Part shown: one piece after another, positions 1-64,000 of the stretch | Numbering within the stretch: position 1 is the first letter of the stretch | Layout: each line of letters starts with the position of its first letter | Assembly (NCBI RefSeq): GCF_001469215.1 | Contig: NZ_LOFH01000010.1 | Span: forward strand, 62,001 to 126,000 | DNA from: Pseudoalteromonas sp. H105 | Lineage (GTDB): Bacteria; Pseudomonadota; Gammaproteobacteria; Enterobacterales; Alteromonadaceae | Reading direction: 5' to 3' | Length of the DNA stretch: 64,000 nucleotides | The notes under the pieces: generated by a model | Database searches by the model: none | What the model was told of the DNA's origin: nothing | What the model saw: the letters and a program-made list of their open reading frames with translations, nothing else | Program-made: the position numbers and the translations under genes

Positions 1-1062
1 AATTTCTACTCGCGTGTAACTTTTTGAAGTGCGGTTAACTGACGCACCGATGACTGAGTTGCCTTCTAATTGCGCATTCGCATAGCTGGCGCTTGGACCG
101 CCTAATTTAACCCGAAAACCACGGGCAAACGACTCCGTATCAAAGCGAGATAAAAACACATCACTTTTTAACTTAAAGTTATCTACCGGTGCCCATTCAA
201 TGGCAGCCATGTAGCCATTTCGGGTTTCTTCACCGCCTAAATGCTGAAGCTCAAAGCCTTCACTGATGTATTCGTTTTCAGGTTTAAGCTCGGGACCACC
301 AGTGTCATTTGCGAGGCCATCAACATCTTTATTGTCGTTGTAAGCAAGGCCGATAAACTGGGTTGCAACACTCGGTTGAAATAAACGGGCATAACCCAAC
401 GCAACACCTAGAGTGTCATCAAGGTATTTACCTTGATACGAAAAACTAATTCGGTCGCCATATTCTGTGGCATCATTGACCTCTGACGCGCGGTCATTAA
501 ACATACCGCGAGCATTCACCACAAACTTATGTTTTTGATCATTGCTTAATGGGCTGGCTGTTTGCAGCTCAACAGTACCTGCAACGCCCCCTTCAATAAG
601 CGATGCTTTAGGCGATTTATACACTGCTGCGGAGCTAATTAGCTCAGAGGGATACTGATCAAACTCAATGCTTCGGCTACCACTGGTTGAAACCTGTTCT
701 CGGCCATTTAAAGTCGAAAATACAAAGCCTCCCGACATACCCCGAATGTTGATTTCCGCTGCTTGCCCGCCTGTTCGGACCGCTGAAATACCCGGCAATC
801 GAGTCAATGCATCAGCCATTGATACATCAGGCAATGCGCCTAAGTCATCAGCTGATAACTGCTCTGAAACAGTATCTGTAAAACGCTTTTGGTTTAGCGA
901 TTGGATTAAACTACGACTAAAACCACGTACCTCAATGACTTCGAGATCTTCTTCTATCTGTGGTTTCTCTTTACTCGTTTGCGCCTCACTCTCAGCTGCA
1001 GCTAATGCACTGCTTGCGGCAAACATTGCGAGCATTAATGCACTCAGTTTGAATTTCCCCAT
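1..1062 (-). CDS. TonB-dependent receptor, N-terminal 354 residues (3' end outside window)
   Basis: Outer-membrane receptor for TonB-driven uptake. The reading frame is open from the ATG at 1062 to the window edge, so the C-terminal barrel is cut off. Residues 1-22 form a signal peptide (MGKFKLSALMLAMFAASSALA). The plug domain follows, with IEVRGFSRSLIQSLNQKR, a run ending in ALTRLPGISAVRTGGQ and the hallmark NIRGMSGGFVFSTLNGRE, then the first barrel strands. This plug style is that of the large Xanthomonas/Caulobacter-type receptor family, many of which import oligosaccharides. Substrate is not proven. A 14-bp near-palindrome about 103 bp upstream is identical to one before the GH97 gene at 17061, which suggests a maltodextrin/alpha-glucan role (inference). 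Confidence 0.9.
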   Translation of the reverse strand, partial: MGKFKLSALMLAMFAASSALAAAESEAQTSKEKPQIEEDLEVIEVRGFSRSLIQSLNQKRFTDTVSEQLSADDLGALPDVSMADALTRLPGISAVRTGGQAAEINIRGMSGGFVFSTLNGREQVSTSGSRSIEFDQYPSELISSAAVYKSPKASLIEGGVAGTVELQTASPLSNDQKHKFVVNARGMFNDRASEVNDATEYGDRISFSYQGKYLDDTLGVALGYARLFQPSVATQFIGLAYNDNKDVDGLANDTGGPELKPENEYISEGFELQHLGGEETRNGYMAAIEWAPVDNFKLKSDVFLSRFDTESFARGFRVKLGGPSASYANAQLEGNSVIGASVNRTSKSYTRVEI

Positions 1063-1164
1063 GAGCTTCCTACCCTATTAATATTATAGTTGTGTGCTGT
1101 TTATTTATAATTTGTGGATAAAATAAAACCAATAAAGTGTAACCAAAAAGTAAATTAAGTGTGA

Positions 1165-1178
1165 TGAATACGTATGCA
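1165..1178. promoter_or_regulatory. Putative LacI-type operator upstream of the TonB receptor
   Basis: The 14-mer TGAATACGTATGCA is an imperfect palindrome with a central CG; one position breaks the symmetry. Flanking bases extend partial symmetry to 11 bp per arm, 8 of which match. The identical 14-mer occurs at 16979-16992. The site lies between the receptor start (1062) and the LysE gene. Even-length, CG-centred palindromes are typical of LacI-family regulators; no regulator gene is present in the window. Confidence 0.5.
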
Positions 1179-1342
1179 TAAGCACAGGCAAGGAAGAGAG
1201 AAAAGCATGAAGCAACGATAGCTTCACTGCAATGGATGGCAAACCTAAAATAGTGGGTTGATTATCCGCTGTCACAGCACACGTAAAAGCGGTTAGGAAA
1301 CGCGACCTAATTTGATTTTTAAGATGAGTGTTTTAGTAAAAG

Positions 1343-1960
1343 CTAAACCGCTAGTACGACACGAATTGCCAGTGCGATAAAAACGATTGCCAGCGCCTTA
1401 TCGAGCCAAGGCGAGGGTTTTGTGAAACCAAAGCGTTTTCTTGATAGCTCCGTTAATAATGCGACAAGTAAGTACCAACCCGTGTCGATCACAAAGACGG
1501 TTAAGCACATGATCAGCCCCATTTTTAGGGTTAAATTAGCGGGGTCGATGAACTGAGAAAATAAGGCGAGAAAAAACACGGCCAATTTAGGGTTTAAAAA
1601 AGCAATAGCAAAACCATCTTGTAATGCCTGTAGTGCGTGACCACTTTGCTGAGCCACATGTAGTTTATCAGTCGCGGGTTTAGCTAATAGGATTTTAAGA
1701 CCTAAATACGCTAAATACGCTGCGCCTAAATACACCAATACTTGATAGACCGTAGGTAATTGAAGCATTAGTGCGCCTAGGCCAAGTAACGATGCTGCGG
1801 CATAAAACCCAACACCAACACCATGACTAAGTGCCGCTAACATGCCGTTTCTCATACTGCCATGAATACTATGCTTGAGTACCACTGCGAGGCTTGGCCC
1901 TGGTGACATTGCTCCCATCATGCAGATAACAACTAAACTTAACCAAACGGATAATGTCAT
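1343..1960 (-). CDS. LysE/RhtB family amino-acid exporter
   Basis: Inner-membrane exporter of the LysE/RhtB superfamily, 205 residues, the usual family length with about six hydrophobic segments. The N-terminal family motif is clear (GAMSPGPSLAVVLKHSIHGS, with the conserved GxxPGP), followed by GMLAALSHGVGVG and the mid-protein FLNPKLAVFFLALF with its conserved NPK. The ATG is preceded by AAGGA at 7 bp. Substrate (homoserine lactone, threonine, other amino acids) cannot be told from sequence. It stands alone between the TonB receptor promoter region and a small gene on the same strand. Confidence 0.9.
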   Translation of the reverse strand: MTLSVWLSLVVICMMGAMSPGPSLAVVLKHSIHGSMRNGMLAALSHGVGVGFYAAASLLGLGALMLQLPTVYQVLVYLGAAYLAYLGLKILLAKPATDKLHVAQQSGHALQALQDGFAIAFLNPKLAVFFLALFSQFIDPANLTLKMGLIMCLTVFVIDTGWYLLVALLTELSRKRFGFTKPSPWLDKALAIVFIALAIRVVLAV

Positions 1961-1993
1961 TGATATTCCTTATAATTCTACATTTTCAATCAG

Positions 1994-2158
1994 TTATATG
2001 TAAGCATAAACTTGGCCGTATAGCCCTGTTGCAGCGTTCACATTGATGACTTTCCAGCCATCTTGGTTTAATTGATAAATCCGCTCATTCAGTGCGTCAA
2101 TATCAATACCGCCTCTAAAAAAGCCACGGTGTTTTCTAAATTCTACTATTTTCTGCAC
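1994..2158 (-). CDS. Small DUF4177-like protein, non-ATG start
   Basis: A 54-residue frame that starts 11 bp after the DUF3224 gene ends. The translation ends in LNQDGWKVINVNAATGLYGQVYAYI, which has the DGWKV pattern seen in DUF4177-type small proteins. The start is uncertain: GTG at 2158 has a GAG six bases upstream; an ATT four codons before the GTG's Val-Val pair is another option; no ATG is in frame. The spacing suggests coupled translation with the DUF3224 gene. Function unknown. Confidence 0.6.
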   Translation of the reverse strand: MQKIVEFRKHRGFFRGGIDIDALNERIYQLNQDGWKVINVNAATGLYGQVYAYI

Positions 2159-2169
2159 AACGTGCTCAT

Positions 2170-2568
2170 TTATAATTGATACTCGAAGTCATAAAAGTGA
2201 GTCCCCTCTTCAATGCGGATCACCATTTTACCTTTCAACCCGGCAAGTTCATTACTTCCAGAATCCGGCACTACATTTAAAATTAAAGCGTCTTGGCCTT
2301 TATCCATTGTACCAAAGTGTTGTAATACAAAGCTGCCCTGCTTGCCACCAAGCGACCCAACAACTTGTTCAATTGCCACATAACCCGCACTTCCTTGCGT
2401 TGTCGTCATTGCGCTAAGCATTTCACCTTGGCTCGTTGCCTCAAGATCACCGCTAAAGATTTTATCAATTGACATACGCCCTAGATTTACACCATCAATG
2501 CCTTTGGCGTAACTTTCTATCGGGTGAAGTTTAACGCTAAATTGACCGCTTATTTTTTGAGTTTCCAT
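2170..2568 (-). CDS. DUF3224 family protein
   Basis: 132 residues, full length for the family. It contains the conserved stretch DGVNLGRMSIDKIFSGDLEA followed by TSQGEMLSAM and GSAGYVAIEQVVGSLGGKQG, and ends in a strand-rich region (HFYDFEYQL). The family is a small lipocalin-like or allene-oxide-cyclase-like beta barrel of unknown role. ATG is preceded by AAGGA at 5 bp. No signal peptide, so probably cytosolic. It lies immediately upstream of the DUF4177-like gene. Confidence 0.9.
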   Translation of the reverse strand: METQKISGQFSVKLHPIESYAKGIDGVNLGRMSIDKIFSGDLEATSQGEMLSAMTTTQGSAGYVAIEQVVGSLGGKQGSFVLQHFGTMDKGQDALILNVVPDSGSNELAGLKGKMVIRIEEGTHFYDFEYQL

Positions 2569-2657
2569 CCGAGTCCTTTATTGATTTTTAACTGCAGTTA
2601 TTGAATTTATGAGTAACGTGACCATATCTATACCTTATCCATTGAAAAGAATCCACC

Positions 2658-4439
2658 ATGAGCAGTCGCAATAACGAGCAAAAAGAGAAGGCCGCTTTTA
2701 GCAGCTTGATCCCGATTTTTAAATTTATAAAACCCTATAAATGGGTCGTTTTTTCAGCGCTGGCGGCATTACTTGTTACTGCTGGCGTTAATTTATCGCT
2801 CGGCCAAGGTGTTAAATTTGTCATTGACCATGGGTTTATCGCAGGCTCACAAGCACAACTTAAGCAAGCCGTGCTCGTGCTGATTGGCCTGATAAGCTTA
2901 TTAGCAATAGGCACCTTTAGTCGTTTTTATTTAATGTCGTGGATCGGCGAGCGCGTCAGTAATGACATTCGTAAAGCGGTATTTGATCGCATTGTCACAC
3001 TTCATCCGAGTTACTTTGAAGAAAATCGCAGTGGTGAGTTAATGTCTCGTTTAACCACTGACACGACATTATTACAGTCCATCATTGGTTCATCGTTTTC
3101 GATGGCATTACGCAGTGCGTTAATGCTGATAGGCGGCTTAGCCATGTTATTAATCACAAATCTCAAGCTAACCTTAGTTGTGATTACCTGCGTGCCATTA
3201 GTGCTAGTGCCTATGATGGTTTTTGGTAGAAAAGTACGTAAATTAGCGAGCTCCAGCCAAGATGCGATTGCTGATATCAGTACTTATGCCGGTGAGATCA
3301 TTCAAAATATTAAAGTGGTACAAAGTTACAGCCATGAACAACGCGAACAACAGGCGTTTGCACTTGAAACGGATAAAGCGTTTGCTGTGGCGAAGAGCCG
3401 CATTAAACAACGTTCATTCTTAATTGCCGCCGTCATCTTTTTAACGTTCAGTGCGATTAGCATCATGCTGTGGGTTGGCGGGAATGATGTGCTTGCAGGC
3501 ACGATGACAGGTGGTGAATTAGGCGCTTTTGTATTTTATGCGATTATGGTTGCAATGTCAGTGGCGACCGTTGCTGAAGTGTATGGTGAACTACAACGTG
3601 CAGCAGGAGCTGCGGCCAGGTTGCTTGAATTACTAGCGGTGAAGAGTGAAATCATTAATCCAACGCATCCACTGGATGACACGTTAGATGCGTATCCCGA
3701 GTCGGCTGCGATTGAGCTCAGTAATGTGACTTTTAATTATCCGTCTCGCCCTGATGTCAGCGCATTGAAAAACGTTTCATTGCGTATACAGCAAGGGCAA
3801 ACAGTCGCGATTGTTGGGCCTTCTGGTGCAGGAAAAACGACGCTATTTGAACTACTGCAACGTTTTTATGACCCTGCCAATGGCGCCATTAAATTTCATG
3901 GTATCGATATTAAAGATTTGTCACTTAAAACACTTAGAGACAGTATGGGTATGGTTGCACAAAACCCTATTTTATTTAGCTCTGATGTTATGCACAATAT
4001 TCGATATGGCAATCCAGATGCCTCTGATGAGCTCGTCTATCAAGCCGCTAAATATGCCCATGCGGATGAGTTTATTACCAGCTTGCCAAATGGGTATGAA
4101 AGCTTCTTGGGGGAACAAGGCGTGCGTTTATCAGGCGGTCAAAAACAACGGATTGTGCTTGCTCGAGCAATATTAAAAGACCCTGTAATATTACTACTTG
4201 ATGAGGCAACAAGCGCGCTGGATGCACAAAGCGAGCAACATGTTCAAGCCGCACTTGAGCATTTAATGCAAAACCGAACCACGTTAATCATTGCGCATCG
4301 TTTGGCGACAGTAAAACATGCGGATGTGATTGTTGTCATGGAGCAAGGCCAAATAATTGCCACTGGCTCACATCAACAGCTTATTGAATCTAACCCACTT
4401 TATAAGCAGCTTTGCGAGCTGCAATTTAATAAAGATTGA
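2658..4439 (+). CDS. ABC exporter, fused permease and ATPase (MsbA-related)
   Basis: Type IV ABC half-transporter, 593 residues. Six transmembrane helices span residues 20-315, and the nucleotide-binding domain covers 350-585. Walker A is GPSGAGKTT (near 387), the signature is LSGGQKQR (near 491), Walker B is VILLLDEATSALD (near 509) and the H-loop is in IIAHRLAT. Sequence style matches the MsbA-related exporter family (TIGR02204 type) rather than MsbA itself. It should act as a homodimer in the inner membrane; the substrate is unknown. The gene is monocistronic, diverging from the DUF3224 gene and ending in a hairpin shared with the OmpA-type lipoprotein gene. Confidence 0.92.
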   Translation: MSSRNNEQKEKAAFSSLIPIFKFIKPYKWVVFSALAALLVTAGVNLSLGQGVKFVIDHGFIAGSQAQLKQAVLVLIGLISLLAIGTFSRFYLMSWIGERVSNDIRKAVFDRIVTLHPSYFEENRSGELMSRLTTDTTLLQSIIGSSFSMALRSALMLIGGLAMLLITNLKLTLVVITCVPLVLVPMMVFGRKVRKLASSSQDAIADISTYAGEIIQNIKVVQSYSHEQREQQAFALETDKAFAVAKSRIKQRSFLIAAVIFLTFSAISIMLWVGGNDVLAGTMTGGELGAFVFYAIMVAMSVATVAEVYGELQRAAGAAARLLELLAVKSEIINPTHPLDDTLDAYPESAAIELSNVTFNYPSRPDVSALKNVSLRIQQGQTVAIVGPSGAGKTTLFELLQRFYDPANGAIKFHGIDIKDLSLKTLRDSMGMVAQNPILFSSDVMHNIRYGNPDASDELVYQAAKYAHADEFITSLPNGYESFLGEQGVRLSGGQKQRIVLARAILKDPVILLLDEATSALDAQSEQHVQAALEHLMQNRTTLIIAHRLATVKHADVIVVMEQGQIIATGSHQQLIESNPLYKQLCELQFNKD

Positions 4440-4443
4440 AGGG

Positions 4444-4464
4444 TGACCGCACGCTGTGCGGTCA
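4444..4464. terminator. Hairpin between convergent genes
   Basis: Perfect 9-bp stem TGACCGCAC / GTGCGGTCA with a 3-base loop, just after the ABC gene stop and just before the stop of the convergent lipoprotein gene. Neither side has a good T-run, so it may be a weak or bidirectional terminator. Confidence 0.5.
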
Positions 4465-4475
4465 AATATGCTCAA

Positions 4476-5108
4476 TCATTTTTTTGTGTTCGGGACTATT
4501 TGAATCTCAACACGGCGGTTTTTTGCGCGACCATTAGCACTGTCATTACTCGCTATAGGCTGTGTTTCACCATAGCCTCGTGTGTTAATACGCGTTGCTA
4601 AAATTTGCTGATTAACTAAATAACCTTTAACGCTTTGTGCACGCTGCTCTGATAGCGTCATGTTATAGCTATCTTTACCCGTGCTGTCTGTATGACCTTG
4701 AATACTTAAATACGTTTTTTCATATTTATTCATCACTTTTGCAATAGCATCGAGCGTAGTATGAAAACCAGATGAAATGTACGATTGATCCGTGGCAAAG
4801 GTAATATTAGAAGGCATCACTAAGCGTAAATTATCACCCTCACGCACCACTTCAACACCAGAACCTGCCAGCTCATCACGGAATGCTTCTTCTTGCTTGT
4901 CCATGTAATCGCCCACAGCGGCTCCGGCTAATGCACCAATTGCCGCGCCGATAAAAATGCGCTTGTCATCATGATTGCCTGTTGCTTTACCAAGTACAGC
5001 CCCCGTAGCAGCGCCAATTGCAGCACCCGTACCCGTATTTGTGGTTTCACAACCGGTAAGTAGCACACCGATGATTGTTGCTGATAACAGCGATTTAGTT
5101 AATGCCAT
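4476..5108 (-). CDS. OmpA-family peptidoglycan-associated lipoprotein (YiaD-like)
   Basis: 210-residue outer-membrane lipoprotein. The signal sequence ends in a lipobox LLTGC with lipidated Cys20. Residues 25-70 are a glycine-zipper region (GTGAAIGAATGAVLGKATG and AAIGALAGAAVGDYMDKQ). The C-terminal OmpA domain (95-205) has TDSTGKDSYNMTLSEQRA and NRRVEI, the peptidoglycan-binding core. The architecture is that of YiaD/Pal-type proteins that tether the outer membrane to the wall. ATG has AAGGAAA at 6 bp. Stands alone. Confidence 0.9.
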   Translation of the reverse strand: MALTKSLLSATIIGVLLTGCETTNTGTGAAIGAATGAVLGKATGNHDDKRIFIGAAIGALAGAAVGDYMDKQEEAFRDELAGSGVEVVREGDNLRLVMPSNITFATDQSYISSGFHTTLDAIAKVMNKYEKTYLSIQGHTDSTGKDSYNMTLSEQRAQSVKGYLVNQQILATRINTRGYGETQPIASNDSANGRAKNRRVEIQIVPNTKK

Positions 5109-5182
5109 GGTATTTCCTTGCCGTTGAATTCTATTGGGCAGCAGCTTAACAAGGGTTCCATGAACAAAAAATGAAGTAAGTA

Positions 5183-5983
5183 TTAAAAGTCCAGCACTTC
5201 TGGGGGGATGGGAGGCAATTTATAGGGGGCAACAAGCTGACTTAACTGACCACTTTTAGCCATCTGCTGCATTTGAAGAGTGAGTGCCTGTGCAATCACG
5301 CTTGATGCAAATTTTTTATTAAATGCAAGGTAGCCAAAGATAGTGTCTTTGTAGCGGTAATCCATTTTAACTAATTTATTAGAGGGTTGATTCAGCACAC
5401 TCATCGCATGATCCGCCGTTTCTTCCACCGCGATGACTAAATCAGCTCGCTCTTTGAATAATAAATCCATTGCAGTTTGCTCTGAAGGCACGGGAACTTT
5501 AATTAAATCATTATCCTCATTGAATCGTTTAAAGTAGGCTGCGCCTCGCATAACCGCTATTTTTTTGCCATAAAGATCTTCATAATTTGTTATTTTCAAC
5601 TGGCTTTTATGACGCGCATAAAAAACAAATGACGATGATAAAGCCATATAAGCGGGCTTAATAAACACCATTTTTTGCTGGCGTTCGGGCGTTAAAATTA
5701 ACCCCCCCATCGCATCAACCTCACCGTACTCTAACATACGTATACAACGAGAAAACGGACAGCCCACTAATTCAATTTTGAAATCTAGCTGCGTTTGCAT
5801 CGCGCGAACAATATCGACGATGGCACCACTGATTTCACCATCAGGACTGATTTGACTATAAGGAGGCGCATGATCCACAGCGATTGACACGTTAGGCACT
5901 TTCGCACGTACGTATGGGTCTGCCGCCTTTAAACTAGGCGATAAAAAGAAAAAAATAATGAGAATATAGCCAATAAATTGCAT
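5183..5983 (-). CDS. Periplasmic solute-binding protein, family 3
   Basis: 266 residues with an N-terminal signal peptide (MQFIGYILIIFFFLSPSLKA). The mature protein has the two-lobe family 3 layout: VSIAVDHAPPYSQISPDGEI near the start, GAIVDIVRAMQTQL, then LEYGEVDAMGGLILTPERQQ and the second-lobe YGKKIAVMRGAAYFKRF. This family binds amino acids or related small molecules, either for ABC import or as stand-alone sensors. No permease or ATPase gene is nearby, so its partner is elsewhere or it works alone. No clear ribosome site before the ATG. Confidence 0.85.
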   Translation of the reverse strand: MQFIGYILIIFFFLSPSLKAADPYVRAKVPNVSIAVDHAPPYSQISPDGEISGAIVDIVRAMQTQLDFKIELVGCPFSRCIRMLEYGEVDAMGGLILTPERQQKMVFIKPAYMALSSSFVFYARHKSQLKITNYEDLYGKKIAVMRGAAYFKRFNEDNDLIKVPVPSEQTAMDLLFKERADLVIAVEETADHAMSVLNQPSNKLVKMDYRYKDTIFGYLAFNKKFASSVIAQALTLQMQQMAKSGQLSQLVAPYKLPPIPPEVLDF

Positions 5984-6107
5984 AGCTGATTAAATTTAAT
6001 TAAACCTTTATTACATTGTAGACAGGTACAAGGTTTAAAAACCATTAAAATGTCATATAAATTTGTCATAATGAAATAAAAGAGTCATATAGGAAAATAG
6101 ATCCATT

Positions 6108-7259
6108 ATGTTGTTTGCTATTTTTAAACAGTTTTTTCTACTAGGTTGCATGAGTTTTGGGGGGCCAGCGGCGCACTTAGGTTATTTTAAAAACCATTTT
6201 GTTGATAACTTAAAGTGGTTAAATAATCAACGTTACGCGCAACTGATCAGTTTAAGCCAAGCCCTACCAGGTCCTGGCTCAAGTCAAGTTGGATTTGCAA
6301 TCGGTGTTGAACGCCATGGTTTGCCTGGCGGCATTGCAGCCTTTATTGGGTTTACGCTGCCTTCTTTGTTGATCATGCTGTTATTGGCACTCAGTGCACA
6401 TCAGTTTGACAGTATCTACTTTGCAGTCGTTACTGGCCTTAAGCTTTTTGCCGTGGTGATTGTGGCAGATGCAACACTGAGTATGGCAAAGAGCTTTTGC
6501 ACTAGCTGGGTATTAAAAGCATTAGCCTTAGCAAGTACAGTACTACTGATATTGCAGCCAAACCTTTTAAACCAAATCGCTGTACTTGTTATCGCAGCAG
6601 CTATTGGCGCTATTTGGCCTTTAATAAAGTTACCTCAAAACACCGATGCCACTTCAGCAAAAACAACTCACATTCATTGGGGTGCATTGGGTTTATTTGC
6701 CTTGTTGTTGGTTCTGAGTTTTGCCCCCTTAGGTGACCACGCAGCACTGTTTGCTCCGTTTTATCAAGCTGGTGCAATGGTATTTGGAGGCGGTCACGTT
6801 GTATTACCCATTTTACAAGCAGGCGTTACAGAGCTAAGTACGGAGCAGTTTTTAAGTGCCTACGCCAGTGCTCAAGCTGTACCGGGTCCTATGTTCACTA
6901 TAGCCACTTATTTAGGCACCCAGTTTTCAGGTGTAAACCCAGTGATGGGTGCACTCATTGCAACAACACTCATTTTTCTGCCGGGCTTATTGCTCATGTT
7001 CGCGTTACAGAAAAGTTGGTTGCAACTAGCTCAACGCCCTCGTTTCGCCAGTAGTATTGCTGCGCTTAACGCAGCGGTCGTGGGGTTTTTAGCCGCTGCA
7101 CTGTATTCGCCTATTTGGACTTCAGCAGTACATAATATCTGGCACATAGCCCTTGTTGTTGCTGCTTTTGCTTGGCTTCGACTGGCAAAACCACCTATTT
7201 GGTGGCTTCTCATTGGGTTTATTTTTGTGGGTCTTGGCCAGCAGTATTTGCCACTTTAA
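6108..7259 (+). CDS. chrA: Chromate transporter ChrA
   Basis: Long-chain CHR family transporter, 383 residues, built of two homologous halves. The first half carries MSFGGPAAHLGYFKNHFVD, with the conserved GGPxAH, and LSQALPGPGSSQVGFAIG. The second half repeats the pattern in MVFGGGHVVLPILQAGV and SAQAVPGPMFTIATYLG. About ten membrane helices. Known members export chromate; the physiological substrate in marine bacteria may differ. The last 41 bp overlap the 3' end of the convergent mscS gene. Confidence 0.9.
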   Translation: MLFAIFKQFFLLGCMSFGGPAAHLGYFKNHFVDNLKWLNNQRYAQLISLSQALPGPGSSQVGFAIGVERHGLPGGIAAFIGFTLPSLLIMLLLALSAHQFDSIYFAVVTGLKLFAVVIVADATLSMAKSFCTSWVLKALALASTVLLILQPNLLNQIAVLVIAAAIGAIWPLIKLPQNTDATSAKTTHIHWGALGLFALLLVLSFAPLGDHAALFAPFYQAGAMVFGGGHVVLPILQAGVTELSTEQFLSAYASAQAVPGPMFTIATYLGTQFSGVNPVMGALIATTLIFLPGLLLMFALQKSWLQLAQRPRFASSIAALNAAVVGFLAAALYSPIWTSAVHNIWHIALVVAAFAWLRLAKPPIWWLLIGFIFVGLGQQYLPL

Positions 7260-8481
7260 TCGTCGGTTTTACACTACTAGACATTGTCGTTGCAGGGCTA
7301 AACTGCCCTGTAACACTTTGATAAGGCCGTAAGTCAAACAAAGGTAGTACCGCTAATAGATGATCCATGATTTCTGCTTGTAAATGCTCATAAGATATCC
7401 AGCGCTTATCTTCACTAAAACAATAAAACTCAATAGGTAGGCCATGATTAAGCGGCTGTAACTCTCGGACCATTAGTGTCAGCGAGCTGTTTATTTTACT
7501 ATGCTGTTTTAAATACCCTTCAGCATAGCGGCGAAATAGCCCTAGGTTTGATACTGGTTCGGGTAATGAACTTAACTTAATGTAATCTTTTAAAACAATG
7601 GCCTGCCCCAATGTACGCGTGAACTCATCATCCGCAAGACGAATACTGTTCATGTCAATATTCAATGATCGCTTAATACGGCGTCCACCTGATTCCTGCA
7701 TGCCGCGCCAATTTTTAAATGAACCAGCCACCAGCATATACGTTGGAATAGTGGTAATTGTGTTATCCCAGTTACGCACTTTAACCGTGTTTAAACCGAG
7801 ATCTATCACCTCACCGTCTGCGCCATAATTTTCAACTTGAATCCAATCACCATAAGTCACTAGACGATTCGCGGCGATTTGAATACTCGCTACAAAACCA
7901 AGAATGGTGTCTTTAAAAACAAGTAAAGTGACGGCCGCAATTGCACCAAAACCCGACAGAATATACGTAGGCGATTTTTCAAGTACGATACTCACGATCA
8001 AGATTGCACAAACCATAAAGGTCATTAGTTTAACAACTTGGATCAACCCTTGAATAGGTACCTCACGGGCAAACTCAAGCTGATTGTAAATCCCACCCGC
8101 AATACTCACTATACTGCTGATAATAAATCCGATATGAATGACAAGCAGTGTTTGCCCAATGATTTTAAACACTTCCGCAGCAAATTCCCCGACCGGATAA
8201 ATACTATCGAACGTGGCTAAAAATAACACGCAACATAGCATACCTGCAAAGCGACGATTCAGCTTGGTTAGCATAGGCGCAAGTGAACCGATACGCTCTG
8301 GTGATAGCTTGGTCACCACAGCCTGAATGCCCGGCAACATTAGACGACCGGTAAATAAATACACCAAAAGCAGAGTGCACACACCAATCGCTGTGGCAGT
8401 CAGCGCACTGAAAAATGTGGCATCAGGCACCCCTTCAAACCATGGCATAATGAGTTGCTGTAAATGTGTTTGTTGAGTCAC
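7219..8481 (-). CDS. MscS-family mechanosensitive channel, YbdG-like
   Basis: 420 residues, with about five N-terminal membrane helices (28-190) followed by the MscS pore and beta domain: LSGFGAIAAVTLLVFKDTILGFVASIQI, then GDWIQVENYGADGEVIDLGL and NWDNTITTIPTYMLV. A long cytosolic C-terminal region follows. Length and the extra helices match E. coli YbdG rather than MscS itself. The GTG start overlaps the stop of the upstream acyltransferase by 4 bp (GTGA), so translation is probably coupled. Role: osmotic safety or osmosensing at the inner membrane. Confidence 0.9.
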   Translation of the reverse strand: MTQQTHLQQLIMPWFEGVPDATFFSALTATAIGVCTLLLVYLFTGRLMLPGIQAVVTKLSPERIGSLAPMLTKLNRRFAGMLCCVLFLATFDSIYPVGEFAAEVFKIIGQTLLVIHIGFIISSIVSIAGGIYNQLEFAREVPIQGLIQVVKLMTFMVCAILIVSIVLEKSPTYILSGFGAIAAVTLLVFKDTILGFVASIQIAANRLVTYGDWIQVENYGADGEVIDLGLNTVKVRNWDNTITTIPTYMLVAGSFKNWRGMQESGGRRIKRSLNIDMNSIRLADDEFTRTLGQAIVLKDYIKLSSLPEPVSNLGLFRRYAEGYLKQHSKINSSLTLMVRELQPLNHGLPIEFYCFSEDKRWISYEHLQAEIMDHLLAVLPLFDLRPYQSVTGQFSPATTMSSSVKPTIKVANTAGQDPQK

Positions 8482-9401
8482 GGTATTTCAATCTCCTTAT
8501 CATCCAGTATGACAGGATCAGCATAGCGTGGTTTATATGCTTTAGCTAACTCGCTATCTTTTGCTATCCATATCTGATTAATACTTTTTTGAAACTGCGC
8601 CCTAAACGCCGTGTCTTGCTGATAATTACCTAATAAATGGGGGCTTACTGGTGTGAGTGTAATGGTGACTGTTATTTTATTTAACTGGCCACGAAGAAAA
8701 CTACCACAAATATGGTTACTTTTAGCGTCATACACCAAAGTGGTGTTAAGTATGGCATCAAATTGCTCCCCTAGCACTTCTAATGCAAAAGCCACACCGC
8801 CGGCTTTTGGCTTGAGTAAGTACTTAAAAGGGCTATGTTGAGTACGGTGCTTTAGAGCAGTAAAACGCGTGCCTTCAACAAAGTTAATTATGGTTGTTGG
8901 GTGACTGCGAAAGTCTCGACAACTGCGCTTTGTTCGCTCTACATCGAGTCCTTTTAGTTTCGGATTACGTGCTACCTGCGCCTTCGATACCCGTTTCATA
9001 AATGGCATCCCCATTGCCCATGCACCTGAGCCAATGAGAGGCACATACTTCAACTCATCTTTTAAAAAGAATTTTGGCGCTGGTAGCGCATCTATTGCAC
9101 TTAATACAACGATATCAAGCCAACTTAAGTGATTTGAAACTAACAAGTACCAGCCATGCTTATTGACATCACCCGCGATGTTGACATCCAACTGCGCATT
9201 ACTCAGACGCAGGCCTAAACGATTACCACTACACCAGCCCTGATAAGCACAGTGTAATAAGTCACTGATCCACTTAAAAGGTAAAACGAGTTTAATAACA
9301 CCCAGTATTAAAACTAACGTGCCCCACAGCAAAGTGTTGCTAAAAAGTACCGTGCCGACAAACAGGCCATTAAGCCAATTTGGTGTGATTTTATTTAGCA
9401 T
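8478..9401 (-). CDS. YihG-type 1-acyl-glycerol-3-phosphate acyltransferase, copy A
   Basis: 307 residues of the PlsC/LPLAT superfamily. An N-terminal membrane helix precedes the catalytic HX4D motif NHLSWLDIV; the acyl-acceptor motif is NFVEGTRFTALKHRTQHSP. Family members acylate lysophosphatidic acid. It lies 19 bp downstream of a paralogue (copy B) and overlaps the start of the mscS gene by 4 bp. It differs from copy B mainly in the C-terminal third. The order copy B, copy A, mscS suggests a membrane-related operon. Confidence 0.88.
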   Translation of the reverse strand: MLNKITPNWLNGLFVGTVLFSNTLLWGTLVLILGVIKLVLPFKWISDLLHCAYQGWCSGNRLGLRLSNAQLDVNIAGDVNKHGWYLLVSNHLSWLDIVVLSAIDALPAPKFFLKDELKYVPLIGSGAWAMGMPFMKRVSKAQVARNPKLKGLDVERTKRSCRDFRSHPTTIINFVEGTRFTALKHRTQHSPFKYLLKPKAGGVAFALEVLGEQFDAILNTTLVYDAKSNHICGSFLRGQLNKITVTITLTPVSPHLLGNYQQDTAFRAQFQKSINQIWIAKDSELAKAYKPRYADPVILDDKEIEIP

Positions 9402-9420
9402 GTAAACTCGCTTTTTATGA

Positions 9421-10299
9421 TCATTTAGATTGCTGTTCTAACTGAATAATTTGCTTTTCTTTTTCTTCCCACAAGCGGTTTAACTCCGACTGAAAGCGCA
9501 CTCTAAACTCATTATCAGCAGTGTAATCACCGATTAACTCAGGGCTAACAGGTAATACCTCAACGTGAACATTAATATGTTTCACTCGACCGCTGGCAAA
9601 GTCGACAAACGTTGGAATACCATCAGGGTATTGAATGGTCACATTAACCACTTTTGAAATTTGTTCGCCCATTGCTTGCATGACAAATGCAATACCACCC
9701 GCTTTAGGTTTAAGCAAATGTGAGAACGGGCTATTTTGGCGCTGATGTTTTACATCGGTAAAACGAGTTCCTTCAACAAAGTTGACAATACTCACTGGCA
9801 TTTCTTTAAATTTTTCACAGGCTCTTCGGGTTGTTTCCAAATCTTTACCACGTAATTTTGGGTTCTTCTTAAGTTGGCTCTTGCTGGTACGCGTCATAAA
9901 TGGAAAATCCAATGCCCACCAAGCCAAGCCTAAAATTGGTACATAAATTAATTCTTTTTTTAAAAAGAAATTTAGAAATGGAATTTTTCTATTGAGTAAT
10001 CGCTGTAAAACTAAAATATCAACCCAGCTTTGATGATTGGCAATAATCAAATACCAATCTTTAAGTTGCAACGACTCAAGACCTGATACATTTAGCTCAT
10101 AAGGTGTAAATAGATTCTGATTTAGCGAATTGCACGTTACCCACATGCTTGCACACTTTTTGGCAGCCCAGCTCATCGCTTTTTGTAGCGGTTTAATAGG
10201 CAATAACTTTATAAGGCCAAAAATAAAAATAGGAATAAACCAAAGCACAGTATTTAAGGTGTAAAACACAATACTAAAAACACAGCGAATTATAGACAT
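9421..10299 (-). CDS. YihG-type 1-acyl-glycerol-3-phosphate acyltransferase, copy B
   Basis: 292 residues, paralogue of the following gene. HX4D motif is NHQSWVDIL and the acceptor motif is NFVEGTRFTDVKHQRQNSP; the stretch SHLLKPKAGGIAFVMQAMGEQ is nearly shared by both copies. One N-terminal membrane segment. The start is 35 bp after the speA stop codon, so read-through from speA is possible. Both copies keep all catalytic residues; different acyl-chain or position preference is a reasonable guess but not visible. Confidence 0.88.
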   Translation of the reverse strand: MSIIRCVFSIVFYTLNTVLWFIPIFIFGLIKLLPIKPLQKAMSWAAKKCASMWVTCNSLNQNLFTPYELNVSGLESLQLKDWYLIIANHQSWVDILVLQRLLNRKIPFLNFFLKKELIYVPILGLAWWALDFPFMTRTSKSQLKKNPKLRGKDLETTRRACEKFKEMPVSIVNFVEGTRFTDVKHQRQNSPFSHLLKPKAGGIAFVMQAMGEQISKVVNVTIQYPDGIPTFVDFASGRVKHINVHVEVLPVSPELIGDYTADNEFRVRFQSELNRLWEEKEKQIIQLEQQSK

Positions 10300-10334
10300 T
10301 ACTACTCAATTCCTTTCATTAAACGTGTCTGTTG

Positions 10335-12212
10335 TTAATCTTCAAAATAGGTATACCCAGCCAACCCAGCATTAAGCTCTGTTAAAAACTGCGCTTTTTC
10401 GGTGTCACTTACTGATAATGTTGCGATTGTTGTAGCAAAGTTTTCAGCTAAAATTTCGCTATCATAATCAACAAACTTTAATACATCCTTAACGCTATCA
10501 CCTTTTATGGCATTAGTGAGTTGATAGCCTTGCTCATTTAGCTCCACATGCACTGAATCGGTATCACCAAATAGGTTATGAAGATCGCCTAATATTTCTT
10601 GATATGCGCCTACCATAAACATCGCAATATGGTATTGCTGCCCTGCTACATACTCAGGTATAGGTAGGCTTGTTTCAATGCCTGCGCCTTCAACATATTC
10701 CCGAATTTGGCCGTCTGAATCACAGGTTATATCTTGAATAATTGCGCGTTGTGTTAATGGCTTATCCAAGTTTTCTATCGGCATCACAGGAAACAGTTGT
10801 TGAATACCCCATACATCGGGTAGTGACTGAAATAACGAAAAGTTCACAAATAACTTATCTGCTAGCTTTTCATTTAAATCATCTAATACTTCGCGATGGG
10901 CACGTGCATTACTCAAAGACGCGCGCACACGATGTAAAATAGTGAAGTATAACTGCTCTATTTTTGCCCACTCCAACATACTCACTAATCCATGTACATA
11001 TTGGTCATGCGCTTCACTAAATAAGTGCATCGCATCGTGGTAGATTTCTAAGGCCATGCGCGGGGTTAAACGTTGTAAACACTGCCACATTTCATCAAGC
11101 ACTAGCACGCTATTTGGTTCTGGTGCACTTGGGCTTGAGTGGTTTGGGGCTTTTTCAACATCAATCACATCAGTGATAAGTACAGCATGATGAGCGGTAA
11201 GTGCTCGCCCTGATTCTGTAATAATAGCAGGGTGAGGAAGCGTGTGTTGCTCACACACTTCAGCAAACGCATTAACCACATTACGAGCATATTCATCAAC
11301 GGTGTAATTCATAGAGCACGCACTGCGAGAACCTGATCCCTCATAATCAACACCTAAGCCACCACCCACATCAACGGTATTCAGCGGCACGCCCAATTGA
11401 GTAAGCTCAGCAAAGTGACGAGCGCACTCGCGTAAAGCGCGGTGAATGTCACGAATATTGGCTATTTGTGAACCAATATGGAAGTGCACCATTTGCATTA
11501 AATGTAATTTATCATGCTGTTTAAGCACCTCAACAGCGCTTAATACTTGGCCTGCGGTTAGTCCAAACTTACCTTTTTCCCCCCCCGTATTTTGCCACTT
11601 ACCTTTACCCACTGAATTTAAACGAATGCGGATACCTATCGCAGGTTCAATGCCTAAGTCTTCAATTTCAGTTAACAATGTGGTTAATTCTGATAATTTT
11701 TCAACCACTATTTTAACGTTATGTCCCATTGCCTGACCTATACATGCAAGGCGTAAAAACTCGCTGTCTTTGTAGCCATTGCATACAATGGTAATTGGGG
11801 AAGTGGCTACACCAAGTATTGCCATAAGCTCAGGCTTAGAGCCTGCTTCGAGCCCCACTAAACCACTCGGGTGCGCTAATAGTTTACTTACCACTGAGCG
11901 TTGTTGGTTAACTTTAATGGGGTATACACAGGTGTACTGACCTTGATAATCGCGAGCATCGCGTGCTTTACAAAATGCACTAGTGAGCGTGTCTACTCGA
12001 TTTTGTAAAATATCAGTAAATCGTACCAGCACAGGGAGTGTTAACCCTTGCTTTTTAAATTGCTCTGTGAGTTCGCTTAACGAAATTGCCGTTTTAGTTT
12101 GATCACTATCAGGGTAAGCGACCAACTCGCCTTGGCTGTTTATATCAAAGTAACCGTCACTCCAATGTGCAACGTTATAGGTCGCGCGTGCTGTGTCTAA
12201 ACCCCAAGTCAT
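10335..12212 (-). CDS. speA: Biosynthetic arginine decarboxylase
   Basis: PLP-dependent enzyme that turns arginine into agmatine, first step of putrescine synthesis. 625 residues from the chosen start. Fold III decarboxylase features: YPIKVNQQRSVV with the PLP lysine, GLEAGSKPELMA, HFHIGSQIANIRDI, VDVGGGLGVDYEGSGS and ITESGRALTAHHAV. The longest frame begins 19 codons earlier (12269); I prefer the ATG at 12212 because AGAAG lies about 8 bp upstream and the protein then begins MTWGLDTARATYNVAHW, as family members do. It faces speE across a divergent promoter region. Confidence 0.93.
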   Translation of the reverse strand: MTWGLDTARATYNVAHWSDGYFDINSQGELVAYPDSDQTKTAISLSELTEQFKKQGLTLPVLVRFTDILQNRVDTLTSAFCKARDARDYQGQYTCVYPIKVNQQRSVVSKLLAHPSGLVGLEAGSKPELMAILGVATSPITIVCNGYKDSEFLRLACIGQAMGHNVKIVVEKLSELTTLLTEIEDLGIEPAIGIRIRLNSVGKGKWQNTGGEKGKFGLTAGQVLSAVEVLKQHDKLHLMQMVHFHIGSQIANIRDIHRALRECARHFAELTQLGVPLNTVDVGGGLGVDYEGSGSRSACSMNYTVDEYARNVVNAFAEVCEQHTLPHPAIITESGRALTAHHAVLITDVIDVEKAPNHSSPSAPEPNSVLVLDEMWQCLQRLTPRMALEIYHDAMHLFSEAHDQYVHGLVSMLEWAKIEQLYFTILHRVRASLSNARAHREVLDDLNEKLADKLFVNFSLFQSLPDVWGIQQLFPVMPIENLDKPLTQRAIIQDITCDSDGQIREYVEGAGIETSLPIPEYVAGQQYHIAMFMVGAYQEILGDLHNLFGDTDSVHVELNEQGYQLTNAIKGDSVKDVLKFVDYDSEILAENFATTIATLSVSDTEKAQFLTELNAGLAGYTYFED

Positions 12213-12415
12213 GGCAAATTCTTCTATAGTTAACAAGTTTCGCAGAATCGCGTATTTTAGTACTTCCATAGCTCCTACGCTAACAAAAATTAAACTTTAA
12301 GCCAAAGCGAGAAGAAAATATTCGCTATACTGGTAAAAATTTAATTGAGCAAAACGCCAACCACTGGCAGAATTGCCCCCTTTTTCATACTCAACTTAAA
12401 AGTGTAGCTAGCGAC

Positions 12416-13279
12416 ATGGCAAATTTAGATCAAAGCAAATGGTTTACCGAAATCAGTGAACGAGACGGCAGTGCGTTTTCTCTACGTATCAATAAAAAGT
12501 TAGACGAAAAGCAATCTCCTTTTCAAAAAGTTGAAATGTTCGAAACCACTGACTTTGGTAACTTAATGATTATTGATGGCTGCACAATGGTCAGTAGTCG
12601 TGAAAACTTCTTTTATCATGAAATGATCAGCCACCCAGCATTATTAGCGCACCCACACCCTAAAAATGTAGTGATCATTGGTGGCGGCGACTGCGGTACG
12701 TTACGTGAAGTGTTAAAACATACAAGTGTTGAGTCGGTAACACAAATCGATATCGATGAAGTCGTGACACAAATGTCACTGAAATATTTTCCTGAATTGT
12801 GTGAAGCCAACCAAGACCCACGAGCAACCGTAATGTTTGATGATGGAATTAAATACATGCGCGAAGCAGCGCCTGAGTCCATCGATGTAGTTATTGTTGA
12901 TGGCACAGACCCTGTGGGCCCTGGTGAAGGACTATTCAACCATGCCTTTTACACCAGCTGTTTAAAAGCATTACGCCCTGGCGGCATCATGGTGCAACAA
13001 AGTGAATCTCCACTAATGCATATGCCTTTACTTGTCGAAATGCGCGATGCAATGACTGATGTGGGGTTTGGCGACTTACAAACCTTACCCTTCCCACAGC
13101 CTATTTACCCAAGTGGTTTGTGGTCTGTCACGCTCGCTCGTAAAGGTGAAGTATTTGCAGGTTTCAGAGAAGATGCAGCCAAAGAGCTTGCGCAAATCAC
13201 CGAGTATTACAACAGCGGTATTCATTATGGTGCGCTTGCAACACCAAACTTTATGAAGCGCGCATTTACAAAAAAATAA
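12416..13279 (+). CDS. speE: Spermidine synthase (polyamine aminopropyltransferase)
   Basis: 287 residues. Transfers the aminopropyl group from decarboxylated S-adenosylmethionine to putrescine. Motifs of the family: IIGGGDCGTLREVLKH (SAM pocket), QIDIDEVVTQMS, ARATVMFDDGIKYM-like loop, and the catalytic VIVDGTDPVGPGEGLF. The C-terminal QTLPFPQPIYPSGLWSVTLARKG is also conserved. Divergent from speA; together they cover agmatine and spermidine formation, while speB/speC and speD must lie elsewhere. A TATACT box at 12326-12331 may be its -10 but no good -35 is seen. Confidence 0.95.
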   Translation: MANLDQSKWFTEISERDGSAFSLRINKKLDEKQSPFQKVEMFETTDFGNLMIIDGCTMVSSRENFFYHEMISHPALLAHPHPKNVVIIGGGDCGTLREVLKHTSVESVTQIDIDEVVTQMSLKYFPELCEANQDPRATVMFDDGIKYMREAAPESIDVVIVDGTDPVGPGEGLFNHAFYTSCLKALRPGGIMVQQSESPLMHMPLLVEMRDAMTDVGFGDLQTLPFPQPIYPSGLWSVTLARKGEVFAGFREDAAKELAQITEYYNSGIHYGALATPNFMKRAFTKK

Positions 13280-13327
13280 AATTGGGGGAACGCTTCCCAA
13301 AGTTGATTTGAATTTACATGTCATAAC

Positions 13328-13350
13328 AAAGGGGCTTTGTAGCCCCTTTT
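13328..13350. terminator. Rho-independent terminator, probably bidirectional
   Basis: Perfect 9-bp stem AAAGGGGCT / AGCCCCTTT with loop TTGT. It sits between speE and the convergent chemoreceptor gene and is followed by T-rich sequence on the + strand, so it should stop speE transcription and possibly the opposite unit. Confidence 0.85.
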
Positions 13351-13365
13351 GCTTTAATGGTTTTT

Positions 13366-14967
13366 TTAAACCTTAAAACGCTTCACTAAATTGCTTAGCT
13401 CACCGGTTAGTTGATTCATTCTAAGTGCTACATCTTCCGTCGAGCGCGCAAGCTCTCCCCCTTGCAGTGTTTGATCATTAAGCGATGATAAGTTGTGACT
13501 AATCTCTTCAGAAACAGTCGTCTGCTCATCTGTAGCATGCGCCGTTTGCATCGCCATTTCATTAACTTTAACAGAGGAACTTTGCATCGCGTTAAGTACA
13601 TCGTTTGTCTGTGAAAATGACGCTACGGCTTCGTCTGCAAACCTTTTTCCACTATTAATTGCTGACAGTGATTGCTCAACACTTGTAGCAAACTGCTCAA
13701 CCATATTTTGAATGTCGTTGGTGCTTTCTTGGGTCCGAGTAGCGAGCGTTCTCACTTCATCTGCTACCACTGCAAACCCACGCCCTTGTTCACCCGCTCG
13801 AGCTGCTTCTATAGCCGCATTGAGGGCAAGCAAATTCGTTTGCTCTGCGATTGCGCGTATTACCTCTAACACTCTGGCAATATTGTCTGAACTTTGTTGT
13901 AACTCAGTTGATTTATTACTAGCGTGTTCCATATTTTCAGATAGCGCAATAATTTTATTACTTGAACTGGCAACGGCACTCAATCCATCTTTTGCCAAAG
14001 ACTGAGAGTTATCAGCCTCTTTAGATGATTCTTGAGCCACACTGGCAACTTCTCGACTGGCGACACTCATTTGGTGAACCGCACTCACAATAGACTCAGA
14101 AGCTTGACTCAGCTTGTGGTTAACATCACTGTTTTGATTAGCAAACTGGTTTAAATCGCCTCCTAGGTTATTTAATTCATTCGCTTGCACTAAAATATCG
14201 CGTATCAGCTGCTGTAAATTATCTAAAAAACGATTAAATGCGGTTGCAAGCTCTGCAAATTCATCTTGGCTCTTAATTGTAATTCGCCCAGTTAAATCCC
14301 CATCACCGGATGCTATTTCATTGATTCTGTTTGTTACATAATCCATTTGTTTAGTAAGTTGACGCGGTATTTGATAACTAAACCAACCTGCAACCGCAAG
14401 AATAACAACGATCATAAAAAGCAGCAGCCATTTAGTGCTATTAATCTTGTCAATGAGCTTTTGCTTTTCTATTTTAGACACTGATTCGGCACGTTCCCCT
14501 GCTTTGTCTAAAATATCTCGTAAAGCGTCAAACTCTCGATTAGCCGCTTGTTCATGCGATTTATTTTGAGCAGCGTTTATATATGCCTCTGAAGCGGATA
14601 ACCAACGAGAAAATGCTGAATCAAAATTACTGACGCTTTCGGTAACTTCGGGATAAATCGACAGGTAGCTTAAGTATTGTTTAAACCGATCTGCGACCTG
14701 TTGCGCATTTTCACTGTGGCTTTGTAATTCATCTGCATCGCCTTTTTTATTGGTGACTAAGTTGAGCTCAGCGACTTTAGCTTGATAAAGATCTCTATCA
14801 GCATTTAAAACAACCGAAATAGCATTTAAAAAGCGAACTGACTGGGTCTCCAGTGCAGCCTTTTGCAAATTAATTAAATAGGTGTAACCTGCAATCAATA
14901 AAACAATAGCAATACCTAATAGCGCAATAGGTAATGAACTTTTGACACGAATACTTTGTAATTTCAT
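13366..14967 (-). CDS. Methyl-accepting chemotaxis protein
   Basis: 533-residue transmembrane chemoreceptor. Helix 1 is residues 12-31. A periplasmic helical sensor domain (32-185) looks like the four-helix bundle type. Helix 2 is near 186-203, followed by HAMP (205-258, [20 protein letters not shown]) and the signalling domain with the hairpin tip [20 protein letters not shown]. No C-terminal NWETF-type pentapeptide for CheR/CheB docking. It follows the barrel gene by 71 bp on the same strand, so it may belong to the cupredoxin-barrel transcription unit. Ligand unknown. Confidence 0.92.
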
Positions 14968-15038
14968 CTATTACCTCAACTCAAAATGTTCATCACATTA
15001 AAGTATAAAGATAGTTGAAAAATATCGTATTGCCTAAG

Positions 15039-16268
15039 TCAAAATCGCCATTGCGCATTTAATGCAATTTGTTGTTGTGAAATACGTGGTGATAACCCCA
15101 TTAATGGGCGATTATCTGCTTGGCTGCGTAACGCAGAAGCTTCGGCTCCCAGTTGCCATTGCTGATTTAATTGGTAGCGCCAAGTGGCTGTAATACCCTC
15201 TCCATGACTCGCATTAGGGTCAAACGCCCAATCATCTTTGTCAGTCACTTCAAAATAGTCATAACGTATCGAAAGTCGGTGCAGTGCTAATTTATGACTT
15301 AATAAAATGAAATGGCTATAGAATCGATTATCAACTCCCCGCTTAGCCCCCATCGCTGTACTACCAGACATCATCTGTGTAATTAAGCGCGTTTTACGGG
15401 TGAATTTGTACAACCATGCTGCACTTGAAAAGCGCGTATCCCATGCGTATTGCCCCGTGCTGTAATTAATTGCAGCTGGATCACCATTATTATCATAATA
15501 ATAAAACCTAAATTGAGATTGTTTTAAATAATCCCAGTGCATACCAATGTAATACCCATAACGTCCGTCAACTTCTTCAAATGGTAATACCTGATTAGCT
15601 TGAAACTGAAGTTGTGGAGTATTGAGTGAAGCAACAGGCGCAAATGCGATACCTTCATTAAATGTTGTTTGGCGGTCATGCAGTGCAAAGCCTCGCCAAG
15701 CCAATAACGTGCCGGCAGGATCATTTCCTTTAAACGTTGCGCCAACAAATGAGAAGCTATGTGCACTGTTAAAGCTTCGACCAGGGCGCTTTATCGTGGC
15801 TTCAATGCCCAAGGTCCGGAGCTCTTCACCTACCCACGAATTAATAGCTGAATTAGTATAATTATAAGGGGACAACCACCCCATATCTGGGTTTTCTAGT
15901 GATAATAATGGGTAGAAGCCGCCAACCCGTACGTGCCATTTATACTTATTCTGAGTAAGAGGTTTGTACTGCAAGTAAGCTTGTGTAAAGCCCACTGTCG
16001 GTTCAGGATCTTGATAAGCATTTATTACACCATGGGCAGACCATGCAGAAGTTAAATCAGTGCGAAAATCAAGTAACCCTTGCGAAAGTAACACCCCCTC
16101 TGTATCACTATCAAAGCGATACAAGCCGACACCGCGCTCCTGCCAACTTGTTTGCGAGTCCGCATTAATAGCACTGACCTGCAACAGCCCTTTTACGTGT
16201 GCACTGACGTTAAACGTAGTAACCACGGCAATAATAGAAACAGTGTTTAATATATGTTTAATAGTCAT
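15039..16268 (-). CDS. Putative outer-membrane beta-barrel (porin-like) protein
   Basis: 409 residues with a signal peptide (MTIKHILNTVSIIAVVTTFNVSAH). The body is rich in alternating aromatic and polar strands (YYIGMHWDYLKQSQFRFYYY, KLALHRLSIRYDYFEV) and ends in QWRF, a C-terminal aromatic typical of barrels inserted by BAM. No family name recognised. The longest frame starts with TTG at 16286; ATG at 16268 is better, with GGA about 8 bp upstream. That start overlaps the cupredoxin stop by 11 bp, implying coupled translation. Possibly a channel partner of the secreted copper protein (inference from context). Confidence 0.75.
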   Translation of the reverse strand: MTIKHILNTVSIIAVVTTFNVSAHVKGLLQVSAINADSQTSWQERGVGLYRFDSDTEGVLLSQGLLDFRTDLTSAWSAHGVINAYQDPEPTVGFTQAYLQYKPLTQNKYKWHVRVGGFYPLLSLENPDMGWLSPYNYTNSAINSWVGEELRTLGIEATIKRPGRSFNSAHSFSFVGATFKGNDPAGTLLAWRGFALHDRQTTFNEGIAFAPVASLNTPQLQFQANQVLPFEEVDGRYGYYIGMHWDYLKQSQFRFYYYDNNGDPAAINYSTGQYAWDTRFSSAAWLYKFTRKTRLITQMMSGSTAMGAKRGVDNRFYSHFILLSHKLALHRLSIRYDYFEVTDKDDWAFDPNASHGEGITATWRYQLNQQWQLGAEASALRSQADNRPLMGLSPRISQQQIALNAQWRF

Positions 16269-16881
16269 CAAATTCATCCACACCAATAGCTACGCGCGGT
16301 ATTAATGGTTGTTTAAGTTGATAGCGCAAAGCCTCACTAACAATACTTACAGCCTTTGACTCGATTGAGCTGATATCGGCAAACCCCTCGTGCCACGAAT
16401 TTAATGTGTATTCGCCAACGGGGACATCTAATGTCACTTGGCCTTGCTCGTCAGTGATACCGTAGTACGGGCTATCAACAACCACAATATAGCCCAACAT
16501 CCAGTCATGTATGTTACACCCAAGCTCAACGACGCCAGTTTGCTCAAAAGTAATGGGGGCTTGTGGCTGCTCACGGTATAACTTCAATTCAAACGACTTA
16601 CTTTTGGAAAATGAGTACACGTGATGCATGATCGAGTCTGCATTCGGAAAATCAACCTGACCATTTTGCTCTACCACTAAAATATGCGGGGTGAATTGAC
16701 GATCTTTCTGCCCCATAGTGAACATTTCCTCTGGCTTACGAGGCACCGAAATAGGGGTTTTAGCTTGCAACCAAACAACCACATTTGGCTGTACTTTTTG
16801 GCCTTGGTTATAAACCGTAATGGTGGCGGCTTGACTGCTGAACGCCAATAAAGTTAATAAGATAGCACTAAGAAGCTTCAT
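16258..16881 (-). CDS. Secreted cupredoxin-like protein (methylamine-utilisation type)
   Basis: 207 residues with signal peptide MKLLSAILLTLLAFSSQA. Residues 20-130 form a plastocyanin-like fold with a complete type 1 copper ligand set: His86 or His87 in DSIMHHVYS, then Cys122, His125 and Met128 in LGCNIHDWM. A C-terminal carboxypeptidase-regulatory-like beta segment follows (GQVTLDVPVGEYTLNSWHEG). Databases often name such proteins 'methylamine utilization protein', but no mau genes are here. Probably a periplasmic electron-transfer or copper-binding protein. First gene of a likely three-gene unit. Confidence 0.82.
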   Translation of the reverse strand: MKLLSAILLTLLAFSSQAATITVYNQGQKVQPNVVVWLQAKTPISVPRKPEEMFTMGQKDRQFTPHILVVEQNGQVDFPNADSIMHHVYSFSKSKSFELKLYREQPQAPITFEQTGVVELGCNIHDWMLGYIVVVDSPYYGITDEQGQVTLDVPVGEYTLNSWHEGFADISSIESKAVSIVSEALRYQLKQPLIPRVAIGVDEFDDY

Positions 16882-16978
16882 CTGGATGACAATATTATTA
16901 TTTGATTTGATTTATTATAGACATATTTAAGTCGTATTTTCAGATATTTTAATAACCTTTTAATTATAAGCTGCAAAT

Positions 16979-16992
16979 TGAATACGTATGCA
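16979..16992. promoter_or_regulatory. Putative LacI-type operator upstream of GH97 gene
   Basis: TGAATACGTATGCA, identical to the site at 1165-1178, with its centre about 75 bp before the GH97 start codon and 103 bp before the divergent cupredoxin start. A chance exact match of 14 bp at two intergenic places in one 64 kb window is unlikely. See the matching entry for the palindrome analysis. Confidence 0.5.
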
Positions 16993-17060
16993 GCCACCTC
17001 GTAAAACCTCGCTTGGTCATTTATTCTAACTGCGCACCCATCAAATCAGTTGGACACACA

Positions 17061-19103
17061 ATGCGATTATCTCTACTACTATTGGTTTTACTCTCCAGCA
17101 GCAGCTTTGCCAAGCAAGCGATTGTTGAATCACCTAATAAAAAAATAAAAATAATTATTTCAGATCAAAACTCAGCGCCTCATTATTCAATTAGTTTTAA
17201 CGATAAAAAAGTAATAGAAAATTCTTCTTTAGGATTTGAATTTAAACAACAGGCTCCTTTTAATACTGGCTTTTCTTTATCACATGTTACTCACAATAAA
17301 GTGAACGCTCAATGGGAACAACCCTGGGGTGAACGTCAAACCATTCTCGATAAACATAATGAAATAGCCGTAACATTCACTAAACCGGCTCCTCACGGCG
17401 GCACTTACACGGTGCGTTTTAGAGCCTTTGATAGCGGTGTTGGATTTCGTTATGAAGTGCCTGCTCAAGCTGGTTTTGAAGACATACAAATAACAAAAGA
17501 ACTGACTGAGTTTGCTATTGCAGGAGCTAATCAAGCACGTGCGTGGTGGATTCCCGCGCGCGGCTGGAATCGCTACGAATATGTTTACAACACAACGCCT
17601 TTGCAAGACGCAGCATTAGCGCATACACCATTTACATTTAAAAATGCTGATGGTGTGCACGTTAGTATTCATGAAGCCGCATTGGTAGATTTCGCAGGCA
17701 TGGTGCTTAACCAGCGTCGCCCTGGTACTCTGCAAGCAGATTTAACCCCCTGGTCAGATGGGATAGCCGTTAAAAAACAAGGGGCCTTCAATACCCCTTG
17801 GCGTACAGTGCAAATAGGTGAGAAGGCTATTGATTTAATTAACTCTGACATTATCTTAAACCTAAATGAGCCGAATAAATTAGGCGATGTTTCCTGGGTT
17901 AAACCGGGTAAATATGTCGGTATCTGGTGGGGCATGCATATCAATGAAACCACATGGGGTAGCGGTGAGAAGCACGGCGCCACCACGAAAAATACCAAAT
18001 ATTATATGGACTTTGCCGCTCAGTATGGCTTTGACGGCGTATTAGTCGAAGGCTGGAATTTGGGCTGGGACGGAGATTGGTTCTTTAACGGCGATGTATT
18101 TAGCTTTACTCAGCCTTACGATGACTTTGATATTAAAGAGCTGACTCGCTACGGTAAGCAAAAAGGCGTGCAGTTAATTGGCCACCATGAAACGTCAGGG
18201 AATGTCAGTAACTACCGTAACCAAATGGAAGATGCTTTTGCGCTCTACGAAGAATCAAATGTTAGCCAAGTTAAAACAGGTTATGTCGCTGATGGCGGTA
18301 ATATTAAACGCATTGATGAAAACGGCATTGCCCGCAAGGAGTGGCACGATGGTCAATTTATGGTGAATGAGTACCTACACAACATCAAACTTGCCGCTAA
18401 GCATAAAATCAGTATTAACACGCACGAACCAATTAAAGACACGGGCTTGCGCCGTACTTACCCTAATTGGATTGCTCGTGAAGGTGCTCGAGGCCAAGAG
18501 TTTAATGCATGGGGCACACCTCCTAATCCGCCAGAACATATTCCGATGCTTGCTTTTACTCGCATGTTAGCAGGCCCAATGGATTTTACACCGGGCATTT
18601 TTGATATGAGTTTTAATGGGTTGGGCGCCAACACCAATCGCCCACAAACAACACTTGCAAAGCAATTAGCCCTTTATGTTGTTGTGTATAGCCCGATTCA
18701 AATGGCTGCAGATTTACCGCGTAACTACTTAGCGAAACCAGATGCATTTCAGTTCATTCAAGACGTACCGACCGATTGGCAGCAAAGTATTGCCCTTGCA
18801 GGTGAAGTTGGCGACTATGTTGTGTTTGCCCGTAAAGAACGAAAACGTGACAACTACTCAGGAAATGACTGGTACTTAGGGGCCGTGACTGATGAGCATG
18901 CACGTACGATTGATATTAAACTCGATTTTTTAGAGCCTAATAAAGTATTTGAAGCACAAATCTACAAAGATGGTGATAAGGCAGAGTGGAAAAACACCCC
19001 TTACGATATCAAGATAGAACAACGAATCGTAACAGCCAAAGATACGTTATCGATAAAGTTAGCGACAAGTGGCGGCACTGCAATTAGGTTTAAAGCGATT
19101 TAA
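17061..19103 (+). CDS. Glycoside hydrolase family 97 (SusB-like alpha-glucosidase)
   Basis: 680-residue secreted enzyme: signal peptide MRLSLLLLVLLSSSSFA, an N-terminal GH97 beta-sandwich (25-270), a TIM barrel (280-570) and a C-terminal beta domain. Motifs: GHHETSGN (Glu377), NTHEPIKDTGLRRTYPN (Glu456) and REGARGQEF (Glu474, Glu480). The spacings of 24 and 6 residues equal those of SusB Glu508, Glu532 and Glu526, so the inverting alpha-glucosidase machinery and calcium site look intact. The longest frame starts with a TTG at 17013; the ATG at 17061 has GGA at about 7 bp and gives the signal peptide. Likely cleaves maltodextrins in the periplasm. Confidence 0.92.
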   Translation: MRLSLLLLVLLSSSSFAKQAIVESPNKKIKIIISDQNSAPHYSISFNDKKVIENSSLGFEFKQQAPFNTGFSLSHVTHNKVNAQWEQPWGERQTILDKHNEIAVTFTKPAPHGGTYTVRFRAFDSGVGFRYEVPAQAGFEDIQITKELTEFAIAGANQARAWWIPARGWNRYEYVYNTTPLQDAALAHTPFTFKNADGVHVSIHEAALVDFAGMVLNQRRPGTLQADLTPWSDGIAVKKQGAFNTPWRTVQIGEKAIDLINSDIILNLNEPNKLGDVSWVKPGKYVGIWWGMHINETTWGSGEKHGATTKNTKYYMDFAAQYGFDGVLVEGWNLGWDGDWFFNGDVFSFTQPYDDFDIKELTRYGKQKGVQLIGHHETSGNVSNYRNQMEDAFALYEESNVSQVKTGYVADGGNIKRIDENGIARKEWHDGQFMVNEYLHNIKLAAKHKISINTHEPIKDTGLRRTYPNWIAREGARGQEFNAWGTPPNPPEHIPMLAFTRMLAGPMDFTPGIFDMSFNGLGANTNRPQTTLAKQLALYVVVYSPIQMAADLPRNYLAKPDAFQFIQDVPTDWQQSIALAGEVGDYVVFARKERKRDNYSGNDWYLGAVTDEHARTIDIKLDFLEPNKVFEAQIYKDGDKAEWKNTPYDIKIEQRIVTAKDTLSIKLATSGGTAIRFKAI

Positions 19104-19128
19104 GCCCGCTCATACAAGTATGTACTTA

Positions 19129-19154
19129 AGCGCGGCATTTACCGCGCTTTATTG
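19129..19154. terminator. Bidirectional terminator
   Basis: 7-bp GC-rich stem AGCGCGG / CCGCGCT, loop CATTTA, followed by TTATT on the + strand. The stop codon of the minus-strand small membrane protein gene lies inside the loop, so both convergent units appear to end in this one hairpin. Confidence 0.75.
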
Positions 19155-19393
19155 TGCTTAGGAAGATCGTTACACACAGCACAATATACATTTTTATGGT
19201 AGTTATAAGCCCGCCTTAAAGCAAAAACGGTGATTGATATAACAGACCACGATGCACCAAATTCTAGACAGTATACTAACTCCCTCCCCTTCAAATACTG
19301 CACCCCAGCCAGCAAAATAAAGATAATAGGTAAAGCGATTATGTATTGTAGTAACCATTTTTTTAATGGCATATCAGTCACCTTAAACCTCAT
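19139..19393 (-). CDS. Small two-helix membrane protein downstream of envZ
   Basis: 84 residues. Two hydrophobic segments (about 14-33 and 43-58) and a basic cytosolic-looking tail with HKNVYCAVCNDLPKH, a His-x4-Cys-x2-Cys-x5-His arrangement that could bind metal. No known family recognised. Two starts are plausible: ATG at 19393 after GAGAGGGGAG, and ATG at 19372 after AAGGTG at 6 bp. A TTG start at 19411 is less likely. It begins 29 bp after the envZ stop on the same strand and is probably co-transcribed with ompR-envZ. Confidence 0.68.
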   Translation of the reverse strand: MRFKVTDMPLKKWLLQYIIALPIIFILLAGVQYLKGRELVYCLEFGASWSVISITVFALRRAYNYHKNVYCAVCNDLPKHNKAR

Positions 19394-19422
19394 AACTCCC
19401 CTCTCGAACAAAACATGCGTAT

Positions 19423-20721
19423 TTATTTCATCGGCAATAATATTTGTGCGCTTAAACCACCTTCTGGGCGGTTAATTAGTTTGACTTTACCGCTATGCAT
19501 ATCAATTATTCGTTTGATAATAGCTAAACCTAGTCCACTGCCTTCGCTGCCTCGGGCTGCATCACCTTGCTTAAATGGTTCAAATACGGTTTCCAATTCA
19601 CTTTCTGGAATACCTGGGCCATGGTCGTTAACCATAACAATGGCATACTTTTTATCATGACTTTGCGCGGTTTGAACCTCGATATCGCCGTCAGAATAAC
19701 GAATGGCATTTTCGATCATATTGGTTATTACGCGCTTGATTGCCACCATACTTAACGGCACATTATTGAGGTTTGGGTCTTCAATAAAGCGAATACTACG
19801 TTGATGCTTTTGTTCAGAATGTACCACTTCAGAGACAATCGCATTTAAGTCCTCTAACGCTAACTCTTCACGCTTATGATGACGTAAATATTCGATAAAT
19901 TGATCGATAATGGCATTCATATCTTCAATGTCGTAAATGATGCCCTCGCGCAGATAGTCCTCTTCTGCTGACATCATCTCGGTGGCCAGGCGAATACGTG
20001 TCAATGGTGTGCGTAAATCATGCGATACGCCCGCCATTAATAATCGTCGATCGTTCTCAAGTGCAGCGATACCCCGCGACATTTGATTAAACGCTCTAGT
20101 AACCTCTATAACTTCTGTCGAACCATGTTCTTCAAGCTTGGTTGAAAAATCCCCTACCCCCACCTTAACAGCTGCTTGTTGCAATTCTTTTAAAGGTCTA
20201 TTTAAGTGCCGTGCAAATAACCACCCACCCAAGACACTTAAAAAACCAATACTTGATAAGTAAAAGGTCAAAAATTCAAGGTTGTTATCTTTAAACCCTG
20301 TGAGCGGTACCTTTACCCAATAGCCTGGCGCTTGTGGTGCTTCGACCCAATAAATTAATGGGCCAATTTGGCTGATCCGCACTCGCGCAGAGCCATTTAA
20401 TTGATCTGACATACTGCGTGATAACATAGGATACTCACGCGTTTGCCCAAGCCCTTGAATCATTGCTTGACGTTGGGTCATCACTTCAATGCCCGTGATT
20501 TCAAAGAACTTATTTGACACCTCATCACTAATCTCAACGCCATCTTCCCAATCAATAAACACGGTTTTAATTTGTTTCGCGAGGATAAGATTTGCTTGCT
20601 CTATCGTTGGCTTAACGACATACAGACTCACAGTGATGTAGGACACAACTTGGTTTATGAGCAACAACGCCGCCACCAAAAACACCGTTTGCCCAAATGC
20701 ACTTTTGGGAAACATATTCAT
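19423..20721 (-). CDS. envZ: Osmolarity sensor histidine kinase EnvZ
   Basis: 432-residue inner-membrane kinase. Helix 1 (10-33), periplasmic domain (34-150), helix 2 (about 151-170), HAMP (170-225). The H-box is [20 protein letters not shown], close to the EnvZ consensus, followed by N-box [12 protein letters not shown]1 DHGPGIPE and G2 [12 protein letters not shown]. It phosphorylates OmpR. Starts 6 bp after the ompR stop, the standard ompR-envZ order. Confidence 0.95.
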
Positions 20722-20727
20722 AACAGG

Positions 20728-21447
20728 TTATTTTTCGCCATCAGGAACAAATACATACCCTAAGCCCCACACTGTTTGAATATAACGAGGGTTAGCGGCG
20801 TCTTCTTCAATCATTCGGCGTAAACGTGACACTTGTACATCAATGCTTCGTTCAAGTGCACTGTAATCACGCCCTCGCGCCAAGTTCATCAACTTATCGC
20901 GACTAAGCGGTTCTCGAGGGTGAGTCACTAAGGCCTTCAATACTGCAAACTCACCACTGGTGAGTGACATAGTTTTATCACCATGCGTCATCTCTCGAGT
21001 GGCGAGATTTAGTGCAAATTCACCAAAGCTAATTTCATTTTCTTCTGCGGCAGGAGCGCCTGGCACTTCTTTGGCACGACGACGTAAAATAGCTTTAATA
21101 CGCGCTAACAATTCACGTGGGTTGAATGGCTTAGGGATATAATCATCTGCGCCCAGCTCCAACCCAATAATACGGTCAACCTCGTCACCCTTCGCTGTCA
21201 GCATGACGATAGGAATTTCGTTCTCTTTTTGGCGCAAACGTTGGCATATAGATAAACCATCTTCACCAGGCAACATTAAATCGAGTACCATCAAATGAAA
21301 GTTTTCACGCTCTAACAGCCTATCCATCTGCTCTGAATTAGCAGCACTGCGGACGATAAATCCTTGCTCTACCAAGTAACGCTCTAATAAACTACGCAAT
21401 CGCATATCATCGTCGACGACTAATACTTTTGTGGTTTCGTGTCCCAT
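20728..21447 (-). CDS. ompR: Response regulator OmpR
   Basis: 239 residues from the chosen ATG, the same length as E. coli OmpR. Receiver domain with VLVVDDDMRLRSLLERYLVE, phospho-acceptor Asp in LMVLDLMLPGEDG and KPFNPRELLARI; winged-helix DNA-binding domain with LTSGEFAVLKALV and the C-terminal RYIQTVWGLGYVFVP. The frame is open to 21516, and an ATG three codons upstream (21456) is also possible. Divergent from greB. Controls porin and envelope genes with EnvZ. Confidence 0.95.
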   Translation of the reverse strand: MGHETTKVLVVDDDMRLRSLLERYLVEQGFIVRSAANSEQMDRLLERENFHLMVLDLMLPGEDGLSICQRLRQKENEIPIVMLTAKGDEVDRIIGLELGADDYIPKPFNPRELLARIKAILRRRAKEVPGAPAAEENEISFGEFALNLATREMTHGDKTMSLTSGEFAVLKALVTHPREPLSRDKLMNLARGRDYSALERSIDVQVSRLRRMIEEDAANPRYIQTVWGLGYVFVPDGEK

Positions 21448-21619
21448 AACTTTCATTCTTGTTGTTTTTGATTTGTTAGTAGTTAATATAAATGAAACTT
21501 TACGAATAAAAAACAAATTGCTGAATTAGATTGTTACACAACATGTCAAACAACTCGCTATAACACTAACAAGCAAATAGGCCGTCATACCTTTTAGCTT
21601 ATCGATTTTGAGAAAAACA

Positions 21620-22096
21620 GTGAAAACCAACTTAATTACCCGAGAAGGGTACGCACAACTTCAACAAGAACATGACCACTTATGGAATGAAAAACGTCCC
21701 GAAGTGACAAAAATAGTGAGTTGGGCAGCCAGCTTAGGAGATCGTTCTGAGAATGCTGATTATCAGTATAATAAACGTTTACTGCGCCAAATTGATCGCC
21801 GTGTACGTTACCTTCGAAAGCGCATGCCTGACTTAAAAATTATTGATTACTCACCCCAGCAAGCAGGTAAGGTATTTTTTGGGGCATGGGTTGAAATTGA
21901 AAATGAGCAAGGTGAAATTTTAAAATTTAGAATTGTAGGCCCTGACGAAATTTATGATCGTAAAGATTACATTTCTATTGACTCCCCCATGGCGCGGGCT
22001 TTGCTAAAAAAAGAAGTGGATGATGAGTTTTATGTTACTACCCCACAAGGCAAAAAAGAGTGGTATATAAATAGTATTGAGTACACAGGCACCTAA
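21620..22096 (+). CDS. greB: Transcription elongation factor GreB
   Basis: 158 residues, the length of E. coli GreB. Rescues backtracked RNA polymerase by stimulating transcript cleavage. The N-terminal coiled coil carries SWAASLGDRSENADYQYNKR with the catalytic acidic tip; the C-terminal FKBP-like domain has KVFFGAWVEIEN and DSPMARALLKKEVDDE. The GTG at 21620 gives MKTNLITREGY, matching the family; a TTG four codons upstream is an unlikely start. Divergent from ompR as in enterobacteria. Confidence 0.95.
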   Translation: MKTNLITREGYAQLQQEHDHLWNEKRPEVTKIVSWAASLGDRSENADYQYNKRLLRQIDRRVRYLRKRMPDLKIIDYSPQQAGKVFFGAWVEIENEQGEILKFRIVGPDEIYDRKDYISIDSPMARALLKKEVDDEFYVTTPQGKKEWYINSIEYTGT

Positions 22097-22342
22097 CGTA
22101 AATTATTTTTTAAAAAGAGGATAGCGTGTTAATTTTATGCAAACGTAACACTTACAATGCGGTATTTAACTCAGTTACCTATAACGCATTATGATCCTCA
22201 CACGCCAAATTTCTTACTGTGCCCTTTCTAAGATAATTCAGATAAGGTTAATAATTGATTGTCTAATCTTCATTTGTAGATTATAACTTAAGTTACTCAA
22301 GTAATGCATTTCGCACTTGAGGTAGTAAAGAAAGGTCGTGTT

Positions 22343-22653
22343 ATGACAAACCTAATACAGCGTATAATGAGTAATGCCGTGTTATTTGCACTCTTGATGA
22401 GTGTCAGTTTGTCTATTTTGCCCATGACTTTGACGATACTGCAAACGCTACGCCCTCAACCACACATTTTATTGCTTGCGACATCCTTGACCAAGCAAAT
22501 CTTGACGTTGACATTGATACACATGCCAACGAATTTGATTTAGGCGCGCCTCAACCACCTCTTGAATCAGCACCATCACATTATGTAAAACCACAATTAG
22601 CTGCGCTTTTTAGTCGCGCTAGTGTGCGAGGGCCGCCAGTCTATTTCATTTAA
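22343..22653 (+). pseudogene. Frameshifted gene for a small secreted protein
   Basis: The ATG at 22343, with AAAGG about 7 bp upstream, opens a frame whose first 24 codons read as a signal peptide (MTNLIQRIMSNAVLFALLMS). After a T-run near 22413-22420 that frame loses protein character, while the -1 frame becomes protein-like: FAHDFDDTANATPSTTHFIA, then ILDQANLDVDIDTHANEFDL and a tail ending VRGPPVYFI before TAA at 22651. The span of 311 bp is one base short of a 104-codon gene. This could be a real mutation, a sequencing error in the T-run, or programmed frameshifting. Function unknown. The CBS gene starts 49 bp downstream. Confidence 0.5.
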
Positions 22654-22702
22654 TTCATTGCTTTAAACAATATTAAATTTAATAACTCAAATGGTGGCTA
22701 TA

Positions 22703-23284
22703 ATGTCTAATTTCAAAGAATTACGTATTCAAGATGTATCTCAAGGTGTGTTATCTCATGTATATAGTGATACGCAACCGCAAGTTAATCTAGCTTCTCC
22801 GGCGCTAGAAATGGTCAATAACTTTACTAAAAAAGATCCCCTACGTGCTCACTTTGACACCAGTATTATTGATGCTTTATACCAAACAAGCAGTCAGCAT
22901 ACTGATTTTATTTTAGTGATTGATGACAGTGAAAAGCTGATTGGCCTTGTTTCAAGCGCTGATTTGCAAAGCTCAAAAATTATGATCCTCGCGCAACGGT
23001 TAAATATAAACCGAGCGGATGTTAGCTTGCGCTATGTTATGACTCCTATTTCTCAGTTGATTGGTGTTAGTATGCAAAGCTTAAGCTATGCCTGCATTGG
23101 CGATGCATTACAAACCATGGAACATCATGGTGCTATGTTCTTACTAGTCACGACTGCAAACAATGAGATTTGCGGCTTAATTTCGGCCAGAGAAATTACT
23201 AAAAAATTATCAATCCCATTACATATTAGCCCAATCGCTCATACGTTTAGTGAAGTGTTAGAGCAAGTTGATCACCCCCATTAG
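22703..23284 (+). CDS. CBS-domain pair protein
   Basis: 193 residues. Two CBS motifs: the first around FILVIDDSEKLIGLVSSADL and the second around GAMFLLVTTANNEICGLISA. There is no catalytic or membrane domain, so it is a stand-alone nucleotide-sensing module that likely regulates another protein. ATG at 22703 (MSNFKELRIQ) has GGTGG about 6 bp upstream; the in-frame ATG at 22691 lacks a ribosome site. Sits between greB and tex and ends in a strong terminator. Confidence 0.85.
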   Translation: MSNFKELRIQDVSQGVLSHVYSDTQPQVNLASPALEMVNNFTKKDPLRAHFDTSIIDALYQTSSQHTDFILVIDDSEKLIGLVSSADLQSSKIMILAQRLNINRADVSLRYVMTPISQLIGVSMQSLSYACIGDALQTMEHHGAMFLLVTTANNEICGLISAREITKKLSIPLHISPIAHTFSEVLEQVDHPH

Positions 23285-23321
23285 ACGTATTAATAGCTGA
23301 ATATACGCCTATGCTTTTAGC

Positions 23322-23353
23322 GGCCTTAAAGTATCTCTTTAAGGCCTTTTTAT
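23322..23353 (+). terminator. Rho-independent terminator of the CBS gene
   Basis: Perfect 10-bp stem GGCCTTAAAG / CTTTAAGGCC with loop TATCT and tail TTTTATT. Lies 37 bp after the CBS stop codon and before tex. Confidence 0.9.
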
Positions 23354-23438
23354 TACGCTGCTCTGTGATATTATTCAATCAGTCTATTGTGCCAGTAAAG
23401 CAATACTGGCTTTATTTTTCGTCTGAAAAGGTTTATGC

Positions 23439-25772
23439 ATGAGCACACTCTCTGCACGTTTAGCTACTGAGCTAAATGCTCAACAGCAACAAGTTGTTGC
23501 TGCGATAAAATTACTTGATGAAGGGGCAACAGTTCCTTTTATTGCACGCTACCGTAAGGAAGTAACGGGTGGTTTAGATGACACCCAATTACGTTTGCTA
23601 GAGCAGCGCCTATCATACTTACGCGAACTAGAAGAGCGCAGAACGTTTATATTAGCCACCATTAAATCACAAGATAAACTAAGCGCTGGTCTTGAAGCTG
23701 ATATCAATAATGCAGACAGCAAAACAGAGCTTGAAGATCTTTATCTCCCTTACAAACCAAAGCGTCGCACAAAAGGTCAAATAGCAATTGAAGCGGGTAT
23801 CAAGCCACTCGCTGACGACCTATTCAACGACGCATCACTCGCACCTGAACAACAAGCAGAGCAGTTTATTAATAGTGAAGCAGGATTTGCAGATACCAAG
23901 GCCGTGCTCGAAGGCGCGAAATTTATACTTATGGAGCGTTTTGCCGAAGATGCAAAACTGCTGGCAAAGTTTCGTAGCCACATTAGCCAACATGGTCAAA
24001 TTGAAGCTCGCGTCATTAAAGGGCAAGAACAAGCTGGTGCAAAGTACCGTGATTACTTTGAACATCAAGAGCCTTTAAAGAAAACCCCTTCTCATCGCGC
24101 ACTTGCCATGTTGCGCGCGCGTAACGAAGGTATTTTGCAGCTAAGTATTAACCCTGAGCCAAACGCCGAAGATGCAGCGATTGTATGCGCTATTATGATT
24201 GCTGATCATTATCGTCTTGATATAAAAAATCAAGCGGCCAGTGCATGGTTAATGACGGTGGTACAATGGGCATGGAAGATTAAGTTAAGCTTACATTTAG
24301 AAAACGAGTTTTTAGCTGCTATGCGCGAAAAAGCAGAAACAGGCGCTATTGATGTATTCGCTAAGAACCTAAAAGACTTGCTAATGGCCGCACCTGCAGG
24401 TGCTCGCACTACTTTAGGCCTAGACCCCGGATTACGCACAGGCTGTAAAGTGGCTGTTGTTGATAGCACGGGTAAGTTACTTGCTTCACAAACCATTTTT
24501 CCTCATGCCCCACAAAACCACTGGGATAAATCGGTGCGAACGCTAGAGCAATTATGCCGCCAACATAAAGTAGAATTGATTGCGATAGGTAATGGAACAG
24601 CGTCTCGTGAATCGGATAAGTTGGTTGCTGAATTAATTAAATCTAACACTGAGCTGAAGTTAAATAAGATTATAGTCAGCGAAGCCGGGGCATCCGTTTA
24701 CTCAGCGTCTGAGTTTGCAGCAAAAGAGTTTCCTGATTTAGATGTGTCTATCCGTGGCGCGGTCTCTATCGCGCGTCGCTTACAAGATCCTCTAGCAGAG
24801 CTTGTAAAGATTGAGCCTAAATCAATTGGTGTTGGTCAATACCAGCATGATGTTTCGCAAAGCCAATTAGGTCAAACACTCACGGCCGTTGTTGAAGACT
24901 GTGTGAATACAGTCGGTGTAGATTTAAATATGGCATCCGTTCCTTTGTTAACCCGTGTATCAGGGTTAAATAAAACCCTTGCACAAAATATTGTTAATTA
25001 CCGCGATGCTAACGGTTCATTCTCTAAACGTTCAGAACTTAAAAAAGTTGAACGTTTAGGGCCAAAAGCGTTTGAGCAAGCGGCGGGGTTCTTGAAAATA
25101 GCTAACGGTAACGACCCTCTAGATAACTCATCCGTTCACCCTGAAGCTTACCCTGTTGTTAAGCGTATTTGTGAGCAAAATAGCTTAAATGTAAACAGTC
25201 TTATCGGTAATTCCGATTTATTAAATAAGCTTGCTGCAAACGACTATATTGATGACAAATTTGGTCTGCCAACGGTAACGGATATTATTAGCGAACTCGA
25301 TAAACCAGGCCGTGACCCGCGCCCTGAGTTTAAAACTGCTGAGTTTAAAGCCGGGGTTGAAAAAATCGCTGACTTAAAACCTGGTATGATCTTAGAAGGT
25401 GTTGTATCCAATGTTGCTAACTTTGGTGCATTTGTGGATGTAGGCGTGCATCAAGATGGCCTCGTGCATATCTCAGCGATTACGAATAAGTTTATTTCTG
25501 ATCCCCGCGAAGTAGTTAAAGCCGGCGATATTGTTAAAGTAAAAGTCGTTGAAGTAGATGCTGCGCGAAAACGTATCAGCTTTACCATGCGCTTAGATGA
25601 TGACATTGACACTAGCAATAAATCGGCACCTGCAGCGAAGCAAAAGCCGCAAAGTAATGCTCGTGGCAATAATCACCAGCCTCGTGCCACTAAACCAAAA
25701 CGCGATACGGGGAATGCCATGATGGGCAATGCGTTCGCCGATGCGTTTGCTAACGCAAAAGTGAAAAAGTAA
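23439..25772 (+). CDS. Tex family RNA-binding transcription accessory protein
   Basis: 777 residues. N-terminal helical Tex domain ([25 protein letters not shown]), YqgF/RNase H-like domain ([20 protein letters not shown]), helix-hairpin-helix region ([17 protein letters not shown]), then the S1 RNA-binding domain near 650-720 ([20 protein letters not shown]). A lysine- and asparagine-rich tail follows. Homologue of E. coli YhgF. AAGG lies 8 bp before the ATG. Its place after greB matches E. coli. Confidence 0.95.
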
Positions 25773-25775
25773 ATC

Positions 25776-25808
25776 AAAAATGCCGCAACATAAGTTGCGG
25801 CACTTTAA
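25776..25808. terminator. Bidirectional terminator
   Basis: Perfect 9-bp stem TGCCGCAAC / GTTGCGGCA with a 4-base loop. The + strand 5' flank is AAAAA, giving a T-run on the minus strand, and the 3' flank is CTTTAAA. It separates tex from the convergent outer-membrane protein gene. Confidence 0.85.
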
Positions 25809-25833
25809 ACATTTTAAACGCGTTGTTTATGCA

Positions 25834-26562
25834 TTAAAAATTATAACGTAGCGTTACGCTCAAATCAGAATACTCATTAACATTGCGATATGTCGCACCA
25901 ACGATGGCTTTTTCAGTGAATGCGTAGTTAAAGCCAGCTTTAAGCACAAGGTTATTTTCACTTTCTTCATCATGTAAACGCTCGTAACCAACACCCGCAT
26001 TAACTTCGAACTGGTCAGTTAATAAATGCCTTACTTGAACGTTTGCTGACAGGATATCTGCACTATTTGAATCTGAACTACCATCAGAGTATGAATCAAG
26101 CACTGCCCCGTTAAACCTTTCTTCAAATAAGAAAGCACTACCCGATTCGAACTTAAGTCTGCCTAAATTAATACTGTAGTCTACATTAGTCACTGCTGAT
26201 AACTGCTGGATATACCCTAAACCAAGCTCTAAGCGCGTAATATCAATATCTACACTTGATTCTGTATAAAAGGTTGAAGTGCCCACATAATCACCATTTT
26301 GATAAAGCTCACGATAATCCATCGACTCGCTCTCAAAAAGATCATCTGATGTGCTGGCGTATAAACCTGTTAGGTACCAATTATCATTCACTTGCTTGCT
26401 AAGTTTTACAACATAGCCATCAAAGCTAAGCTCATCAATATCATCGACGTCCATTTTAGCGTAGCCTACTTCAACATAATCATAGCTTAAAAGTGATGTT
26501 TCGTTTGCTATGGCGTTGATTGAGAAAAGTGATAAAGCCCCTGCTAATACTGCATATTTCAT
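25834..26562 (-). CDS. Outer-membrane beta-barrel protein
   Basis: 242 residues with signal peptide MKYAVLAGALSLFSINAIA. The mature part is an eight-strand-like barrel: SYDYVEVGYAKMDVDDIDEL, GYVVKLSKQVNDNWYLTGLY, LGLGYIQQLSAVTNVDYSIN and the closing SDLSVTLRYNF with a C-terminal Phe. It resembles the OmpA/OmpX-like 'porin family' barrels. ATG has AAGGAAG at 8 bp. Acidic external loops (DDLFESESMD). Single gene flanked by a terminator; function unknown. Confidence 0.8.
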   Translation of the reverse strand: MKYAVLAGALSLFSINAIANETSLLSYDYVEVGYAKMDVDDIDELSFDGYVVKLSKQVNDNWYLTGLYASTSDDLFESESMDYRELYQNGDYVGTSTFYTESSVDIDITRLELGLGYIQQLSAVTNVDYSINLGRLKFESGSAFLFEERFNGAVLDSYSDGSSDSNSADILSANVQVRHLLTDQFEVNAGVGYERLHDEESENNLVLKAGFNYAFTEKAIVGATYRNVNEYSDLSVTLRYNF

Positions 26563-26710
26563 TTAATTGTCTTCCTTAATAAAAATCGCAGGAAAAATAA
26601 CAAGTTGATGATATTTTAACAAATAAAATATGTAGCTAAACGTAAACAAATGTGAAATTGGCTAAGTAACCTGAGGATATTTAATAAAGAAAATTGAAGG
26701 GCTATTTGGC

Positions 26711-27583
26711 TTATATTGTCGCTGAAAATCCTGACTGCCCATAAGGTGAAGTGGCTCCTTGATAAAACTGCGCGACTCTTACTGCACGAGCGTCGACATC
26801 GGCGTCACGTTTTGCAGTCGCGGTTTCAGGGCTAGAAGTTTTGATAGCTTGGTCATCATCAGTTAATGCATTGTCAACTTTGAACGTTGCACCACCTTGT
26901 TCGCGTTCATCATTACTCGATTCAGTAGTAAGCTCAACTTGTGCTGCTGAGAGCTTTTGCGTGGCATCAGCAGCAATGGCTCTGTCAGCACCTGACGGTT
27001 CTGCGGGCGCAAGCGCTGCCGCTCGCACAGTTTGCATTTTTTCGATCGTTGCTTGAGGGTCACCTTCAATTTCAGCAACATCAATTTGCACTTCACCACC
27101 AACAGCATAATTTTGACCATCCGGGCCACGCTGATATTCATAGCTTGGTGAACCTGCATATTGACCGCCGACAGAAGCATGCGCTTGCTCATGCACCCTT
27201 ACTTCGGTGTCGCGTGCTTTTAGTTCTTTAATCTGTGCGGCATCAAGTTCTTCTTGCTCTGCTGCTTGTTGCTCTTTTTTGTCTTCTTTTTGCTGCTCTT
27301 TACTTTGCTGCTCATTATCGTCAGGGTTTTGCTCACCTTGCTGACGTTCCTGAATAACACTCTCATCTGCTAACTTACCTTTAGCATCATAGGTTGCATT
27401 CTCGGATGAACCTGATGACTTGGCTTTTTCGTTGTCACCGAGCGCTTTATTTTCAGTATTACTTGGTTTCGCTGCTGCAGGAGGGGGGATTACTTCACGG
27501 AGCTGATTGTCACGCCGAGCACTTTCCGTATAAACATTTGCACTGTTTATACTAACGTTTGGAAAGGGCGTGACAATGTTCAT
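26711..27583 (-). CDS. SprA-related putative metalloprotease
   Basis: 290 residues. The N-terminal half (20-115) is low-complexity, rich in Gln, Glu and Lys, and probably disordered or coiled. The C-terminal domain holds TEVRVHEQAHASVGGQYAGS with a zinc-type HExxH motif (His131-Glu-Gln-Ala-His135) and YEYQRGPDGQNYAVGGEVQI, the signature of the SprA-related (CJM1_0395-type) family. No signal peptide. The gene starts 6 bp after the flagellar-like miniprotein gene, so the two are co-transcribed and probably coupled. Substrate unknown. Confidence 0.82.
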   Translation of the reverse strand: MNIVTPFPNVSINSANVYTESARRDNQLREVIPPPAAAKPSNTENKALGDNEKAKSSGSSENATYDAKGKLADESVIQERQQGEQNPDDNEQQSKEQQKEDKKEQQAAEQEELDAAQIKELKARDTEVRVHEQAHASVGGQYAGSPSYEYQRGPDGQNYAVGGEVQIDVAEIEGDPQATIEKMQTVRAAALAPAEPSGADRAIAADATQKLSAAQVELTTESSNDEREQGGATFKVDNALTDDDQAIKTSSPETATAKRDADVDARAVRVAQFYQGATSPYGQSGFSATI

Positions 27584-27589
27584 ATATCA

Positions 27590-27898
27590 TTAAACTCGCA
27601 CATCAATGAGTGTGCCCAGCACTTCATCTGCTGTTTGTATTGATTGCGTATTTGCTTTAGCGTTGAACTCTTCAACTTTAAGGCTGACTAATGCTTCATC
27701 TATACGCGCAGGTTGTGCGACAGGTGCAGTAACCGCCTCTTCTGGACGCGCAGCCTGAAGTTGGCGCTGCTGAGCCAGTTGCGCATCATCTTGTTGCTCA
27801 ATGCTGGCACGGTTTATCTCTGCACTCGCCTTTTCAATACCTTGGCTGGCACGGTTAAACCCTTCTACCCCATTATTAAATACAGATCCGATTGGCAT
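27590..27898 (-). CDS. Flagellar rod/hook D0-like miniprotein
   Basis: 102 residues. The C-terminal segment EFNAKANTQSIQTADEVLGT resembles the C-terminal D0 helix of axial proteins such as FlgG/FlgE (family pattern ANxKxIQTADExLxTLI). The N-terminal segment SVFNNGVEGFNRASQGIEKA could be the partner helix. The linker (40-68) is Gln/Ala/Pro-rich. The large middle domains of real rod and hook proteins are absent. Strong ribosome site GGAGGTG. No flagellar genes are in the window. Paired with the SprA-related protease gene; whether it joins the flagellum is unknown. Confidence 0.75.
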   Translation of the reverse strand: MPIGSVFNNGVEGFNRASQGIEKASAEINRASIEQQDDAQLAQQRQLQAARPEEAVTAPVAQPARIDEALVSLKVEEFNAKANTQSIQTADEVLGTLIDVRV

Positions 27899-28000
27899 AT
27901 TACACCTCCACCAATGATAGACTTAGATTAATTATCGCTCATAAAACAAACAAAATAAAGTATAAACCCCTTATATTTACAGGGCTGTGGCGGTTAAATT

Positions 28001-28738
28001 TTAAAGCATTGATTTGATGGCAGATAAAAACTCATCTTTATGTGAGATAAATGGCGCATGTGATGCTTTATCCAACACTTCGTATTCAAAATCATCATTT
28101 AGTGCCTTTATTTTACTAATTACACGATACGGAACCAATGCATCAAGGCGACCAAATACGCCTCTTAGGGGAACTGAAACATCTTTAAATAAACCACGTA
28201 AATCTTCTTGCTGTAAAATATCAAGCCCCGCTGTCAACGCGACATGTTTAGGTGCGGGATGCTCATTTAATAGCTGCTTTAGTTTTTTAATATCATCGCG
28301 AGCGCTCGTACTACCCATCGCTTGAATTGCTAAGAACCGTTCAATTGTTTTTTCTCGGTGTGTCACTAATTGCTCTTTAAAAGCGTTCAACACATCCGAT
28401 TTAATACCCGGCCAATCAGCTTGCTCTGCAAACAAAGGAGTTGAAGCTATCATAATCACTTTCGCGACTTTTTCTGGCCAGTGCTTTGCAATATATAATG
28501 CGAATAAGCCGCCTAACGACCACCCCATTAAGGTTGTATTTTCTGCTAACTGCTCACTGATTTGTCTCGCTGCATCATGCAGAGTATAAGGCGACGGGCA
28601 AAGCTGATTTTCACCATAGCCAGGTAAATCAATACATCTAACGGTCCCGCCATGTAAAAATTCTAACTCAGGTAAGATGACTTGCCATACACCTTGGTTC
28701 ATCCCCCAGCCATGCAATAACACTAGCTCATTTTGCAT
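28001..28738 (-). CDS. bioH: Pimeloyl-ACP methyl ester carboxylesterase
   Basis: 245-residue alpha/beta hydrolase that removes the methyl ester from pimeloyl-ACP in biotin synthesis. Oxyanion region LVLLHGWGMNQGVW, nucleophile Ser74 in MGWSLGG, acid in GVFGRLDALVPY, histidine in KASHAPFISHKDEF. The ATG at 28738 has GAGGA 9 bp upstream; the ATG three codons earlier (28747) has that same site too close. Divergent from comF, the bioH-gntX arrangement of E. coli in modified form. Confidence 0.9.
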   Translation of the reverse strand: MQNELVLLHGWGMNQGVWQVILPELEFLHGGTVRCIDLPGYGENQLCPSPYTLHDAARQISEQLAENTTLMGWSLGGLFALYIAKHWPEKVAKVIMIASTPLFAEQADWPGIKSDVLNAFKEQLVTHREKTIERFLAIQAMGSTSARDDIKKLKQLLNEHPAPKHVALTAGLDILQQEDLRGLFKDVSVPLRGVFGRLDALVPYRVISKIKALNDDFEYEVLDKASHAPFISHKDEFLSAIKSML

Positions 28739-28796
28739 TTTCACCATTCCTCATCCAAACTTAGCGCTCATGATAGCGTTTAAAGGAATGAATGCA

Positions 28797-29498
28797 ATGA
28801 CTAGCTTAAAGAAGCAAACAACCCGTATACTTGATTGGTTTTTCCCATCATTTTGTGTGCAATGCGAAACCCCCGTTAATACTCATGTTGGGATTTGCCA
28901 ATACTGCCTAACTGATTTGCCCCTACTGGATTTAAATAAGCACCCCAATTTACTGTATCGTCCAGACATAGCAGAACTATTCCCTGACTGCCAATTTAAC
29001 AACTTGGTGGCCTGTGCATGGTATCGCCCGCCCTTTGATGGTTGGTTAAGTCAGCTTAAATTTAGCAACCAGATTTTTTATAAAAACGTATTACAACAGA
29101 TAATTACTCAACAATTAAGCACAGTTAAAGCGCGTTGCGAAATATGGCCTGAGCTGTTTATTATCATCCCGCTGCATCGTGAGCGCTTTATACAACGGGG
29201 GTATAATCAAGTCGCGCAAACCTGGGGTGACTGTTTAAACAATGAGGATGTTAAACTTGATTATTTGCACAGGCACAAAAAAACAGACGCACAGTCTTCA
29301 TTAACCAAAGCAAAACGTGTTAAAAACCTGCAGGATGCATTTATTTGCCATCAAAATTTAGCAGGGAAAACGGTGGCGATTATAGACGATGTAATGACAA
29401 CAGGTGCAACACTCAATGCTGCAACAGTGGCTTTAAAAAAAGCGGGCGCTAAACAAGTGTGGGCATTTGTTACTTGTTTAACGCCACTTGGTCGCTAG
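28797..29498 (+). CDS. ComF family protein (phosphoribosyltransferase-like, GntX)
   Basis: 233 residues. N-terminal zinc-ribbon-like double CxxC (FCVQCETPVNTHVGICQYC) and a C-terminal type I PRTase domain with FIIIPLHRERFIQRGYNQVA and the PRPP loop VAIIDDVMTTGATLNA. Members take part in DNA uptake or use as nutrient. Although the frame is open from 28677, ATG at 28797 (MTSLKKQTTRILDWFFPSFC) has AGGA 9 bp upstream and fits family length. The stop lies 1 bp from the stop of the convergent M14 gene. Confidence 0.92.
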   Translation: MTSLKKQTTRILDWFFPSFCVQCETPVNTHVGICQYCLTDLPLLDLNKHPNLLYRPDIAELFPDCQFNNLVACAWYRPPFDGWLSQLKFSNQIFYKNVLQQIITQQLSTVKARCEIWPELFIIIPLHRERFIQRGYNQVAQTWGDCLNNEDVKLDYLHRHKKTDAQSSLTKAKRVKNLQDAFICHQNLAGKTVAIIDDVMTTGATLNAATVALKKAGAKQVWAFVTCLTPLGR

Positions 29499-29499
29499 C

Positions 29500-32049
29500 T
29501 TACTCGCTGCTAGCCCTAAATGCATGGCCAAAGAACAGCGCATTACTTAATAGGCGGCTAGTGCCATACCAATATCCACGAAATACAGGGTTATCTGTCA
29601 TACCAATAACATTACCACGGCCGTATGAGTGCGCCACAAGACCTGCAGCACCCGCAACCTGCTCTACATTAATATCATCGGTAAAACCAGCTAATAGAGG
29701 CTTTTGAGTATACTGTAGAACATTTACAAATGGCGCTTTAGAGGTTTCTAATAACCACGTGCTATTTTTAAACACAGGTAGTGTATTACGCTCTAACGAA
29801 TAAGTAAGAGGGTGAGTCAAATCAACACTCGTGTTAAAAATAGCGCCTGCAATACGCTGTCTACCAGCTAAGTCATCTTTATCACCATAACTAAGCCCAT
29901 CGGTTTTAAACGCACTCGCAACATCTTGGCGAGATAGGTAGTTTGTTTTTAGTAATTGCTGATCAACTAAAAACTTAGCGCCCCCTTTATGACCCCAAAT
30001 AACGCCACCTTTACGTACCCACGTTTTGATAGCCATCTTATCTGCATCGCTCAAGCTATTATAGTTACCGTGTGCCAATACTATATGGCTGTAATCACTG
30101 AGCTCTAAACGACCTAAACGTTGCATTTCAACAATGGTAGGCGCAACCCCAACGAAGCGGTCAAGGTAATACCACACTTCACCTACTTCATATTGGCTAG
30201 TCCCTCTGCCACCCACTAATAACACTTTGGGTGCTTTAACAACCGCCAATGAACGTGAGCCCAAATCAGCGCCTTTTGAAGTTAGCCCTGAGGTAATGGG
30301 GGTTATTTCAATACCAAATTCATTTTGCGCTGCATTTAATAATTCAACCCAATTATCTTGATCCTGAATACCTGCAGGAACAATAATGCTGCCTGCTGAA
30401 AAATCGACACTGTTTGACACTGATTTAGCCGATAATGGGTTAAGTGCGACACGTGCCTTCACACCTTGGCTTAATAGCGTATTAAGCATTTTCGGTGCTA
30501 AATAGTTATCCCACTTAAAACCAAACGCATACTGCTTAGTTAGCGGTGAAAAAGTCGCTTTGTCTTGTTGCTGCCACGCGGTAGTCCCTACATCAAGCCC
30601 CCAGCTGCTTTTAACGGCTGCAAACTCAAGATTAAAAGCATGTGCTAGTGTCCAACCCGATACGTCATAAAAGGTATTATCAACGAAGCGTTTTTGCTCA
30701 CTAAATACCGCCTTCACTAAACGAAATTGCGACTGTGCTAAAGGAATAAAGTAGCTTTGCTCAGAGAAGCGTTTACCTTCAACTTTGAGTGCTTTATTAA
30801 GTGGGTAGGCAGTAATTTGATGTTGCTTTAGGAGATCTAAAAATAGTGAAAAACGTGCAGCGTCTTTTCCTGCATCAACAACATACCCTTTAAAGTCTTC
30901 TTCATTTGCGAGATCCACGGCCTGATTATAAAACTTAGCTTGATAGTCGAGTAGCGCTTTACGATTATCAATAGCGGCTTCGAACGTAGACATACTCGTT
31001 AGTAGCTGGTTTTTAATAGTAAAAGGGAAAGTTAAAGTACCATTTTGTGTTTCTTGCACGTGACCACGAGAGCTTGCTTGCTCAAATAAAATGCCTACAC
31101 CGCCATTTACATCTGGGTAAGTAGAGCCTTTGCCGTAATAAAAGTCATCGAAGCTTTCCTCAGTGAAATATAATGCATTGTTTTCATCTAATGTTTTTGC
31201 ATGATAATTAGCAATCGCTTTGGTTAAGCTGACATTCTCATCAGGGGTAATAGGGTGTTTACGAGTTGGAATGCCTGGTTGGAAAAAGTAGGTACTATTT
31301 GGGCCCATCTCATGAAAGTCAGTTAAAATGTTAGGTTTCCAATGGTGGAATTTAGCAATGCGCGCGCGTGACTCTGGGTGCTGTAATAAAAGCCAATCTC
31401 GGTTTAAGTCAAACCAATAATGGTTAGTTCGACTACTTGGCCAGCTTTCAACATGTTCACGTGTTTGCGGATCTGATGATAGGTTCATCCCACGATTACT
31501 GTTAGCCCAATTAGCAAAACGCGCTAAGCCATCAGGGTTCAGTGATGGATCAAGCAGGATTACCGTGTTATCGAGTAACGTGTCGATCGCTTCACCTTGT
31601 GCTGCTGCTAAGTAATAAGCAACAAGTAAGGCTGTATTACTGCCTGATGATTCATTCCCATGAACGCTGTAACCCATCCATACAACAGCAGGCTGATCTG
31701 CCTTAGATACTTGCTTGCCTGTTAAGCGAGCTAAATGCGCCTGGCGAGTCTGCTCCACTTTTGCCAATTTATCAGCAGCTGTGATTGTTAACATCACCAA
31801 AGGACGGTGCTCATGAGTGCGACCAATGACTTCAAAATTAATACGATCACTTTTTTCAGCGACCACTTCCATATAGCGAACGAGCTGATCATGACGTACA
31901 TGCCATTCCCCAACCTCATACCCTAATACTTCTTTAGGCGTTGGAATTGCGGGGTCAAATTTTACGTCGTCTTCAAAATAATACGACAACGGCTGGGCTA
32001 CACTTGCGAAACTTAAAAGTAGTGAAAAGATTGCTATTATCAAACGCAT
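29500..32049 (-). CDS. Secreted M14 family zinc carboxypeptidase
   Basis: 849 residues with signal peptide MRLIIAIFSLLLSFASVAQ. The peptidase domain spans about 45-370, with zinc ligands in GYSVHGNESSGSNTA (HxxE) and a later His near TDFHEMGPNSTYFFQPGIP. The catalytic Glu is probably in LFEQASSRG. A long C-terminal part (600-849) looks like a glutamine-amidotransferase-like fold (HIVLAHGNYNSLSDADKMAI). The longer frame would start with GTG at 32058; ATG at 32049 is preferred. It sits between comF and nfuA, which are adjacent in E. coli. Confidence 0.88.
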   Translation of the reverse strand: MRLIIAIFSLLLSFASVAQPLSYYFEDDVKFDPAIPTPKEVLGYEVGEWHVRHDQLVRYMEVVAEKSDRINFEVIGRTHEHRPLVMLTITAADKLAKVEQTRQAHLARLTGKQVSKADQPAVVWMGYSVHGNESSGSNTALLVAYYLAAAQGEAIDTLLDNTVILLDPSLNPDGLARFANWANSNRGMNLSSDPQTREHVESWPSSRTNHYWFDLNRDWLLLQHPESRARIAKFHHWKPNILTDFHEMGPNSTYFFQPGIPTRKHPITPDENVSLTKAIANYHAKTLDENNALYFTEESFDDFYYGKGSTYPDVNGGVGILFEQASSRGHVQETQNGTLTFPFTIKNQLLTSMSTFEAAIDNRKALLDYQAKFYNQAVDLANEEDFKGYVVDAGKDAARFSLFLDLLKQHQITAYPLNKALKVEGKRFSEQSYFIPLAQSQFRLVKAVFSEQKRFVDNTFYDVSGWTLAHAFNLEFAAVKSSWGLDVGTTAWQQQDKATFSPLTKQYAFGFKWDNYLAPKMLNTLLSQGVKARVALNPLSAKSVSNSVDFSAGSIIVPAGIQDQDNWVELLNAAQNEFGIEITPITSGLTSKGADLGSRSLAVVKAPKVLLVGGRGTSQYEVGEVWYYLDRFVGVAPTIVEMQRLGRLELSDYSHIVLAHGNYNSLSDADKMAIKTWVRKGGVIWGHKGGAKFLVDQQLLKTNYLSRQDVASAFKTDGLSYGDKDDLAGRQRIAGAIFNTSVDLTHPLTYSLERNTLPVFKNSTWLLETSKAPFVNVLQYTQKPLLAGFTDDINVEQVAGAAGLVAHSYGRGNVIGMTDNPVFRGYWYGTSRLLSNALFFGHAFRASSE

Positions 32050-32194
32050 ATAAAACACTCATAAAATGATCAATGTTTGCACGCTAGCATTGCTAAAATT
32101 AGATGCCAACTTTTTACGCTCAACACTGGCGACAACGCGATGAGCGGAGTATGATACTCAGTATCCGAGTAATTTAGTCAAGTATAGTTGTTTT

Positions 32195-32770
32195 ATGATA
32201 TCTATTTCCGAAACTGCACAATCACATTTTGCAAAATTATTAGCTGACCAAGCTGAACAAACCAATATTCGCGTATTTGTTGTTAACCCTGGTACATCAC
32301 AAGCTGAGTGTGGTGTTTCTTATTGCCCTGAAGATGCTGTTGAAACAAGCGACATTCGCTTACCTTTTAATGGTTTTGATGCAGTTGTTGATGCTGAAAG
32401 CGCACCGTTTTTAGAAGAAGCAGAAATTGATTTTGTTACTGACAAAATGGGTACGCAATTAACGCTGAAAGCCCCGAATGCCAAAGCACGTAAAATTGGC
32501 GATGACGCTAGCTTAAATGAGCGCATTCAACATATGTTAGAGACCGAAGTTAACCCACAACTTGCTAACCATGGTGGTCAAGTAAGCTTGGTTGAAGTAA
32601 CGGCTGAGGGCATTGCAGTGCTTCAGTTTGGTGGCGGCTGTAACGGGTGTTCTATGATCGATGTCACCCTAAAAGAAGGCATTGAAAAAGAGATGCTGGC
32701 TAAATTCGTAGAAATCAAAGGTGTTGCTGATATTACCGATCACCAAGCTGGCGATCACTCTTACTACTAA
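32195..32770 (+). CDS. nfuA: Fe-S biogenesis protein NfuA
   Basis: 191 residues, the same size as E. coli NfuA. The N-terminal degenerate A-type carrier domain (1-100) is followed by the Nfu domain with [20 protein letters not shown], cluster-binding Cys149 and Cys152 at the E. coli positions. Carries a 4Fe-4S cluster to target apoproteins, important under oxidative stress or iron limitation. No obvious ribosome site before the ATG. The next gene starts 5 bp after its stop. Confidence 0.95.
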
Positions 32771-32775
32771 ATATT

Positions 32776-33045
32776 ATGATAAAGCCGCTGATATATCGTT
32801 TAGGCTCAGATCCTAAGCTCAGCTTACAGCGCTTTTTACGCGGCCTAGCACTTTTTGTGCTGGCCGTGATATTCATAGCACTGGGCTATTTTAGTCACTA
32901 CATTCTCCAAATCATTGGTTTAGTTATTCTGCTTATTGCCCTGTTTTTTGCAGCTTGGGGGTACGTTGGAATATTTGCCAATCGTTTTTCACAAGTTTTA
33001 AATAAAACCACGCCTAAACATGAAGACCCTGATCTTTGGAAATAG
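32776..33045 (+). CDS. Small membrane protein following nfuA
   Basis: 89 residues. Two adjacent hydrophobic helices (24-42 and 46-68) and a polar tail (NKTTPKHEDPDLWK). No family recognised. It begins 5 bp after nfuA without its own ribosome site, so translation is likely coupled to nfuA. Function unknown. Confidence 0.72.
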   Translation: MIKPLIYRLGSDPKLSLQRFLRGLALFVLAVIFIALGYFSHYILQIIGLVILLIALFFAAWGYVGIFANRFSQVLNKTTPKHEDPDLWK

Positions 33046-33190
33046 TCGGCTCCTTCCTTTTTGATAATCAAAATAAACATTAACTATTTTGTAACATTGT
33101 TCCTATAAGGTATATTGGTTCTGCTCACTTAGAGCAATAATCACAACTGTGTTTTATTCAGTTGTTCAAACCACGTTACAAGGAATAAAT

Positions 33191-34813
33191 ATGTTACACG
33201 GGACATATAAAAAAAATACCCTTGCTGCAGCGCTATTACTAACAACAATACCAAGCTATGCGGCAATTTCTAACGGAAACTTTGAAGATTGGACTGGTAA
33301 TACCCCAAATGGCTGGAGCACGATTGACTCAGGCATTTCACTTTCATCCAATTCAAGCATTACACATTCAGGCTCATTTTCAGCTAACGTTGTTGTTTCT
33401 ACAGTCAGTCAAAGCAACACGGATTTATTGCAAAATGTGCAACTAGATGCTGGGAAAAGTTACACATTTTCCACTTGGGTGTATCACACAGAGGGTGGCA
33501 TTAAAGCTCGCTTACTCGTTAATGGCTATCAAGGTTACTCTAACCCCACTCTATTAAATCAATGGCAAGAGATTAGTCATCAATATACGCCAACGACCAG
33601 CGAAACAATAACTGTTGGCGTACGCTTCTACGATATCGCGGGGTTTGATGGCAATGAAGCCGTGTACCTTGATAACTTTATGCCAAGTGCAACATCCACT
33701 CCTCCGAGTAATGGCTGTACAGATAACCCTGTTAACCTCACTTTGTTGACTGATAACTATGGTGAAGAAACTAGTTGGCAAATAACCAATAGCCAAAATG
33801 TGAAGGTTGCTGATGGTAATAACTACAGTGCCAGCACCGAATATCAAGAACAAGCGTGCTTAACAGATGGCAATTATACTTTTACCATTTTTGATACCTA
33901 CGGCGACGGTATATGTTGTACTTATGGTAATGGTAACTATGCGCTAACCAGCAATTCAAAAGTACTGGCTAACGGAGCTAGCTTTCAAAATTCAGAATCA
34001 ACCCCGTTTACTTTAGGAGCCGGCACTGGCGGTACTATCCCACCTGAACCTACCGGCTACTACGTGACTGCTCAAGGGTTAACGGGCTATGCATTAAAAA
34101 CTGAACTATATAATATTATTAAAGGCCATAACTCGCAGGGCTATTCGGCTATTTGGAATTTTTACGATAGTGCATCGCGCGATACATCATTTGAAAACGA
34201 CAATTCAATCCTCGACCGCTACTCAGAAAACCCTACCGGACAAGACAGCTTTAGCTATGTCGCGGTGAGCGATCAATGTGGTACATACCGTAACGAAGGC
34301 GATTGTTATAACCGCGAACACTCTTTCCCTAAAAGTTGGTTTGGTGGCAAAGTAGAGCCGATGAATTCGGATGTGCATCATATTTTTGCAACCGATGGTT
34401 TTGTTAACTCAAAGCGCAGTAACTTCCCATTTGGTGATGTAGCCAGCGCAACTTACACTTCAAGCAACGGCAGTAAACTAGGTAATGCAACGAGTTCTTT
34501 AAATTACTCTGGTACCGTATTTGAGCCAATTGATGAATTTAAGGGTGATTTTGCGCGTGCATATTTCTACATGGCAACACGCTATGAGAACGTCATTGGT
34601 AACTGGCAAAATAACACGACTTACAGCAACGCAGTACTTAATGGAACTAGCACTCAAGTATTCGAAAACTGGGTGGTGAGCATGCTTGTTCAATGGCATA
34701 CAAATGATCCTGTTAGCCAAGTAGAGCTTAACCGTAATCAAGCGGCCTTTGAACATCAAGGCAACCGCAATCCATTTATCGACCATCCTGAGTTTGTAGA
34801 GATGATTTGGTAA
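33191..34813 (+). CDS. Secreted endonuclease I with N-terminal beta domains
   Basis: 540 residues: signal peptide MLHGTYKKNTLAAALLLTTIPSYA, a carbohydrate-binding-like jelly-roll domain (25-170, NGNFEDWTGNTPNGWST), a second beta domain with paired cysteines (175-275, TDNYGEETSWQI and FDTYGDGICCTYGNGNYALT), then the endonuclease I domain (290-540). The nuclease core has NREHSFPKSWFGG and DVHHIFATDGFVNSKRSNFP. Degrades extracellular DNA. ATG at 33191 has AAGGA at 7 bp; a GTG 14 codons earlier is unlikely. More than twice the length of the E. coli EndA. Confidence 0.9.
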   Translation: MLHGTYKKNTLAAALLLTTIPSYAAISNGNFEDWTGNTPNGWSTIDSGISLSSNSSITHSGSFSANVVVSTVSQSNTDLLQNVQLDAGKSYTFSTWVYHTEGGIKARLLVNGYQGYSNPTLLNQWQEISHQYTPTTSETITVGVRFYDIAGFDGNEAVYLDNFMPSATSTPPSNGCTDNPVNLTLLTDNYGEETSWQITNSQNVKVADGNNYSASTEYQEQACLTDGNYTFTIFDTYGDGICCTYGNGNYALTSNSKVLANGASFQNSESTPFTLGAGTGGTIPPEPTGYYVTAQGLTGYALKTELYNIIKGHNSQGYSAIWNFYDSASRDTSFENDNSILDRYSENPTGQDSFSYVAVSDQCGTYRNEGDCYNREHSFPKSWFGGKVEPMNSDVHHIFATDGFVNSKRSNFPFGDVASATYTSSNGSKLGNATSSLNYSGTVFEPIDEFKGDFARAYFYMATRYENVIGNWQNNTTYSNAVLNGTSTQVFENWVVSMLVQWHTNDPVSQVELNRNQAAFEHQGNRNPFIDHPEFVEMIW

Positions 34814-34824
34814 CACTATTCATT

Positions 34825-34851
34825 AAGCCCTCTTTTATAGGGGGCTTTCTT
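34825..34851 (+). terminator. Terminator of the endonuclease gene
   Basis: Stem AAGCCC / GGGCTT with an 11-base loop and tail TCTTC, 12 bp after the stop codon. Imperfect inner pairing. Confidence 0.65.
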
Positions 34852-34903
34852 CACTTACGTATTGCTGCTTAATGACGTATTGATAAAATAGCGCAGCTAC
34901 TTG

Positions 34904-35644
34904 CTATTGTTTCTTGTTCCACTTATCCATTATCTTATTGAATAAAATACCATCGTTATCTTTACATGGTCTTGGCGACCCTTGTGGTAAACCTACTTTG
35001 CCCATCACACCATTGAAGTCAATTTTGTAGCACATACCTTTATACATTTCCAGGCGCTTACTTCCATCAGCGTTTTGCCATAATACCTCTGATTCAAATG
35101 AACTTGAGTGCTCTTTTGGGACTGTAACACGCTGAACCTCTTTACCACTTTGCGATATGGTTGCCTGTGAGTAATCAAAGGATATACCAGCCTTATTTGA
35201 AGGCATAAGCTGCGGTATTGGTGCGTATGGATTGAGCTTTTTAAATGGCTTTTTTACAGCTTTATGGTTTAAATCTACTTGTTGATTTTTTACCATAGCC
35301 TCATTGGTATTTAGTACTTTGCTCTCATCGCGTGTTTGGGATTTTACGGTTGAATTTAGTTTGACAGCGCTCTCAGTCACATTATCTGTCGTTTGAGTTT
35401 CTTGTTTTCGTCGCTGTTTTTTAAATTCCTCAACGGTATCAAGCTCGGGGTCATTTGTGGTGGAAGTGACATTCGTTTGGCTTTGAATCGAAGGGAGAGA
35501 TGCAAGATCTACCATGACATATGCTTGCATTACATCAGCGGGTTCAAACTCTTTATTATCGATTGTTTGCCTTGAAACAAAATAAATAACAATGACATGT
35601 AGACCAATAGAAATAATCCATGCCTTATAATTACTTTTAAACAC
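34904..35644 (-). CDS. Uncharacterised protein with a TonB-like N-terminal anchor
   Basis: 246 residues. A short cytosolic start, one transmembrane helix (AWIISIGLHVIVIYFVSR) like that of TonB/TolA, a long polar periplasmic linker (45-140), and a C-terminal region with two cysteines (MCYKIDF and RPCKDND) that may form a disulfide. No TonB C-terminal box is recognised, so I do not call it TonB. It lies downstream of the S10 operon terminator on the same strand with its own untranslated region of about 280 bp. Confidence 0.7.
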   Translation of the reverse strand: MFKSNYKAWIISIGLHVIVIYFVSRQTIDNKEFEPADVMQAYVMVDLASLPSIQSQTNVTSTTNDPELDTVEEFKKQRRKQETQTTDNVTESAVKLNSTVKSQTRDESKVLNTNEAMVKNQQVDLNHKAVKKPFKKLNPYAPIPQLMPSNKAGISFDYSQATISQSGKEVQRVTVPKEHSSSFESEVLWQNADGSKRLEMYKGMCYKIDFNGVMGKVGLPQGSPRPCKDNDGILFNKIMDKWNKKQ

Positions 35645-35875
35645 GTGAACTCCCTTGTAAACAGTTTCCTTTAGGAGTGCTTATAGATGGGTTTAGTTCA
35701 TTGACTGTTAATTCTTTCGGTGCAAATGCAGGTTTTATCAGGGTATGAATATAGTTTTAGAGTACTCTAGGCGTTCTTTTTTACTCGGGTGCCCTAGACT
35801 CAAACTCAAGTTACCGCACGCCACTCCACACAGCTGATGGCTGATGGCTTATGACTTGTAGCAAAGTACCACACA

Positions 35876-35907
35876 AACAAAAAGCCCCAGCTAATGCAGG
35901 GGCTTTT
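35876..35907 (-). terminator. Rho-independent terminator of the S10 operon
   Basis: 8-bp stem AAAGCCCC / GGGGCTTT with a 10-base loop. On the minus strand it is followed by TTTTTGTTT. It lies about 25 bp after the rpsQ stop and closes the operon here, with no rplN or other spc-operon gene following. Confidence 0.92.
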
Positions 35908-35930
35908 TAAAAAGTAAACTTAATTAAAAA

Positions 35931-36188
35931 TTAAGCTTTCTTTGGACGCTCAACAACGTCTACTAAAGTCCAAGATTTGTTCTTAGAAATAGGAGCACAC
36001 TCACGGATAGTAACTACGTCACCAGCCTGAGCTGTATTGCTTTCGTCATGTACGTGTAACTTAGTCGTACGTTTGATGAATTTCCCATAGATTGGGTGCT
36101 TCACGTAACGTGCGATAGCAACAGTGAAAGATTTTTCCATCTTGTCGCTGATTACACGGCCTTGAAGAGTACGGATTTTATCGCTCAT
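35931..36188 (-). CDS. rpsQ: 30S ribosomal protein S17
   Basis: 85 residues ([20 protein letters not shown]), full length. Binds 16S rRNA early in 30S assembly. [20 protein letters not shown] and [15 protein letters not shown] are conserved. Start overlaps the rpmC stop by one base (TAATG). Last gene of the S10 operon. Confidence 0.98.
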
Positions 36189-36379
36189 TATTGACCTGCC
36201 TTCTGGTTAATAATTGTTTTTACACGCGCGATATCGCGACGTACTGTTCTTAGCGTGTGAGTCTGAGCTAACTGACCAGTGCTTGCTTGCATGCGCAGGT
36301 TAAACTGCTCACGAAGAAGTCCTAGAAGTTCAGCATTAAGCTCTTCTACGCTTTTGTCTTTTAGTTCGCTAGCTTTCAT
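36188..36379 (-). CDS. rpmC: 50S ribosomal protein L29
   Basis: 63 residues ([20 protein letters not shown]), full length, with [16 protein letters not shown]. Sits at the peptide exit tunnel rim and helps dock trigger factor and SRP. Start overlaps the rplP stop by one base (TAATG), so translation is coupled. Confidence 0.98.
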
Positions 36380-36792
36380 TACATCACCGTCCGAGTTACG
36401 AAAGTTGTTTTGAATGGTAATTTACGTGCTGCAAGGTTAAACGCTTCACGAGCAAGCTCTTCAGAAACACCTTCCATTTCGTAAAGTACTTTACCAGGCT
36501 GAATTTCAGCAACCCAATATTCAACAGAACCTTTACCTTTACCCATACGAACTTCAAGCGGTTTGTTTGTAATCGGCTTGTCTGGGAATACACGAATCCA
36601 GATTTTACCTTGACGCTTGACGTGACGTGTCATAGCACGACGAGCTGCTTCGATTTGACGAGCAGTCATGCGGCCACGACCAGTAGCTTTCAAACCGAAA
36701 GTACCGAAGCTTACTTTGTTACCGTTTTGCGCAAGACCACGGTTGCGGCCTTTATGCGTTTTACGGAATTTTGTACGTTTTGGCTGTAACAT
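36379..36792 (-). CDS. rplP: 50S ribosomal protein L16
   Basis: 137 residues ([20 protein letters not shown]), one more than E. coli. [20 protein letters not shown] and [20 protein letters not shown] are the conserved core. Part of the central protuberance side of the 50S, needed for the A site. 12 bp after rpsC. Confidence 0.98.
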
Positions 36793-36804
36793 TACTCGCT
36801 ACCT

Positions 36805-37506
36805 CTACTTAGCACTTTTCTTGGCTTTCTTTGGTGCGCGTTTAGCTGGCTTCTCTTGCTCTTGTACTAGTGGTAAACCACCAATAACTTCGCCTTTGAA
36901 GATCCAAACTTTAACACCAATGATACCGTAAGTGGTTAAGGCTTCAGAAGTTGCGTAGTCGATATCAGCACGAAGAGTATGTAGAGGTACACGACCTTCA
37001 CGATACCATTCTGAACGTGCGATTTCTGCGCCGCCAAGACGACCGCTAACTTCAACTTTGATCCCTTTAGAACCGATGCGCATTGCATTTTGTACCGAAC
37101 GCTTCATAGCGCGACGGAACATAACACGACGCTCTAGCTGAGAGGCAATGCCGTCTGCTACTAGTTGTGCATCTAATTCTGGTTTACGTACTTCAGAAAT
37201 ATTAATCTGAGCAGGTACACCTGCGATCTTAGTTACCGCTTGACGTAGCTTTTCAACGTCTTCGCCTTTTTTACCGATAACAACACCCGGACGAGCCGTG
37301 TGAATTGTTACGCGGATTGATTTTGCTGGACGCTCAATAACGATTTTAGACACAGAAGCCGCTTTTAATTCCTTTGTAAGGAAAGTACGTACTTTGTGAT
37401 CGCCAAAAAGCTGATCAGAGAAATCTTTAGAACTCGCGTACCAGGTAGAAACCCAAGGTTTAGATATACCTAGGCGAATACCAGTAGGATGAACTTTTTG
37501 TCCCAT
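36805..37506 (-). CDS. rpsC: 30S ribosomal protein S3
   Basis: 233 residues ([20 protein letters not shown]), the same as E. coli. KH RNA-binding domain with [16 protein letters not shown] and the C-terminal [20 protein letters not shown]. Part of the mRNA entry site and helicase of the 30S. 11 bp after rplV. Confidence 0.98.
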
Positions 37507-37517
37507 TACTTATACTC

Positions 37518-37850
37518 CTAGCTATCTGAAACCACAACAGTGATGTGGCTTGTACGCTTAAGGATGCGATCTGCGCGTCCTTTAGCACGTGGCATAATAC
37601 GCTTCATTGTAGGACCATCGTCCACAAAAATCGTAGTTACACGTAGCTCATCAATGTCAGCACCTTCGTTATGCTCTGCGTTAGCAATAGCAGACTCAAG
37701 TACTTTTTTAACTAATACAGCCGCTTTCTTTGGGCTGTACGCCAGGATTTCTAGAGCGCGATCGACAGGTAACCCGCGGATCTGATCTGCAACTAGACGA
37801 GCTTTTTGCGCCGAACCAGAGGCGAATTTATGTTTAGCTAATGCTTGCAT
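37518..37850 (-). CDS. rplV: 50S ribosomal protein L22
   Basis: 110 residues, full length ([20 protein letters not shown]). The beta-hairpin loop [20 protein letters not shown] lines the exit tunnel and is the known site of macrolide-resistance changes; here it looks wild type. 14 bp after rpsS. Confidence 0.98.
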
Positions 37851-37864
37851 TTATCATTCCCCTC

Positions 37865-38152
<288 letters not shown>

Positions 38153-38158
38153 TCAATA

Positions 38159-38983
38159 TTACTTAGTACGACGACGTACTATAAATTTATCCGTACGCTT
38201 GTTCTTACGCGTCTTAGCACCTTTAGTAGGCTTACCCCATGGAGACACAGGATGACGACCACCAGATGTACGACCTTCACCACCACCGTGTGGGTGATCT
38301 ACCGGGTTCATGGCAACACCACGAACTGTCGGACGAATACCACGCCAGCGATTTGCACCTGCTTTACCAAGTGAACGAAGCATATGCTCAGCATTGCCTA
38401 CTTCACCTAGTGTTGCACGACAATCAGATTGTACTTTACGAACTTCGCCAGAACGAAGACGTAGAGTTACGTATTGACCATCACGCGCAAGGATTTGAAC
38501 GTATGCACCAGCAGAACGTGCGATTTGAGCACCTTTACCTGGTTTTAATTCTACGTTGTGAACAGTCGAACCTACAGGCATGTTACGCATAGGTAATGCA
38601 TTACCAGGCTTGATTGGTGCATCAACACCAGACTGGATTGCATCGCCAGCTTTTAAGCCTTTAGGTGCGATAATGTAACGACGCTCACCGTCTGCATATA
38701 ATACAAGAGCGATGTTTGCGCTACGGTTTGGATCATATTCCAAACGCTCAACAGTGGCTGGAATGCCATCTTTAGTACGTTTAAAATCGATTAAACGGTA
38801 ATGATGCTTATGACCACCACCGATATGACGAACCGTAATACGACCATTGTTATTACGACCACCTGATTTAGAGTTTTTCTCTAATAGTGGTGCGTAAGGT
38901 TTACCCTTATGTAAATCTGGGTTAACCACTTTAACTAGGTGACGACGACCCGCAGAAGTTGGTTTACACTTTTGAAGTGCCAT
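38159..38983 (-). CDS. rplB: 50S ribosomal protein L2
   Basis: 274 residues, full length. [20 protein letters not shown] and the near-active-site [20 protein letters not shown] are conserved. Central to subunit joining and the peptidyl-transferase region. 17 bp after rplW. Confidence 0.98.
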
Positions 38984-39000
38984 AATTCTAACTCCCCTTA

Positions 39001-39303
39001 TTACTCGGCGCCGCCGACAAAGTCTAGCTCGCTACCTTCTTTAAGAGTAACGTAAGCTTTTTTCCAGTCGCTACGACGACCGAAACGTGCGCCAGTACGT
39101 TTTGTTTTACCCTTAACGTTTAGTGTGCGAACACCAGTTACTTCCACTTCAAAAAGCTTCTCAACAGCTGATTTAACCTCAGCTTTAGTTGCGTCATTTG
39201 CTACTTTAAAAACAATCGTGTTGTTTTCTTCAGCAGCAATTGTGCTCTTTTCAGAGATATGTGGAGCAAGGATCACTTTTAAAAGACGTTCTTCACGGAT
39301 CAT
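39001..39303 (-). CDS. rplW: 50S ribosomal protein L23
   Basis: 100 residues ([20 protein letters not shown]), full length. Exit-tunnel protein that docks trigger factor; [20 protein letters not shown] is typical. Start overlaps the rplD stop by 4 bp (ATGA), so translation is coupled. Confidence 0.98.
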
Positions 39304-39905
39304 GCTAGCGTCTCCTCAAGTTGCTTAACAGCAGCAGCTGTAATAAGTACCTTGTCGAAAGCGATTAAGCTTACAGGATCGATACCAGCTACATCGCGTG
39401 TGTCAACCTTGTACAGGTTACGTGCCGATAAGAATAGATTTTCATCTACTTCTTCAGTCACGATAAGAACATCTTTAAGCTCAAGTTCTTTAAGCTTAGA
39501 AACTAGTTCTTTAGTTTTTGGTGCTTCAAGACCAAAACTTTCAACAACGATTAAACGCTCTTGACGAACTAATTCAGATAAGATGCTTTTGATCGCACCG
39601 CGGTACATTTTACGGTTTACTTTTTGGCTGTGGTCTTGTGGTTTAGCTGCGAAGCTAACGCCACCTGAACGCCAAATTGGACTACGGATTGTACCAGCAC
39701 GTGCACGGCCAGTACCTTTTTGAGCCCATGGTTTTTTACCACCACCGCTTACTTCAGAACGTGTCTTCTGAGCACGAGTACCTTGACGAGCACCTGCTGC
39801 GTATGCAACAACTACTTGGTGTACTAATGCTTCGTTAAACTCACGTCCAAAAGTAGCTTCAGAAACTTCAAGAGCGCCAGAAGCGTCTTTAATTGCTAAT
39901 TCCAT
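39300..39905 (-). CDS. rplD: 50S ribosomal protein L4, operon autoregulator
   Basis: 201 residues from the ATG at 39905, the E. coli length. A GTG just upstream (39908) is in frame but the ATG has GGAG at 8 bp and fits homologues. [20 protein letters not shown] and [20 protein letters not shown] form the tunnel loop. In E. coli L4 also represses the S10 operon by acting on its leader; the leader at 40898-41079 suggests the same here. Confidence 0.97.
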
Positions 39906-39922
39906 CACTAAATCTCCAGGAC

Positions 39923-40558
39923 TTATGCTTTAACAGCTGGTTTAACGATAACGTCACCGCCGATAGCGCCAGGTACTGCACCTTTAACTAAAAGCAAATT
40001 ACGCTCAGCGTCAACGCGAACTAGTTCTAGGTTTTGAGTAGTTACTTGCTCATTACCCATTTGACCGGCCATTTTCTTACCTTTAAACACCTTACCAGGT
40101 GATTGGTTTTGACCGATTGAACCAGGAGCACGGTGAGATAGAGAGTTACCATGTGTAGCGTCTTGCATGCTGAAATTCCAGCGCTTAACACCACCTTGGA
40201 AACCTTTACCTTTAGAAGTACCGGTTACGTCAACTTTGTTGATTTCGTTGAATAATTCAACAGTAAGCTCTGCGCCTACTTCAAAATCGCCTTCACCACC
40301 ATTTAGGCGGAATTCCCACAGACCGCGACCCGCTTCAACACCAGCTTTAGCGAAATGACCCGCTGCTGCTTTGTTTACACGGCTTGCTTTTTTAGTGCCT
40401 GCGGTTACTTGAAGTGAGTTATAACCGTCTGTTGCTTCAGATTTGATCTGAGCAATGCGGTTAGGTGTCGCTTCAATAACTGTCACAGGGATAGATACAC
40501 CATCTTCAGTGAAGATACGTGTCATACCCACTTTACGACCGACTAGACCTAATGCCAT
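39923..40558 (-). CDS. rplC: 50S ribosomal protein L3
   Basis: 211 residues ([20 protein letters not shown]), full length. Contains the loop near the peptidyl-transferase centre, [20 protein letters not shown], including the Gln that PrmB methylates in E. coli. 27 bp after rpsJ. Confidence 0.98.
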
Positions 40559-40585
40559 TTTCCTAAAACCTCTCTAATCTTCCGA

Positions 40586-41079
<494 letters not shown>

Positions 41080-41084
41080 TGCGT

Positions 41085-41112
41085 ATTATAGTGATATTGG
41101 TGATAAATGCAA
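41085..41112 (-). promoter_or_regulatory. Sigma-70 promoter of the S10 operon
   Basis: On the minus strand TTGCAT (41107-41112), a 16-bp spacer, and a perfect TATAAT (41085-41090). The expected start is near 41078, giving a leader of about 180 nt before rpsJ. Confidence 0.8.
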
Positions 41113-41287
41113 CAACTATTTCAATGTCCCCCCTGCCGTATTAAATTGTTCATTAAAAACACAGTAAACTCAACGTAGTATTGGCTATAATAAAGACAAG
41201 TAATAATTATCTTAATGGTCAGTCCAGTTATAACTTGGTATTATCCGCGCTTATTTTGCTTTTTAACCCTCTAAACTTGGTGAGTTG

Positions 41288-43726
41288 ATGCGTATTTTTA
41301 GTCATTGTTTAAACTTTTTCTCTATGGTGATGAACCGTTTATTGGTTAAGAGTAAGGTGTTGCCTGAAAACCCAATCGAACAATATGGTCTTGACCCAGC
41401 ATCACCTACCTTTTATATCGTTAAACTCAATGCACGCTCTGACTTAGCAGCACTTGCGCGTGTATGTAAAAAACATGGGTTACCAAATCCCACTGAGCAA
41501 CAAATATTAGGCAGTGCTGAGCTAGGTCGTTTTATTGGATTGCAAAATCCGCCCCCATTATTTGGTGACAAGGCAAAACCAACCGATGCTTTGCAGAAAG
41601 GCAAGCTCATCATTGATCAGCTCATTCAAAGTAATGAGCGTAATGTTCAAGTGATCCCTGTAACAATTTTGTGGGGACGCAACCCTGGGAAAGAAAAGCC
41701 TGGTTTAGGTACTTTGGTATCACATTCATTAGCACCCAGCTGGTTTCGAAAATTTTTTGTTCTTCTCTTTTCTGGCCGCGATAACTTTGTGCGCTTTAGC
41801 CAACCGTTAGACTTGTCGCTGCTCGTTAATGAAAAAGCGGATGTTGATGAGTTGCCACATAAATTACTGCGTGTTGCACGTGTGCATTTTCGCCGTCAAA
41901 AGCTGGCTGCAACAGGCCCTAAAATGCCTTCACGCGAACAGCTTTTTAGTTCACTGTTAGCCTCACCCACAATAAAAAAAGCCATTCAAACAGAGGCCAA
42001 TGAAAAAAACATTAGCCATGAACAAGCGCGTCAAAATGCCTTAAAACTACTCGATGAAATAGCTGCAAATTACAGCGATGCCACAATTAGGGTCGCTGAA
42101 CGCGTTCTGACTTGGCTCTGGAATAAACTGTATAACGGTATTGATATTAAATACACAGAGCAACTGCATGACCTTACCAACAAAGGCCATGAAATAATTT
42201 ACATGCCGTGCCATCGTAGCCACATGGATTATTTGTTACTGACTTACTCTATTTACCACCTAGGCTTAGTACCGCCACACATAGCTGCGGGTATCAATTT
42301 AAACTTTTTCCCAGCCGGTGGTATTTTCCGTCGTTCAGGCGCCTTTTTTATACGCCGTTCGTTTGCCGGTAATAAATTATATTCAGCGGTGTTTAAAGAA
42401 TATTTAAGTCAATTATTCATCAAAGGCTATTCTGTCAAGTTTTATACCGAAGGTGGTCGCAGCCGAACAGGTCGCTTATTGCCGCCAAAAACAGGTATGC
42501 TAGCAATGACTTTGCAAGCCATGCTGCGTGGTATTGATAGGCCAATTTCAATCGTACCTGTCTACATTGGGTATGAGCACGTTATGGAAATTAACACGTA
42601 TCTCAAAGAACTTGCTGGGAATGATAAAAAAGGCGAATCAATATTTGGCATATTTAAAGCTATTAAGAACTTAAAGAACTATGGACGAGGGTACTTAAAT
42701 TTTGGTGATCCCATTTCTGTTAATCAATATTTAAACGAGCATCAACCTGACTGGCGTGAGTCGATTCACCCTACCGATGTACAAAAACCACAATGGTTAG
42801 GCCCGCAGGTAGCCAATTTAGCTGATAAAGTCATGGTTAATATTAATAGTGCCGCGGCCCTAAATGCAGTTAACCTATTAGCAATGATTCTATTGGTCAA
42901 TGATAAACAGGCATTGAGTAAACCTAAGCTATTAGCACAACTTGATTTTTACTTACATCTACAACGTAATGCCAGTTATAGCGATAAAATCAGTGCACCA
43001 GCTGAAAACGCTGAACAACTTTTAACACATGCCTTGAAGCTTAATAAGTTTGATGTGATAAGTGATGAATTTGGTGAAATCATTACGATTAATGATAAAG
43101 AAAAAATCCTCTTTAATTACTACCGAAATAATATTTTACATGTCTTTGCGGTACCCAGCTTGCTTGCACTGCATATATTTAAAAGCCATCAAACCACGCT
43201 TAGCCAATGCCAAGAACTAATAAGTCGTTTTTACCCGTTGTTTGCTAAGGAATGGTTTTTAAATGAATTGGACGAGCATTACATCTCTCGCATACTGGCC
43301 AGTTTTGTTGACCAAGATCTGATTGAGATAAATGGTGACGAAATAAAAATTACCAATAGTAATGACTGCCTCGCTAAACTTGAAATGCTAGGTCGTGCAT
43401 TGAGCTTAACGTTACAGCGCTATGCCATCGTGATTGGCTTCATTCAAACAAGTGCTGGCATAGACCGCGCTGAACTAGAGCGTGAAAGCCAAGTATTAGC
43501 TCAGCGCCTTGGTACATTACATGGAATTAAAAGCCCTGAGTTTTTCGATAATAAGGTTTTGGTAAGCTTTATCAGTAACCTACGCCAACAAGAGTTGATA
43601 AGCGAGTCGGATGCCGGGCTACAAGGTAGCAGTGAATTGTGTGAAATTTATATGCATCTTAAAGCGTTGCTGCCAGCTCGTATTTGGCAGTCTATCTCAG
43701 GTATCGTTCAAAGCCAAAGTAACTAA
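41288..43726 (+). CDS. plsB: Glycerol-3-phosphate 1-O-acyltransferase PlsB
   Basis: 812-residue inner-membrane acyltransferase that starts phospholipid synthesis. HX4D motif HRSHMD (His309-Asp314), then GINLNFFPAGGIFRR, the glycerophosphate-binding FYTEGGRSRTGRLLPPKTG and VPVYIGYEHVMEI. ATG at 41288 follows GGTGAG; a TTG one codon earlier is possible. Divergent from the S10 operon, so ribosome and membrane synthesis start in one intergenic region. Ends at a long hairpin shared with tesB. Confidence 0.96.
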   Translation: MRIFSHCLNFFSMVMNRLLVKSKVLPENPIEQYGLDPASPTFYIVKLNARSDLAALARVCKKHGLPNPTEQQILGSAELGRFIGLQNPPPLFGDKAKPTDALQKGKLIIDQLIQSNERNVQVIPVTILWGRNPGKEKPGLGTLVSHSLAPSWFRKFFVLLFSGRDNFVRFSQPLDLSLLVNEKADVDELPHKLLRVARVHFRRQKLAATGPKMPSREQLFSSLLASPTIKKAIQTEANEKNISHEQARQNALKLLDEIAANYSDATIRVAERVLTWLWNKLYNGIDIKYTEQLHDLTNKGHEIIYMPCHRSHMDYLLLTYSIYHLGLVPPHIAAGINLNFFPAGGIFRRSGAFFIRRSFAGNKLYSAVFKEYLSQLFIKGYSVKFYTEGGRSRTGRLLPPKTGMLAMTLQAMLRGIDRPISIVPVYIGYEHVMEINTYLKELAGNDKKGESIFGIFKAIKNLKNYGRGYLNFGDPISVNQYLNEHQPDWRESIHPTDVQKPQWLGPQVANLADKVMVNINSAAALNAVNLLAMILLVNDKQALSKPKLLAQLDFYLHLQRNASYSDKISAPAENAEQLLTHALKLNKFDVISDEFGEIITINDKEKILFNYYRNNILHVFAVPSLLALHIFKSHQTTLSQCQELISRFYPLFAKEWFLNELDEHYISRILASFVDQDLIEINGDEIKITNSNDCLAKLEMLGRALSLTLQRYAIVIGFIQTSAGIDRAELERESQVLAQRLGTLHGIKSPEFFDNKVLVSFISNLRQQELISESDAGLQGSSELCEIYMHLKALLPARIWQSISGIVQSQSN

Positions 43727-43732
43727 AGGCTT

Positions 43733-43764
43733 GTAAGGTTAGGTGCTAAGCCACCTAACCTTAC
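43733..43764. terminator. Long perfect hairpin between plsB and tesB
   Basis: 13-bp perfect stem GTAAGGTTAGGTG / CACCTAACCTTAC with loop CTAAGC, 6 bp after the plsB stop and 23 bp before the tesB stop. Neither side has a T-run, so it may stabilise both 3' ends rather than terminate by itself. Confidence 0.6.
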
Positions 43765-43787
43765 ATTCAACGTATTGGTGGAGCATA

Positions 43788-44645
43788 TTAACGCTGGCGC
43801 ATTACGCCTTCTTGGATTGTTGAAGCGACTAAGTTACCTTGGCGGTCAAAAAATTGTCCGCGCACTAAGCCTCTTCCTGAACTTGCACTGGGGCTATCAA
43901 TCGTATACAAAATCCAGTCATCGAGCCTAAACGGTCGATGAAACCACATCGCATGGTCAATCGTTGCCACCTGCATATTTGGCTGCATAAACGACACACC
44001 ATGGGGCTGTAATGCTGTTGGTAAAAATTCAAAGTCAGACGCATACGCCAATAAGTAATTATGAATGCGTTGATCATCTGGCATATCGCCATTGGCTTTA
44101 AACCAAATATGCTTCACTGGCTCCATAACTTCGGGTTTAAATGGGTTATGAAAAGTGACAGGCCGCATATCTATAGGTACTTCACGAATAAACTTATTAC
44201 GTATTGATTCAGGAATGTGCTCGGCATTTGCTTGATAAAACTCCAACGAGGATTTTAACTCTTCTGGCTGGGGCACATTGGGCATCGTTGCCTGGTGCGA
44301 TAACCCGCCTTCAACACATTGAAAAGACGCCGTCATATAAAAAATAGGTTTGCCATATTGAATGGCTTTGACACGACGCGTGCTAAAACTTTTACCGTCA
44401 CGGATGTTTTCAACATCGTAAACTATCGGTTTTGCAGCATCCCCAGGACGAAGGAAATAAGAATGCAAAGAATGTACTATGCGCCCTTCAGGCAAGGTTT
44501 CTTTCGCGGCAGAGAGTGCCTGCCCCATGACTTGGCCACCAAATACCGCGCGAAAACCTAAATCTTGGCTTTGCCCACGATACAAGCCTTGCTCTATTTC
44601 CTCTAGCGTTAGTAACGACAGTAAATCATCTAAAACTTGGCTCAT
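43788..44645 (-). CDS. tesB: Acyl-CoA thioesterase II
   Basis: 285 residues (E. coli TesB 286), a double hot-dog enzyme that hydrolyses acyl-CoA. Conserved [33 protein letters not shown] and in the second half [20 protein letters not shown], with the catalytic Asp-Gln/Thr network region. The chosen ATG ([12 protein letters not shown]) has GAGG 9 bp upstream; the longer GTG start at 44666 is unlikely. Confidence 0.93.
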
Positions 44646-44725
44646 TTTTAATATCCTCAATCCCACAATACTTAAATGATACTATACAATGCCACTAAGT
44701 AAATCTTTGTTAGGAAACCTTAATT

Positions 44726-45184
44726 ATGGCTTATTGGTTATTTAAAACTGAACCCGATGCATTCTCAATTGACGATTTAAAAAATGCACCCGCGCATACC
44801 ACACAATGGGAAGGCGTGCGAAACTATCAAGCGCGTAATTTTATGCGTGATGAGGTTAAGCAAGGTGACCTAGTGATGATTTATCATTCGAGCTGCAAGC
44901 AGGTCGGTGTAGCTGGCATCGCAACAGTGACCCGAGAGGCCTACCCTGATCCATGCCAATTTGATTTAAATAGCGGTTATTATGACCCAAAAGCTACCAC
45001 TGAAAACCCTCGCTGGGTAGTCGTTGATGTAACCTATAAACATCACTTAAATAACCTCGTGAGTTTAAAAGCGATCAAAGAAAACGAAGCTGTTACTGAC
45101 ATTGCTTTGAAAAAGGGAGGGCGCTTATCAATCATGCCCGTGACCGCTTCGGATTGGGATCAGATTATAAAAATGGCACACTAA
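44726..45184 (+). CDS. EVE domain protein
   Basis: 152 residues: MAYWLFKTEPDAFSIDDLKN, WEGVRNYQARNFMRDEVKQG, MIYHSSCKQVGVAGIATV and GRLSIMPVT are the EVE (YTH-like) pocket elements of the thymocyte nuclear protein 1 family. These domains are thought to recognise modified bases. AGGAAACC lies about 9 bp upstream. No restriction or methyltransferase gene is nearby, so a defence role is not indicated. Confidence 0.92.
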   Translation: MAYWLFKTEPDAFSIDDLKNAPAHTTQWEGVRNYQARNFMRDEVKQGDLVMIYHSSCKQVGVAGIATVTREAYPDPCQFDLNSGYYDPKATTENPRWVVVDVTYKHHLNNLVSLKAIKENEAVTDIALKKGGRLSIMPVTASDWDQIIKMAH

Positions 45185-45251
45185 AACTCACTTGATGTCA
45201 CTTTGAACACTGTCACAAAATAACCCAAGCGGAACTAGGTGTATAAGATGC

Positions 45252-45464
45252 CTATGTATTTTTCTTCTTTTTACCTTTTTTCTTTACATGTCCATGCTTG
45301 GGCACAATGGCAAAATACATCACTAATGCCAGCCATGAGAAGAAGATAATACCAATGAGCCAGCCGTTTTTTTCATGTCCTTGGGTGCGTTTGCTATTGA
45401 GTACCATAACCACAGGCAAAATATAGGCACTCAATAATAAAATTAATAACGCAACCTCATTCAT
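45252..45464 (-). CDS. Small membrane protein coupled to the potassium channel
   Basis: 70 residues with two helices (5-22 and 36-55) and a very basic tail (HVKKKGKKKKNT). The pattern GWLIGIIFFSWLALVMYFAI resembles the PLD-nuclease N-terminal-type small membrane domain. ATG at 45464 overlaps the channel gene's TAA by one base (TAATG), so translation is coupled. A longer frame starting in the channel gene is less likely. Function unknown, possibly a channel subunit (inference from coupling). Confidence 0.72.
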   Translation of the reverse strand: MNEVALLILLLSAYILPVVMVLNSKRTQGHEKNGWLIGIIFFSWLALVMYFAIVPKHGHVKKKGKKKKNT

Positions 45465-46531
45465 TACTGCGTTAACTCTTGCCAATTAACTTCGTTACTC
45501 AGCACACGATCAATGGCAATATAATGCAAAATATCACCACTGTTAACGGGGTAACTCAGTGGCGGGTTTAGATCCATGTTTTTAGCGCTGAGATTATGAG
45601 CCACACCCAGTAAAATTGCATCATGATCATGCTTAAAGTGATGAAACAACTGACCAAATTCCATTTGAGCAAGCCCCTGAGGAATGACTAAGCTAAACTG
45701 AGTATCACCATGCAATGTAGAAAGTAATTCTTCTTGCACGCGACTTGAGCCTGGATCCTGCATTGAGCGGACTAAAATTTCAGCTGATTTAGCGCTTGAG
45801 CACTCTACGTTGTGACAATGCTCTAACAGCATTTCGACTTTGCTTTCATCATTAAAGTGAGCACTAATGTGGCAGCCCTCTTTGACAAGTTTGCTAATCC
45901 GTAAAGCTGTCGTAAACGTTTGATCATCATCTTGGCCATCAATAATGATTTTATCGGCCTCTTTAATCGCAACTCGGTCTAGCTGCTCACAATCAGTAAA
46001 ACTACTTAAACGAGCAAAATCAACGTGCTCGTTGGTTAAAAAAGGATGTTCCATTTGCTCTGTCACCGCTAACAAAATGCGCCTTTGTGTTCGCTTTTGA
46101 TCAGCCAAAATATAATCAATCATTTTTTTTGTTCTGGTTTGATGCCAGCCAAAAATAATAATATGATTGTTAAAGTGCGAAAAGTTTTTATCACCTGTCA
46201 TAGCGCGCCTAATTAAATATGTCACTGTTTGCCCTGTTTTCCCCAACAGAACACCGAATAAAGCTAATCCAAACGGAATTTGTACTAGCGCAACCACCCA
46301 ACGCCCAAACGCTGTACTTGCGCTAAAATCACCATAGCCCACCGTGGACGTCGTTACTATGTAATAGTATACAAACGTACTACTGGGTATTAATGCATCT
46401 TCGTTTGCTATAAATAACAATAGCCAAGTGACAAGCATATGTATCAATGTTGCGAGTGCGACTGCTTGCCAACTCACTTGATCGATATGACTCCTGACTA
46501 TAATAAAAAATCGTTTAAAGATAAAAGGCAT
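45464..46531 (-). CDS. Two-helix potassium channel with RCK/TrkA-N domain
   Basis: 355 residues. Helices at about 22-42 and 74-96 flank a pore loop with the selectivity filter TVGYGD (63-68). The cytosolic part has an RCK-like nucleotide-binding domain (HIIIFGWHQTRTKKMIDYIL, in which the usual GxGxxG is altered) and an IDGQDDDQTFTTALRISKL strand. Likely a ligand-gated K+ channel of the inner membrane. Downstream small membrane protein is translationally coupled. Divergent from cheV. Confidence 0.88.
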   Translation of the reverse strand: MPFIFKRFFIIVRSHIDQVSWQAVALATLIHMLVTWLLLFIANEDALIPSSTFVYYYIVTTSTVGYGDFSASTAFGRWVVALVQIPFGLALFGVLLGKTGQTVTYLIRRAMTGDKNFSHFNNHIIIFGWHQTRTKKMIDYILADQKRTQRRILLAVTEQMEHPFLTNEHVDFARLSSFTDCEQLDRVAIKEADKIIIDGQDDDQTFTTALRISKLVKEGCHISAHFNDESKVEMLLEHCHNVECSSAKSAEILVRSMQDPGSSRVQEELLSTLHGDTQFSLVIPQGLAQMEFGQLFHHFKHDHDAILLGVAHNLSAKNMDLNPPLSYPVNSGDILHYIAIDRVLSNEVNWQELTQ

Positions 46532-46797
46532 GCCACCACGTGATTATTCTGCTTTTAATTAGCCCTTAAGTTACTGCAATGCGTAATTTATGACAATGCT
46601 TGGGGGCTTATTAACTCTATATTATATGACATTTTGCTTGAGCACTCGTCACACAGGGTGCTTTGACTCGATACCCGCCAACTCTAAGAGTTTTTGTCTA
46701 AACGCTCAACACGCAACAGACAATTAAGATTATTTTCTAGGGGGCTAAAAAAGGTGTAAGCTATACTCGTGTTATTAATTATAAAGACGGGTGTATT

Positions 46798-47748
46798 ATG
46801 TCGGGTGTTTTAGCTTCTGTAGATCAACGAACCCAGCTGGTCGGCGAAAATCGTCTTGAACTGCTATTATTTTATTTACACAGCCGCCACCTTTTCGCGC
46901 TTAATGTGTTTAAAGTAAAAGAGGTTGTGAAACTACCTCATTTAAACATCATACCTCATGCCCACCCTAAAATTTCAGGGGTGGCAAATATCCGAGGAGA
47001 ATCTATTCCTGTTATAGATTTGCGCCAAGCTATTTGTATGCCCGCAGCTAAAAATACTGAAGACAGTAACTTAGTTATTACTGAGTATAATCGTACTGTA
47101 CAAGGCTTTTTAATTGGAAAAGTTGATCAAATTGTTAATATGACTTGGTCAGATATTATGCCTCCACCCACTTCTGTAGGTAAAAATCACTACTTAACAG
47201 CCCTGACCAAAGTAAAACGTGATGGCCAAGAGCAACTCGTTGAAATTATTGATGTAGAAAAAGTACTGGCTGAAATTGTTGAATACGAAGTGCAAATTTC
47301 TAATGAAATACTTGATCAAACCATTGTTAACGAATTTGCTGGCCGTAAAATTTTACATGCTGATGACTCACCCACAGCACGCAAGCAAGTGAGTGACACA
47401 CTCTCGCAATTAGGTATTGAAATAATCCCAGCCAGTAACGGTTTAGAAGCCCTTACAATGCTGAAGGATTGGGCTGATCGAGGTGACAATCTAGAGCAAG
47501 ATTTATTGATGGTGATAACCGATGCAGAAATGCCCGCGATGGATGGCTACCGTTTAACCCACGAAATCCGTAATGATGACCGCATGAAAAACTTGTATGT
47601 TGTATTAAATACGTCACTAAGCGGTAGTTTTAACCAAGCTTTAGTTGAGAAGGTAGGCTGCAACGCCTTTTTATCTAAGTTTCAACCCGACTTACTGGTT
47701 GAAGAAGTTCAAAATCGCTTAAAAGCAGTGCTTGAACAGAACAAATAG
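46798..47748 (+). CDS. cheV: Chemotaxis coupling protein CheV
   Basis: 316 residues: CheW-like domain (20-165, LFALNVFKVKEVVKLPHLNI and GVANIRGESIPVIDLRQAIC) and a receiver domain (185-315, KILHADDSPTARKQVSDTLS, phospho-acceptor in VITDAEMPAMDGYR). Links chemoreceptors to CheA and tunes their signal. Single gene with its own promoter region of about 260 bp shared with the channel gene. Confidence 0.95.
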   Translation: MSGVLASVDQRTQLVGENRLELLLFYLHSRHLFALNVFKVKEVVKLPHLNIIPHAHPKISGVANIRGESIPVIDLRQAICMPAAKNTEDSNLVITEYNRTVQGFLIGKVDQIVNMTWSDIMPPPTSVGKNHYLTALTKVKRDGQEQLVEIIDVEKVLAEIVEYEVQISNEILDQTIVNEFAGRKILHADDSPTARKQVSDTLSQLGIEIIPASNGLEALTMLKDWADRGDNLEQDLLMVITDAEMPAMDGYRLTHEIRNDDRMKNLYVVLNTSLSGSFNQALVEKVGCNAFLSKFQPDLLVEEVQNRLKAVLEQNK

Positions 47749-47820
47749 CGATGTCAATTTGCCAATTTATCACTTTCGTGATTAATTGGCATAATCTAAT
47801 AACAAAAACGCTCATTTATT

Positions 47821-49134
47821 ATGCTTAATCGTGTTGCCAAGCCATTTACCCTGCTCGTAGAACGCTACCTACCCGACCCCTTTATATTTGTCATCATATT
47901 AACCCTTCTTAGCGCTATTATGGCTACGGCTTTAACGCCCGCCAACCCCGTTCAGGTACTCAATGCTTGGGGCAGTGGTTTCTGGAACCTATTGCAATTT
48001 GCCATGCAAATGTTACTCGTACTCCTGAGCGGTTACATGCTAGCAAGCACCCCTATTATCAAACGTTTATTGGCGAAATTAGCAAGCTTTGCGAGTACAC
48101 CAGCGAAAGCAATTATATGGGTCACATTAGTTTCATTGCTAGGTAGCTGGCTGAACTGGGGGTTTGGCTTAGTGATCGGCGCCTTGTTTGCCAAAGCAAT
48201 AGCAAGGCAAACGCGAGTTGATTATCGACTGTTGGTTGCCAGTGCCTACTCAGGCTTTATAGTGTGGCATGGTGGTTTGGCAGGCTCTGTACCTTTGACC
48301 ATTGCAACTCCCGGGCATTTTTCAGCGCAAAGCATTGGCGTAATCAGTACATCTGAGACACTATTTTCTGGCTTTAATATGGCGATTGTACTGGGCTTAT
48401 TTATTATTATGCCACTTGTTAATCGCTATATGCTTCCAAGCAAAAAAGACAGCGTTTTTGTCGAAAAAGATAAACTCTGTGACCCTTTACCAGTGCAAAT
48501 AATAGCGACTCGCCCAGCAGAAAAAATGGAACACAGTCGCCTATTAGGCATGAGTATCGGTTTACTTGGCCTGACGTATTTAAGTTACTACTTTGTGTTA
48601 AACAATGGCGCACTTAACCTCAATAGTGTCATTGGACTATTTTTGTTTACGGCTATTTTGTTGCATCAGACGCCACATAATTTATTGCTCAGCTTACAAC
48701 AAGCGATCCCCAGTGGTGCTGGCATTGTTATTCAATTTCCCTTTTATGCAGGGATCATGGCAATTATGATTGATACTGGCTTGGCACAACAAATATCACA
48801 TGGTTTTATAGCCATTGCGAGTGCTGAATCATTGCCTTTATGGGGGTTTTTAAGTGCAGGGTTAGTGAACATTTTTGTCCCTTCAGGCGGCGGTCAGTGG
48901 GCGGTACAAGCTCCCATTGTAATACCCGCTGCACAAGCGCTAGGGGCTGATATTCCACGCGTTGCGATGGCAGTAGCATGGGGCGATGCGTGGACAAACC
49001 TAATTCAGCCGTTTTGGGCATTGCCGGTATTAGCTATTGCGGGATTGAAAGCCAAAGATATTATGGGTTTTTGTTTAGTACAGTTAATCATTACAGGTGT
49101 GTTTATTTCACTGATGTTGACCTTCTATCCTTAA
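47821..49134 (+). CDS. Short-chain fatty acid transporter, AtoE family
   Basis: 437 residues, about 12 helices. LVERYLPDPFIFVIILTLLS at the start, WGSGFWNLLQFAMQMLLVLL, WLNWGFGLVIGALFAKAIAR and NIFVPSGGGQWAVQAPIVIP are hallmarks of the AtoE/TIGR00366 family. Imports short-chain fatty acids such as acetoacetate or butyrate (family knowledge). No ato genes nearby. 72 bp after cheV; no terminator seen between them. Confidence 0.9.
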   Translation: MLNRVAKPFTLLVERYLPDPFIFVIILTLLSAIMATALTPANPVQVLNAWGSGFWNLLQFAMQMLLVLLSGYMLASTPIIKRLLAKLASFASTPAKAIIWVTLVSLLGSWLNWGFGLVIGALFAKAIARQTRVDYRLLVASAYSGFIVWHGGLAGSVPLTIATPGHFSAQSIGVISTSETLFSGFNMAIVLGLFIIMPLVNRYMLPSKKDSVFVEKDKLCDPLPVQIIATRPAEKMEHSRLLGMSIGLLGLTYLSYYFVLNNGALNLNSVIGLFLFTAILLHQTPHNLLLSLQQAIPSGAGIVIQFPFYAGIMAIMIDTGLAQQISHGFIAIASAESLPLWGFLSAGLVNIFVPSGGGQWAVQAPIVIPAAQALGADIPRVAMAVAWGDAWTNLIQPFWALPVLAIAGLKAKDIMGFCLVQLIITGVFISLMLTFYP

Positions 49135-49148
49135 ATAAAGTGACACTG

Positions 49149-49172
49149 AAGCGCAACCTTGTCGTTGCGCTT
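49149..49172. terminator. Hairpin between convergent transporter and protease genes
   Basis: 9-bp stem AAGCGCAAC / GTTGCGCTT, loop CTTGTC, in the 61-bp gap. The flanks have only short A/T runs, so terminator strength is uncertain. Confidence 0.6.
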
Positions 49173-49195
49173 TGAAAAGATCAACAGCTCTTACC

Positions 49196-50212
49196 CTAAC
49201 TTGATAGAATTTTCATAGGTAAGCTTAAAATCACACTTTCTGAATCAGCAAAGTGCATCATCACAGCCACGTGACCTGCCACAACTAAAGCATACATCAC
49301 AGCAGAAAAAACTTGGCCATATTTATCCAATGGCACCAAATGTGAAAAATGGCGGCCACGCCATTCAAACACGATTTCCAGCGCACCAATAAATAAAAAG
49401 AACACGAGCAACATCAAACCAAAAGTATAACTTACCCACAAACCAAATAGCACGCCAAGCAAACACACACTGAGCCCCACCCAAGAGCGCATTGAAAAAC
49501 TAACGCTCTTTAACACATGACCGCCATCTAAAGGCAATATGGGTAATAAGTTAAATAAATTCAATAAAGCACTGAGTACCGCAACACCCGCAAAAATTTC
49601 CATTTCTGTTGCATAGTAAAGCACTACACCGAGTACCGAGGTGATTAATCCGAACGCTGGGCCCATTAGCGAAATCACAACATCTTGCCAACGAGTTGTA
49701 ATTTTTTCATCTGATACAGCGAGCCCTCCCACAAAAGGAATTAAATAAATACCTTTGGTCTTAATACCAAAATATTTCATTGCACGTACGTGGCCGTATT
49801 CATGAATAACTAAACACGCAATTAACATCAGCGCAAATTCAAAGGTGAACAACCATGCATAACCAGCAACAGACGCCCCGGCTAATGCAGCCTTAACAAC
49901 TTTAGCACTTTTAAATACCTTGAAGCCTAATGCAAATATACCTAGCAGGCCTTGTTTGGGCTTCGTTTTTTGCACTTCTGGGATAGGAAGCTTTTGTACC
50001 AGTTGATCATTAACATACAACAATAACAATTGATCATTCAGTTCACTGGTATCTAAACCTATGCGATTACCGTCTAATTCAAATTCAACGTAGTGTTGTT
50101 GTAGGGTATCAAAACTAATTGCTTGGTCAGACTGAAAAATTTGCACAATTTTTTGCTCTGCGAGCATAAGACAAAAAGCTTGCTCTGCAAGAGTTAATTG
50201 TATTTGAATCAT
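49196..50212 (-). CDS. Site-2 protease (M50) family protein with extra N-terminal domain
   Basis: 338 residues. Residues 1-90 are soluble and predicted to be cytosolic beta-rich; membrane helices begin near 105. Zinc site HEYGH (137-141) in LVIHEYGHVRAMKYFGIKT and the third ligand in NLLPILPLDGGHVLKS (Asp229). Intramembrane protease fold, lacking the PDZ domains of RseP. The substrate is unknown. Faces the REC-EAL gene divergently. Confidence 0.88.
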   Translation of the reverse strand: MIQIQLTLAEQAFCLMLAEQKIVQIFQSDQAISFDTLQQHYVEFELDGNRIGLDTSELNDQLLLLYVNDQLVQKLPIPEVQKTKPKQGLLGIFALGFKVFKSAKVVKAALAGASVAGYAWLFTFEFALMLIACLVIHEYGHVRAMKYFGIKTKGIYLIPFVGGLAVSDEKITTRWQDVVISLMGPAFGLITSVLGVVLYYATEMEIFAGVAVLSALLNLFNLLPILPLDGGHVLKSVSFSMRSWVGLSVCLLGVLFGLWVSYTFGLMLLVFFLFIGALEIVFEWRGRHFSHLVPLDKYGQVFSAVMYALVVAGHVAVMMHFADSESVILSLPMKILSS

Positions 50213-50356
50213 AAAACCTAAAACCTAAAAAAGAGTGCGATTAGTATACCTATTTTTTAGCGATAATTAGCGAAATTATTTTACCCTTAATACTGACTTT
50301 TTTTTAGTTTGCAGCTACTTTTATATTATGGGACGCTTTTAATTCAAGGAGTGAAT

Positions 50357-51568
50357 ATGACCAAATTAGCAAAAAACATTCTCGTTGTTGATGATTCCAA
50401 AGCTATTTTAGTTGTAATGGAAGCAATTTTAAACGAACTAGAAATCCCCAATATCACGACCTGCTTAAGTGCTCAGGAAGCGCTATACAAAGTAAAAAGT
50501 GCGCCGCTAAAGTATGATGCAGTCTTTACTGATCTTAATATGCCGGATATGGACGGTATGGAGCTCATTAGGCATTTAGGTGACATGAAGTACCCTGGTG
50601 CAATAGTTATCATTTCTGAAATGGACCATAAAGTCATTGATTTAGCTGCTGATTTAGCAAAAAAAAGTAACGCTCATTTAATTGGCAATATTGCAAAACC
50701 AGTACAATTGACCCAAGTACATACGTTGCTTAAAAAGCTAGACCATTTAGCTTCACACATAGAGAGGCCGTTTGAGCCTATCAGCGAATCACAGCTATTG
50801 CATGCTCTAAGTCACAATGAAATCACTCCTTTTTATCAACCCAAGGTCAACCGCTATAAAAATAAAATAACAAGTGTAGAGGTGCTTGCTCGCATAGTGA
50901 CTGAAAAAGGGCACCTAATATTACCGGACCACTTTATTAGTGTTGCTGAAGATCTTGATCTAATTAATTTAATCACCTTTCAATTGTTTGAAAAGGCCAC
51001 TGCTGATTTCATAGGATTAAAAGAATGTTTTGGGTATAAATTTAAATTAGCGTTTAATTTGTCGCCTTGTCAGTTAGAAGATCTTAGCTGCCCCGATAAG
51101 CTAGCCCTTATTCTCAAGCTTAATAATTTAACCCCTAGCGAAATAATTCTAGAAATAACAGAGCAACATGCGCTCTGCAGTAGCGCGCAGTTAGAAACAT
51201 TGAATAGACTAAGAATTCGCGGTTTTGATATTTCTTTAGATGATTATGGCATTGGTTTTACTAATGTTAACCAACTAAAAACCTTACCCTTTAGTGAAGT
51301 GAAAATTGATCGGACACTCATTAGCCACATTGAAACTGACCAATTCTCTCAGGTCATCACCAGTGGCTTAGTTAATATTGCCATACAGGAAGGGATTGCC
51401 ATTGTTGCAGAAGGCATCGAGCGTATTGAAGAGCTAGAATACTTAGACCGCTTCAAAGAGTTTATTTTGATGCAAGGCTTTTTAATTTGCCAGCCCAAAT
51501 CAAAGTCCGACTTCACTGTATGGGCAAAATCATGGCTACAAATGATTAAAGACGCTAATCAGCGCTGA
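50357..51568 (+). CDS. Response regulator with EAL c-di-GMP phosphodiesterase domain
   Basis: 403 residues. REC domain (5-125) with NILVVDDSKAI, Asp in VFTDLNMPDMDGM and a Lys in NIAKPVQL. EAL domain (150-400) with EVLAR for EAL, FNLSPCQLE, EITEQH, SLDDYGIGFTN, KIDRTL, VAEGIE and QGF, so all metal and catalytic residues are present and it should hydrolyse c-di-GMP. AAGGAG at 6 bp marks the ATG at 50357; the frame is open 16 codons upstream. The stop is 2 bp from the convergent CNNM gene. Confidence 0.93.
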   Translation: MTKLAKNILVVDDSKAILVVMEAILNELEIPNITTCLSAQEALYKVKSAPLKYDAVFTDLNMPDMDGMELIRHLGDMKYPGAIVIISEMDHKVIDLAADLAKKSNAHLIGNIAKPVQLTQVHTLLKKLDHLASHIERPFEPISESQLLHALSHNEITPFYQPKVNRYKNKITSVEVLARIVTEKGHLILPDHFISVAEDLDLINLITFQLFEKATADFIGLKECFGYKFKLAFNLSPCQLEDLSCPDKLALILKLNNLTPSEIILEITEQHALCSSAQLETLNRLRIRGFDISLDDYGIGFTNVNQLKTLPFSEVKIDRTLISHIETDQFSQVITSGLVNIAIQEGIAIVAEGIERIEELEYLDRFKEFILMQGFLICQPKSKSDFTVWAKSWLQMIKDANQR

Positions 51569-51570
51569 TT

Positions 51571-52635
51571 CTATTGTTTGTGATCGTCTTCGCTAAGTAG
51601 CTTGTCGGTACTGGCCAAACGCTGCCGCCAACGTTGCTTAGCAACCATTTGCATATCGGCCGATTGATCACGTTCATCCATAATATTAAGCCCCATTAAT
51701 GACTCTATCATATCTTCAAGTGTGACAATTCCTTGCACGTCACCGTACTCGTCTATCACTAAACAGATATGGTTACGTTTAGCGAGTAAGGTGTGCAATA
51801 GCGTAGGCATGTAAAGCGTCTCTGGCACGGTATAAAGTGGCTTAACCAATTTACTGACTTTGTAGTCCTCACCAAGCCGATGATATGCCAACATAATGTC
51901 GTTTTTATGCACAAACCCGATAATATCGTCGCCGTCTTTATCGTAAACTAACACACGTGAAAATGACGAAGAGCCATGCTCAGCCAAGTACTGGTGTACG
52001 GTGATGTCTTTATGCACTTTAAATAGTACAGTACGTGGCGTCATTATTGAATCAAGCGTGGTGTGTCGAAAATGTAATAAGCTACGAATGATCTCCGACT
52101 CTTCCTGGTGTAATGCCCCTGACTCTGAACCTATGTCGGCCATGGCTTCTATTTCTTGACGAATATAAAAGGCTTCATCATAGTTTCGTCCCATCAGATT
52201 CGTTAGCTTTTCAGCAAACCATACGAAGGGTTTTAATAAAATGACTAAATACACCAACCCGCGTGAGACAATAGGGGTCAAGGCACGCCAATAATTGGCA
52301 CCGAGTGTTTTTGGAATGATTTCTGATAGTACTAATACAAGTAACGTCATGATGGCTGATGCGATACCCACCGCTGCATCTGAAAAAACAACGGCGGCCT
52401 GCGCCCCAACACCAGCAGCACCTGCGGTGTGAGCCACTGTATTTAAAGTTAAGATAGCAGCCAATGGTTGATCTACATTTTTTTTAAGTTTTTCAACACA
52501 CTTAGCCAGCTTTGGGTTTTGTTTACGCAGCAATGCTACATAGCTTGGGGTGATACTTAATAACACCGCTTCCATAATAGAACACAAAAATGAAATCAGA
52601 ATAGCAACACACATGTAAACAATTAATAACGTCAT
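51571..52635 (-). CDS. CNNM/DUF21 transporter with CBS pair (hemolysin family)
   Basis: 354 residues. DUF21 transmembrane domain (1-165, four helices, LTLNTVAHTAGAAGVGAQAA and LVLSEIIPKTLGANYW) followed by two CBS motifs (195-315, DSIMTPRTVLFKV, NHICLVIDEYGDVQGIVTLE). The C-terminal CorC/HlyC domain common in longer members is missing. Relatives move Mg2+ or Co2+. Divergent from the S9 peptidase gene. Confidence 0.92.
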   Translation of the reverse strand: MTLLIVYMCVAILISFLCSIMEAVLLSITPSYVALLRKQNPKLAKCVEKLKKNVDQPLAAILTLNTVAHTAGAAGVGAQAAVVFSDAAVGIASAIMTLLVLVLSEIIPKTLGANYWRALTPIVSRGLVYLVILLKPFVWFAEKLTNLMGRNYDEAFYIRQEIEAMADIGSESGALHQEESEIIRSLLHFRHTTLDSIMTPRTVLFKVHKDITVHQYLAEHGSSSFSRVLVYDKDGDDIIGFVHKNDIMLAYHRLGEDYKVSKLVKPLYTVPETLYMPTLLHTLLAKRNHICLVIDEYGDVQGIVTLEDMIESLMGLNIMDERDQSADMQMVAKQRWRQRLASTDKLLSEDDHKQ

Positions 52636-52717
52636 TAAATCACTCTCATCGTTGGACTAATGAGCATCCTACCAATACATGGTATATTTATCCAAATTAT
52701 CGTTCAAAGGCTTAGCT

Positions 52718-55213
52718 ATGACTTTCAATTTGTCTGCAAAATTATCAAATAAACGTGTGTTAAAAACACTCAGTGCATTGGCTTTATACACTGTAGCAAC
52801 TTCAGCTTCAGCAGCGGTGTTAAATAAGGAAAAAATTGCATTTATTGGCCCTTTGGCCGAGCAAATGCAGGTGAAACCTCACCAAACACCTCATCATGAT
52901 GCGGCAATAAAGAATCTTCTCCCACGTCTTTTAGCTGACAGTTCAAGCTTTTCTGTATTTGGTGAGCAGCATAAATGGCAAACATTAAGTAAGGTAAACG
53001 CGCTGACCCTTGGTGGATTGCAGGCATTAAAATTTACCGTACACACAGAGCGTTTTAGTGAAGGTGCTCTGAAACTGAGTGGTATAGAAAAAGCGACGTT
53101 ATTTATTGATGGCGTAGAGCTCACCGCAAACGATCATACTTACCAACTGGCATTAAGTAATGGCGAACACCAAGTGCTTATCATTGCAGAGCAAGTCGCT
53201 AATTGGAATGAAGTGTCACTGGATTTTGAGCCTAAGTCAGCACATGACAAAATCACCATAAGTCAGCACGCGAGTAAAACTCTCTCTGCGAAGCAATTGT
53301 TTGATGCGCCGACGATAAGTATGCTGTCACTGTCACCAGATGCAAAGCACGCTATCACGAGCACACGCTTTTACAATGATGCTGCGGGTAATCAGGCACA
53401 GATAACAACTGTCCTTAAAGATCAAGACAACAAAGTGCTTTATCGCTTTGAATCAGGCCAACCGAGTAATGTAATTTGGAGCCCCGACAACACGTCTGTC
53501 GTTTATTTAATGGACGGTAAATTAAAACAGCTAAACCGCAAAAATTTAGCGCTTACTGTGATTGCTGAGAACTTAGATGGTGCGAGCGGCTTTGCATTTT
53601 ATAACAACGACACGCTAGTTTTTACGTGGTCGAAGTACCCAAAAACCGATACCAACTTAACCAAACATTATAGAGGCCTGCAAGATCGTTGGTCATATGC
53701 CCGCATAACGTCACAAGCTTATTTGCTTGATATTAAATCGGGCTTTAGCAAAGCAATCAGTGAAGGTCCTCTAAGCCATAGCATTGAAGATTTCAACAGC
53801 AAACGAGGCACCGTTTTGCTAAGTCGAAGCGCTCACGCAATGGAGGCGTCAACTCACCCAATTACTGAGCTGGTTGAAACTAGCATTTCAACGGCACAAC
53901 AAAGTGTTTTAGGTCAATTTAAAACCTTTAATCAAGCAAGGTACACCGATGAGGGGATTTACATCATTGCAGGACCTGATTTTAAAGAGGGTTTAGGCCG
54001 TAGTATCCCACATGATATGCTTGCCAATAACTATGATGGACAACTGTATTTACTTGATTTTAATGGTAAGCAAGCCAAAGCATTGAGCAAAAGTTTTGAC
54101 CCTGCAATAGGCCAGTTAAATGTACTTAAAAACGGTGACGCAGTTCTTAAAGTAACCGAGCAAGACACTCAGCAACTGTATTTATTTGATTTAAGCAAAA
54201 CCCGGTTTAACAAGCTCAACACTCAGTTAGATGTTATAGAACAATTTAGTGTCTCTAAAAACCGATCTCCGCTTGTATTGTACAGCGGCACAACAGCATC
54301 GACTCCACAGCAATTAAAACGGTTAAACATCAGAAAAAATAAAGCGAGTACAGTGTGGAACTCTAAGCCTATAGCCTATGCAAATACGCAAATTCCAACG
54401 CTTGAAGAGTTTAACTTCACTAATAAGCAAGGCATCGAAATAAAAGGCCGTGTTTATATACCCACAAATCTAGATAAATCTAAAAAGCACCCAGCTCTGA
54501 TTTATTACTATGGCGGCACATCTCCTGTTTCGCGTGGTTTTACGGGGCGTTACCCATTTAATTTTTGGGCCGCTAATGGCTATGTTGTCTATGTTGTTCA
54601 ACCCACTGGCGCAACAGGGTTTGGCCAAGAGTTTTCTGCTAAACACGTTAATGCATGGGGTGAGCATACGGCCGAGGACATTATCCAAGGTACTCAGGCA
54701 TTACTTGCTCAGTACTCATTTATTGATAAAGATCGCTTAGGTAATTTAGGTGCGTCCTACGGTGGCTTTATGACCATGCTGCTAGCAACTAAAACAGACA
54801 TATTTAGCGCCTCAATATCTCATGCGGGTATTTCAAATATTACATCTTACTGGGGTCATGGTTGGTGGGGCTATTTATACTCAGGCGAAGCATCAAAAGG
54901 CAGCTTCCCGTGGAATAACAGTGAACTTTATAGCCAACGTAGTCCAGTGTTTCATGCTGATAAAGTAACCACACCATTGCTACTACTTCATGGTGACTCA
55001 GATACTAACGTGCCTGTAGGTGAAAGCCACACTATGTATACAGCATTGAAATTATTGGGCAAAGATGTAGAGCTTATTGAATACAAAGGGGCTGACCATC
55101 AAATTTTTGCTCGCGATAAACGCTTTGATTGGTGGAGTACAATGCTTGCCTACTTTGATAAGCACTTGAAAGATGAACCACAATGGTGGCAATACTTATA
55201 CCCTGAGGAATGA
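52718..55213 (+). CDS. Secreted S9 prolyl oligopeptidase family peptidase
   Basis: 831 residues. Signal peptide near MTFNLSAKLSNKRVLKTLSA through the ATSASA cleavage region, then a beta-propeller-like part (190-560) and an alpha/beta hydrolase domain (570-831). Catalytic triad: Ser680 in LGASYGGFM, Asp762 in HGDSDTNVP, His794 in GADHQIF. Probably cleaves peptides in the periplasm or outside. ATG at 52718 has AAAGG at 8 bp; the earlier ATG at 52679 lacks one. Ends in a clear terminator. Confidence 0.92.
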   Translation: MTFNLSAKLSNKRVLKTLSALALYTVATSASAAVLNKEKIAFIGPLAEQMQVKPHQTPHHDAAIKNLLPRLLADSSSFSVFGEQHKWQTLSKVNALTLGGLQALKFTVHTERFSEGALKLSGIEKATLFIDGVELTANDHTYQLALSNGEHQVLIIAEQVANWNEVSLDFEPKSAHDKITISQHASKTLSAKQLFDAPTISMLSLSPDAKHAITSTRFYNDAAGNQAQITTVLKDQDNKVLYRFESGQPSNVIWSPDNTSVVYLMDGKLKQLNRKNLALTVIAENLDGASGFAFYNNDTLVFTWSKYPKTDTNLTKHYRGLQDRWSYARITSQAYLLDIKSGFSKAISEGPLSHSIEDFNSKRGTVLLSRSAHAMEASTHPITELVETSISTAQQSVLGQFKTFNQARYTDEGIYIIAGPDFKEGLGRSIPHDMLANNYDGQLYLLDFNGKQAKALSKSFDPAIGQLNVLKNGDAVLKVTEQDTQQLYLFDLSKTRFNKLNTQLDVIEQFSVSKNRSPLVLYSGTTASTPQQLKRLNIRKNKASTVWNSKPIAYANTQIPTLEEFNFTNKQGIEIKGRVYIPTNLDKSKKHPALIYYYGGTSPVSRGFTGRYPFNFWAANGYVVYVVQPTGATGFGQEFSAKHVNAWGEHTAEDIIQGTQALLAQYSFIDKDRLGNLGASYGGFMTMLLATKTDIFSASISHAGISNITSYWGHGWWGYLYSGEASKGSFPWNNSELYSQRSPVFHADKVTTPLLLLHGDSDTNVPVGESHTMYTALKLLGKDVELIEYKGADHQIFARDKRFDWWSTMLAYFDKHLKDEPQWWQYLYPEE

Positions 55214-55219
55214 CAAGGC

Positions 55220-55260
55220 TAGAAGGAGAAGATACACATTTCCTCTCCTTCTATTGTTTA
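55220..55260 (+). terminator. Rho-independent terminator of the S9 peptidase gene
   Basis: Perfect 10-bp stem TAGAAGGAGA / TCTCCTTCTA with a 14-base loop, tail TTGTTTAATTTT. Confidence 0.8.
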
Positions 55261-55360
55261 ATTTTATGCAAAGAAACTATCATAAATAGTGTTTCAGTTG
55301 TTCTCTCCTTAGGCGAATGAGTGCTAACATGGAGACATCAATAAAGGTAATTAAGAAACT

Positions 55361-56065
55361 ATGACTATTAATGTTTTACTGGTTGAAGACGATGAGCTAT
55401 TGGTTAAACGCATCATTAAACACTTTGCCCAGACTGAATTTCACATTGAAAATGACGCAACAGGTGCTCAAGCGCTTGAAATAGTTAAATCACGTGAACA
55501 CAGCAGTAGTGCCATTTCACTTGCCATTGTTGATATTGTTTTACCTATGCGTGATGGACTTCATTTGGCTAAGGAGCTTAATACCTTAACTGATATTGGT
55601 GTGATCATGCTCTCAAGCCGCGATTCACAAGCTGATAGAATTGCAGGCCTTGCCCAAGGCGCTGATGATTATATTTGTAAACCGGTTGATCTTTTAGAGC
55701 TAGAATTACGCATGCGAGCGCTGCATAAAAGATTAAAAGGCAACAGTGAGAATGATGAAAGCGAAGAGTTTATTGAATACGCAGACTTTAAGCTCCACCC
55801 AGATAATCGCACACTTATAACAGCAAATGGTATTGAATCGCGTTTAACTGAAGCAGAACATAAAGTTCTCATTTGCTTAATTTCCAATGCAGGTAAAGCG
55901 ACGCCTAGAGAAAAAATATCAGAAGAAATCGGCCAGCCAGATTGGAGCCCTAACGATCGTACCGTGGATGTACTTGTTGGCCGTTTACGTAAAAAGCTAA
56001 GCGATGAAAAAGACCAAAAGCGCATAGTGACCGTGCGTGGTAAAGGATACATGCTATCAATATAA
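55361..56065 (+). CDS. OmpR-family response regulator, orphan
   Basis: 234 residues. Receiver (1-120) with VLLVEDDELLVKRIIKHF, phospho-acceptor in IVDIVLPMRDG, IMLSSRDS and YICKPVD; winged-helix output (140-232) with RLTEAEHKVLICLISNAG, DRTVDVLVGRLRKKL and VRGKGYML. Canonical and complete. No histidine kinase gene is adjacent on either side, so the partner is unknown. Convergent with comM. Confidence 0.93.
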   Translation: MTINVLLVEDDELLVKRIIKHFAQTEFHIENDATGAQALEIVKSREHSSSAISLAIVDIVLPMRDGLHLAKELNTLTDIGVIMLSSRDSQADRIAGLAQGADDYICKPVDLLELELRMRALHKRLKGNSENDESEEFIEYADFKLHPDNRTLITANGIESRLTEAEHKVLICLISNAGKATPREKISEEIGQPDWSPNDRTVDVLVGRLRKKLSDEKDQKRIVTVRGKGYMLSI

Positions 56066-56081
56066 GCATGAAAACCATTCG

Positions 56082-57593
56082 CTAATACTGAGTTAACTGC
56101 GAAATAAGACGCTCAAAGGCGCGATAATTCAGCGCCTCCTTCAGCTCAGCGAGTTCTATGTTCTCATTGCCTTTCAAATCACTGATTGTACGTGCAACTT
56201 TTATTACCCGATGATAAGACCGTGGTGATAATGACAGCTTTTCACTGGCCTTTGCTAAGAACTGTAACTCCTGTGGTGCTAAATCACAGTAACGACTCAT
56301 CTCCTTATTATTAAGTCGTGCGTTTACCTTTCCTTGCCGATTGAGTTGAATATTATAAGCCGTTTCAACCCGCGCCCGTACTTGTGTACTACTTTCTTCG
56401 GGCTCTGTACTTTGTAACTGATTGCTACTCAAGCGAGGTAACTCTATTTGCAAATCAATCCGATCAATAAAAGGGCCTGACACTCGGGATAAATAACGCA
56501 TAACTTGATCTGGAGTTGCCCGCTTATCATTATGACAGCCTGTAGGGCTTGGGTTTAAGGCAGCAATAAGTTGAAACTGTGCAGGAAACTCCATTTGCCG
56601 TGCTGCCCTTGAGATAGTCACCGTGCCGGTTTCCATCGGCTCGCGCAGTGAATCCAATACTTTTCTTTCAAATTCAGGCAGCTCATCTAAAAATAATACA
56701 CCATTATGAGCCAGTGATATTTCACCCGGTTTAGGGTTTGAAGACCCTCCCACTAAGGCCACCGCTGAACAGGTATGGTGAGGACTGCGAAACGGCCTTT
56801 TACGCCAATTAGTTAAGTCGATAGATTGGCCAATGATTGAATACAATGCAGCACTAGAGAGGGCTTCATCATCAGACATACTCGGCATAATTGTGGGCAT
56901 ACGCTGTGCAAGCATAGATTTACCCGTACCAGGCGGGCCTAAAAAAAGTAAATTGTGGCCACCGGCTGCGGCGATTTCAAGCACCCTTTTTGCACCTGGT
57001 TGACCTTTAACATCACTTAAATCATGAATAAAGTGAGCGCTGTGGACACGCTCTTCATATTCAATGTTCAATGGCAATGGTTGCTGATTCAGCAAATCAT
57101 TCCACACATCCTGAATGGAATTAACCGCCTTACGTGACACACCATTGACCAAGCTGGCTAAACTGTCATTTACAGCAGGCAGAAAACAACACCTCCCTTG
57201 CTCTTTGGCAGCCAGTACCGAGGGTAAAATTGCATTCACCCCTCTAACTTCGCCATTTAACGCAAGCTCACCATAAAACTCATAGCGTTCTAACTCATTA
57301 CAAACCACTTGTCCTGAAGCGACCAAAATACCAACCGCGATGGCTAAATCGAATCGGCCGCCCTCTTTTGGTAAATCAGCAGGCGCAAGGTTCACGGTAA
57401 TTCTTTGATCGGGAAAACCGAATTGGGAGTTTTCGAGCGCGCTTCTGACTCGGTCTTTCGACTCTTTGACTGAGGCCTCTGGCAGGCCAACAATATGAAA
57501 TGCAGGCAAACCATTGCCTAAATGAACTTCAACCATCACCTCGGGTGCTTGAATTCCAACTTGCGCACGAGAATAAATACGAGCTAACGACAC
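56082..57593 (-). CDS. comM: YifB/ComM family Mg-chelatase-like AAA ATPase
   Basis: 503 residues. N-terminal Lon-protease-like fold (1-170, VMVEVHLGNGLPAFHIVGLP, NLAPADLPKEGGRFDLAIAV), AAA+ core with Walker A in LFLGPPGTGKSMLAQRM, Walker B in GVLFLDELPEFERKVLDSLR and RPFRSPHHTCSAVALVGGSS, and the C-terminal Mg-chelatase lid. ComM promotes branch migration during natural transformation. GTG start fits the homologues (MSLARIYSRAQVG). Together with comF it hints at competence genes here, though they are not linked. Confidence 0.93.
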   Translation of the reverse strand: MSLARIYSRAQVGIQAPEVMVEVHLGNGLPAFHIVGLPEASVKESKDRVRSALENSQFGFPDQRITVNLAPADLPKEGGRFDLAIAVGILVASGQVVCNELERYEFYGELALNGEVRGVNAILPSVLAAKEQGRCCFLPAVNDSLASLVNGVSRKAVNSIQDVWNDLLNQQPLPLNIEYEERVHSAHFIHDLSDVKGQPGAKRVLEIAAAGGHNLLFLGPPGTGKSMLAQRMPTIMPSMSDDEALSSAALYSIIGQSIDLTNWRKRPFRSPHHTCSAVALVGGSSNPKPGEISLAHNGVLFLDELPEFERKVLDSLREPMETGTVTISRAARQMEFPAQFQLIAALNPSPTGCHNDKRATPDQVMRYLSRVSGPFIDRIDLQIELPRLSSNQLQSTEPEESSTQVRARVETAYNIQLNRQGKVNARLNNKEMSRYCDLAPQELQFLAKASEKLSLSPRSYHRVIKVARTISDLKGNENIELAELKEALNYRAFERLISQLTQY

Positions 57594-57628
57594 ATCCTTT
57601 GTCCCTGTAATGTACTTTTTATTACAGT

Positions 57629-58243
57629 CTAGTCAGGATATTTGAAAATATGTAGTGTTAGTTGCCATTTCATTGCAGCAAGGCGTAATAACAAGGTTGT
57701 CAGCATAGCTATAACCATTGCGATTTCAGTCATCACATTCAATAAGATACTTTGAGTGTAAACTAAGCCACCAGCAATGCATGTAATGGCATATAGCTCA
57801 CCCTTTAACAGCATCGGGATATTACCCGCTAATACATCGCGTATCATACCTCCGAAGCACCCAGTGATTATTCCCATAATGATAGCGGTGGTTGCAGGCA
57901 TACCTGCGAGCAGCGCTTTTTGCGTGCCCATTACGGCAAAAAAAGCTAATCCAAACGCATCAGCAATTTGCAGGTGGTAAAGCGGAATTGATTTTTGTTT
58001 GTTGATCAACCTAGCTGTAATAAATACCGCAGCAAAGATAGCAATAAAATAACTTTGATCGTGCAGCCAAAATACGGGGACATCCAAAATTAAGTCCCGC
58101 ACAGTTCCTCCACCAATAGCTGTTACCGTCGCGAGTACAAAAACGCCAAAGCCATCCATTTTTTTATCATAAGCAATCAACGTACCTGACACTGCAAATA
58201 CGGCAACGCCAATTAAATCAAACCAGTGATAAAGTTCAGTCAT
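57629..58243 (-). CDS. TRIC-type (UPF0126) membrane channel
   Basis: 204 residues, seven hydrophobic segments. Two repeats with the glycine signatures GTVRDLILDVPVFWLHD and GGMIRDVLAGNIPMLLKGEL, typical of bacterial trimeric intracellular cation channels (E. coli YicG/YadS). Forms a homotrimeric cation pore in the inner membrane. 35 bp after it lies comM on the same strand. Confidence 0.9.
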   Translation of the reverse strand: MTELYHWFDLIGVAVFAVSGTLIAYDKKMDGFGVFVLATVTAIGGGTVRDLILDVPVFWLHDQSYFIAIFAAVFITARLINKQKSIPLYHLQIADAFGLAFFAVMGTQKALLAGMPATTAIIMGIITGCFGGMIRDVLAGNIPMLLKGELYAITCIAGGLVYTQSILLNVMTEIAMVIAMLTTLLLRLAAMKWQLTLHIFKYPD

Positions 58244-58315
58244 AGTTGTCGCTTAAAAGTGATCTAGGGATGTGTTTTAACACAATCACCAATCACTTTT
58301 AAGCTCTCTTGATAA

Positions 58316-58687
58316 TTAATCAGCTTTTGCCGTCAATTCGATAAACTCAAGGCTTTGCGTCATGATGTTTTCAGCCAGTGTATTTTCAGAAAAAATGGAC
58401 TCTTTTTCCATCGCCAATTCAGGGTGAGCAACCAGTTTTTGATACTCACTTTCAAGCTCTGCCCACACGCTTCGCTGCTGCGCATTCAGTGGCGTTGTTT
58501 GCTCACGCATTTTACTTGCTTCTGCGTAAGCTTCCTGTGCTTTTTCATATGCATTGAGGGTATCCTGTTCACTGCTTGAACTTGCGAACAAGTTATCACT
58601 CAACGTACCGACATCTTGCTTCATAGATTTAATGGTTTCACAGCCCGTAAGTGCAACAAAAAAAATAACCAAGAAGATTTGATACAT
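58316..58687 (-). CDS. Small lipoprotein, unknown function
   Basis: 123 residues. Signal sequence with lipobox ALTGC and lipidated Cys16 (no Asp at +2, so probably outer membrane). The mature part is helical and polar (NAYEKAQEAYAEASKMREQT, WAELESEYQKLVAHP), perhaps a coiled coil. No family recognised. A terminator-like hairpin lies about 20 bp before the start, in the leader. Confidence 0.8.
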   Translation of the reverse strand: MYQIFLVIFFVALTGCETIKSMKQDVGTLSDNLFASSSSEQDTLNAYEKAQEAYAEASKMREQTTPLNAQQRSVWAELESEYQKLVAHPELAMEKESIFSENTLAENIMTQSLEFIELTAKAD

Positions 58688-59193
58688 GTTCTCATTCCTT
58701 AAAATAAAACGGAGCCGTTAGACCCCGTTAAATGTTATTGCTTTATCAAGCCACCCATAACACTAATGTGCAGGCTTGGATCCTCTTGTTCTGGATGATT
58801 ACCAGGTACTGTTTTAAAAACGTTACAGGTTTGAGCGTAGTTTAATTTATTTACACACGATGGTTGCATGTACGACTAAATTGTACTCAATCCCGACAAG
58901 TTAATCATTTTCAATACTGTAGGGGTATAAGAATATAAGGAAATTGCTTGTTACTACCTGCATAGCAAAGTCATAAGGGGAAAAACAGCAGAGGCTAGCC
59001 TACTCTCCAGCCTCCACTTAAGGAGAAAAATTCGATAATGTACACGTATTTCAATCTACAAATGTCAGACCCATTAAAGCGAAGGGAGTTACTGAGCTGA
59101 AACGGATATACAAAGCATACCGCAAGACGCGAAAAAAACTGTATCCATATCCGACCTATTTGTCTCCTCACGCGACAACGTTATAACTTTCAA
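58688..59193. other. 506-bp gene-free stretch with hairpins
   Basis: No reading frame of normal size. At 58708-58729 the minus strand has AACGG twice and CCGTT once followed by TTTTATTTT, so two alternative short hairpins can form upstream of the lipoprotein gene. At 58991-59014 a GAGGCT / AGCCTC stem is followed on the minus strand by TGCTGTTTTT, a possible terminator of the large sensor gene. A 20-codon + strand frame starts at 59038 (MYTYFNLQMSDPLKRRELLS) with AAGGAG 12 bp upstream; too short to call. Confidence 0.5.
58981..59014 (-). terminator. Possible terminator downstream of the large sensor gene
   Basis: Six-bp stem GAGGCT / AGCCTC around a 12-base loop followed on the minus strand by TGCTGTTTTT. 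It lies about 180 bp after the sensor stop, so a weaker signal nearer the stop may do the work instead. Confidence 0.4.
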
Positions 59194-62100
59194 TCAATTA
59201 GAAGCCTGATATTCCTTTGCTGTCATCCCATATTTGGCTTTGAAGGCTTTAGAAAAATAAGAGCGCGAAGTAAAACCCACATCCTCTATTACTAAATTTA
59301 TCTGTCGACCTTGCACTAATAGCTCTGCGGCCCTTGCCAAGCGAAAATCTCGGATGAATTCAGTCGGAGAAAGGTCGATAAGAACTTTCAATTTTCGTTG
59401 GAATTGCCGCTCACTGAGCGCTAATTCTTTTGCGCATCGTGGCACAGTCAACTGTGTATCTTGATAATGCACCTCTAAAAATGCATTTAAATTAGCTAAT
59501 AATTGAGCATCTTTAGGGTCGCGGTTCACAGTATGGATACCAACTGATACAGGTTGATTTTCTTTTGCTGTGTATTGGTGATAGGTATTGACCCATGTAA
59601 CCCAGTTATCAACTTTAATCAGTAATTCATCTCGATTAAAAGGTTTAGTAATAACATCAAGTGCAAAATGATTCAGCCCTTTTAACTTACTTTCATGATC
59701 GCCTTTCGCGGTTAAAATGATGGCTGGGATATGGCATGTAATATGGCAGTGATGCGCCTCTTTTAATAAAGTAAACCCATCCATTTTTGGCATCATTAAA
59801 TCTGTGATTAATAAGTCAGGTACATGTTTTTTCATTAACGCCATTGCCGCTTTACCATTGCCAGCCAGCAGCACATGATATTTAATTGCTAGCTCCTTCT
59901 GAAGATAATGCCTTAATTCATCATTATCTTCAGCAATTAATATCGTTGCCAAGTCATTCTGTGCTCGCTCAGTTTTAATTTGTTCATTGTATTTATCATG
60001 CAATTGCTTAGGGCCACAAACTAATGCGAATTTGACACTAAATTGAGTGCCTTTAAGTAGCGTGCTTTTTAACGCTATCTGTCCGGCGTACTTATCCACG
60101 AGCTTTTTAACAATGGATAAACCGACGCCACTTCCCTCAACGTTAGTATTCCCCGTTGTACGGTAGAACAAGTCATAGACTTTGCTTGCCTCGACTTCTG
60201 CAATACCTCGCCCAGTATCTTTAAAATCGATGACCGCATGCTGCTGCAAAGCATACACATGCAATTCCACTTTACCTTGAGTTGTAAATTTAAATGCATT
60301 ACTGAGTAAATTATTAAAAATTGTAATTAATCCCTCTCGACTAGCATTGACGTAAAGTGCCTCTTCAATATGGTAATCAAACTGGATGTTTTGTTCACCG
60401 AGCACGCTAAACTGTTCTGCAACCTCTCTCGCTAGGGCAGAAAGCGAAACAACCTTTACCGCTTCATCATTACTTTGTTCAAAACGCGTTAACGTCAGCA
60501 GTTTATCGACTAACCCTTCCAAACGCCTTGAGTTACGTAAAATCAAATCCAAATTCGCTCTTTTTTTGGGATTTTCTTCGCAAGCTAACAATGCCTGTGT
60601 CGGCGCGACAAGCAAACTAAGCGGAGTACGCAACTCATGAGAAGCATGAGTAAAGAAGCGAACTTTACTTTCTAATGTGTGACCCAGTGCTATGGCTTGT
60701 TTTTCAATGACCGACTTTTGCGACGCTATCTCTTGGGTTCTCAATGCCACAAAATGTTCTAATTCATTTTTTTGATTGCGCAATCGCTGTGTCCATAAGC
60801 TAATACACAACCAAACCAATGCCACACATAAAAGGCAGTATATAAAATAGGCCAATGAAGTTTGCCACCAAGGCGTAAGCACATGCAGGTTTAACATTAA
60901 CGGGGCTAAAGCTTTCGCCCCAAGGAGTGAGTTAGCCTCAACGACTAATTGGTAGTGTCCAGCAGGTAAATTTGTATAATCTATCGAAAGGCTAGCGCCC
61001 TTCGCTGAACGCCATTGCTGTTCAAAACCAATTAATCTATAGCGGTACATATTGGTTTTTGGCTCTGAAAAATGCAGTAGATTTACGCTCAGTGAAATAC
61101 GTTTCACAGAATAAGGAATTGCTAACTGACGGCTTTTTTCTATCTCATAATGCATCCCTAACTGACTGCCGATACTATTTTTCAAAGGCTCATCATCAAA
61201 CTTTAGCTTAGTAAGCGCTAATTTGGCTGGAAGTAATTTTTGTTGCTCATCTGACGAAAAAACGGTAAGACCTTGCGTCCCACCAAAAATAATTTTTCCT
61301 TGGCTAGTTTTGTAATACACACCCGCATTAAACTCATTACCTTGGATCCCATCTTTTGCTTGAAAGTGCCTAACGACCCCTGTTGTACTGTTAATTTTAG
61401 CGAGGCCGTTATTGGTACTAAGCCATACAAACTCCTTTCCTTGTGCCACTAGGCCATACACAACTTGGTTAGGCAGTCCATCATCCACTCCAATATGCCT
61501 AATTTTTTCCGTGCCGGCTTTTATAATATTGACCCCATTCGAGGTTGCCAACCACATATCCCCATTATCACGTGATAGAAATGCTCGTACTGTATTGTGA
61601 CTTAGCCCCTCTCCTTCAGCGCGCTTTGTAAAATGCGTAATAGTGTCTAATTCGGTATTATATTTATAGGCACCTCGACCATCAGTGGCTATCCACAGCT
61701 CGTTATTTTCCCCTTGATAAATACTTGTGACACGAGGTGCATCAACAAGTAATGATGACCCTCTTTGCGTCTTACTGTAGCTAATAAATTTTTGTGATTG
61801 ATGATCAAATTTAAATAAGCCACCACCATTAGTACCCACCCACACATTATTATGACTATCGGCTAATAAGCTATAGATACTATTTTCATCCAATCCGTGT
61901 TCTCCTTCACCGACATGGTAGGCAATCAACTTACCATCCTTGGTAATCACATTAATGCCATGCTCCCAGGTGCCTATCCAGGTATTACCTAAGCCATCTT
62001 GTGTTATCACTTTTATTGCATTACTGGATAGCGTAATTGGAGATGACTCTTTGTCTAAACGCCCAACTCGATTGAAGTTTTTGTCTAAAATATCAATGCC

Positions 62101-63201
62101 AGCCCCCCAACTTCCATACCAAAGTCGTTGTTGAGCGTCTTCATACAATGCCCATGCATCATTGCTTGATAAGGGGGTGGGTTTGCGCAATTTGGTAAAA
62201 CTCATTGACGCAGGATCTAGCTTGCTAACCCCATTGGCGGTACCAAACCACATAATGCCAGACTGATCTTTAAACACACTATAAACACGATTATGAGCCA
62301 AGCTGTAACGGTCAAAAGGATCATGTTTTAAATGAGTAAAGCGCTGCTTTGGCTGATTGAAAATACTGACACCACCACCGCGTGTTGCAAACCAAACTCG
62401 ACCCTGATCGTCGAACTCAATATCACGAATTTGGTTGCTTGAAATCGTTTCAAAATTTTGCTCATCGTGACGCCAGTTTGTGATGGTTCTTTGTACTAAA
62501 TCAATTTTGTAAGCGCCCCCTCCTTGAGTCGCAATCCATACATGAGAATCTGCATCTTGCTTAATCGCATAAATACTAGGGTGGATCGGTTCATCCCGAA
62601 AAATATCGTCATGCAAAGTGGGAACAACTGATTCAGATTTTAAGTCATAATGGACCAAACCGCTGCCATTACTTCCAATCCACAAAACGTTATCTATTAT
62701 TTCAAGTGCATAAACCGGTTTGTTAAGGTTATCAATAAGAGTTGATATACGTGCTGAGCCTCGCTCTATACGATAGACAAAGCCATCGAACGTACCAACA
62801 AACAGCCATTTTTCATAAGGGAGTAATGCAGTAATACGTTTTTCATCGAGCTGTGGAGGAGCAAACCTATAGTTAAATAAGTTAAGCTGATTGATGCCCC
62901 CATAACGTGTACCAATGAATAACTGATTTTGATTATCCAATGACAAAGGGTAAATATAATTATTTGCTAACGAATTAGTATTTTTATCTGATGCTTTAAA
63001 TACTTCAAATCGTTCACCGTCAAAACGGTTCAAACCATCTTGTGTCGCAAACCACATAAAGCCAAGCTGGTCTTGCTCGATACTAAAGACCACACTTTGC
63101 GATAAACCATCTTCAATCGTGTAATGCTCAAAAGCTGCCGAAGCATGATGAATTTTTAGTAAAAGTAACACACTTGCCAATAACCAACGCTTCAATTGCA
63201 T
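59194..63201 (-). CDS. Hybrid two-component system protein (propeller sensor, kinase, receiver, AraC)
   Basis: 1335 residues, a complete pathway in one chain. Signal peptide MQLKRWLLASVLLLLKIHHA; two-component regulator propeller repeats (about 25-680, each with IWIGT/VWVGTNGGG-type blades); Y_Y_Y domain (690-770); helix near 785-805; HisKA with FTHASHELRTPLSLL (His near 852); HATPase with NLLSNAFKFT and GSGVGLSIVKKL; receiver with LLITDLMMPKMDG (Asp near 1130); AraC helix-turn-helix (1215-1330, DVGFTSRSYFSKAFKAKYGM). In Bacteroides such proteins sense oligosaccharides. No polysaccharide genes are adjacent. ATG at 63201 has AAGGG at 6 bp. Confidence 0.92.
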   Translation of the reverse strand: MQLKRWLLASVLLLLKIHHASAAFEHYTIEDGLSQSVVFSIEQDQLGFMWFATQDGLNRFDGERFEVFKASDKNTNSLANNYIYPLSLDNQNQLFIGTRYGGINQLNLFNYRFAPPQLDEKRITALLPYEKWLFVGTFDGFVYRIERGSARISTLIDNLNKPVYALEIIDNVLWIGSNGSGLVHYDLKSESVVPTLHDDIFRDEPIHPSIYAIKQDADSHVWIATQGGGAYKIDLVQRTITNWRHDEQNFETISSNQIRDIEFDDQGRVWFATRGGGVSIFNQPKQRFTHLKHDPFDRYSLAHNRVYSVFKDQSGIMWFGTANGVSKLDPASMSFTKLRKPTPLSSNDAWALYEDAQQRLWYGSWGAGIDILDKNFNRVGRLDKESSPITLSSNAIKVITQDGLGNTWIGTWEHGINVITKDGKLIAYHVGEGEHGLDENSIYSLLADSHNNVWVGTNGGGLFKFDHQSQKFISYSKTQRGSSLLVDAPRVTSIYQGENNELWIATDGRGAYKYNTELDTITHFTKRAEGEGLSHNTVRAFLSRDNGDMWLATSNGVNIIKAGTEKIRHIGVDDGLPNQVVYGLVAQGKEFVWLSTNNGLAKINSTTGVVRHFQAKDGIQGNEFNAGVYYKTSQGKIIFGGTQGLTVFSSDEQQKLLPAKLALTKLKFDDEPLKNSIGSQLGMHYEIEKSRQLAIPYSVKRISLSVNLLHFSEPKTNMYRYRLIGFEQQWRSAKGASLSIDYTNLPAGHYQLVVEANSLLGAKALAPLMLNLHVLTPWWQTSLAYFIYCLLCVALVWLCISLWTQRLRNQKNELEHFVALRTQEIASQKSVIEKQAIALGHTLESKVRFFTHASHELRTPLSLLVAPTQALLACEENPKKRANLDLILRNSRRLEGLVDKLLTLTRFEQSNDEAVKVVSLSALAREVAEQFSVLGEQNIQFDYHIEEALYVNASREGLITIFNNLLSNAFKFTTQGKVELHVYALQQHAVIDFKDTGRGIAEVEASKVYDLFYRTTGNTNVEGSGVGLSIVKKLVDKYAGQIALKSTLLKGTQFSVKFALVCGPKQLHDKYNEQIKTERAQNDLATILIAEDNDELRHYLQKELAIKYHVLLAGNGKAAMALMKKHVPDLLITDLMMPKMDGFTLLKEAHHCHITCHIPAIILTAKGDHESKLKGLNHFALDVITKPFNRDELLIKVDNWVTWVNTYHQYTAKENQPVSVGIHTVNRDPKDAQLLANLNAFLEVHYQDTQLTVPRCAKELALSERQFQRKLKVLIDLSPTEFIRDFRLARAAELLVQGRQINLVIEDVGFTSRSYFSKAFKAKYGMTAKEYQASN

Positions 63202-63308
63202 CGACAACCCTTCACAGTAACCATTCCACATAAATAAAGCGTAGCCGAAAGCAATAATTTACACACATAATTTAATGTGATTGTAATGAAAGTTCCCCTA
63301 ATGAACAC

Positions 63309-64000
63309 TCAGCGCAATAGATGCCCTGAGCTTTGCAACTGCCTATAGCGTATGATGAGTGTAACCCCTCGCAACAGCATAAAACTGGTCATTGCTAACC
63401 ATAAACCATGATTTTGCCAAGAGTGGAACACTATAAAAACACCAAAAAATCCAACACTCGCAGCAATCAACATACTATTGCGCATGTCTTTAGCCCTCGT
63501 TAGTCCAACAAAAATACCATCAAATAAAAAGCAACTCATTGCTGCTATTGGCAATACAATAAGCCAAGGCAGATACAACGTTGCGGCAGATATAACCTCT
63601 GGCACATCTGTCAACAAACTAATAATCTGCTTGCCCAACACAGCAAAAAAGACGCTATATAACACGGCAAAAATGCCCCCCCAAAAGAGGCTGATACGAA
63701 CCCATAACCGTATTTTACGCTCATTATTTTGCCCTTTAGCCTGACCTACTTTTGCTTCGCTCGCATAAGCAATGCCATCCAAAGCAAAACTAACAAGCAT
63801 TAAAAAATTTAGCAGCACAGCATTTGCAGCCAAAGTTATATCGCCTATACGCGCCGCATAGAAGGTCATAAAGCTGAAGCAAAGCTGTAAAATAAGAGAA
63901 CGAATAAAAATATCACGATTTAAACTCAGTAGCGCCATCATCTTTGCAACACTAAACCAGCCGCCATTAAACAGCGGCACTGACTTATTAGCCGCTAATC
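63309..64000 (-). CDS. dinF: MATE family efflux transporter DinF, C-terminal half (5' end outside window)
   Basis: About 230 residues are visible; the frame stays open past 64000 without a start, so the N-terminal half is missing. A GTG at 63980 is in frame but internal. LNRDIFIRSLILQLCFSFMT, GDITLAANAVLLNFLMLVSF and ALDGIAYASEAKVGQAKGQN match the second half of DinF. Sodium- or proton-driven drug or cation efflux, often SOS-linked; lexA is not in view. Same strand as the sensor gene, which starts 108 bp downstream. Confidence 0.9.
   Translation of the reverse strand, partial: LAANKSVPLFNGGWFSVAKMMALLSLNRDIFIRSLILQLCFSFMTFYAARIGDITLAANAVLLNFLMLVSFALDGIAYASEAKVGQAKGQNNERKIRLWVRISLFWGGIFAVLYSVFFAVLGKQIISLLTDVPEVISAATLYLPWLIVLPIAAMSCFLFDGIFVGLTRAKDMRNSMLIAASVGFFGVFIVFHSWQNHGLWLAMTSFMLLRGVTLIIRYRQLQSSGHLLR

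Follow-up and report, generated by a model that had tools for sequence, protein, structure and literature searches.

A conserved gene pair of Gammaproteobacteria with polar-type flagella carries a clear flagellar signature and is missing where that flagellum is missing. The first gene encodes a 102-aa miniprotein resembling only the terminal (D0) parts of flagellar rod/hook proteins, and the second encodes a SprA-related putative zinc metalloprotease (SprA hereafter). We consider it somewhat better than an even chance (probability about 0.57) that the two genes form an accessory cassette of FlhF-type (polar-type) flagella, the products of which, we infer, are exported by the flagellar apparatus and contact each other, and not a separate filament system.

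The pair was found in a stretch of 64,000 nucleotides from Pseudoalteromonas sp. H105, referred to as the window. The miniprotein gene (27590..27898, minus strand; ORF, family profile and Pfam) lies upstream of the gene for the 290-aa SprA (26711..27583, minus strand; Pfam PF12118 and AlphaFold2), and the ORF coordinates leave 6 bp between them on the shared strand, as the initial annotation had described. The closest named SprA, from Pseudoalteromonas sp. 3D05, is 94% identical to the window SprA. Read outward from the pair, the window contains bioH, a comF-like gene, an M14-like peptidase gene and an nfuA-like gene, wherein bioH was named by model search and the other three by recognition. 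In a comparison of the window's ORFs with a flagellar region of 100 kb from this genome, no flagellar structural gene was found near the pair; there were three matches, a 316-aa ORF and two two-component-looking ORFs. The initial statement that no flagellar genes lie nearby thus holds for structural genes as tested. The 316-aa ORF (46798-47748) shares 50% identity with a protein encoded in the flagellar region. This ORF, perhaps CheV as a guess, is far from the flagellar cluster. The Flg_bbr_C genes of the H105 genome are on a different contig from the pair, and a PHROGs search for a phage origin of the pair gave no match.

The window miniprotein by itself gives weak flagellar matches, with E 0.023 to the NCBIfam FlgE model and, by phmmer, E 0.41 to FlgE in the PDB; it does not match Pfam Flg_bbr_C (PF06429) and stays below every curated cut-off scanned. 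Searching 197 genomes of the order with this single sequence yielded a match at E ≤0.01 in 72, and three of these matches (G026, G068, G097) fall in FlgE-sized ORFs of 408-418 aa. An alignment of 30 family members was then used as a profile (A1). Its ends are conserved, its middle is free and the spacer between the helices is variable; window-type miniproteins measure about 77-111 aa. Among 177,635 PDB sequences, A1 has nine matches, the best eight all flagellar (FlgE, FlgG and hook-associated protein 1), with only two E values below 0.001 (2.6e-4 and 3.3e-4) and the others from 0.028 to 1.2. Columns 53-93 align to FlgE 362-402, which is FlgE's own C-terminus, and columns 7-33 align to FlgE 3-29 at 2.4 bits, below the threshold. 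In the window protein, the C-terminal helix (residues 65-101; 27596..27706, minus strand) is the part aligned with the C-terminal end of FlgE by both phmmer and profile, and the N-terminal helix (residues 3-33; 27800..27892, minus strand) is, from the sub-threshold alignment, a probable counterpart of the rod-protein N-terminal helix. In the 197 genomes, A1 also matches, at E 5e-6 to 4e-4, ORFs of about 400-430 aa and of 262-278 aa, taken as FlgE and FlgG, respectively, by size only.

Flg_bbr_C was matched at E ≤1 by 25 of the 30 members (best 8.1e-6), the NCBIfam FlgE model by 26 (E ≤1, best 6.4e-5) and flagellin models by two (best E 0.18); PF00460 is absent from the families listed for these 30 window-type members. 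Among nine distant stand-alone miniproteins, at E ≤0.1, PF00460 was found in four (best 3.7e-8, L280) and PF06429 in eight (best 1.2e-11, L292). The PF00460 cut-off is passed by L280, L283 and L244, with L279 below it, and all four match PF06429 too; L204 matches neither family at E ≤0.1. Two of the distant proteins, L283 and L292, match FlgC at 4e-20 and 2e-20, both below the FlgC cut-off. These distant relatives may be orthologues of the window-type miniprotein or independently cut-down paralogues. At the level of its profile, the family of the miniprotein shows significant homology to flagellar rod/hook proteins, and the match to flagellar C-terminal models anticipated for it was obtained with the family profile, the window protein alone being weak.

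AlphaFold2 predicted two helices for the miniprotein, residues 3-48 and 64-101, with nothing folded between them (mean pLDDT 69.6, pTM 0.50), in line with the earlier description of two terminal helices without middle domains. The known folds listed as similar to this model are helical hairpins of a generic kind (best Foldseek E 0.07), and the case for homology therefore rests on sequence profiles. In axial proteins, the terminal helices contain export information and also pack together in the inner core, and an F-x-x-x-hydrophobic motif is the export gate motif of rod/hook substrates. Within their first 20 residues, 24 of the 30 members have this pattern, but it is loose and carries little weight.

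The second protein of the pair is clearly a member of PF12118 (E 9e-49; 167 bits against a curated cut-off of 27.3), a family predicted to be zincin-like (PMC3650047). The putative zinc-binding motif HEQAH occupies residues 131-135 (27179..27193, minus strand), which bears out its initial description as a SprA-related HExxH protein, and H131, E132, A134 and H135 are invariant among 20 aligned SprA proteins. The long Gln/Glu-rich tail assigned to it proved to be misplaced: the stretch covers about residues 78-116 and so precedes the HEQAH core instead of forming a tail. The AlphaFold2 model has a core with pLDDT >90 from about residue 101 to 220 and tails of low confidence. The 50 listed matches of this model in a fold comparison, restricted to Foldseek's own candidates, are generic helices without a zincin, and neither the SprA sequence nor a SprA profile matched the PDB below E 0.19. 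In family f6, SprA proteins (L037-L045) are 414-570 aa long with long Ser/Thr/Asn/Gln-rich N-terminal regions, and at some loci of this family the pair lies downstream of a gene that is ThiH-like by appearance.

The two genes are conserved together; the opposite would have refuted the initial annotation. Across the order set of 197 genomes, SprA is present in 92, the miniprotein in at least 99 and both in at least 84, where miniproteins were counted as A1 matches in short frames among the matches listed (to near E 3.6e-4). In 77 of the 92 SprA genomes the two lie within 1.5 kb on one strand with the miniprotein first (75 by script; G152 and G160 seen to be adjacent). The other 15 comprise eight genomes without a miniprotein among the matches listed and seven with a miniprotein elsewhere; in the former group, G025 and G085 each have a match of about 5e-4, the frame of which was not displayed. 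Conversely, 15 of the 99 miniprotein genomes lack SprA. SprA alone in 8/92 and the miniprotein alone in 15/99 genomes indicate that neither strictly needs the other. We also inspected named loci, taken as the best 80 of at least 402 confirmed ones, 36 from Pseudoalteromonas and the others from Rheinheimera, Alishewanella, Idiomarina, Alteromonas, Colwellia etc. The miniprotein is upstream of SprA in all 80 (79 by script, plus L142, where the miniprotein match ends 4 bp before the SprA match), and the gap is ≤34 bp in 74 of the 79 scripted loci, with one at 480 bp. The genomes are related, and these counts are not independent. Among 29 loci from the single-sequence search besides the window's own, SprA directly follows the miniprotein in 23; the other six all belong to family f11, each with a short downstream partner in the place of SprA. 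Farther away, G448, probably an alphaproteobacterium and in any case of another class, encodes SprA together with a stand-alone, FlgC-like protein of 145 aa (L292, 6178-8636), the latter 0.9 kb downstream with an opposed gene between, and five distant SprA loci (L290, L291, L293, L294, L296) have no stand-alone miniprotein-like gene nearby.

Partners that have lost the protease core give a further view of the pair. Neighbourhoods were read in 14 of the 15 genomes having the miniprotein without SprA. In eight (G036, G076, G094, G138, G142, G163, G186, G187), each of which has FlhA and FlhF, the miniprotein gene is followed by one for a protein of 137-196 aa that begins like SprA and lacks the protease core; the other six (G021, G045, G128, G189, G171, G182; four of family f21 and two of f6) have no core-less partner beside the miniprotein. 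No HExxH is present in the short core-less partners. A profile built from the first 48 residues of 21 SprA proteins was run against 1701 ORFs, and its ten best matches are core-less partners directly downstream of miniproteins (E 2.6e-13 to 0.0025); a SprA C-terminal profile weakly backs three of them. In the window SprA, this segment (residues 1-48; 27440..27583, minus strand) is a candidate export or docking signal, conserved within the lineage and kept in core-less partners. Its retention there suggests a role apart from proteolysis in Alteromonas-like lineages, and a pair that can outlive the enzyme. The segment was detected in all 75 SprA ORFs tested from named loci. The profile does not match the paired SprA of family f6 (L037-L045), of L052 or of other families (L167-L170, L175, L178), nor the SprA-only loci L216, L219, L221 and L222. 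Because the segment is missing from some paired SprA, it is not a general docking signal, and a universal docking role was rejected. Family f21 (perhaps Vibrio, judging by chromosome structure) has, after the miniprotein gene, a conserved gene of about 419 aa that starts with MPKLNL and is unlike SprA (L204 6538-7797, L206 4481-5740, L208 6362-7621, L215 6234-7613), a possible alternative partner.

Both genes are linked to the polar-type flagellum by their distribution. FlhA, scored as present at E ≤0.001, occurs in 151 of the 197 genomes (145 over the cut-off; G096 rests on a fragment). FlhF over its cut-off was taken as the marker of polar-type flagella and occurs in 128 genomes; below the cut-off the model hits related GTPases (196/197). 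With miniproteins counted among the matches listed, both markers are present in all 92 SprA genomes and all 99 miniprotein genomes, and the 107 genomes having either gene all have FlhA and FlhF. Neither gene was detected, among the matches listed, in the 46 FlhA-negative genomes of the order set or in the 23 genomes with FlhA and without FlhF, five of which, including G110, have FlhA scores apparently under the cut-off. The expectation that the pair is confined to flagellated species is thereby upheld within the order set. The association with FlhA has Fisher values of 7e-16 (SprA) and 1e-17 (miniprotein), uncorrected for kinship. The same pattern is visible within families: in the window's family, 13 of 14 genomes have FlhA, FlhF and both genes, and the FlhA-less one has neither; in family f7, with 13 genomes, either gene occurs only in the one genome that has FlhF; and in family f11, the ten FlhF genomes are the same ten that have the miniprotein. 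Presence of FlhF does not guarantee the genes, since among the matches listed 107 of the 128 FlhF genomes have either gene and 21 have neither. Exceptions, likewise among the matches listed, are family f2 (11/11 FlhF), with neither gene, f21 (11 FlhF), with no SprA and four miniproteins, and f3 (10 FlhF), with nine SprA and four miniproteins. In a phylum set, SprA was found in 24 of 299 genomes, all among the 237 with FlhA (E ≤0.001; compared by eye).

In two relatives the absence can be seen at the usual place. In G072, of the window's family and without FlhA, bioH, the comF-like, the M14-like and the nfuA-like genes stand in the same order, followed by an unrelated gene, and no miniprotein was detected at this bioH locus. 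In G110, of family f11 and without FlhF, both flanks are as in L205, and 224 bp stand where L205 has the pair. This 224-bp region has no A1 match at E ≤1; the genome has one weak A1 match (E 6.5e-4; frame not displayed) that may be FlgE. A bioH search covering the order found 114 genomes, 82 over the cut-off, including the FlhA-negative G072, G011, G101 and G083 and the FlhF-negative G110. Since bioH is retained over the cut-off in FlhA-negative and FlhF-negative genomes, the neighbourhood itself does not track flagella, and a chance neighbourhood effect was ruled out.

The very strong ribosome site reported for the miniprotein gene is indeed present as GGAGGTG just before the ATG (27903..27909, minus strand), and close relatives have similar GGAGG sites. 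No comparable ribosome site was seen for the SprA gene, which makes translational coupling plausible. Upstream of the miniprotein gene is a conserved promoter-like element, CTTTATTTT-N16-ATAATTA (27929..27960, minus strand). With up to two mismatches, it occurs in 49 of the 80 named loci versus 0.05/80 in mononucleotide shuffles, the relatives not being independent. The window copy is the only exact one in its own genome, and the element shows no genome-wide enrichment there (33 matches with ≤2 mismatches against 47 for the reversed control). In the same genome, sigma-28-like sites precede the probable flgM, fliD and two flagellin genes, and a sigma-54-like site precedes a rod-protein-like gene, all named by recognition. 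The element of the pair differs from both types of site, and control by sigma-28 or sigma-54 found no support. At L125, L132, L160, L166 and further loci from a number of genera besides Pseudoalteromonas, the -10 region immediately before the miniprotein gene is nearly palindromic, TGGTTAATAATTAACCA, and may be the site of a regulator.

Homology, pairing and co-occurrence together support the initial idea that a small axial-type protein and a protease are made together and are tied to the flagellum. The alternative it offered, a separate filament-like system, finds no support because neither gene in the order set was found, among the matches listed, without FlhA and FlhF. In the accessory cassette that we favour, the miniprotein would be a stand-alone D0 domain, a rod/hook paralogue reduced to its two terminal helices, and the downstream gene would supply a zinc-metalloprotease-like protein. 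Both proteins would be secreted by the flagellar type III export channel, which would treat the miniprotein as a rod/hook-class substrate, and the miniprotein may be the structural partner, carrier or anchor of SprA at the rod, hook or channel exit, in the window's lineage perhaps via the conserved N-terminal SprA segment. The protease would have its target at the surface or outside the cell and would not be required for motor building. This suggests that flagellar export delivers a dedicated enzyme along with a minimal axial-type protein. A bolder proposal, which we consider speculative and unlikely, is that the miniprotein is an unrecognised subunit of the polar flagellum's inner axial core, located in the rod, in the hook or at the channel exit, and serves as the anchor of an exported protease encoded by a gene of its own, some lineages keeping the scaffold and discarding the enzyme; if so, an enzyme-bearing flagellum would be assembled from two proteins.

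Three other explanations have to be weighed against the exported cassette. The miniprotein might remain cytoplasmic and serve as a chaperone for export or as an inhibitor, with helices that mimic a D0 coiled coil, hold SprA unfolded or inactive and hand it to the export gate. Its small size, the gene order of partner then protease with a 6 bp gap, and a linkage of the partners that persists when the protease core has been lost would suit such a role; we nevertheless think it unlikely, as six of the 14 SprA-less miniprotein genomes have no core-less partner alongside and the C-terminus retains an axial-protein pattern that a chaperone would presumably not need. In L238-L240 (probably Pseudomonas), moreover, the miniprotein adjoins a bioD-like gene, a place that we take to be that of PA0505 in Pseudomonas aeruginosa PAO1. 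PA0505 has been captured as a surface protein of unknown localisation (PMC3511353), which would speak against a cytoplasmic chaperone if the correspondence is right. The pair might instead serve a step in building the polar flagellum, in which the protease would process a rod, hook or cap protein or make an opening in the envelope, brought into position by the miniprotein. The link to FlhA and FlhF, the absence in place without FlhA or FlhF and the D0 homology of the miniprotein would all agree with this. However, eight examined genomes without the protease core have FlhA and FlhF, and 21 of the 128 FlhF genomes have neither gene among the matches listed. In addition, deletion of the gene for the SprA-related CJM1_0395 of Campylobacter jejuni left growth and motility like wild type, and in strains M1 and 81-176 the protein was found in wild-type supernatants and was absent from those of flgG mutants (PMC5223770). 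An assembly or quality-control step at the flagellar base, as the initial annotation had suggested, is somewhat disfavoured on these C. jejuni results, and we rate the building-step explanation as rather improbable. Least credible to us, and very improbable, is an indirect link, whereby cytoplasmic proteins of a cell-pole or surface-attachment programme are lost along with flagella; the position of the genes outside the flagellar cluster beside housekeeping genes and a promoter element not of the flagellar type seen in the own genome would fit it, whereas the rod/hook homology of the miniprotein and the flagellum-dependent release of the C. jejuni protein would not.

Literature searches found no work on the conserved pair and no title on the miniprotein, and known systems resemble it in part. 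The C-terminal helix of the miniprotein is, by profile, common to the small rod proteins FlgB, FlgC and FliE and to FlgE, FlgF and FlgG (PF00460, PF06429), and some distant relatives have both termini; window-type miniproteins differ from the small rod proteins in being shorter than FlgC and in having their gene outside the flagellar cluster. FlgJ, a rod cap and muramidase, is likewise a flagellar protein that is exported and has two parts, and some lineages lack its enzyme half, but it has another fold and substrate and no D0 partner. Flagellinolysin (PMC5595980) is similar in that it joins a zinc metalloprotease to an axial flagellar protein and owes its position outside the cell to the flagellum. 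It is, however, a single fused flagellin of the filament that includes a gluzincin domain; the pair has no protease domain inside a flagellin and consists of two genes, for a rod/hook-type D0 protein that best matches FlgE/FlgG and for a PF12118 protein. The nearest parallel for the enzyme is CJM1_0395, which is SprA-related and flagellum-dependent in its presence in supernatants; the passages of that report on this protein mention no miniprotein partner, and its deletion reduced adhesion and invasion, less than in two other mutants (PMC5223770). Flagellum-dependent release of a SprA-type protein has thus been shown by others for this one relative, and the pair described here offers the C. jejuni protein a likely kind of partner.
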